Positions 1 through 21,639 of a stretch of 21,639 bases of DNA are shown here, piece by piece. This DNA is from Candidatus Pacearchaeota archaeon (GTDB lineage: Archaea; Nanoarchaeota; Nanoarchaeia; Pacearchaeales; GW2011-AR1), in NCBI GenBank assembly GCA_002690445.1, contig NZER01000499.1, forward strand, positions 1-21,639, written 5' to 3'. The notes beneath the pieces are model-generated. The model did not search any database, was not told where the DNA came from, and worked only from the letters and a program-made list of their open reading frames with translations. Position numbers and translations under genes: made by a program. Position 1 is the first letter of the stretch. Every line of letters starts with the position of its first letter.

Positions 1-372
1 GCCCCAAGTCCAGTCACGCACGATCAGGGCGATCGTCCACTCGTCATTTGCGCTCAGCATGCCGAAGAGGCTGGGCCCGGTCAGCACATCAGACGAGCCG
101 TCAAAGGTAAGCTCAGGACGACCGCCCAATCCGCCGCCCGCGAGCGTGGGCTGGTCTGCTGCGGTACCCTGAGCGAGGTCGTTTCCGTTGCCGCTCATGT
201 CGTCCCAGCCGCTCACGGTGGATCCGTTCATCTCAGTGGCGAGATCCGAGCGTGCCCAGACGACCAGCATCGCACTGAGGTGGCGCGGATCGAAGCCCAG
301 GCGCGGCGCATCGCGCAGCGAGTGCGTGCCCTGAGCCGTCGAGCGGCGCGGGCTGTTGCGAAAGGCGGGCAC
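1..372 (-). CDS. LamG-like (concanavalin-type) tail-tip or fibre protein, C-terminus cut by window edge
   Basis: The first 124 residues are visible and the rest lies beyond base 1. After a basic, Arg-rich first 25 residues comes FDPRHLSAMLVVWARSDL, then a stretch with W-D-D-S-G-N-G-N-D-L, a Q-P-T-L segment and GGRPELTFDGSSDVL. This order is typical of the LamG/concanavalin-like jelly-roll fold (PF13385 type) found in phage receptor-binding or fibre proteins, so glycan or surface binding at the tail tip is the likely role (inference). The GTG at 370-372 directly follows the TAG stop of the preceding gene in the same frame. Neither this GTG nor the in-frame ATG at 268-270 has a Shine-Dalgarno sequence. 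Expression may therefore depend on re-initiation or on TAG read-through. Conserved sequence upstream of the ATG supports the GTG over the ATG. The family call is good; the exact start is uncertain. Confidence 0.75.
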   Translation of the reverse strand, partial: MPAFRNSPRRSTAQGTHSLRDAPRLGFDPRHLSAMLVVWARSDLATEMNGSTVSGWDDMSGNGNDLAQGTAADQPTLAGGGLGGRPELTFDGSSDVLTGPSLFGMLSANDEWTIALIVRDWTWG

Positions 373-747
373 CTAGTACCGCAGGGCTTGGACGTAGAAG
401 GTCAGATCGATGGTCTTGCCTGCGCTGGTCGAGTCACCCTCGGCGGTGAAGTATGCCGCCTCAAAAAAGGGCACCGCTGCGCTCATCAGATCGCTGGCCT
501 GGGTGACGCCGCCCGAGAAGTCAAGCGTCACCGAGTACAGTTCACGGCTGCTGCTGTCGTCGTTCCAGGCTCTGACGATTGCCTGCCCGCCCGTTGATGA
601 CAACTCGCCATGCACTCCCCACAGCAAGCCTGCGGTGATCTCTCCCGCGTTGACCTCGATGGGCTCCTCTCCGGTCTCGGTCCCATCCGAGAGGGAGCCG
701 GAGGTGATCGTGTCTACGTTGATATAGATGGGGATCGTCTGTGCCAT
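373..747 (-). CDS. Small beta-rich virion (tail-tip) protein, 124 aa
   Basis: The 124-aa product is acidic and rich in Ser, Thr, Gly and Ala. It shows alternating hydrophobic residues, as expected of a small beta-sandwich (IPIYINVDTI near the N-terminus, KTIDLTFYVQAL at the C-terminus). I do not recognise a named family. It sits between the 191-aa beta-rich protein and the LamG-like protein in the tail-tip cluster, so a structural role at the tail tip or in a fibre is inferred. The start is the ATG at 745-747 with GGAGA about five bases upstream. A perfect GC-rich inverted repeat lies in the leader just upstream. Its TAG stop at 373-375 is immediately followed, in the same frame, by the GTG of the LamG-like gene. 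Confidence 0.75.
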   Translation of the reverse strand: MAQTIPIYINVDTITSGSLSDGTETGEEPIEVNAGEITAGLLWGVHGELSSTGGQAIVRAWNDDSSSRELYSVTLDFSGGVTQASDLMSAAVPFFEAAYFTAEGDSTSAGKTIDLTFYVQALRY

Positions 748-763
748 TCGAGTCTCCAGGCAG

Positions 764-789
764 TGCGCCGCTGCTCGCAGGGCGGCGCA
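764..789 (-). other. GC-rich perfect hairpin in the mRNA leader between two tail genes
   Basis: The inverted repeat is TGCGCCGC (764-771) / GCGGCGCA (782-789), an 8-bp perfect stem with a 10-base loop. It lies in the 53-base gap between the 191-aa gene (stop at 801) and the 124-aa gene (start at 747), ending 17 bases before the start codon. No T-run follows it on the minus strand, so it is not a standard intrinsic terminator. An mRNA-processing, stability or translation-tuning element is possible. Confidence 0.55.
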
Positions 790-800
790 GGTTTGTTAGG

Positions 801-1376
801 TCAAGCCGTGATGTCTACCACGTGGATCGCGTAGAAGCCAACGAGGCTGTTAGCTGTGGTCGAGTTGGTGCCGTTGATAAACTCACCGTTAGCCCACAGG
901 CCGATCCCTCCGGTGGATCCCGGGTCGGTGATGTTGGAGAACGCGCCCGCGACCTTGAGGTTGAGCCCGTCGATCAGGTTGGCGTAGCTGGCATCATCAG
1001 CCGAGCCAAAGCCCACGTCAATGGTGATGGTGTCTTCGCTGCTGCCGGTGTCTATCTCGATCAGCACGTCGGTGATGAACAAGGTGGTGCCGTAGGTGTT
1101 CTCCAGAGAGAAGGCCCCAGCGTTGCCGCTCGCTGTGTCGATAGAGTCCCGCAGCCAGTAGCCTGCATACTTGCTCATCTGCGCCCGCTGCACTCCATTG
1201 GAGAGCGACGATCCAGCCGAGACGATCCCGAGCTTGCCGGTGCTGCTGCTCACCTCGATGCTCGTGGCATCCGCTGCGGTCGTGAGCAGAGCTTTGTCAC
1301 CAATGCTCTGGCTGGTGATCTCCCCGCCACTCTCGACCACGGTCAGGTCGCCTATGTAACTAATCCCGCCCGGCAT
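801..1376 (-). CDS. Beta-rich virion/tail protein, 191 aa
   Basis: The 191-aa product has almost no charged clusters and is rich in Ser, Thr, Gly, Ala, Ile and Asp. The central part (SLENTYGTTLFITDVLIEIDTG, then TITIDVGFGSADD, ASYANLIDGLNL, and a C-terminal LVGFYAIHVVDI) resembles beta-sandwich structural proteins common near tail-fibre genes of phages known from metagenomes. Residue pattern and position support this; I cannot give a family accession. The start is ATG 1374-1376 preceded by TTAGGAGA, whose TAG is the stop of the upstream 681-aa gene, so the two are translationally coupled. It lies downstream of the hub gene in the tail-tip cluster. A tail-tip decoration or adhesin-associated role is inferred. 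Confidence 0.75.
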   Translation of the reverse strand: MPGGISYIGDLTVVESGGEITSQSIGDKALLTTAADATSIEVSSSTGKLGIVSAGSSLSNGVQRAQMSKYAGYWLRDSIDTASGNAGAFSLENTYGTTLFITDVLIEIDTGSSEDTITIDVGFGSADDASYANLIDGLNLKVAGAFSNITDPGSTGGIGLWANGEFINGTNSTTANSLVGFYAIHVVDITA

Positions 1377-1385
1377 CTCTGTCTC

Positions 1386-3431
1386 CTAATCTGGGATCGC
1401 TCTCGCGAACTGGATCCGATCATGTGAGGGCTTCTCGCCCTTCGCTTCCTGCTCGCCCTTGCTCTTCCTCGACACGTCGCCCTCTATGCTGACTGCTCGT
1501 GGCAGCGAGGGCTGATGATAGGTTCGCATTGTAACCGTCTGCTTGTCTAGGTCTAGCCGCAATCCTCGGATCTGGCCGGGCCCATGGTAGACCCCTGCGA
1601 TCTCGTAGGCGATCAGGTCGCCTAGCTCATATCGGAAGCTCGGGTATCCGTGCACCGCTTCAAGCACCGGCTGAGGTCTTGATCGCTCAGTCTCCAAGAG
1701 CCCGGCAGTTGTCTCAAAGCCCTGACCCGCTGCCCAGTTCCAATGCCGAAAGTTGATCTCGCCCTCGATGACCTGCCCCACCCGCTCATCGTCCTGCTCG
1801 CTCAGGTCGGACAGTTCAAGGATGCGCTGATCTGTCACCTCCATCACGCCCGCTGAGGTGTCGGGCTCTGCGTAGAAGTTGGCAGTCGTGATGGTGGTGG
1901 CGTTGGAGTAGACCCCGTCGGGATCGGCCAGTTGCTTGACCCCGATCGCGGGCACCGTGTCGCTCAGATCAGCCTCTGAGAATGTAGCGATGGGCAGATC
2001 GCCAGGGCGCGGGCGCGGCACGGCGTAATACTTGCGATCGAACTCCAGCGCGGAGGCGTCCCGCTTGAAGATCAGATCGGCGGGGGTCGTCTGCATCAGT
2101 CCCTGGATCACGGCACTCACAGAGACGGGCTCATCCACGATGTCGGTGGGGATAGCGCAGGCCCTGTTCCAGCTATTGAGCGGCAGGCTCGCACCGAAGA
2201 GCAGCAGATCGTTCATGGCGTCCGGGTGCAGTCTGCCCGGTACCCCAAGCACCTCGTCAATGATCCACTTGAAGATCAGGTGCGGCTGCCCGTATAGGTC
2301 GGTTCCGTAGACAATGGGCGCGGCTTCTGCCGATGTCAGGGTCTGGCCGAGTAGCGTGCCATTGTAGTCACTGAAGCTGATCGTGCCGGTGTAGTTGGGG
2401 CCGTGCGAGACGAACAGAGGACCGCCGCCCACCTTGCCGAAGATGCGACCAGCCACGCCATCCATCGCGTGATCTGTGGCGAACTTACACACCGTTCCGA
2501 TGGGGCCAAAGCGCGGGTTGGTGTTGTTCCAGACGAAGAGCCAAGGGGTTGTCTCGTCGGTGACGCGATGCAGCGCGCCATCGTTTGCCTCGTAAACCAC
2601 ATCGAAGACGAACTGATCGAACTCGGGCGACACGAGGCAGTAGTGATAGTCGTATCCGAGCCCGGTACCGGCGCGTGCGTCCTCTCCATAGTGCGCTAGC
2701 TCGCGCCAGACCTCCAGATTGCCGGGCGCGCCGCCGAACACCTGCCCCACCCACTTGCCGCGCTGGCTCTCGTTTAGCTCATAGGCCAGCGGAGCGCGGC
2801 GGCTGGCTGTGATCACGGCTGGAGTCTCGCCCGCGTGCCACGTTCCCAGCAGCGCAGTCACCAGCCAGTTGGCAGGGACCTCGTGGGGCACTTGCCACAT
2901 GGGCCAAGTGAGCGTCGGCGGGAAGCTGTCGCCCACGTCAATGGTCATCTTGAAGGTGTGCGCGGTGATGTTGGTGGGGTTGCGGTCCCAGGTGCCCGCC
3001 GCCATGACCTCGAAGCGGTCGAGGTTGTCGAGGTCTGCAACAATGAAGCGCACCGGCTGGCCGCGCCACCGACCAGAGACCGCCATGTCGCGCAGCGAGA
3101 GCGGATCGAAGCCGTCGCCCAGGTCGTCATCGCCCAGGTCAACCGAGAAGGTGATCTCAGAGAGCGCCTGTATATTCTGCTTGAGTGTGCCCAGCGTCTT
3201 GTCAAAGACGCAGCGAGAGAGGCGCGCCTCGTACTGCTGGAAGCCCGGCTCAAAGGCCCGCTGGAAGCCGCCCGACGCGCTGCTGCTACGTGCAGACAGG
3301 CCCGATCCCGTGCGAGTCTTCGGGCCGCACCAGCGCACGAGATGCCGGTTGCCGTCCAAGTCCCGATAGACTCCCTCGATCAGGTAGGCAAGCCGCAGGT
3401 GTGACTCGGTCCAGTCAATAGCAAGCGACAT
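1386..3431 (-). CDS. Large tail-tip / baseplate-hub-like protein, 681 aa
   Basis: The 681-aa protein is encoded two genes after the tape measure, the usual place of the hub (Tal or gp44-like) protein that closes the tail tube. The N-terminal third is beta-rich (SEITFSVDLGDDDLGDGF, GRWRGQPVRFIVADLD). The middle holds a Trp/Tyr/Gly-rich insertion. The C-terminal part (GDLIAYEIAGVYHGPGQIRG, then LDLDKQTVTMRTY) looks like the repeated hub or tail-knob beta domain of siphophage tail proteins. The last 35 residues are charged (KSKGEQEAKGEKP), probably a flexible tail. There are no transmembrane segments and I see no clear peptidase motif. It starts at ATG 3429-3431, directly abutting the TAG of the upstream gene, with a GGAGCAGG-type ribosome site. 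The minor tail assignment is strong; the specific hub role is inferred from order and size. Confidence 0.75.
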   Translation of the reverse strand: MSLAIDWTESHLRLAYLIEGVYRDLDGNRHLVRWCGPKTRTGSGLSARSSSASGGFQRAFEPGFQQYEARLSRCVFDKTLGTLKQNIQALSEITFSVDLGDDDLGDGFDPLSLRDMAVSGRWRGQPVRFIVADLDNLDRFEVMAAGTWDRNPTNITAHTFKMTIDVGDSFPPTLTWPMWQVPHEVPANWLVTALLGTWHAGETPAVITASRRAPLAYELNESQRGKWVGQVFGGAPGNLEVWRELAHYGEDARAGTGLGYDYHYCLVSPEFDQFVFDVVYEANDGALHRVTDETTPWLFVWNNTNPRFGPIGTVCKFATDHAMDGVAGRIFGKVGGGPLFVSHGPNYTGTISFSDYNGTLLGQTLTSAEAAPIVYGTDLYGQPHLIFKWIIDEVLGVPGRLHPDAMNDLLLFGASLPLNSWNRACAIPTDIVDEPVSVSAVIQGLMQTTPADLIFKRDASALEFDRKYYAVPRPRPGDLPIATFSEADLSDTVPAIGVKQLADPDGVYSNATTITTANFYAEPDTSAGVMEVTDQRILELSDLSEQDDERVGQVIEGEINFRHWNWAAGQGFETTAGLLETERSRPQPVLEAVHGYPSFRYELGDLIAYEIAGVYHGPGQIRGLRLDLDKQTVTMRTYHQPSLPRAVSIEGDVSRKSKGEQEAKGEKPSHDRIQFARAIPD

Positions 3432-4634
3432 CTAGCGGACCTGCTCCAGCGTGATCTCGCCGGAGATGTAGTCAGAGGCCGCGCCGCCGTAGTCGTCTTG
3501 GCTGTACCGATGCAAGGCAGCCCACAGCAGGAAGCCCTTGTCTGCCTCGTCCTCAGCGTCATAGGTGCCGTCTGCTATCAGGTTCCAGCGCAGAGCCCAG
3601 ATCAGGCCATGGCTGCGGCCCTCGCGCACCACCGCCGTCACCACGTCGCGATAGTCGTCTGCCTCCCAGTTATTGAAGTTGAGCGGTGCGCGCCACGTCA
3701 TCAGGTTCTCGGTCGGGTAGTAGCTCTTCACGCCCAGCGGGATCGAGGTGTCAACGAGTCCGTGACCCTTCAACTCTGTGATCTGCCGGGTGCTGCTGCC
3801 GTACTCGTCCAGGGCCTTGACGATGCCCACCGCATGGAATGGATCGGAGTCGAAGTAACGCCACGAGAAGGCCCAATAGCGATACCCCATGGCAGCCCCG
3901 CCGGAGTCAAAGGCGATCTGGATCTTGTTCTGGTCCTCGGTCGGGCGGCTGGAGAAGGACAACTCCTTGCTCGCTGAGTCCACCCACTTGCTGCGATCCG
4001 TCATGCTCAGGTTTGAGGCGTTGGCGAAGAGCTTAACCACGCTCAACTCTGCATCGTTCCACTGCACGTCATCGCCGCCCGCGAGGATGCAGGCCCCGAG
4101 CGTGATCGAGGTAGCCGATCCCAGGTCGAAGACCGCCCAGTGATCGGTTCCATAGCGGCGCTCGTCTGCTTGATAGTAGGCCCCGCCCGAGTCGTCTGCG
4201 TCCTTCGAGAAGCCCAGCCAGGGCCGGATCTCGGTGGTGCCTGAGTGCGTGCCGGATGCCCACAAGATCGAGAAGGTGCCGCTCGCTGATATTTCAAAGC
4301 GTGCGGTGCTGTGATTGTAGATCGCCGTGTAAGTCAGTGCGGTGAGGCTGCTGTTGTTGAGTGAGTCCTGTAGTCGGGCGGCGATAGCGGAGCCCCTGCC
4401 CGCCATATGCGGAAGCTCGATCTGCAACTCTGATCCGCCGCCCTCGGTGATGTCTATGTAGACCCCAGGATCCACCGAGAAGTAGCCGTCGAGCGGGGTC
4501 TGCCAGACCACCCTCGGGCGGTCATCCAGGGCACTGGCTACCGGCGCTCCGGGCGTGTCTCCCGAAGGCCCCACCGTCACGGTCGTGGTTCCAAGGCTCA
4601 GCTTGTCATCCATGAAGAAAGCGGTCAGTCCCAC
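3432..4634 (-). CDS. Minor tail protein directly after the tape measure (distal-tail position), 400 aa
   Basis: The 400-aa product begins with beta-rich sequence. It contains a module (YTAIYNHSTARFEISASGTF, then W-A-S-G and W-L-G-F-S) that matches a pattern recurrent in phage tail and fibre proteins, in which a Y-T-x-x-Y-N..F-x-I-S strand pair precedes a glycine-rich LGF turn. A WAVFDLGSATSITLGACIL segment further on resembles a discoidin-like beta-sandwich. The C-terminal half has many Trp and Tyr. Position right after the tape measure suggests a distal-tail or tail-tip adaptor. The start is GTG at 4632-4634, sharing its first G with the tape-measure stop (TAGTG), with GGAGG six bases upstream. 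Function is inferred from order; no enzyme motif is visible. Confidence 0.75.
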   Translation of the reverse strand: MGLTAFFMDDKLSLGTTTVTVGPSGDTPGAPVASALDDRPRVVWQTPLDGYFSVDPGVYIDITEGGGSELQIELPHMAGRGSAIAARLQDSLNNSSLTALTYTAIYNHSTARFEISASGTFSILWASGTHSGTTEIRPWLGFSKDADDSGGAYYQADERRYGTDHWAVFDLGSATSITLGACILAGGDDVQWNDAELSVVKLFANASNLSMTDRSKWVDSASKELSFSSRPTEDQNKIQIAFDSGGAAMGYRYWAFSWRYFDSDPFHAVGIVKALDEYGSSTRQITELKGHGLVDTSIPLGVKSYYPTENLMTWRAPLNFNNWEADDYRDVVTAVVREGRSHGLIWALRWNLIADGTYDAEDEADKGFLLWAALHRYSQDDYGGAASDYISGEITLEQVR

Positions 4635-6853
4635 TATCGGCCTCCGTATCTGGTGCGCTCAGCGTAGGGCATGCCTCGCTCAGACGAGCGGATCAGGTGT
4701 GAGTCCACGGTCTGGCCGAGCACGTTGCCGTCGATCTCCAACACAGTGTTGACCACCACCGGCTCGCCGCCGCCGCCACGCTCCAGCATCCGGCTGATCG
4801 CTCTAGTGCCCACCGGGTCAAGCACCATCTCATCGTTCCTGACTGCGAGCGCGGTGTGATTGTTGAGCCCAGCCGCACGCAGCGCGCCGGGAGGAAGTCC
4901 AGCATCAGCCACTCCGGCGATCGCAGTGCCCAGGATGGTGGCGATCTGCACGCCTCCCAGCACGCCCGCGAGCACGCCCATCGGGACGTTGGGAAAGGGT
5001 GGCCCGGCAGCAAGGGCTGCCGAGACGCTTTGAGCGGTGGAGAGGGTGGCTTGAGCGACGGCAGCGGCCTGAGCGACGACGAACGCGGCGATGGCTGCGT
5101 CCTTGGCCTCCTTCGAGTTCTCCCCAAAAGACTTCGCAGTGACTGCCCCGATCATGGTCGCGAAGCCCGATGCTGTCTCGATTATCTTGACTGCGGTCTG
5201 CATCGTCTGGAGCATCTCTGACTCAGCATTGACGCGCTCCTGCTCCCGCGCCTCGTCGCGGATGGCTGCGCGCTGATCCTCTCCGTCCCGCACTATGGCT
5301 GTGAGCGCGTCCTCATAGTCCCGCTTCAACACCAGCAGCCGCGCGTCGGCTTCTGCGTCGGTGGCGGCTGCTGCCTCTATTGCGTTGTATGCCGCCACGT
5401 GCATGGCTTCCAGGGACTCCTTGCGGCGCTGCTGCTCTGCGTCGATCCTTGCAAAGGCCGAAGCCTGCGCGGTCATCCCGATAGCGTCGATCTTCTCGAC
5501 GTGCGCCAGCCACGCGAAACCGATCCTCAGTAGTTCGTTCTCGGCCTCTGCCGCCTCGGCCTCAAGGCCAGCCGCATCGCCCCACAGCATCGCCCCGGCA
5601 CCGGCTTGCTGGGCCGCCTTCAGCACAGCAGGGACGCCTGCCGCCGGGGTCCCTGCAGGCGCAGCACCCGGGGTCGGGCGAAGCAGTGACTCTGGGATGT
5701 CGGAGATCATCTGCTGCTTCTCGATCGCCTTCCTCATGATCTCGATGCGTTCATTCCAGCCCTGATGGGCATCCCAGATGCGATCGGTGATGCCCGGCAA
5801 GTCGCGCATGGCGTCGGTTGCTAGCTTCGCGGCGGGGATAGCAGCCATGCCAAAGGATGAGTTGAGCATAACCAGCGCGCCCGTGAGCTTGACGATGGGC
5901 TTCATGAGGATCGCTGTCTGGTGTAGCGTCTGGGCCCAGATCATGGTCTGGATCGCTAACTCTCCGGTCACGCTGGCAAGGTCCCGGGCCATCCTCACCT
6001 TGTCCTCGTTGGGCATCGCGAGCACGATGTTCGCGAAGCCGTTGGTGATACCACTCAGCACCGGGATCATCGGCTCAAGCACCTGCGCCTTGAGCCCAAA
6101 CAGAACCTTGGCCGCTCGAAGCTGTGCGTCCTTGAAGTCCTCAGAGTCCCTCACGGCTTTGTTGGTGGCGACTCCGAAGCGCTCGATGTCCTCGATGGCC
6201 CCTTGCAGGCCCTCCCTGCCGCCTTCAAAGCCGACCAGCATGTCCCTGCCCGAGCGGCCTAGAAGCAGCGCCGCAACCTGGGCGCGCTCGGCGTGCGTGG
6301 CAAGCCCCGCCATGCCCTCGGAGATCCTCAGCATCCGCTCCTTGAGCGGCAGCCGCGCCAACTCTGCGGCGCTTACCTTCAGGGCGTCGAAGGCGTCCGT
6401 GTAGGTCTTGGCGGGGTTCTTCTTCATCGCCTCGCCCATGGTCTGGTTGAGCTTCTGCATGGACTTCATGACCTTGCCGCTCTCGACCCCTGCCAACTCA
6501 AACGCGCCGATGAGTGCCTGAAATTGCTCTGGATCTGCGCCGATCGATCGGGCCTTCTTCCCTAGTTCGTCCAGTTGCGTGGCAAGCTCGACCGTCTCCG
6601 AGATGGCCTTGGCATAGGCTCTCGCCAGGGCCCCAGCCGCTACCACGACCGCGCCGAAGCCAGCGACGGCTATGCCCGCGCCGATAGCGAGCGGCCCGCC
6701 TGCCGCCATCATCGAGCCAAGGCGTCCAGTTGCTCCCGCCGCCCCGGACATCCCCTTGCCCATGGACCCCGCAGCCCTGCCGGTCTGCTTGAGTTCGCGC
6801 TGTACCTTGTTCGCGCCCCTGATCTTGAGCTTCATTGTCAAGCCGTCAGCCAT
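4634..6853 (-). CDS. Tail tape measure protein, 739 aa
   Basis: The protein is mostly alpha-helical. It has a long hydrophobic Gly/Ala stretch near residues 49-79, then the tape-measure-type sequence LDELGKKARSIGADPEQFQA (about 94-113). A charged coiled-coil region spans about 440-560 and a second Ala/Gly/Val-rich hydrophobic region lies near 580-650. Family knowledge: the tape measure fills the tail tube, sets its length and is ejected with the DNA. At roughly 1.5 Angstrom per residue, 739 residues imply a tail of about 0.11 micrometre, which suits a siphovirus. The ATG at 6851-6853 has GGAGG seven bases upstream; an in-frame ATG further upstream (6886) lacks this and overlaps the chaperone gene more. 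It overlaps the frameshifted chaperone stop by eight bases, as in lambda-type tail operons. No peptidoglycan hydrolase domain is seen. Confidence 0.93.
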   Translation of the reverse strand: MADGLTMKLKIRGANKVQRELKQTGRAAGSMGKGMSGAAGATGRLGSMMAAGGPLAIGAGIAVAGFGAVVVAAGALARAYAKAISETVELATQLDELGKKARSIGADPEQFQALIGAFELAGVESGKVMKSMQKLNQTMGEAMKKNPAKTYTDAFDALKVSAAELARLPLKERMLRISEGMAGLATHAERAQVAALLLGRSGRDMLVGFEGGREGLQGAIEDIERFGVATNKAVRDSEDFKDAQLRAAKVLFGLKAQVLEPMIPVLSGITNGFANIVLAMPNEDKVRMARDLASVTGELAIQTMIWAQTLHQTAILMKPIVKLTGALVMLNSSFGMAAIPAAKLATDAMRDLPGITDRIWDAHQGWNERIEIMRKAIEKQQMISDIPESLLRPTPGAAPAGTPAAGVPAVLKAAQQAGAGAMLWGDAAGLEAEAAEAENELLRIGFAWLAHVEKIDAIGMTAQASAFARIDAEQQRRKESLEAMHVAAYNAIEAAAATDAEADARLLVLKRDYEDALTAIVRDGEDQRAAIRDEAREQERVNAESEMLQTMQTAVKIIETASGFATMIGAVTAKSFGENSKEAKDAAIAAFVVAQAAAVAQATLSTAQSVSAALAAGPPFPNVPMGVLAGVLGGVQIATILGTAIAGVADAGLPPGALRAAGLNNHTALAVRNDEMVLDPVGTRAISRMLERGGGGEPVVVNTVLEIDGNVLGQTVDSHLIRSSERGMPYAERTRYGGR

Positions 6854-7672
6854 TGCTCTGCCTCCGTTCCGACACTTCTGCGGCATACGCCTGGATCAAG
6901 TCCTGCTCAAAGTCCAGCACGCCCAATGACTCCACCAACTTGGCCTCTTGATCTTGGACTGAGCCGGGCCCAGGCATCCCGCCGAGCCTGCGCCACGCGC
7001 TCCAGACAGACACTGTGCGCCACTCTGCTGGGGTGATGGACGTCATGGGGCAGCGGTCCAGCTTGCGGTCCTCTGCGTGGACGCCAGCGGGCCTACGCTT
7101 AGCGCTGGGCATCCGCGCCGGGCTGCGCCATGGCTTGCCCTCCCCATTGCACCTCGTGCCGCCACATGATCCCCAGAGCTTGCAGCCGGTCCAGTCGTCG
7201 CCCCAGAGATCGATCTGCTCTTGGGTTGGTGCGTTGTGGGCGGTGTACTGAAGCGCCGCCCTCAGTCTTTTTCCTCGGCGCTCGCCAGCGTGCCCGCACC
7301 GATGATCGCATTGAAGACCTCCTCTCGGAGTCCCTCGTTGTCCTTGATGAACTCGACCGCCTGCGCCAGATCGATGGCCTTGCCGTCCAGGGTCAGGCCC
7401 TCGACTGCCACGATCAGATCGTCCAGCAGGCTGCCTCGAAAGTCGCTGAGTTGAGCGTCCCACGCCTTGACCGAGCCCGCGAAGTCTGCGTCTGTGGATC
7501 GCTCGACCAACTTCTTTGGGTCCAGCGTGGGAGCTTCCAGCACAAGCTCTCGCCACCTCGACATCCAGCCGACGCTCGGAGGATGGTAGAGGATCGTGCA
7601 TGGCTCGGGCTCTTCTCGGTTTCCTCCCCACGAGGGGATCAGTCTTCTTCTTTTCCAGGCTGCAAGTTCCAC
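6846..7672 (-). CDS. Frameshifted tail assembly chaperone (gpGT-like fusion), about 275 aa
   Basis: Reading frame 0 from 7672 to the slip site near 7267-7274 and then shifting -1 gives about 135 plus 140 residues, ending at the TGA at 6846-6848. The extension starts RLRAALQYTA and contains four Cys (extension residues 29, 35, 40, 73) and a Trp-rich part (EWRTVSVWSAWRRLGG). No start codon with a ribosome site exists for the second part alone, and its coding quality starts at the shift point. Family knowledge: in lambda and many siphophages the G and GT chaperones, made by a programmed -1 shift just before the tape measure, recruit tail tube subunits onto it. Position, overlap with the tape measure, slip run and stem-loop all fit. 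The precise slip codon is inferred. Confidence 0.8.
7238..7274 (-). promoter_or_regulatory. Programmed -1 ribosomal frameshift signal (slip run plus stem-loop)
   Basis: On the minus strand the sequence reads GAG-GAA-AAA-GAC-TGA. The slippery run GGAAAAAG is at 7267-7274 and the frame-0 stop at 7262-7264. Five bases after the run comes a 6-bp perfect stem GGGCGG (7256-7261) / CCGCCC (7238-7243) with a 12-base loop. A lysine AAA codon can re-pair after a -1 slip; the preceding GAA to GGA re-pairing is imperfect, so the heptamer is not a textbook X-XXY-YYZ. The spacing of slip run, stop and hairpin, placed between tail tube and tape measure, is the usual arrangement for chaperone frameshifting. 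Confidence 0.75.
7262..7672 (-). CDS. Tail assembly chaperone (gpG-like), unshifted product, 136 aa
   Basis: The unshifted product runs from the GTG at 7670-7672 to the TGA at 7262-7264. The GTG has GGAG about seven bases upstream and lies just after the tail tube gene. An in-frame ATG at 7562-7564 lacks a ribosome site and would remove the conserved-looking segment PCTILYHPPSVGWMSRWREL, a pattern typical of the N-terminus of these chaperones. The rest is helical and acidic (LDDLIVAVEGLTLDGKAIDL, then VEFIKDNEGLREEVFNAIIG). It acts in the host cytoplasm during tail assembly and is normally absent from the virion. It is expected to be made in excess over the frameshifted form. Confidence 0.82.
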   Translation of the reverse strand: MELAAWKRRRLIPSWGGNREEPEPCTILYHPPSVGWMSRWRELVLEAPTLDPKKLVERSTDADFAGSVKAWDAQLSDFRGSLLDDLIVAVEGLTLDGKAIDLAQAVEFIKDNEGLREEVFNAIIGAGTLASAEEKD

Positions 7673-7701
7673 GATGGCACTCCGTGGTTGTGGGTTGTTT
7701 G

Positions 7702-9153
7702 CTATCCGAACATCAAGAGGATCTCGTCCGCTCCGCTGCTGGTGCCTTCGCATCGCCCAGAGAGATCGAGCGTGACCTCCTCCGAGCCACGATCCAGGCT
7801 CATGTCTTCGGTTCTCATGCGAGGCGCACACCATCCGAACATGCTGCCCTCGGTCTGCCCGCACACCACCGCGACGGTGATCTGCTGGGATGAAGCCCCG
7901 GCGATGTCGGTGGTTTGGAACGCCTGCATCGCCGCCTTCATATTGGACTCGTAGAGCGTCCAGCCGCTGAGCGTGGCAGTCACCTCGCGCGGGCTCATCA
8001 CATAGCCGCCAACCTTGTAGGTGTCGCCCATGATGTCCTCGCGGTAGGCAAGACCGAAGCCGCAATCGAGGGTTGTGTTGTTCACCTGCAACTCGACCCC
8101 GGTGGTGCCGCCGTAGGTGGAGAACATGATCGATCCGCTGGTCGCCGGGACGGGGTCGCCCGCATAGGTGCCGGTCGGTCGATACGGCGTGACCGTAGAG
8201 CCCACCGCCCAGGCTGTGCCGGGGTCGGACGTTCCCAACTGGCCTCGCGTGACCGTCCATGTGGTGCCAGAGATCGCCGTCACCTTGACCGTCTCTGCGG
8301 TGGTGGCACCGTCGTCAAGGGTCCAATAGGTGTTCACCAGATCGCCCGCTGAGGCCAGCCCGTCGTTGACGATCAGCGATGTCACGCCCGTCTCAAGCTG
8401 CGTGGCGACCTCAGTCTGGAAGAGCCGATCGTGTCGTCGGGCGGTGCCAGAGATGGACACCTTGGCAGCGTCCTCGCCGCCCATCGTGATCGAGGTGCTG
8501 CCAGGAGTCCAGCCACCGAGCCTGTCCGCGCTGTTATTGTTCAGCATCCACAAACACAGGCTGTCCTCGTCCGTGTCGCGGGTGTCTGAGGGCTTGTAGG
8601 CAATGGCTCCCTTAACGTTGGCATTGACGGGTGGCGAAAAGCTCAAGGGGGGCTCGACAAAAAGTTGGTCGCTGGGTGCGTTGATGCTAACGATCCGACG
8701 CATCTCGTACAGTTCCGAAGTGGCAGTAGTCTCCACGATCACGGCGTCGCCAACCTGGAAGCCAGAAGTTGACCCAACGTCAAGAAGAACGGTAGTGCTG
8801 GATCCTCCGCAAGTGGTGGTAGTCCCGCTGCGATCGACCTTCGTCCAGCCGCTGGTCGTCAACGTCTCGTCAATGTCTGGCGCTGTCGTTCGCGTGCCTG
8901 ACGGCATCACATAGCCGTCAATGCTGCCCTCGGCTGTGCGCTTCTGAGCTATGCCGGGAACTGCCGTGGCGGTCCCGAAGTGGTCCTCTCGCGGGGTGTA
9001 GGTGATGGTGCCGCCCGCGCTGCCGCCGATTGCGCGGATCGCGTCTGCGGCCTCCGGGTAGCTCTCGCCCGCCGCGTCTGCGATCTCAAAAGAGGACTGC
9101 GCCGCCGCAAATACGACGAGGTCGCGCCCGATGTCTACTTTTGGTCCGGTCAT
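7702..9153 (-). CDS. Major tail (tube) protein, 483 aa
   Basis: The 483-aa product is beta-rich throughout and precedes the chaperones and tape measure, the standard place of the tail tube gene. The N-terminus (KVDIGRDLVVFAAAQSSFEI) and C-terminus (EEVTLDLSGRCEGTSSGADE) look like tube-fold edges. It is longer than many tube proteins (often 150-350 aa, family knowledge), apparently because two beta modules are embedded. One is near residues 115-180 (LLDVGSTSGFQVGDAVIV) and one near 255-325 (TVKVTAISGTTWTVTRGQLG, then WAVGSTVTPY). The start is ATG 9151-9153 with AGGAG overlapping the TAG of the upstream gene (TAGGAG). Tail tube is the best reading; a sheath is unlikely because no contractile-tail baseplate genes are seen. 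Confidence 0.8.
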   Translation of the reverse strand: MTGPKVDIGRDLVVFAAAQSSFEIADAAGESYPEAADAIRAIGGSAGGTITYTPREDHFGTATAVPGIAQKRTAEGSIDGYVMPSGTRTTAPDIDETLTTSGWTKVDRSGTTTTCGGSSTTVLLDVGSTSGFQVGDAVIVETTATSELYEMRRIVSINAPSDQLFVEPPLSFSPPVNANVKGAIAYKPSDTRDTDEDSLCLWMLNNNSADRLGGWTPGSTSITMGGEDAAKVSISGTARRHDRLFQTEVATQLETGVTSLIVNDGLASAGDLVNTYWTLDDGATTAETVKVTAISGTTWTVTRGQLGTSDPGTAWAVGSTVTPYRPTGTYAGDPVPATSGSIMFSTYGGTTGVELQVNNTTLDCGFGLAYREDIMGDTYKVGGYVMSPREVTATLSGWTLYESNMKAAMQAFQTTDIAGASSQQITVAVVCGQTEGSMFGWCAPRMRTEDMSLDRGSEEVTLDLSGRCEGTSSGADEILLMFG

Positions 9154-9165
9154 CTTCTCGCTCTC

Positions 9166-9687
9166 CTAATAGGATTCACTTGTGCGGATTGTCAGGTCGG
9201 TCAGCAGGGCCACGTTGGGAACGGCTAAGCCGGGATCCGCTCCCGGCGTTTGCGCGTCAACCGTAGCACGGATCACGCCGCTGCTTTGCCCCAAGGTCCA
9301 GCCTTGAGATCCGGCCCCGGTTCGCCTCTGCATGATGGTCTTGATCGCGTCGCCATAACGCCAGAGAGCGGTCACAACGTCAACCTCGTTTCCGTCGATG
9401 TTGGCATCCAGCACAACGAGTGCCAACTGCAAGCGGACATCGTAGAACCGGGAGTTCGCCTCGACCTCGCCGCTGGTGCTGTCCACGGTGATGGATAGGT
9501 AGGGGAAGGCGTTAGCCTGGGCGGCGCGGTGGTACCACTGCTCGACGGTGGCAACGTCTGGGAGGTTCGCTGTGGTGATGCCCAGCGCAGTGCGGAGGGC
9601 TGGCAGAGTCTCGGCGTTGAGCCCGGTGGAGCCGTCTGTGAGGTAGCTGTTGAGGGCATCGATCGCGCGCTCGGTGAAGGTCGCCAC
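9166..9687 (-). CDS. Tail terminator / tail completion-like protein, 173 aa
   Basis: This 173-aa alpha/beta protein lies immediately before the tail tube gene, where siphophages encode the tail terminator (lambda U-like) that caps the tube and joins the head. The middle (FPYLSITVDS, then SRFYDVRLQLALVVLDANID, then VDVVTALWRYGDAIKTIM) has the strand-strand-helix pattern of such proteins. It starts with GTG at 9685-9687, preceded by AAGGTGA that overlaps the TGA of the upstream gene, so translation is coupled. An ATG a few bases upstream is in another frame. The function is inferred mainly from gene order and fold-like pattern. Confidence 0.65.
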   Translation of the reverse strand: MATFTERAIDALNSYLTDGSTGLNAETLPALRTALGITTANLPDVATVEQWYHRAAQANAFPYLSITVDSTSGEVEANSRFYDVRLQLALVVLDANIDGNEVDVVTALWRYGDAIKTIMQRRTGAGSQGWTLGQSSGVIRATVDAQTPGADPGLAVPNVALLTDLTIRTSESY

Positions 9688-9691
9688 GGCA

Positions 9692-10411
9692 TCACCTTGT
9701 CTTCAGCCGCATCACGCCGCGCCGCATCTTGGCGAAGTCGTAATTGTCAATGAAGATCCCATCAATGCCGCCACGCTTGCGGGCCTTGACGATGTAGACC
9801 TGGAACAGTTGGGCTATGGCTGTGCCCAGCGGGACCGCGCCGCCCTTGCCGACCCGCTTGAGGTCGGTGTCGTGGACGCTGGGATCGAAGCGCACAGGCG
9901 GGCGCGGCTTGCGCTGCTTGCGGTAGGCCGGGCCGGTCGCGTTCTGATGCGCCTCAGCGTATGCGCCGATCTCGCTGCCGGGATCGATGCCCACCTCAAG
10001 GGTGCCCGGCCCACGCTTGCCCCTGCGCCCACCGATAGATCCCGAGCCGCCCTTTACAAGCGACCCTCGGAGTGCCCCGGTTGCCACAAGGATCGGACGA
10101 CCCGGGAAGTTCTTCTGCTTCCACGCTGCATACTTGGGCGAGAGGCCGGGCCATCTGGCTCCGGTCTGCTTGCCCTGCGTGCGGAAGTGATCATGCTCGT
10201 GCTTGCGGAAGATGCGGACGACATCATCGAAGACCGGGCCGAAGTCGTCGATCAGATCGGCCCACTTCTCAAAGCCCATCCTGATCGCCTGCCCGCTCGG
10301 CTCCATGGTCATGGTGATCGAGCCACCACGCGCGCCACCCGTGCGCCGAGCCTGGGACATCAGCGAGGACAGGTTGCCCAGACCCGAGCCGCGGCGAGAG
10401 GTGAGCGCCAT
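9692..10411 (-). CDS. Virion morphogenesis / tail completion protein (Mu gpG-like, PF05069 type), 239 aa
   Basis: The central part has the family's characteristic blocks: HFRTQGKQTGARWPGLSPKY (about 76-95) followed by an aligned W-K-Q-K, then RPILVATGALRGSLV (about 105-119). These WP-x-LS-x-x-YA and ILxxTGxLxxS motifs define the phage virion morphogenesis / HK97-gp10-like tail-joining group. The protein is strongly basic in the C-terminal half (RKQRKPRPP, KARKRGG) and has a Gly/Ser/Arg-rich N-terminus of about 35 residues. It probably acts at the head-tail junction. The ATG at 10409-10411 shares its A with the TGA stop of the upstream gene (TGATG), indicating coupling. The family is confident; whether it acts on the tail end or the connector is not decided by sequence. 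Confidence 0.82.
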   Translation of the reverse strand: MALTSRRGSGLGNLSSLMSQARRTGGARGGSITMTMEPSGQAIRMGFEKWADLIDDFGPVFDDVVRIFRKHEHDHFRTQGKQTGARWPGLSPKYAAWKQKNFPGRPILVATGALRGSLVKGGSGSIGGRRGKRGPGTLEVGIDPGSEIGAYAEAHQNATGPAYRKQRKPRPPVRFDPSVHDTDLKRVGKGGAVPLGTAIAQLFQVYIVKARKRGGIDGIFIDNYDFAKMRRGVMRLKTR

Positions 10412-10905
10412 CAGAGATCCGAGTTATCCGGCCAGACGGGAACGGCCGCATAGGGCACATCGTCGCCGCCGGGCGCTGGGTCCCAGTCGGGATCCTTGGC
10501 TCGCGTCCAGTGGCTGCCGATGCGGGAGTCGGTGCTGCCCTTGTCTGCGGTCGCGCCGTTGTCCAGCAGCATGATGCGGATCGTCGGCAGGCTCTCGATC
10601 ATCGAGTCAGCCAAGGCGAGGAGCGCAGGCGCGGTGCTTTCTGCGTTGACTCCGATGCTGCCCTTGGCCAGCAGCACCTCGCCCGACGTGATCATCATCT
10701 CACAGCGCTGCGCCCAGGCGTCGGCCACTGTGGATGCGGTGATGCTGCTGCTGATACCGTTCGCCAAGAGAGCCGCGCGGACCCGGTCATAAGCGCCGGT
10801 CCAGATCACGGTTGCTTGCGTGCTGGTAGGTGTGCTGCTGCTGGTCAGGGTGCCAAGCTGGGGAGCCATTGAGGTGGCCGTGGCAAGGTCTGCATTGTAG
10901 GCCAC
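10411..10905 (-). CDS. Putative head-tail connector/adaptor protein, 164 aa
   Basis: The 164-aa protein begins with a Thr/Ser/Ala-rich segment of about 30 residues. A helical core follows (AYDRVRAALLANGI, AWAQRCEMMITSGEVLLA, APALLALADSMIESLPTI). The C-terminus is a Pro/Asp/Trp-rich tail (DPDWDPAPGGDDVPYAA). The helical core and its place between the capsid cluster and the gpG-like gene fit a head-completion adaptor that sits under the portal. I do not recognise a specific family, so this is inference from context. It starts with GTG at 10903-10905 with AGGGG upstream, right after the TAG of the 58-aa gene. Confidence 0.6.
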   Translation of the reverse strand: MAYNADLATATSMAPQLGTLTSSSTPTSTQATVIWTGAYDRVRAALLANGISSSITASTVADAWAQRCEMMITSGEVLLAKGSIGVNAESTAPALLALADSMIESLPTIRIMLLDNGATADKGSTDSRIGSHWTRAKDPDWDPAPGGDDVPYAAVPVWPDNSDL

Positions 10906-10914
10906 AGCGATCCC

Positions 10915-11091
10915 CTACTCTTCTGCGGCCTTGGCCTTCTTCTTCGCGGCCTTCTTCTCAGCGGCCACAGGTGCCGCACAACGGCGCGCGACCAGCTTGG
11001 CGGCGCTGCGCTCGCTGGGCTCGTCGAAAACGTCGCCAGGAGCCAGGGAGGCACCACCATGGGACAGTTTGCAGAGGGCCTTGAGCTTCAC
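10915..11091 (-). CDS. Small head-tail region protein with lysine-rich tail, 58 aa
   Basis: This short gene encodes a product starting MKLKALCKLSHGGASLAPGD, followed by VFDEPSERSAAKLVARRCA and a Lys/Ala-rich end (EKKAAKKKAKAAEE). The pattern K-x-L..HGG..L-x-P-G-D-V-F followed by A-x-x-L-V-x-R is common to small proteins encoded in head-tail joining clusters of many phages. Its exact role is unknown to me. The start is GTG at 11089-11091, with GGAGG seven bases upstream. It overlaps the TGA of the preceding gene as GTGA, strong evidence for this start. The basic tail could contact DNA or acidic partners, which is speculation. Confidence 0.75.
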   Translation of the reverse strand: MKLKALCKLSHGGASLAPGDVFDEPSERSAAKLVARRCAAPVAAEKKAAKKKAKAAEE

Positions 11092-11450
11092 GCGCCCGCC
11101 TCCAGTTCGCCGATGCGCTCCTCGATTGCATCCAGGGCACCCTTGCGGGCCTCTGCACTGTGCATCGCCTTGAGTGCGCTCACGTCGTCCACGCCAGCCA
11201 GGGCCGCAGGCATTGCCTTGATGGTCACATGCTTGATCGTGGCAGGATCTGCGGGGTTGAATCCACCGCGCGCGCTGACTCGCACGGCCTCGGGCTCTGG
11301 ACGTGCGGCAGGCTTGGCCTTGACCACCTCAACCAGCACACCCACTGCGCACAGTGAGTCGGCGTCGCAGCCAGCCGGGGCGAGTGCCCCGGCCTTGTAG
11401 CGTCGTCCGCTGTGGATCAATTCCTGACCCTCTGCGACTTCGTAACTCAT
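11088..11450 (-). CDS. Hypothetical head-region protein, 120 aa
   Basis: The 120-aa product has an N-terminal beta-like segment (MSYEVAEGQELIHSGRRYKA, Gly/Ala/Leu), two Cys in the early part, and a Lys/Pro/Arg-rich linker. It ends in helices (VSALKAMHSAEARKGALDAI, then EERIGELE). The first 40 residues resemble the short beta motif of small head-tail proteins (E-x-I..G-R-x-Y-x-x-G), comparable with its 58-aa downstream neighbour. The function is not recognised. It starts at ATG 11448-11450 with AGGAG eight bases upstream and ends in GTGA overlapping the next gene. Its position between decoration and connector genes suggests a virion assembly role. Confidence 0.7.
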   Translation of the reverse strand: MSYEVAEGQELIHSGRRYKAGALAPAGCDADSLCAVGVLVEVVKAKPAARPEPEAVRVSARGGFNPADPATIKHVTIKAMPAALAGVDDVSALKAMHSAEARKGALDAIEERIGELEAGA

Positions 11451-11473
11451 AGGGGCGCTCCTACTTGTTCAGG

Positions 11474-11821
11474 TTAAGCGAAACTGAGGAGGCCCATCGA
11501 GTGCCAGATGACGCCGTCGCACATGAATACGCCCCACTTGCCGGTTCCAATGGTTTCCTTCGTAGCCCCATCGGCATCTCTGACCACAATGTTCTCTGAG
11601 GCTCCAGTGGTGTTCTTGACGACGTAGAACAAGCCCTGACTTGCCCCTACAGCGGGGAGGTCGAGATTGTTGCCGCCGTTGGGATCGAGTAGTTGGAACT
11701 GCGCGTCCTGCGGCAGCAGGGTCTTGGTCCCAGACATCGTCTCGACGTTGTGCCCGAGGCGCACGCGCAGGCCGTTGGCGGGGTTGACCGCAACGCCTTG
11801 GAATAGAAGAGTCTCGGCCAT
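11474..11821 (-). CDS. Capsid decoration / head-fibre-type beta protein, 115 aa
   Basis: The 115-aa product is almost wholly beta-patterned. It has GTKTLLPQDAQFQLLDPNGG (about 31-50), N-L-D-L-P, then GLFYVVKNTTGASENIVVRD and KWGVFMCDGVIWHSM. The series L-D-P..L-P-A..G..F-x-V-x-N-T-T-G..E..I-V-x-D, then F-x-C-D-G-x-x-W, is a pattern seen in phage head decoration or head-fibre proteins. Placement just after the major capsid gene fits that role. The start is ATG 11819-11821 with AGGGGG upstream and the capsid gene TAG nine bases before. A role in stabilising or decorating the capsid is inferred. Confidence 0.65.
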   Translation of the reverse strand: MAETLLFQGVAVNPANGLRVRLGHNVETMSGTKTLLPQDAQFQLLDPNGGNNLDLPAVGASQGLFYVVKNTTGASENIVVRDADGATKETIGTGKWGVFMCDGVIWHSMGLLSFA

Positions 11822-11830
11822 GTCAGCCCC

Positions 11831-12787
11831 CTACGAAACGACGGTGGAGTACAGGTAGCCCAGCTTGACGGTGGGAGCAGACATCTGATCGTTCCACAGC
11901 ATGTCGATTTGCTCGACATACGGCGTAGGCTCCCAGCGCCGCACGGCTCCGTCTGTGCTGCCTGCGAAGCGGAAGCGCTGCAAGCAACTCTGTGGAGTCA
12001 TGGCTGCCGGGCTGCTCTTGATGTGGGCGAACAGGCAGAACTTGCCCCAGATGAAGGCGTTGGTTTCCGTCTGGCCCTCGACTGCGGTGTTGCCCACAGC
12101 CTTGCCCACCCAAATGGTGTCAACGTCCAGGGCTCGCGCGAGGTCGTCGTTGGTGAGGATGCCGACCGTGTTGGCGGTGCGGCTAGACCATTCGAGGATG
12201 AGCGGGTGAGATCTCAGGTTTTTGTAGACCTCATAGCCCATGATGGCGGTGTTGGGAGCCTCGCCGCTGTTGGTGATGATCGTGTCGCGCGCGTCTTGCG
12301 CCTTGCTGATCGGGTCGCTCGCTGCGTTGTCCCACTGGTCAGAGCCAGAGAGTGCGGCAGTGTAGCCCGAGAATACCGACGTGCTGAAGGCCAGCGCGGC
12401 AGCAGTGCGCTCACGGTGAATCAGACACTCGCGCGCCAGCACTGCGGCGTTGGCTTTGCGGAGGTCGAGCCCGTTGCCTTGGGCATACTCTGCGCTGCTC
12501 TTGTTTATCTTCACGCCCAGGCCGTTCACGTTGACATCCCAGCCGGTCACCTTGCTGATCGAGGTGCTGATCTGAAGCGGCGCGTCTTGCCCGTCAGCGA
12601 TGATCAGATCGTGGCCCGGAGACTGCGACGCGAAGCCGCCCGCGATGTCGTAAAACTTGCCGCCCTTCGTTGCCACGTCCACGCTTGGGAAGATCCCGTC
12701 AGCGATGAAGCTGCCGAGCGACGGGCCCAGCAACCGGGTGTAGTTGGTGAGCATCCGGTCATTGACGAGGCCTTGAATGTTGACCAT
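11831..12787 (-). CDS. Major capsid protein, 318 aa
   Basis: The 318-aa product lies directly after the protease/scaffold and decoration genes. The N-terminus (VNDRMLTNYTRLLG, then IADGIFPSVDVATKGGKFYD) has the I-x-P-x-V-x-V..G-K-F/Y-x-x signature of one group of phage major capsid proteins. A long helix-like region follows (NGLDLRKANAAVLARECLIH, corresponding to a capsid spine helix). The C-terminal half (NTAIMGYEVYKNLRSHPLIL, ALDVDTIWVGKAV, then beta-rich to the end) also fits. An HK97-type fold is inferred because all known tailed-phage capsids have it. No obvious N-terminal delta domain is present, consistent with a separate nested scaffold. The start is ATG 12785-12787 with AGGAG upstream. 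Confidence 0.85.
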   Translation of the reverse strand: MVNIQGLVNDRMLTNYTRLLGPSLGSFIADGIFPSVDVATKGGKFYDIAGGFASQSPGHDLIIADGQDAPLQISTSISKVTGWDVNVNGLGVKINKSSAEYAQGNGLDLRKANAAVLARECLIHRERTAAALAFSTSVFSGYTAALSGSDQWDNAASDPISKAQDARDTIITNSGEAPNTAIMGYEVYKNLRSHPLILEWSSRTANTVGILTNDDLARALDVDTIWVGKAVGNTAVEGQTETNAFIWGKFCLFAHIKSSPAAMTPQSCLQRFRFAGSTDGAVRRWEPTPYVEQIDMLWNDQMSAPTVKLGYLYSTVVS

Positions 12788-12814
12788 GGGTCTATTCTCC
12801 TTGCGCCGCTATGG

Positions 12815-13201
12815 CTAGGTGGTTTCGAGGTAAGAGGGAGCCCACAGGAACGAGCCGACATCGCCGCTAGCGTGAGTTTCGAGGGCGACGCCAAAGGCGT
12901 AGTCACCATCCCCAGCGTTCACAGCCTTTCCGGCCGAGTCAGACGCAGCCAGAGCGCCCGCGGTGCATGTGCCGCCGCAGGCCACCTTGATCATCCCGCC
13001 GACTTGCACCGGTACATATACCGTCTGGGTGCCGCTGCCGTCCGCGACGTCGTTCGTCAGCGCGCCGATGGCGAGGTCTCCCGCGCCTGCGAGGTCGAGA
13101 TCGTCGTCACCGTTGGGCTTGACAAGCAGCCATTCCGAAGACGAGAGGTCGGCGTTGGTCTGCCGCGTGATGATGAGGGTCGGGTTGCTTGGAGTTGACA
13201 T
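12815..13201 (-). CDS. Capsid decoration protein, DUF2190-like, 128 aa
   Basis: The 128-aa product is Gly/Ala/Asp-rich. The core VPVQVGGMIKVACGGTCTAG (about 63-82), then A-L-A-A-S-D-S-A-G-K-A-V and FGVALETHASGDVGSFLW (about 103-120), fits the DUF2190-type small capsid (decoration) proteins, which have a similar G-x-V-x-V..A-G..V..D..G-R/K-A-V..G-x-A-L-E-A order. This family is often found between Mu-like protease and capsid genes, as here. It starts at ATG 13199-13201 with AGGAG, next to the TAG of the protease gene. The role, stabilising the expanded capsid, is family inference. Confidence 0.7.
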   Translation of the reverse strand: MSTPSNPTLIITRQTNADLSSSEWLLVKPNGDDDLDLAGAGDLAIGALTNDVADGSGTQTVYVPVQVGGMIKVACGGTCTAGALAASDSAGKAVNAGDGDYAFGVALETHASGDVGSFLWAPSYLETT

Positions 13202-13210
13202 CGCGCGCTC

Positions 13211-13735
13211 CTACTGGTCGATGCTCTCGGCTTCGTAGGCCGCGAGCTTGGTGGGGTCAGCGAGGACCGTAGACATCGCCTGAGAATAGGCGGCGGCTTC
13301 GGTGAGGTTGGTGTCCTTGTGGATCTTCTCTGCCAGGGCTTCCACCTCGGCCTCGATCGCTCCGAGCGGGGTGCCCGTGGCAGGTGCGTCGGCTTCGGCA
13401 GTCTCGCGACCGACCGGCAAGCGGCCCTCTGCAAAGATGCGGTTAGCCTTCTCCTCACCCAGCGTCTGGCATACCTGCCAGTAGTCCTCACGCTCGGCAG
13501 GAGCGATCCGGCCGATGGTGCAGGCACTGTCCAGGGCGCGGACCTTCTCGCGCTCTTCGAGCAGCGTGTTCCGGTCGCGCAGGCCCTCGACCTCTTTTGT
13601 AGCCGTCTCCAGCGTCTCCGTGAGCACCGTCACCTTATCGGCTTCGGTCTGGAGTCGCCGCACCTCAGCGAGAAGCTCGGGTGCCTCTGTGGGCAGCCCT
13701 GTGGCCTCTGCCAGCTTGACGAGAATATCGGTCAT
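13211..13735 (-). CDS. Nested scaffold protein from internal in-frame start, 174 aa
   Basis: Met355 of the protease gene (ATG at 13733-13735) is preceded by AGGAGA at 13744-13749, eight bases away, a ribosome site as good as those of the full genes here. The product would begin MTDILVKLAEATGLPTEAPE and consist of the coiled-coil region (KVTVLTETLETATKEVEGLR, then NTLLEEREKVRALD) and a helical C-terminus. Family knowledge: in Mu the scaffold gpZ, and in lambda Nu3, is made from an in-frame start inside the protease gene. The same design is inferred here. It would fill the procapsid and be degraded by the protease. Confidence 0.72.
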   Translation of the reverse strand: MTDILVKLAEATGLPTEAPELLAEVRRLQTEADKVTVLTETLETATKEVEGLRDRNTLLEEREKVRALDSACTIGRIAPAEREDYWQVCQTLGEEKANRIFAEGRLPVGRETAEADAPATGTPLGAIEAEVEALAEKIHKDTNLTEAAAYSQAMSTVLADPTKLAAYEAESIDQ

Positions 13736-14797
13736 CGGGTTGATCTCCTGGGGAGCGGGCACCATCTCGGAGAGGTGGATCCGGCTCGGGGTTGAGTCCG
13801 TAGGCGCGAGCGTAACAGACGGATCGATCGCTTGCATAGCGCAATCAGAAAAAATGGTAGGGCGCGCCATGCTTGGCACGAATGGTTGATTGGTGAGCGT
13901 GGCTCCCACCACCGTCCAGCCTCCCAGCGGTTGCCCGGTTTGCTTGCTGGTAGCAGCAGCGGGCGGGATAAGCTCAGCAGAGATCCCGGCGAACTCTTTC
14001 GCGTTGACTCGCTCTGCACCCTCGGCAGTCCACGAGAACAAGCCCCACAGGCTCACGCCTCCCTTGTCATTGGGGCGCACTTCCACAGCCTTGATCCTGG
14101 CTGCGGCCTTGGTGCTGCCTGGGTCCATGTTGCCAGCGGCAAGCGCGTGATTGTAGCCGACTGGAGCACCGCCCGAGAACCACTCTTCGGTGAGCACCGT
14201 CTCGTAGTTGCGCGCCATCGCGTACACGTCGTCGTCGCTCAACTCGACCTTGCGCGGCTTCGGCCCGGTGTTGCCGTAAAAGGTGCCAGAGCGGACGATC
14301 TCCACCCACGACTCGGGGCCCTCACTCAGCGTCAGAGGCGAGGACCAGAAGCCCTCGGCGTAGTATCTGCGGCTGGTCGGGTTGCCCATACCCCGCCCGC
14401 TGGTCTTGCCCGCGCCTGGGTCCTTGGCCTTCTCCTTGGCCTTCTCCTTGGCCTCGGCCTCCTCGCGCTCCTTGCGCTCGGCCTCAGTCTCTGCGAGATC
14501 CTCGCCCTCTTCGCTCTCCTTGCGCAGCAGGTTGCGGGCCTTGTCTTGCAGGCTCCGCATCTTCTCTGCTGTCAAGCCGGGCGCGGTGCTCTGTGGGATG
14601 CGCCCGATGGCGTTGCGGAGGTGCGGCAGATCCACCGCGCCCTTGCTGTCCCTGTAGGGGAAGTGTCGCAGAGAGCGCGGCTTGGTCTTGCCGTCATCGT
14701 CCTCTTCGCCGCCGGGCGAGATGTACAAGAACGCGCTGTCTGGCAGGTCGTTGACGTAGGCAGTGGTCCAGACTGCAAGGTTGATCTGGTCGGTCAT
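13211..14797 (-). CDS. Mu I-like capsid maturation protease with scaffold C-terminus and DUF6582-like N-terminus, 528 aa
   Basis: There are three parts. Residues about 12-92 (VNDLPDSAFLYISPGG, then RSLRHFPYRDSKGAVDLPHL, then R-N-A-I-G-R-I-P-Q-S) match a DUF6582-like module seen in phage protease genes. A charged Lys/Glu/Ala linker (about 94-130) joins it to the protease core. In the core, PVGYNH (His217) and FAGISAEL (Ser273) match the catalytic His and Ser region of the Mu gpI family, followed by WTVVGATLTNQPFVP. From Met355 a helical coiled-coil scaffold follows. The protein probably cuts scaffold and itself inside the procapsid (family knowledge). It starts at ATG 14795-14797 with AGGAG, four bases after the portal stop. 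Catalytic assignments are inferred from motif position. Confidence 0.85.
   Translation of the reverse strand: MTDQINLAVWTTAYVNDLPDSAFLYISPGGEEDDDGKTKPRSLRHFPYRDSKGAVDLPHLRNAIGRIPQSTAPGLTAEKMRSLQDKARNLLRKESEEGEDLAETEAERKEREEAEAKEKAKEKAKDPGAGKTSGRGMGNPTSRRYYAEGFWSSPLTLSEGPESWVEIVRSGTFYGNTGPKPRKVELSDDDVYAMARNYETVLTEEWFSGGAPVGYNHALAAGNMDPGSTKAAARIKAVEVRPNDKGGVSLWGLFSWTAEGAERVNAKEFAGISAELIPPAAATSKQTGQPLGGWTVVGATLTNQPFVPSMARPTIFSDCAMQAIDPSVTLAPTDSTPSRIHLSEMVPAPQEINPMTDILVKLAEATGLPTEAPELLAEVRRLQTEADKVTVLTETLETATKEVEGLRDRNTLLEEREKVRALDSACTIGRIAPAEREDYWQVCQTLGEEKANRIFAEGRLPVGRETAEADAPATGTPLGAIEAEVEALAEKIHKDTNLTEAAAYSQAMSTVLADPTKLAAYEAESIDQ
13744..13749 (-). promoter_or_regulatory. Internal ribosome binding site for the nested scaffold
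   Basis: AGGAGA on the minus strand, eight bases before the in-frame ATG at 13733-13735, lies inside the coding sequence of the protease gene. It falls at the boundary between the protease core and the coiled-coil scaffold part, where an internal start is expected from Mu-like phages. Confidence 0.7.
14422..14454 (-). repeat. 12-bp tandem repeat (2.75 copies) coding for a K-E-K-A linker
   Basis: Units CCTTGGCCTTCT at 14422-14433 and 14434-14445 are followed by nine further matching bases at 14446-14454. On the coding strand they give the alternating Lys/Glu/Ala linker (about residues 115-125) between the DUF6582-like module and the protease core. Copy number could vary by slippage without breaking frame. 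Confidence 0.85.
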
Positions 14798-14801
14798 GGC
14801 T

Positions 14802-17588
14802 CTACTCCTTGGGGATGAATATCACGATGCAGTTGCACTGATCGCCGCCGAAGCAATCAGGATCCGGCGTGGCGTACTCGTCAAGCTCGGCCATCTCGAA
14901 GCGGGACCCGTCCTTGCTCAAGCACACGTCGCAGGTTGACGACTCAAGCATAGCCGAGCGGATGCCCTCCTCGGCTCCCTGCGCCCTCGCTTCCTGCATG
15001 CGGCCCAGACCAAAGATCGTGTTGGTGTCGCGCTGGGCCTGAACCAGATCCGCACCTGGGCTGAGTTCGCGCACAGCGCCTGCCACCGTCGCCGCAATGG
15101 CTGCGGTAGCCATGACACCGCCGATGCTGCCCGACTGAACAGCGGTGATGCTGGCAGCCTTCACGCGGTCAGCAGCAGCCAGGGCCGAAGTACGCGCCAC
15201 GTTCTCCACAGCCTCCTCGGGATCGATCTCGTCCGCTACCGACTCGCCATCGGCCACCGGGTCCTCTGCCACCACCTTGCGGCCCACGGGAGCCAGCAGC
15301 AGGGGCTCGCCATCACCCAGGCTGGTCAGGTAGCGCAGGCCGGTCAAGCCGCCCCGCTGCTGGCCGGTCCATGAGAATGCGGTCTGCTCGCCCAGTGTCT
15401 CCGTCTCGCCCGGCAGGTCCACCACGATGTCGTCGCGTGTCACCTCAAAGTCTCCGACCTCAAGAGCAGGCAGCAGATCAGGCGAGGCAGAGATCCGATC
15501 CATCTCCTCACTCACCGACGCCTTGCCCGCACGATAGGCCCGGCGCAACTCCACCCGGAACGCCTCGCCCAGCTTGCCCACGTCTGGCACGTCAGCGCCG
15601 CGCATCTTGATCAGGTCGCCAGCCTCAGCCATGCGATCCGCGTAACGCTCAGCGATGAGTTCGCGCCAGTCCTCGGCAGCCTGGGCCATGGCTTCCTTCA
15701 CGCCCACCATCGGCGCAAGTGTCTCGTCAAGGCGAACGTACCGCTCCTCTTCTCGTAGCTCGCGACCGCTCACGGCAAGCGGGCGGCGCAGGCTCTCAGC
15801 CAATGCCTCCATCTCTTTGGCCTCGCGCTCGGTGTCGTCTGCCTGATCGTCTGTGACCTCGGTGACTACGGGCTGCCTGCTCTTGACCTCGGTGCGCTCG
15901 ATCTGCTCGACCTCTGTCTTGACCTCATCCTCAGCCGGTGCCGTCTCGGGCGAGGGCTCGCCGCCAAGGATCTCCTCAGCCACCGAGCGGGGCAGGTTAA
16001 AGAAGTTGCCGATCATGCCTACCGCGCTCTCTCGGGTGATCTCGCCCACAGAGGCAGCCTGCACGATAGCCAGGGCACTGGCGACCTGCGAGCCGTTGAG
16101 CGCTGTGTCCGCTGCCTTGGATTCCTCGGTCCTGATCTCGCCGGGCTGCTCGTTGCGGAGTCGGTGCGCCATCTCCTCGCGGCTCTCTAGCTCAGGCAGC
16201 CCCAGCGCAGCACGGACGGACTCCTCTACGCCGCGATCAGGAAGCAATGCGCCGCCCTCTGCTGCGAGCTTGATCGATTCCACGAGGGCCTTGGGATCGC
16301 CAAGACTCAGCGAGCCGGGCACCAGCTTGGGGAAGCCCTCGGTCCGATTGTAGTTCCACCCGCACAGCCGCTGGATCAGGGAGTCGCTGCCATGGCTGAG
16401 CGCCGCCCCGATCATGTCGGCAGCGGTCTGAAGATTCATGGTGAAAAAGTCTAGCTGCCCCGCGATGAGGCTGTAGGATCCTGACTGCTCTCCGGTGAAT
16501 AAGAACGGGGCCATGGCGGCGCGGGCCATGTCCTGACCAGCAGCGATCCGAGCCTCGCGCAGATCGGCACCCTTGAAGGGGAAGTCAGCAAACTTGAGCG
16601 AGTACCCGGGCGGGAAGGCAGCCCAGGCGCGGGCACCCGTCCGCAACTCGCGCAGGATCTCGTTGACTGTTGCGCTGTCTCCGGTGCGCGCTGTCGGATC
16701 CACCTCGACGTAGGGGATCCCGAATGCGCCGCGCTCAAAGCCGGTTGCCTCAAGCTTCAGCATCAGGCGGCGAGACTTCCATCCCGCATAGCAGGGGCGC
16801 AGGATGCTCATCCCCTCGGGGTCGTCGCCGCTCGCGTTCCATGCGATGTGCAGCAGCTTCTCGGGCGGCAGGCTCGCACCTCCGGCAGAGTAGGCATCAG
16901 GCGAGCCCACGTCGGCGTCGCCTTGGTCCGGTGCCTGAGTCACGCCCCAGCGGCCCGACTCGTAGCGGTTCCAGCTATAGACCGTGTTGGGCAGCATCGG
17001 GCTGAGTTGGTCGAGGCGGGTCTGCTTGCTGTCACGGTCGAAGCGGGCGACGATCTCGAACAGCGAGAAGCCGCGCCAGACGGCAGACACCGCCTGCTCC
17101 ACAAAGGTATAGAAGCCACCGCTCAGGTACTCGAACAGGTTGGCTCGGATGAACTCGGCCTCTTCTAGCGCCTGCCGGTCATCGCCGCCGGGCTCGATCT
17201 TCCAGTGGCTGCGGATGATCGGGGCGGTGGTAGCGTAAACAATCGCCGCCACTACCGGATCCTCCATCCGCATCTGATCGACGACGCCTACCTGGGTCCC
17301 GTAGCCGCGCCAGACGTCCGGGGTCAGGCCCGGGTTGCTGTCCATGTCCACGACGCCGCTCATCGGGTAGGTGCCAACGTCGGTGAGCCGCTTCGCCATC
17401 ATGGAGGCATTGGCCCGCAGAGGCTTGCCGCCCATCTGACCGGGGAGGCTGATGTACTCGCTGAGCGCTTCCATGCCGTCCGGGTAGACACGCACAGCCT
17501 GACCGCTTGCTGCTGCCTGCTCAGCGGCTGCCTGGGTCACATACAGCGGCCCGAGCTTGGCCCAGGTAGCGGGATCAGGTTCGCTCAT
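14802..17588 (-). CDS. Portal protein (DUF935/Mu gp29-like) fused to a MuF-like C-terminal domain, 928 aa
   Basis: The first 500 or so residues have portal hallmarks of the DUF935 family: DPVVAAIVYATTAPIIRSHW, then FVEQAVSAVWRGFSLFEIVA, LLHIAWNASGDDPEGMSILR, and the ARAAMAPFLFTGEQSGSYSL region. An acidic linker (about 540-620) leads to a long helical region. Residues 856-928 look like the end of a MuF (minor head) domain: NTIFGLGRMQEARAQGAEEG, S-S-T-C-D-V-C with a following D-G (Cys886, Cys889), and a closing Cys912, Cys918, C-N-C at 918-920. Portals are usually 400-600 aa and MuF is usually a separate gene, so this is a fusion by length and motif. The portal forms the DNA-entry ring; MuF is a minor internal head protein. 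It starts at ATG 17586-17588 with GGGAG, abutting the terminase stop. Confidence 0.88.
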   Translation of the reverse strand: MSEPDPATWAKLGPLYVTQAAAEQAAASGQAVRVYPDGMEALSEYISLPGQMGGKPLRANASMMAKRLTDVGTYPMSGVVDMDSNPGLTPDVWRGYGTQVGVVDQMRMEDPVVAAIVYATTAPIIRSHWKIEPGGDDRQALEEAEFIRANLFEYLSGGFYTFVEQAVSAVWRGFSLFEIVARFDRDSKQTRLDQLSPMLPNTVYSWNRYESGRWGVTQAPDQGDADVGSPDAYSAGGASLPPEKLLHIAWNASGDDPEGMSILRPCYAGWKSRRLMLKLEATGFERGAFGIPYVEVDPTARTGDSATVNEILRELRTGARAWAAFPPGYSLKFADFPFKGADLREARIAAGQDMARAAMAPFLFTGEQSGSYSLIAGQLDFFTMNLQTAADMIGAALSHGSDSLIQRLCGWNYNRTEGFPKLVPGSLSLGDPKALVESIKLAAEGGALLPDRGVEESVRAALGLPELESREEMAHRLRNEQPGEIRTEESKAADTALNGSQVASALAIVQAASVGEITRESAVGMIGNFFNLPRSVAEEILGGEPSPETAPAEDEVKTEVEQIERTEVKSRQPVVTEVTDDQADDTEREAKEMEALAESLRRPLAVSGRELREEERYVRLDETLAPMVGVKEAMAQAAEDWRELIAERYADRMAEAGDLIKMRGADVPDVGKLGEAFRVELRRAYRAGKASVSEEMDRISASPDLLPALEVGDFEVTRDDIVVDLPGETETLGEQTAFSWTGQQRGGLTGLRYLTSLGDGEPLLLAPVGRKVVAEDPVADGESVADEIDPEEAVENVARTSALAAADRVKAASITAVQSGSIGGVMATAAIAATVAGAVRELSPGADLVQAQRDTNTIFGLGRMQEARAQGAEEGIRSAMLESSTCDVCLSKDGSRFEMAELDEYATPDPDCFGGDQCNCIVIFIPKE

Positions 17589-19010
17589 CTAGAAGTCTCC
17601 CAGGTGCAGATCTCCCGCACCATACCCCACGCCGTGCGATTGGGTAGAGCCTGAATTGTCAAGGCTCGGGTTGAGGGCTGCGATGTCGGGCTGCTCGACT
17701 ACCCCATGGCGGGCGACGACGTAGTACCGCAGCGCATCCATGCTGTGATCGTGGATCCCGTCCTTGTGCGGCTCGTTGGTGTGCTGCCTCTTCGATGGGT
17801 ACTTGTAGCCCATGAGCCCGCCGTGTACGCCTACCGCGCCCTCGGGGTAGCGGCTGGTGCGGCTCTGCTCGGTCAAGGCCCTGGCGACGAACAGGCGACG
17901 CCTGCCCGAGTGGTCCTGAAGCTTGCACCGGGTAGCCTCGACACCGTTGGGGATGTGCCGCTCCACTGGCCCGCGAGGGTGCTGCATGTAGCCCGAGAGC
18001 ACACCGGCTGAGCGAAAGATGTCCTCATAGACCTTGAAGCTGGAGAGCCCCGTCTGAGCGTTCCTGCTGGCCCCTGCCGGGTCGCAGTAGCATTCAAGCA
18101 TCGTCAAGCCCAGGCGCTGCAAGTGCTCGGCACAGTCGCGAGCGTGGCGGCTCTCCAGGACGTTGGCTGCCACCACCTCCTCGACCACCACCTCGCCGCA
18201 GTCATGGTCTTGGACGATCCCGAAATAAGGCTTCCTGCCGCCGAAGTCCAGCATCCCATAGGTCGGCTTGCTGGGGTCTGGCTCCACGTCAACGATGCTC
18301 TCGTCGGTGTAGTTCCAATAGACGACGCCCTCAAGCACGACGAACTCGCCGTGGATGTAGGCGCGTGCCAGCCTGTCGCTCAGGTTGAGGTGCTCGATGT
18401 AGCCGGGCGGCAGGTGCGGGTTGTCGGTGGTGCTCCCTCTGATGACCGTCCGCTTGGGGTGCGGCTTGCCGAACTCGTCCCACATCCAGCCCATGGCCGG
18501 AACACCCGCCAGGGCCCGGCGTAGCTGCTTGCTCTGTGGGTCCCTGATGCGGGCATTGAAGATGCGCCACGCCTCGGGCCTGACCAGCCTGGGCTCATCC
18601 AGGCAGCCCCAGGCGTAGCTTGCGCCCTCCAAGCTGGCCACATTCTCGGCGCTTCCAAACATCCACTCCGACGAATTGAACAGAGTTAAAACGCGGTCAC
18701 TCGCCGACCAGTCCTTGACCAGCGGGCCGAGACAGTCGCGGGCATTGGCTGTGCCGGTAGGCCAGCGCTTGGCCTCGGGGAATATGTCCACGATCGCCCG
18801 GTACAGCGTGCGCCGTTGCAGCGGGAAGGTGGGCGACACCAGCACGCCGGGCCTGCCTGGGTTCTCCACCGTCAGGCGCAGGGCCTCAGCTATCAACCAC
18901 CACGTCTTGCCCGAGCCCCAGCCGCCAGCAAAGAGCACCGTGTCCTGTGGCGCGGTGTGCGCCCGTAGTTGCGCGCTGTGGGGCCTGTAGTCAACGCTGA
19001 GGTGTCTCAC
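17589..19010 (-). CDS. terL: Terminase large subunit, 473 aa
   Basis: The DNA packaging motor ATPase/nuclease has a Walker A GGWGSGKT (residues 29-36), a Walker B ending in C-L-D-E (Asp138, Glu139) and an N-rich FNSSEWMFGSAENVASLEGA segment before it. The RNase H-like nuclease half includes YGMLDFGG (Asp255), CYCDPAGASRN (Asp310) and DHSMDALRYYV (Asp425), the three acidic positions expected for metal binding. At 473 aa it is of usual length and complete. It packages DNA through the portal encoded next. The ATG at 19008-19010 overlaps the TGA of the small subunit gene as ATGA. Packaging type (cos or pac) cannot be decided from sequence by eye. Confidence 0.95.
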   Translation of the reverse strand: MRHLSVDYRPHSAQLRAHTAPQDTVLFAGGWGSGKTWWLIAEALRLTVENPGRPGVLVSPTFPLQRRTLYRAIVDIFPEAKRWPTGTANARDCLGPLVKDWSASDRVLTLFNSSEWMFGSAENVASLEGASYAWGCLDEPRLVRPEAWRIFNARIRDPQSKQLRRALAGVPAMGWMWDEFGKPHPKRTVIRGSTTDNPHLPPGYIEHLNLSDRLARAYIHGEFVVLEGVVYWNYTDESIVDVEPDPSKPTYGMLDFGGRKPYFGIVQDHDCGEVVVEEVVAANVLESRHARDCAEHLQRLGLTMLECYCDPAGASRNAQTGLSSFKVYEDIFRSAGVLSGYMQHPRGPVERHIPNGVEATRCKLQDHSGRRRLFVARALTEQSRTSRYPEGAVGVHGGLMGYKYPSKRQHTNEPHKDGIHDHSMDALRYYVVARHGVVEQPDIAALNPSLDNSGSTQSHGVGYGAGDLHLGDF

Positions 19011-19390
19011 TCGGTCAGCGGTCCAGGCACATGCAGATTTACTGTAACGGGCTGTACGTCCACCTCAGCGGCTCTCTCGACTCCGGTTATCTTGCTCTCT
19101 AGCGTCATCATCGCAGCAAGCGGGCCGAGCTTGCCTGCGTCCAGTGCTGCGCGTTGGTGGCCTCTGATCCGGTCGAGGAACTCCGAGCGCATCTCGTCAA
19201 GCTCCTGCTCTGACAACTCAAGCCGGGTGCGCTCGATCACTCGCTTGCGGTAGGCGTAGACCGTATCCCGGCTCACGCCCATCTCTGCTGCGAGGTCTAG
19301 CGCGATCTGAAGCGACCAGCCACGCTCACCGATCCGCTGCTGCACGATAGCCATGCGCCGTTCGATCTCTGCCTGGGTGGTCTTCGGCAT
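19007..19390 (-). CDS. terS: Terminase small subunit-like DNA-binding protein, 127 aa
   Basis: The 127-aa product has an N-terminal helix-turn-helix (WSLQIALDLAAEMGVSRDTV, about residues 25-44, followed by Y-A-Y-R-K-R). A long helical oligomerisation-like region (LSEQELDEMRSEFLDRIRGH, about 59-78) and a short beta-like C-terminus (VQPVTVNLHVPGP) come next. This order, and the ATGA overlap with terL, fit a small terminase that recognises the packaging site. The start ATG at 19388-19390 has only AGGA three to four bases upstream, weaker than its neighbours. It is preceded by a 111-base gap with a hairpin, so its expression may be controlled separately from the early genes. Confidence 0.82.
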   Translation of the reverse strand: MPKTTQAEIERRMAIVQQRIGERGWSLQIALDLAAEMGVSRDTVYAYRKRVIERTRLELSEQELDEMRSEFLDRIRGHQRAALDAGKLGPLAAMMTLESKITGVERAAEVDVQPVTVNLHVPGPLTE

Positions 19391-19457
19391 ACGTCCTATA
19401 GCCTAGCAAGTGTGCCCCCAGTCTATGCAGCCGCCTGCCGATGTCCAGAACCAGCAA

Positions 19458-19475
19458 CGCCCGCCGAAGCGAGCG
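19458..19475 (-). terminator. UUCG-tetraloop hairpin upstream of terS (possible weak terminator or leader structure)
   Basis: On the minus strand CGCTCGC-TTCG-GCGGGCG forms a 7-bp stem closed by a C(UUCG)G tetraloop. One pair is U-G, which exists only in the minus-strand RNA; the plus strand would have a C-A mismatch there. The bases after it (TTGCTGGTTCTGG) are only moderately T-rich, so strong intrinsic termination is doubtful. It separates the 75-aa gene from terS. Confidence 0.5.
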
Positions 19476-19501
19476 CCGTGGCCTGGGCGGGGTTGGTGGG
19501 G

Positions 19502-19729
19502 CTAGCTGTTGTCCATCTCGGCGTAGTAGGCATCCTCGGCGGCGGTGCAGTCGCGGACCTCGGTGCGGGTCGTGCCGTAGGCGCGGCGGGCGACGGGAGC
19601 CGGGCGGGCGGCGAGGGCGCGGCGGTCGGCGGCGACCTTGGCATCCTCGGCGGCGGCCTCCGCGTCCAGGCCCAGGAGGGCGTCGAGGTCCGCGTCGGTG
19701 AGGTCGGTGATGTAGATGAGGTTGGTCAT
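19502..19729 (-). CDS. Small acidic hypothetical protein, 75 aa
   Basis: The 75-aa product has an acidic, Ala/Leu/Asp-rich first half (MTNLIYITDLTDADLDALLG, then DAEAAAEDAKVAADRRALAA) that should form amphipathic helices. The second half is more basic with one Cys and a Tyr-Tyr near the end. No family is recognised. The start ATG at 19727-19729 has GGGAG eight bases upstream. A longer in-frame start at 19798 would fall inside the promoter-like element and is rejected. It is the first gene after promoter-like element B and the last before the terS gap, so it may be transcribed alone. A regulatory role is possible but not shown. Confidence 0.72.
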   Translation of the reverse strand: MTNLIYITDLTDADLDALLGLDAEAAAEDAKVAADRRALAARPAPVARRAYGTTRTEVRDCTAAEDAYYAEMDNS

Positions 19730-19770
19730 TGTCTCGGCTCCCGGTGGCTTAATTGCCCTCAACTGTTTAT

Positions 19771-19799
19771 AGAATACCGTATCCACATCAAAGCACAAG
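19771..19799 (-). promoter_or_regulatory. Promoter-like element B upstream of the 75-aa gene
   Basis: On the minus strand a -35-like CTTGTG (19794-19799), a 17-base spacer (19777-19793) and a -10-like TATTCT (19771-19776) are present. The spacer is identical at 15 of 17 positions to that of element A (20743-20759), including CTTTG and TGTGGATACG. A start point about seven bases downstream (near 19764) would give a 35-base leader with a proper ribosome site. Sequence conservation between the two sites, more than hexamer quality, supports function. Confidence 0.6.
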
Positions 19800-19810
19800 G
19801 CGTATCTACG
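19779..19810 (-). repeat. Pair of DnaA-box-like 9-mers, region B
   Basis: On the plus strand GTATCCACA (19779-19787) and GTATCTACG (19802-19810) are 23 bases apart, start to start. The first differs from the E. coli DnaA box TTATCCACA only at position 1; the second is weaker. Both lie in an AT-rich intergenic stretch and are the counterparts of the pair in region A. They could be DnaA sites, repressor operators or parts of a phage origin. Confidence 0.45.
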
Positions 19811-19845
19811 AAATAAACAAAGAAAGTTTCAGCCAGCAGAGCAGT

Positions 19846-20094
19846 CTAGCGTTTGGCGTGCGTCCTATATCCGCTCTCCAGGTCATCCAGCCGATCCGCT
19901 ATCGCTCGATCTGTCGCTGCGAAGTTCGCCCTGTACCTCTCCCGCTTGGCTATGAGGCAATCCCGGCAGGTGATCTCCTCGATCCGGGTGGACAGGGTTG
20001 CCTGCCTGCCTGCCAGGCCTCGGCCTGGAGTTGCCCCGCATGCCGCCTTGTCTGTGGTAAGCCCGAAGCCCGGAGCTATTGCGTGGATCTTCAT
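19846..20094 (-). CDS. Small Cys/His (zinc-binding-type) protein, 82 aa
   Basis: The product starts MKIHAIAPGFGLTTDKAACG and contains ITCRDC (Cys43, Cys46). With His4 and Cys19 these give an H..C..C-x-x-C set that could bind one zinc ion, a pattern common in tiny phage early proteins with no settled function. A basic/helical C-terminus follows (AKRERYRANFAATDRAIADR). The ATG at 20092-20094 overlaps the TGA of the 60-aa zinc-ribbon gene as ATGA and has AGGAAGG upstream. The two are co-translated and may work together. Coding of the zinc site is seen; metal binding is inferred. Confidence 0.75.
   Translation of the reverse strand: MKIHAIAPGFGLTTDKAACGATPGRGLAGRQATLSTRIEEITCRDCLIAKRERYRANFAATDRAIADRLDDLESGYRTHAKR
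20001..20028. repeat. CCTG tandem repeat followed by a short palindrome, inside a coding region
   Basis: CCTG repeats (3.5 copies, 20001-20014) run into CCAGGCC (20013-20019) / GGCCTGG (20022-20028), a 7-bp inverted repeat with only a two-base centre. It lies within the 82-aa gene, coding for the Gly/Arg/Ala-rich segment after Cys19. It could be chance in GC-rich DNA or a binding or slippage site. Confidence 0.4.
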
Positions 20095-20273
20095 CGTCTC
20101 GCCTTCCTGTAGGTGCCTCGCTTCAGTTCAGCCCCGCAGCCTCCGCAGATGATTGCCGACCAGCCAGCCCAGGCGACCGTGCGGGCCTTTCCGCAGTCCG
20201 GGCAGGTAACGGTCACGATGTAGGCCCCCGAGCCGCCGGGGTGGCGTCTCTTGTGTGTGAGGGTGGCTTTCAT
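20091..20273 (-). CDS. Zinc-ribbon protein, 60 aa
   Basis: The 60-aa product contains TVTCPDCGKARTV (Cys24, Cys27) and IICGGCGAELKRG (Cys43, Cys46), a CPDC-x15-CGGC zinc ribbon, flanked by basic residues at both ends (KATLTHKRRH and KRGTYRKARR). It is probably a small nucleic-acid- or protein-binding early protein. The ATG at 20271-20273 has AGGAGGA upstream, deciding for this start over an in-frame ATG at 20429 that would overlap the 76-aa gene. It overlaps the next zinc-type gene by ATGA. The fold call is firm; the role is unknown. Confidence 0.82.
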   Translation of the reverse strand: MKATLTHKRRHPGGSGAYIVTVTCPDCGKARTVAWAGWSAIICGGCGAELKRGTYRKARR

Positions 20274-20313
20274 AGTGTCCTCCTGCCGGATAGGCTCGGC
20301 GGGCCGTGGGTGG

Positions 20314-20544
20314 TTAGCTTCGGATCTCTGCCAGCCGCGCCACAGACTCAAGCAGGGAGGCTGTGGCCTGGGTGACGTCTTTGTGGTTGTAATTGGGGTT
20401 GATCGCTGCGATCTCGTCATAGAGATCAAGGCTTGCGTCCGCGCGCAGAGTGACCTCCCTTTTTTCTACATACTCCAGCATCTTGCTAGCCAGCCGAATG
20501 GCCCGCAGGCTGAAGGCTGCATACTCCATAGCCAACCCAGTCAT
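20314..20544 (-). CDS. Small helical hypothetical protein, 76 aa
   Basis: The 76-aa product is predicted all-helical by pattern (MEYAAFSLRAIRLASKMLEY, DLYDEIAAINPNYNHKDVTQ, ATASLLESVARLAEIR), amphipathic, with no Cys and no transmembrane segment. No family is recognised. It starts at ATG 20542-20544 with GGAGGA upstream, 20 bases after the stop of the 54-aa gene and about 40 bases before the zinc-ribbon gene, so it belongs to the same early transcript from element A. A small dimeric regulator is possible but unproven. Confidence 0.72.
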   Translation of the reverse strand: MTGLAMEYAAFSLRAIRLASKMLEYVEKREVTLRADASLDLYDEIAAINPNYNHKDVTQATASLLESVARLAEIRS

Positions 20545-20564
20545 CGTCTTGTCCTCCGTGCGGC

Positions 20565-20729
20565 TCAGGCCGCCTGTGCCCGTTGCTGGGCTCGGGTTGT
20601 CCGCGTCAGGGTCGCCTTGACCCCGGCTCGGTGAAGCTCCCTGACTCGACGCTGGGCGGCCTTGGCGGTGCCTCGGACCTGCTCTGGGTCTCTGCCGGGT
20701 GCTTCGATTGTGTAAATTCGAACTCTCAT
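20565..20729 (-). CDS. Basic 54-aa protein, probably translated from a leaderless message
   Basis: The product starts MRVRIYTIEAPGRDPEQVRG and continues with a basic helix-forming part (TAKAAQRRVRELHRAGVKAT, then L-T-R-T-T-R) to an Ala/Gln-rich end. An N-terminal beta strand followed by a basic helix suggests a small nucleic-acid-binding or ferredoxin-like fold (inference). No Shine-Dalgarno precedes the ATG at 20727-20729 and no other in-frame start codon lies nearby upstream. The -10 of element A ends at 20737, putting the expected transcription start at 20730-20729, so the transcript would be leaderless. GC-rich codon use matches its neighbours, supporting a real gene. Confidence 0.62.
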   Translation of the reverse strand: MRVRIYTIEAPGRDPEQVRGTAKAAQRRVRELHRAGVKATLTRTTRAQQRAQAA

Positions 20730-20736
20730 GTGACTG

Positions 20737-20765
20737 ATGTTATCGTATCCACAACAAAGAGCAAG
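20737..20765 (-). promoter_or_regulatory. Promoter-like element A upstream of the small early genes
   Basis: On the minus strand a -35-like CTTGCT (20760-20765), a 17-base spacer (20743-20759) and a -10-like TAACAT (20737-20742) are present. TTGCTC with a 16-base spacer is an alternative register. The spacer is almost identical to that of element B. It lies in the 71-base gap between the 188-aa gene and the 54-aa gene and would drive the four small genes below it. Confidence 0.6.
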
Positions 20766-20779
20766 GAAAAGTATCCACC
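20745..20779 (-). repeat. Pair of DnaA-box-like 9-mers, region A, beside the replication genes
   Basis: On the plus strand GTATCCACA (20745-20753) and GTATCCACC (20771-20779) are 26 bases apart, start to start. Each matches seven or eight of nine positions of TTATCCACA. An AT-rich run (CTTTTTAAAT) follows directly. With the replication genes just upstream, this could be part of a phage origin, a DnaA-controlled promoter or an operator. Confidence 0.5.
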
Positions 20780-20800
20780 TTTTTAAATCAGTGCCGCAGT

Positions 20801-21367
20801 CTAGCGTCCAGCCCGCCGATCCATCTCAGCCGTGAACTCTGCCAGGGCTTGCTTGATGCCAACCTGCCCCGTGCGATCCCTCAGCCACTCGGCTTGGGCC
20901 TGCGATACCTGATCCTCTTCAGGCTCTTTGAATCGCTGAGTGCTCAGCAGGTCGCTCACGCTGGGATAGCTGCCCCAAGCTGGCTGCCCTGCCCACCATC
21001 GCCCGGCATCACAATCGCACAGGGCGAGCACCTCATATCCCTTGCCGTCCCTCACCGCGACCTTGCCATCGCCGCATCGGCGGCGGCAGTTGGGATCGGT
21101 GGGTGGGCCGTCCGGTGCGGCGTCTCCGGGGCTGTTGGTGCGTCGATAGCTGGCCGCTATGTCGTCGAAGTGGAGCGGGCGGTAGCGGGCCGATCCGGCG
21201 GCCTCCTCGCGGGCGGCATCGAAGGCGGCTTGCAGTCGCTCCGGGTCGGCGCTGCCTAGCTTGCGGTTGAACTCCTCCACCCAGGTATTGGCCTCGGCCA
21301 CGCTTGGAGTGCGGGATCGGATGAGTTGCAGGTTGCGTAATACAATGTCAGTAAGTGAGGAGGGCAT
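20801..21367 (-). CDS. Cys-cluster protein next to the replication gene, 188 aa
   Basis: The N-terminal half is helical (LTDIVLRNLQLIRSRTPSVA, then EEFNRKLGSADPERLQAAFD). The middle has a Cys cluster, CRRRC followed 18 residues later by LCDCDAG, which could form a zinc-binding turn. The C-terminus is helical and acidic (DQVSQAQAEWLRDRTGQ). It overlaps the end of the replisome-organiser-like gene by 20 bases (ATG 21365-21367), so the two are coupled. A helicase-loader or replication-accessory role (comparable with lambda P or DnaC-type partners by position) is plausible, but no AAA+ Walker motif is present. It is followed by element A. Confidence 0.72.
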   Translation of the reverse strand: MPSSLTDIVLRNLQLIRSRTPSVAEANTWVEEFNRKLGSADPERLQAAFDAAREEAAGSARYRPLHFDDIAASYRRTNSPGDAAPDGPPTDPNCRRRCGDGKVAVRDGKGYEVLALCDCDAGRWWAGQPAWGSYPSVSDLLSTQRFKEPEEDQVSQAQAEWLRDRTGQVGIKQALAEFTAEMDRRAGR

Positions 21368-21639
21368 CGGGGTCTAGTCCTTTCGCTCTGAGGTTGGCGT
21401 CAACCTCGGCTTTGACATCTTCCAGGGTTCGTTCCCAGGGTGGGCGGTTGCTCTGTGGCTGCTGTGCTGGCTGTGCTGGCCTCCCGGCCTTGTCCCATGC
21501 CCTAGCCTCTTCGATCCGGGCCTCGGCCTTCTCTGGGTCGTTGAGCCACTTGCCGGGGCCTGCCTTGAAGAGATCCGATCCGGTGTTGTTCTCGCCGCGC
21601 CACCATGCCGACTCGGAGATGTACTCAGTCAGCAGCCGC
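21348..21639 (-). CDS. C-terminal end of a phage replisome organiser / replication initiator-like protein (partial)
   Basis: Only the last 96 residues are in the window; the rest lies beyond base 21639. They read ISESAWWRGENNTGSDLFKA, then GPGKWLNDPEKAEARIEEAR, a Pro/Gln-rich linker, and end GLDPDALLTY. The W-W/L-R-G-E-N..G..F-x-x-x-x..P..K-x-x-x-x pattern is the C-terminal motif of many helix-turn-helix phage replication initiators (replisome organisers). The frame is open to the edge and ends in TGA at 21348-21350. The other two minus frames carry stops or non-protein-like sequence here. The motif is seen; the family call is inference because the DNA-binding half is missing. Confidence 0.68.
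   Translation of the reverse strand, partial: RLLTEYISESAWWRGENNTGSDLFKAGPGKWLNDPEKAEARIEEARAWDKAGRPAQPAQQPQSNRPPWERTLEDVKAEVDANLRAKGLDPDALLTY

What the first reader, a model, noticed from the sequence alone, without database searches (positions are those of the whole stretch)
19771..20779. Duplicated promoter-like element with DnaA-box-like repeats in both early intergenic gaps
The two AT-richer gaps (20730-20800 and 19730-19845), about 970 bases apart, carry the same element: -35-like CTTGnn, a 17-base spacer identical at 15 of 17 positions, -10-like TAnnnT. Conservation is strongest in the spacer (CTTTGwTGTGGATACGr), not the hexamers, so the spacer itself is probably a binding site. TGTGGATAC is one base off the reverse DnaA box TGTGGATAA, and each element has a second copy 23 or 26 bases upstream. 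Hypotheses: host DnaA-controlled early promoters, a phage repressor operator lying between -35 and -10, or origin iterons next to the replication genes.
Basis: partly seen in the sequence, partly recalled or inferred. Interest (0 to 1): 0.72.

Follow-up and report, generated by a model that had tools for sequence, protein, structure and literature searches.

The report
Phage promoters sharing a private switch
Two matching control switches in this virus of bacteria belong to a set of promoters, scattered over related phage genomes, that each phage marks with its own short protein-binding site, probably so that one small repressor can turn several groups of small accessory genes off together.

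Summary
In detail: both gaps carry a promoter-like element with 15 of 17 matching bases and a second box 26 or 23 bases upstream. DnaA and origin readings fail. Relatives keep the layout (-35, 16-18 bases, -10, box in the spacer, usually a box upstream) but change the box. I collected 28 copies in 13 contigs, in five box classes. Copies in one genome agree at the box (0.75, 7 pairs) better than copies at one place in different genomes (0.42, 66 pairs); a neighbouring promoter-like site does not follow the classes. In 4 of 4 contigs where a ribbon-helix-helix gene was found, it is the third gene behind such an element, with predicted DNA-contact residues that differ between classes. Best reading: an Arc/Aca-like autorepressor controls several operons of small accessory genes through a phage-specific operator between -35 and -10. 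Operator status is well supported; regulator identity, repression and any anti-defence role are inferred. The window is a fragment and its own regulator gene is not in it. Similar logic is known from plasmid p576 and archaeal viruses; this looks like a phage variant.

The parts
20771..20778 (-). element 1, upstream box GTGGATAC
20759..20764 (-). element 1, -35-like TTGCTC
   Evidence: below the consensus cut-off
20745..20752 (-). element 1, operator box GTGGATAC in the 16-base spacer (20743-20758)
   Evidence: class A box, 13 of 14 sites in class A contigs lie in elements
20737..20742 (-). element 1, -10-like TAACAT; the start codon follows after 7 bases
20565..20729 (-). first gene behind element 1, 54 aa, MRVRIYTIEAPGR..., also directly behind an element in G004, G007, G009 and G011 (start only in G011)
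20314..20544 (-). small gene, 76 aa, no family match
20091..20273 (-). small gene, 60 aa, zinc-ribbon-like (all Pfam matches below cut-off)
19846..20094 (-). small gene, 82 aa, no family match
19802..19809 (-). element 2, upstream box GTAGATAC
19793..19798 (-). element 2, -35-like TTGTGC
   Evidence: below the consensus cut-off
19779..19786 (-). element 2, operator box GTGGATAC in the 16-base spacer (19777-19792)
19771..19776 (-). element 2, -10-like TATTCT
19752..19765 (-). leader motif CAGTTGAGGGCAAT, shared with relatives
19502..19729 (-). gene behind element 2, 75 aa, MTNLIYITDL..., no family match
19420..19447 (-). separate promoter-like site TGGACA-16-TAGACT, 57 bases before the TerS-like gene; used as the control because its spacer does not follow the box classes

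Best explanation
Each element is a sigma-70-type promoter with an operator box in its spacer (starting 5-6 bases after the -35 in classes A to C, as I aligned them) and usually a second box just upstream of the -35. One phage-encoded protein binds the copies of its own genome. The best candidate is a small ribbon-helix-helix (RHH; Arc/NikA-like) protein, whose gene lies third behind one of the elements. It would shut off its own operon and the other operons of small accessory genes once it has built up, giving a short burst of expression after DNA entry. Shown by sequence: the copies, their layout, the genome-specific boxes, the place of the RHH gene in four relatives. Inferred: that the RHH protein binds the boxes, that binding represses, that expression is early, and that the window's phage has such a gene.
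For: 28 copies in 13 contigs with one layout; TAnnnT as -10 in 25 of 28. Spacer identity 0.62 within and 0.36 between genomes for 27 elements, 0 of 2000 label shuffles; core family (19 elements) 0.66 and 0.44, 0 of 2000; the 30 bases upstream show little (core 424 of 2000). Box identity 0.75 between two slots of one genome (7 pairs), 0.42 at the same slot in different genomes (66 pairs). Control site before the TerS-like gene: between classes 0.68-0.71 against 0.37-0.41 for the elements. Class A box: 14 sites in 72,144 bases of class A contigs, 13 in elements; 1 site in 142,423 bases of the other classes. Looking at class B boxes outside known elements led to a further element in G004. The box is inverted in the element before the RHH gene in G011 and in G004. 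RHH gene third behind an element in G004, G011, G005 and L079; RHH family: Pfam NikA-like above cut-off in G004 and G005, PHROG Arc-like repressor, G011 homologous to G004, L079 found by profile, E 1e-5. Class A and B RHH homologues keep RHRSIRI (10 of 10 rows) or RTRNLRV (8 of 8 rows) in the strand.
Against: No binding or expression data. The window lacks the RHH gene. The window's two promoters are poor matches to the sigma-70 consensus. With a fixed register the spacers of different class A genomes agree at only 0.39 (8 pairs), because the box sits one base nearer the -35 in L004 and G006. The short class C box is common (47 sites, 9 in elements) and the class B box has sites elsewhere (10 in class B, 5 in the elements known then, 7 with the added one; 9 in class A). 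L080 has an element but no RHH was found in its 8.9 kb. Element boundaries and classes were set by eye before the tests; label shuffles ignore relatedness. The upstream box is less regular, and in class B differs from the spacer box. G011 has no Pfam RHH match above cut-off; the fold model is weak with no significant fold match. Only four RHH/box pairs, so covariation is not tested.
Confidence: 0.6

Rival explanations
1. The boxes are operators of another phage protein, such as the Cro-like HTH_3 protein encoded upstream of the 188-aa gene, as in a lambdoid switch.
For: G004 and G011 encode such a protein (HTH_3 above cut-off), 53% identical, so its specificity could differ; one site with 1 mismatch (ATGGGGAC) lies in front of it in G004.
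Against: In front of the Cro-like gene of G011 there is no box with up to 1 mismatch, and both gaps hold other inverted repeats (read by eye), which look like its own operators. It is not behind an element.
Confidence: 0.12
2. The boxes are bound by a host regulator, and the classes reflect different hosts.
For: Hosts are unknown; TerL sequences of classes A and B are close, but the hosts may still differ.
Against: The same replacement at 2 to 4 places per genome with unchanged surroundings, and an RHH gene behind an element in four contigs, fit a phage-borne regulator better.
Confidence: 0.12
3. The boxes are parts of promoters used by an activator or an alternative sigma factor, so the system switches genes on, not off.
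For: A bound protein in the spacer can activate (MerR type, recalled); the window's -35 sequences are weak.
Against: Spacers of 16-18 bases and near-consensus TTGACC/TAnTAT in classes D and E need no activator.
Confidence: 0.12
4. Host DnaA boxes or origin iterons.
For: TGTGGATAC is one base from a DnaA box.
Against: Classes B to E are not DnaA-like; 0 sites of TTAT[CA]CACA in 13 contigs; the copies stand before genes on both strands.
Confidence: 0.02
5. The likeness within a genome is only recent duplication of intergenic DNA, without a binding protein.
For: Elements share flanks (CGCTAGACTGC before, CAGTTGAGG after), so they can be copied or exchanged by recombination.
Against: Within the core family the 30 bases upstream are hardly more alike within genomes than between (0.41 and 0.37), while the spacer is (0.66 and 0.44); two elements carry the box inverted.
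Confidence: 0.08

Closest known systems
Reg of conjugative plasmid p576 and its EGeRS2 promoters (PMC8708921; abstract and passages seen)
   Same: A predicted RHH repressor, encoded behind one of several strong promoters that each carry its operator; dispersed operons of variable, mostly unknown genes.
   Different: Plasmid of Bacillus, not a phage; operators (dual heptamers) lie upstream of the -35 and sometimes after the start, not in the spacer; no set of differing operator classes as here.
Anti-CRISPR-associated (Aca) repressors (PMC9410906; abstract and one section seen)
   Same: Small repressor gene behind small accessory genes; one inverted repeat always within the core promoter, at times a second; autorepression.
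   Different: Aca proteins are HTH, not RHH; one operon as described there; no anti-CRISPR gene was identified here.
Early anti-defence regulons of archaeal viruses (PMC11065993; abstract and passages seen)
   Same: Several accessory genes of one virus share a conserved promoter region that differs between viruses; proposed shut-off by a co-expressed regulator.
   Different: Archaeal promoters; Aca8 is a winged-helix protein.
P22 Arc repressor at Pant (operator between -10 and -35 recalled; RHH nature seen in passages of PMC4803016)
   Same: Phage RHH protein; operator in the promoter spacer; autoregulation.
   Different: One locus in P22; here several operons per genome and class-specific boxes.
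Stoperators of Cluster A mycobacteriophages (PMC6550527, passages seen)
   Same: Dispersed sites whose sequence differs between related phages along with the repressor.
   Different: Stoperators stop elongation and the repressor confers immunity; here the sites seen lie in promoters, and lysogeny was not tested.

Membership tests
RHH-autorepressed multi-operon regulon (p576 Reg type) | Several promoters of one genome share an operator | tested here: met
   Two or more elements in 10 of 13 contigs, one in 3 (G006, L017, L080), most contigs being fragments
RHH-autorepressed multi-operon regulon (p576 Reg type) | An RHH gene lies behind one of these promoters | tested here: met
   4 of 4 contigs with an RHH found by the profile (G004, G011, G005, L079), third gene behind an element; not testable in the window, which is a fragment
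RHH-autorepressed multi-operon regulon (p576 Reg type) | The RHH protein binds and represses these promoters | not testable with these tools
   needs binding and reporter assays
RHH (Arc/MetJ/CopG) DNA-binding proteins | Match to an RHH family | tested here: met
   G004 and G005: Pfam NikA-like above cut-off, PHROG Arc-like repressor 2.5e-6 and 4.7e-6. G011: no Pfam match above cut-off, PHROG 0.0095, but blastp to G004 9e-9. L079: profile 1e-5, PHROG only a weak other match
RHH (Arc/MetJ/CopG) DNA-binding proteins | Strand-helix-helix fold | tested here: inconclusive
   model of G011 protein: helices 37-48 and 53-65 after an extended stretch, pLDDT 64, pTM 0.37; fold matches not significant
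Aca repressors | HTH fold and an anti-CRISPR gene in the operon | tested here: not met
   RHH, not HTH; the window's small genes match no described function; those of the relatives were not scanned
DnaA boxes | TTATNCACA consensus kept in relatives | tested here: not met
   0 sites of TTAT[CA]CACA in 13 contigs; looser form 1, outside elements
Stoperators | Many sites in and between genes away from promoters | tested here: not met
   13 of 14 class A sites lie in promoter elements; this holds for class A, while classes B and C boxes are too short or common to tell

The most novel reading that the evidence does not exclude
A phage-borne, RHH-controlled burst regulon: each phage lineage marks several promoters with a private operator, so that one small repressor, insulated from those of sister phages, times a set of exchangeable accessory operons that act against host defences.
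Probability: 0.35. Interest if true: 0.75.

Novelty: new variant of a known kind. Interest (0 to 1): 0.55.

Why it matters
If true, the box is a tag that marks accessory, possibly anti-defence, genes in uncultured phages whose proteins match nothing, and it gives a natural set of RHH repressors with different operators in which to study how specificity changes. The parallel with a plasmid and with archaeal viruses would make timed shut-off of genes needed on entry a general solution of mobile elements.

Tried and rejected
DnaA control and origin iterons: rejected. The Cro-like protein as regulator: not favoured. More distant TerL relatives L008-L013 (six contigs): scanned for AT-rich stretches and promoter patterns, no element of this kind recognised; L009 and L011 hold only 1.1-1.4 kb before TerL. 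G013, G014, G016 (found with the gene behind the Cro-like gene): AT-rich stretches read, one promoter-like site each by the pattern used, not repeated. L081 and L082: no element recognised and no RHH. Leader pattern: the two new contigs L064 and L065 have 44-45% GC and no element around the match; taken as chance. The 82-aa gene found no relatives among viral contigs and the Cro-like protein of G011 only itself. Host: one weak TerL match, 26%, in an Acidimicrobiia MAG; 238 phage records match TerL, all below 60%, the 15 listed near 25%; no DNA match among phages, none for the G004 RHH. Host left open. The leader hairpin was not tested for covariation, because the alignment was not in structural register. 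Contact residues of the RHH proteins were assigned by my own alignment to Arc residues 9, 11 and 13 (recalled).

Full report
What is there. The window is an IMG/VR virus record of 21,639 bases without a completeness estimate. Its main genes run on the - strand: tape measure, head protease, Mu-like portal, TerL (17589-19010), a small HTH-like protein in the TerS position (19007-19390; weak matches only), then small genes up to a 188-aa gene of no known family, and at the right edge the end of a gene that in G004 follows a Cro-like gene. The two gaps of the finding hold the elements as described. In the window the match beats shuffles (0 of 400), though 3 of 590 random pairs of stretches reach it, so relatives were needed.

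Relatives. Viral contigs were searched with TerL (12 loci), the 188-aa gene (6), the gene behind the Cro-like gene (16) and a structural protein (14); the lists overlap. Three close TerL relatives that cover the region (L004, L005, L007; 91-93%) each have two elements there; L003 and L006 end before it. All 6 contigs found with the 188-aa gene (L015-L020) have at least one. The layout stays: -35 TTGnnn or TAGACn, 16-18 bases, a -10 that fits TAnnnT in 25 of 28, then either a start codon almost at once or a leader that often begins CAGTTGAGG. The box changes: class A GTRGATAC (window, L004, G006, G011), class B GTGGGGAC (L005, G004), class C GTGCGCAC-like (G007, L017, G009, G010), class D GRTTAMCAG (G005; 2 of 3 elements fit it), class E GGGG-rich with ATTTCnnGAAAT upstream in 3 of 5 (L079, L080). 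G names are whole contigs behind L loci: G004 = L007, G005 = L014, G006 = L015, G007 = L016, G009 = L018, G010 = L019, G011 = L020. Elements per contig: window 2, L004 2, G011 2, L005 2, G004 4, G007 2, G009 2, G010 2, G005 3, L079 4, and one each in G006, L017 and L080.

Tests. For 27 elements (the fourth of G004 was found later) spacer identity is 0.62 within and 0.36 between genomes (0 of 2000 label shuffles); in the core family (classes A to C, 19 elements) 0.66 and 0.44 (0 of 2000), and at the 8-base box 0.66 and 0.42 (6 of 2000). The -35 hexamer gives 161 of 2000 and the 30 bases upstream 424 of 2000 in the core family, but 2 and 54 of 2000 over all classes. Box identity is 0.75 between two slots of one genome (7 pairs) and 0.42 between genomes at one slot (66 pairs). 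I chose the register by eye and the shuffles ignore relatedness. As a control I took the promoter-like site 57 bases before the TerS-like gene (one site found, 0.5 expected). It occurs in 9 of 10 contigs searched (not G005). Between classes its spacer agrees at 0.68-0.71, the elements at 0.37-0.41; class A contig L004 is identical there to class B contigs L005 and G004. Against a clean picture, elements of different class A genomes agree at only 0.39 in this fixed register, where the box is shifted by one base in L004 and G006. The class A box has 14 sites in 72,144 bases of class A contigs, 13 in elements, and 1 in 142,423 bases of the others; the inside count is partly by construction, the rarity outside is not. 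Class B boxes outside the known elements pointed to a further element in G004. The class C box is short and common and adds little.

Regulator. In G004, G011 and G005 another element precedes two small genes and then an RHH gene. A profile of these three found a fourth in L079, a contig that then proved to have four elements upstream of it on the same strand; there too it is the third gene behind the nearest element. It is the last gene of the run listed by the script in G004, G011 and L079; in G005 one more doubtful GTG frame is listed. In the G011 element and in one of the two in G004 the spacer box is inverted. Family evidence is good for G004 and G005, indirect for G011, profile-based for L079. 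Database homologues fall in two groups that keep RTRNLRV (class B type, 8 of 8 rows) or RHRSIRI (class A type, 10 of 10 rows). By my alignment to Arc (recalled) the contact positions read T,N,R in B, H,S,R in A, I,A,R in D and P,S,K in E. Four pairs are too few for a covariation test. The structure model is weak; its matches are not significant, though those at the top are NikA, ParG, MatP and AvtR, which I recall as RHH proteins.

Mechanism. The simplest reading is occlusion: RHH dimers on the box between -35 and -10, helped by the upstream box, block RNA polymerase. Since the RHH gene lies behind such a promoter, all these operons would be on at entry and fall as the protein builds up. Activation is not excluded. 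What the small genes do is unknown; those of the window match no described function, and an anti-defence role is an analogy with Aca operons, p576 and archaeal viruses, not a result.

Literature. Ten searches were made. Seen beyond listings: PMC8708921, PMC11065993 and PMC9410906 (abstract plus passages or one section), PMC6550527 and PMC4803016 (passages). The listings showed no RHH-controlled multi-operon regulon in a phage; PMC8708921 (2021) says that the comparable phage repressors are HTH proteins. This covers open-access text and these terms only.

Limits. The window's own regulator is inferred from G011. Hosts are unknown. The fraction of relatives with both elements and RHH rests on few contigs: both in 4; element without RHH in L080 and in fragments that do not reach that arm; neither in L081 and L082.

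Noticed in passing
window 20727-20742; same in G004, G007, G009, G011: Five elements are followed by ATGAGAGTT only 6-7 bases after the -10, so the mRNA would be leaderless if these promoters work as drawn.
   Followed up: no
window 19730-19765 and leaders in most other elements: The leader CAGTTGAGG... can form a small hairpin just before the ribosome site; in L079 the stem sequence changes on both sides (GGGGC/GCCCC and GGCGC/GCGCC). Single folds score z -1.1 to -2.9 against shuffles in 7 of 7 leaders tried. No covariation test.
   Followed up: partly
window element 1 and G009 element 2: The same first gene (MRVxxYTIEAPGR) follows the first element in the window, G004, G007 and G011 but the second in G009, as if promoter-gene cassettes move between slots.
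   Followed up: no
window 19700-19729 and G004 behind the element at 25676: The gene starts MTNLIYITDLT and MTNLIDITDLT are nearly the same in two unrelated-looking small genes in opposite arms of two genomes.
   Followed up: no
window about 20275-20315; also L004, G004: A repeated intergenic sequence (GGCCCGCCGGAGCCTATCCGGCAGGAGGACA...) stands before several small genes in these genomes.
   Followed up: no
G004 31836-31955 and G011 27230-27345 (script coordinates): The gap before the Cro-like gene holds other inverted repeats, different in the two genomes (e.g. CAGCAACGC...GCGTTGCTG in G011), probably its own operators.
   Followed up: partly
class C elements (G007, G009, G010): A further inverted box (ACGCACCT or similar) lies about 35-40 bases before the -35.
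   Followed up: no
G005: TerL is split between the two ends of the contig, so this record looks circularly permuted; its two elements near TerL are on the other strand from TerL.
   Followed up: no
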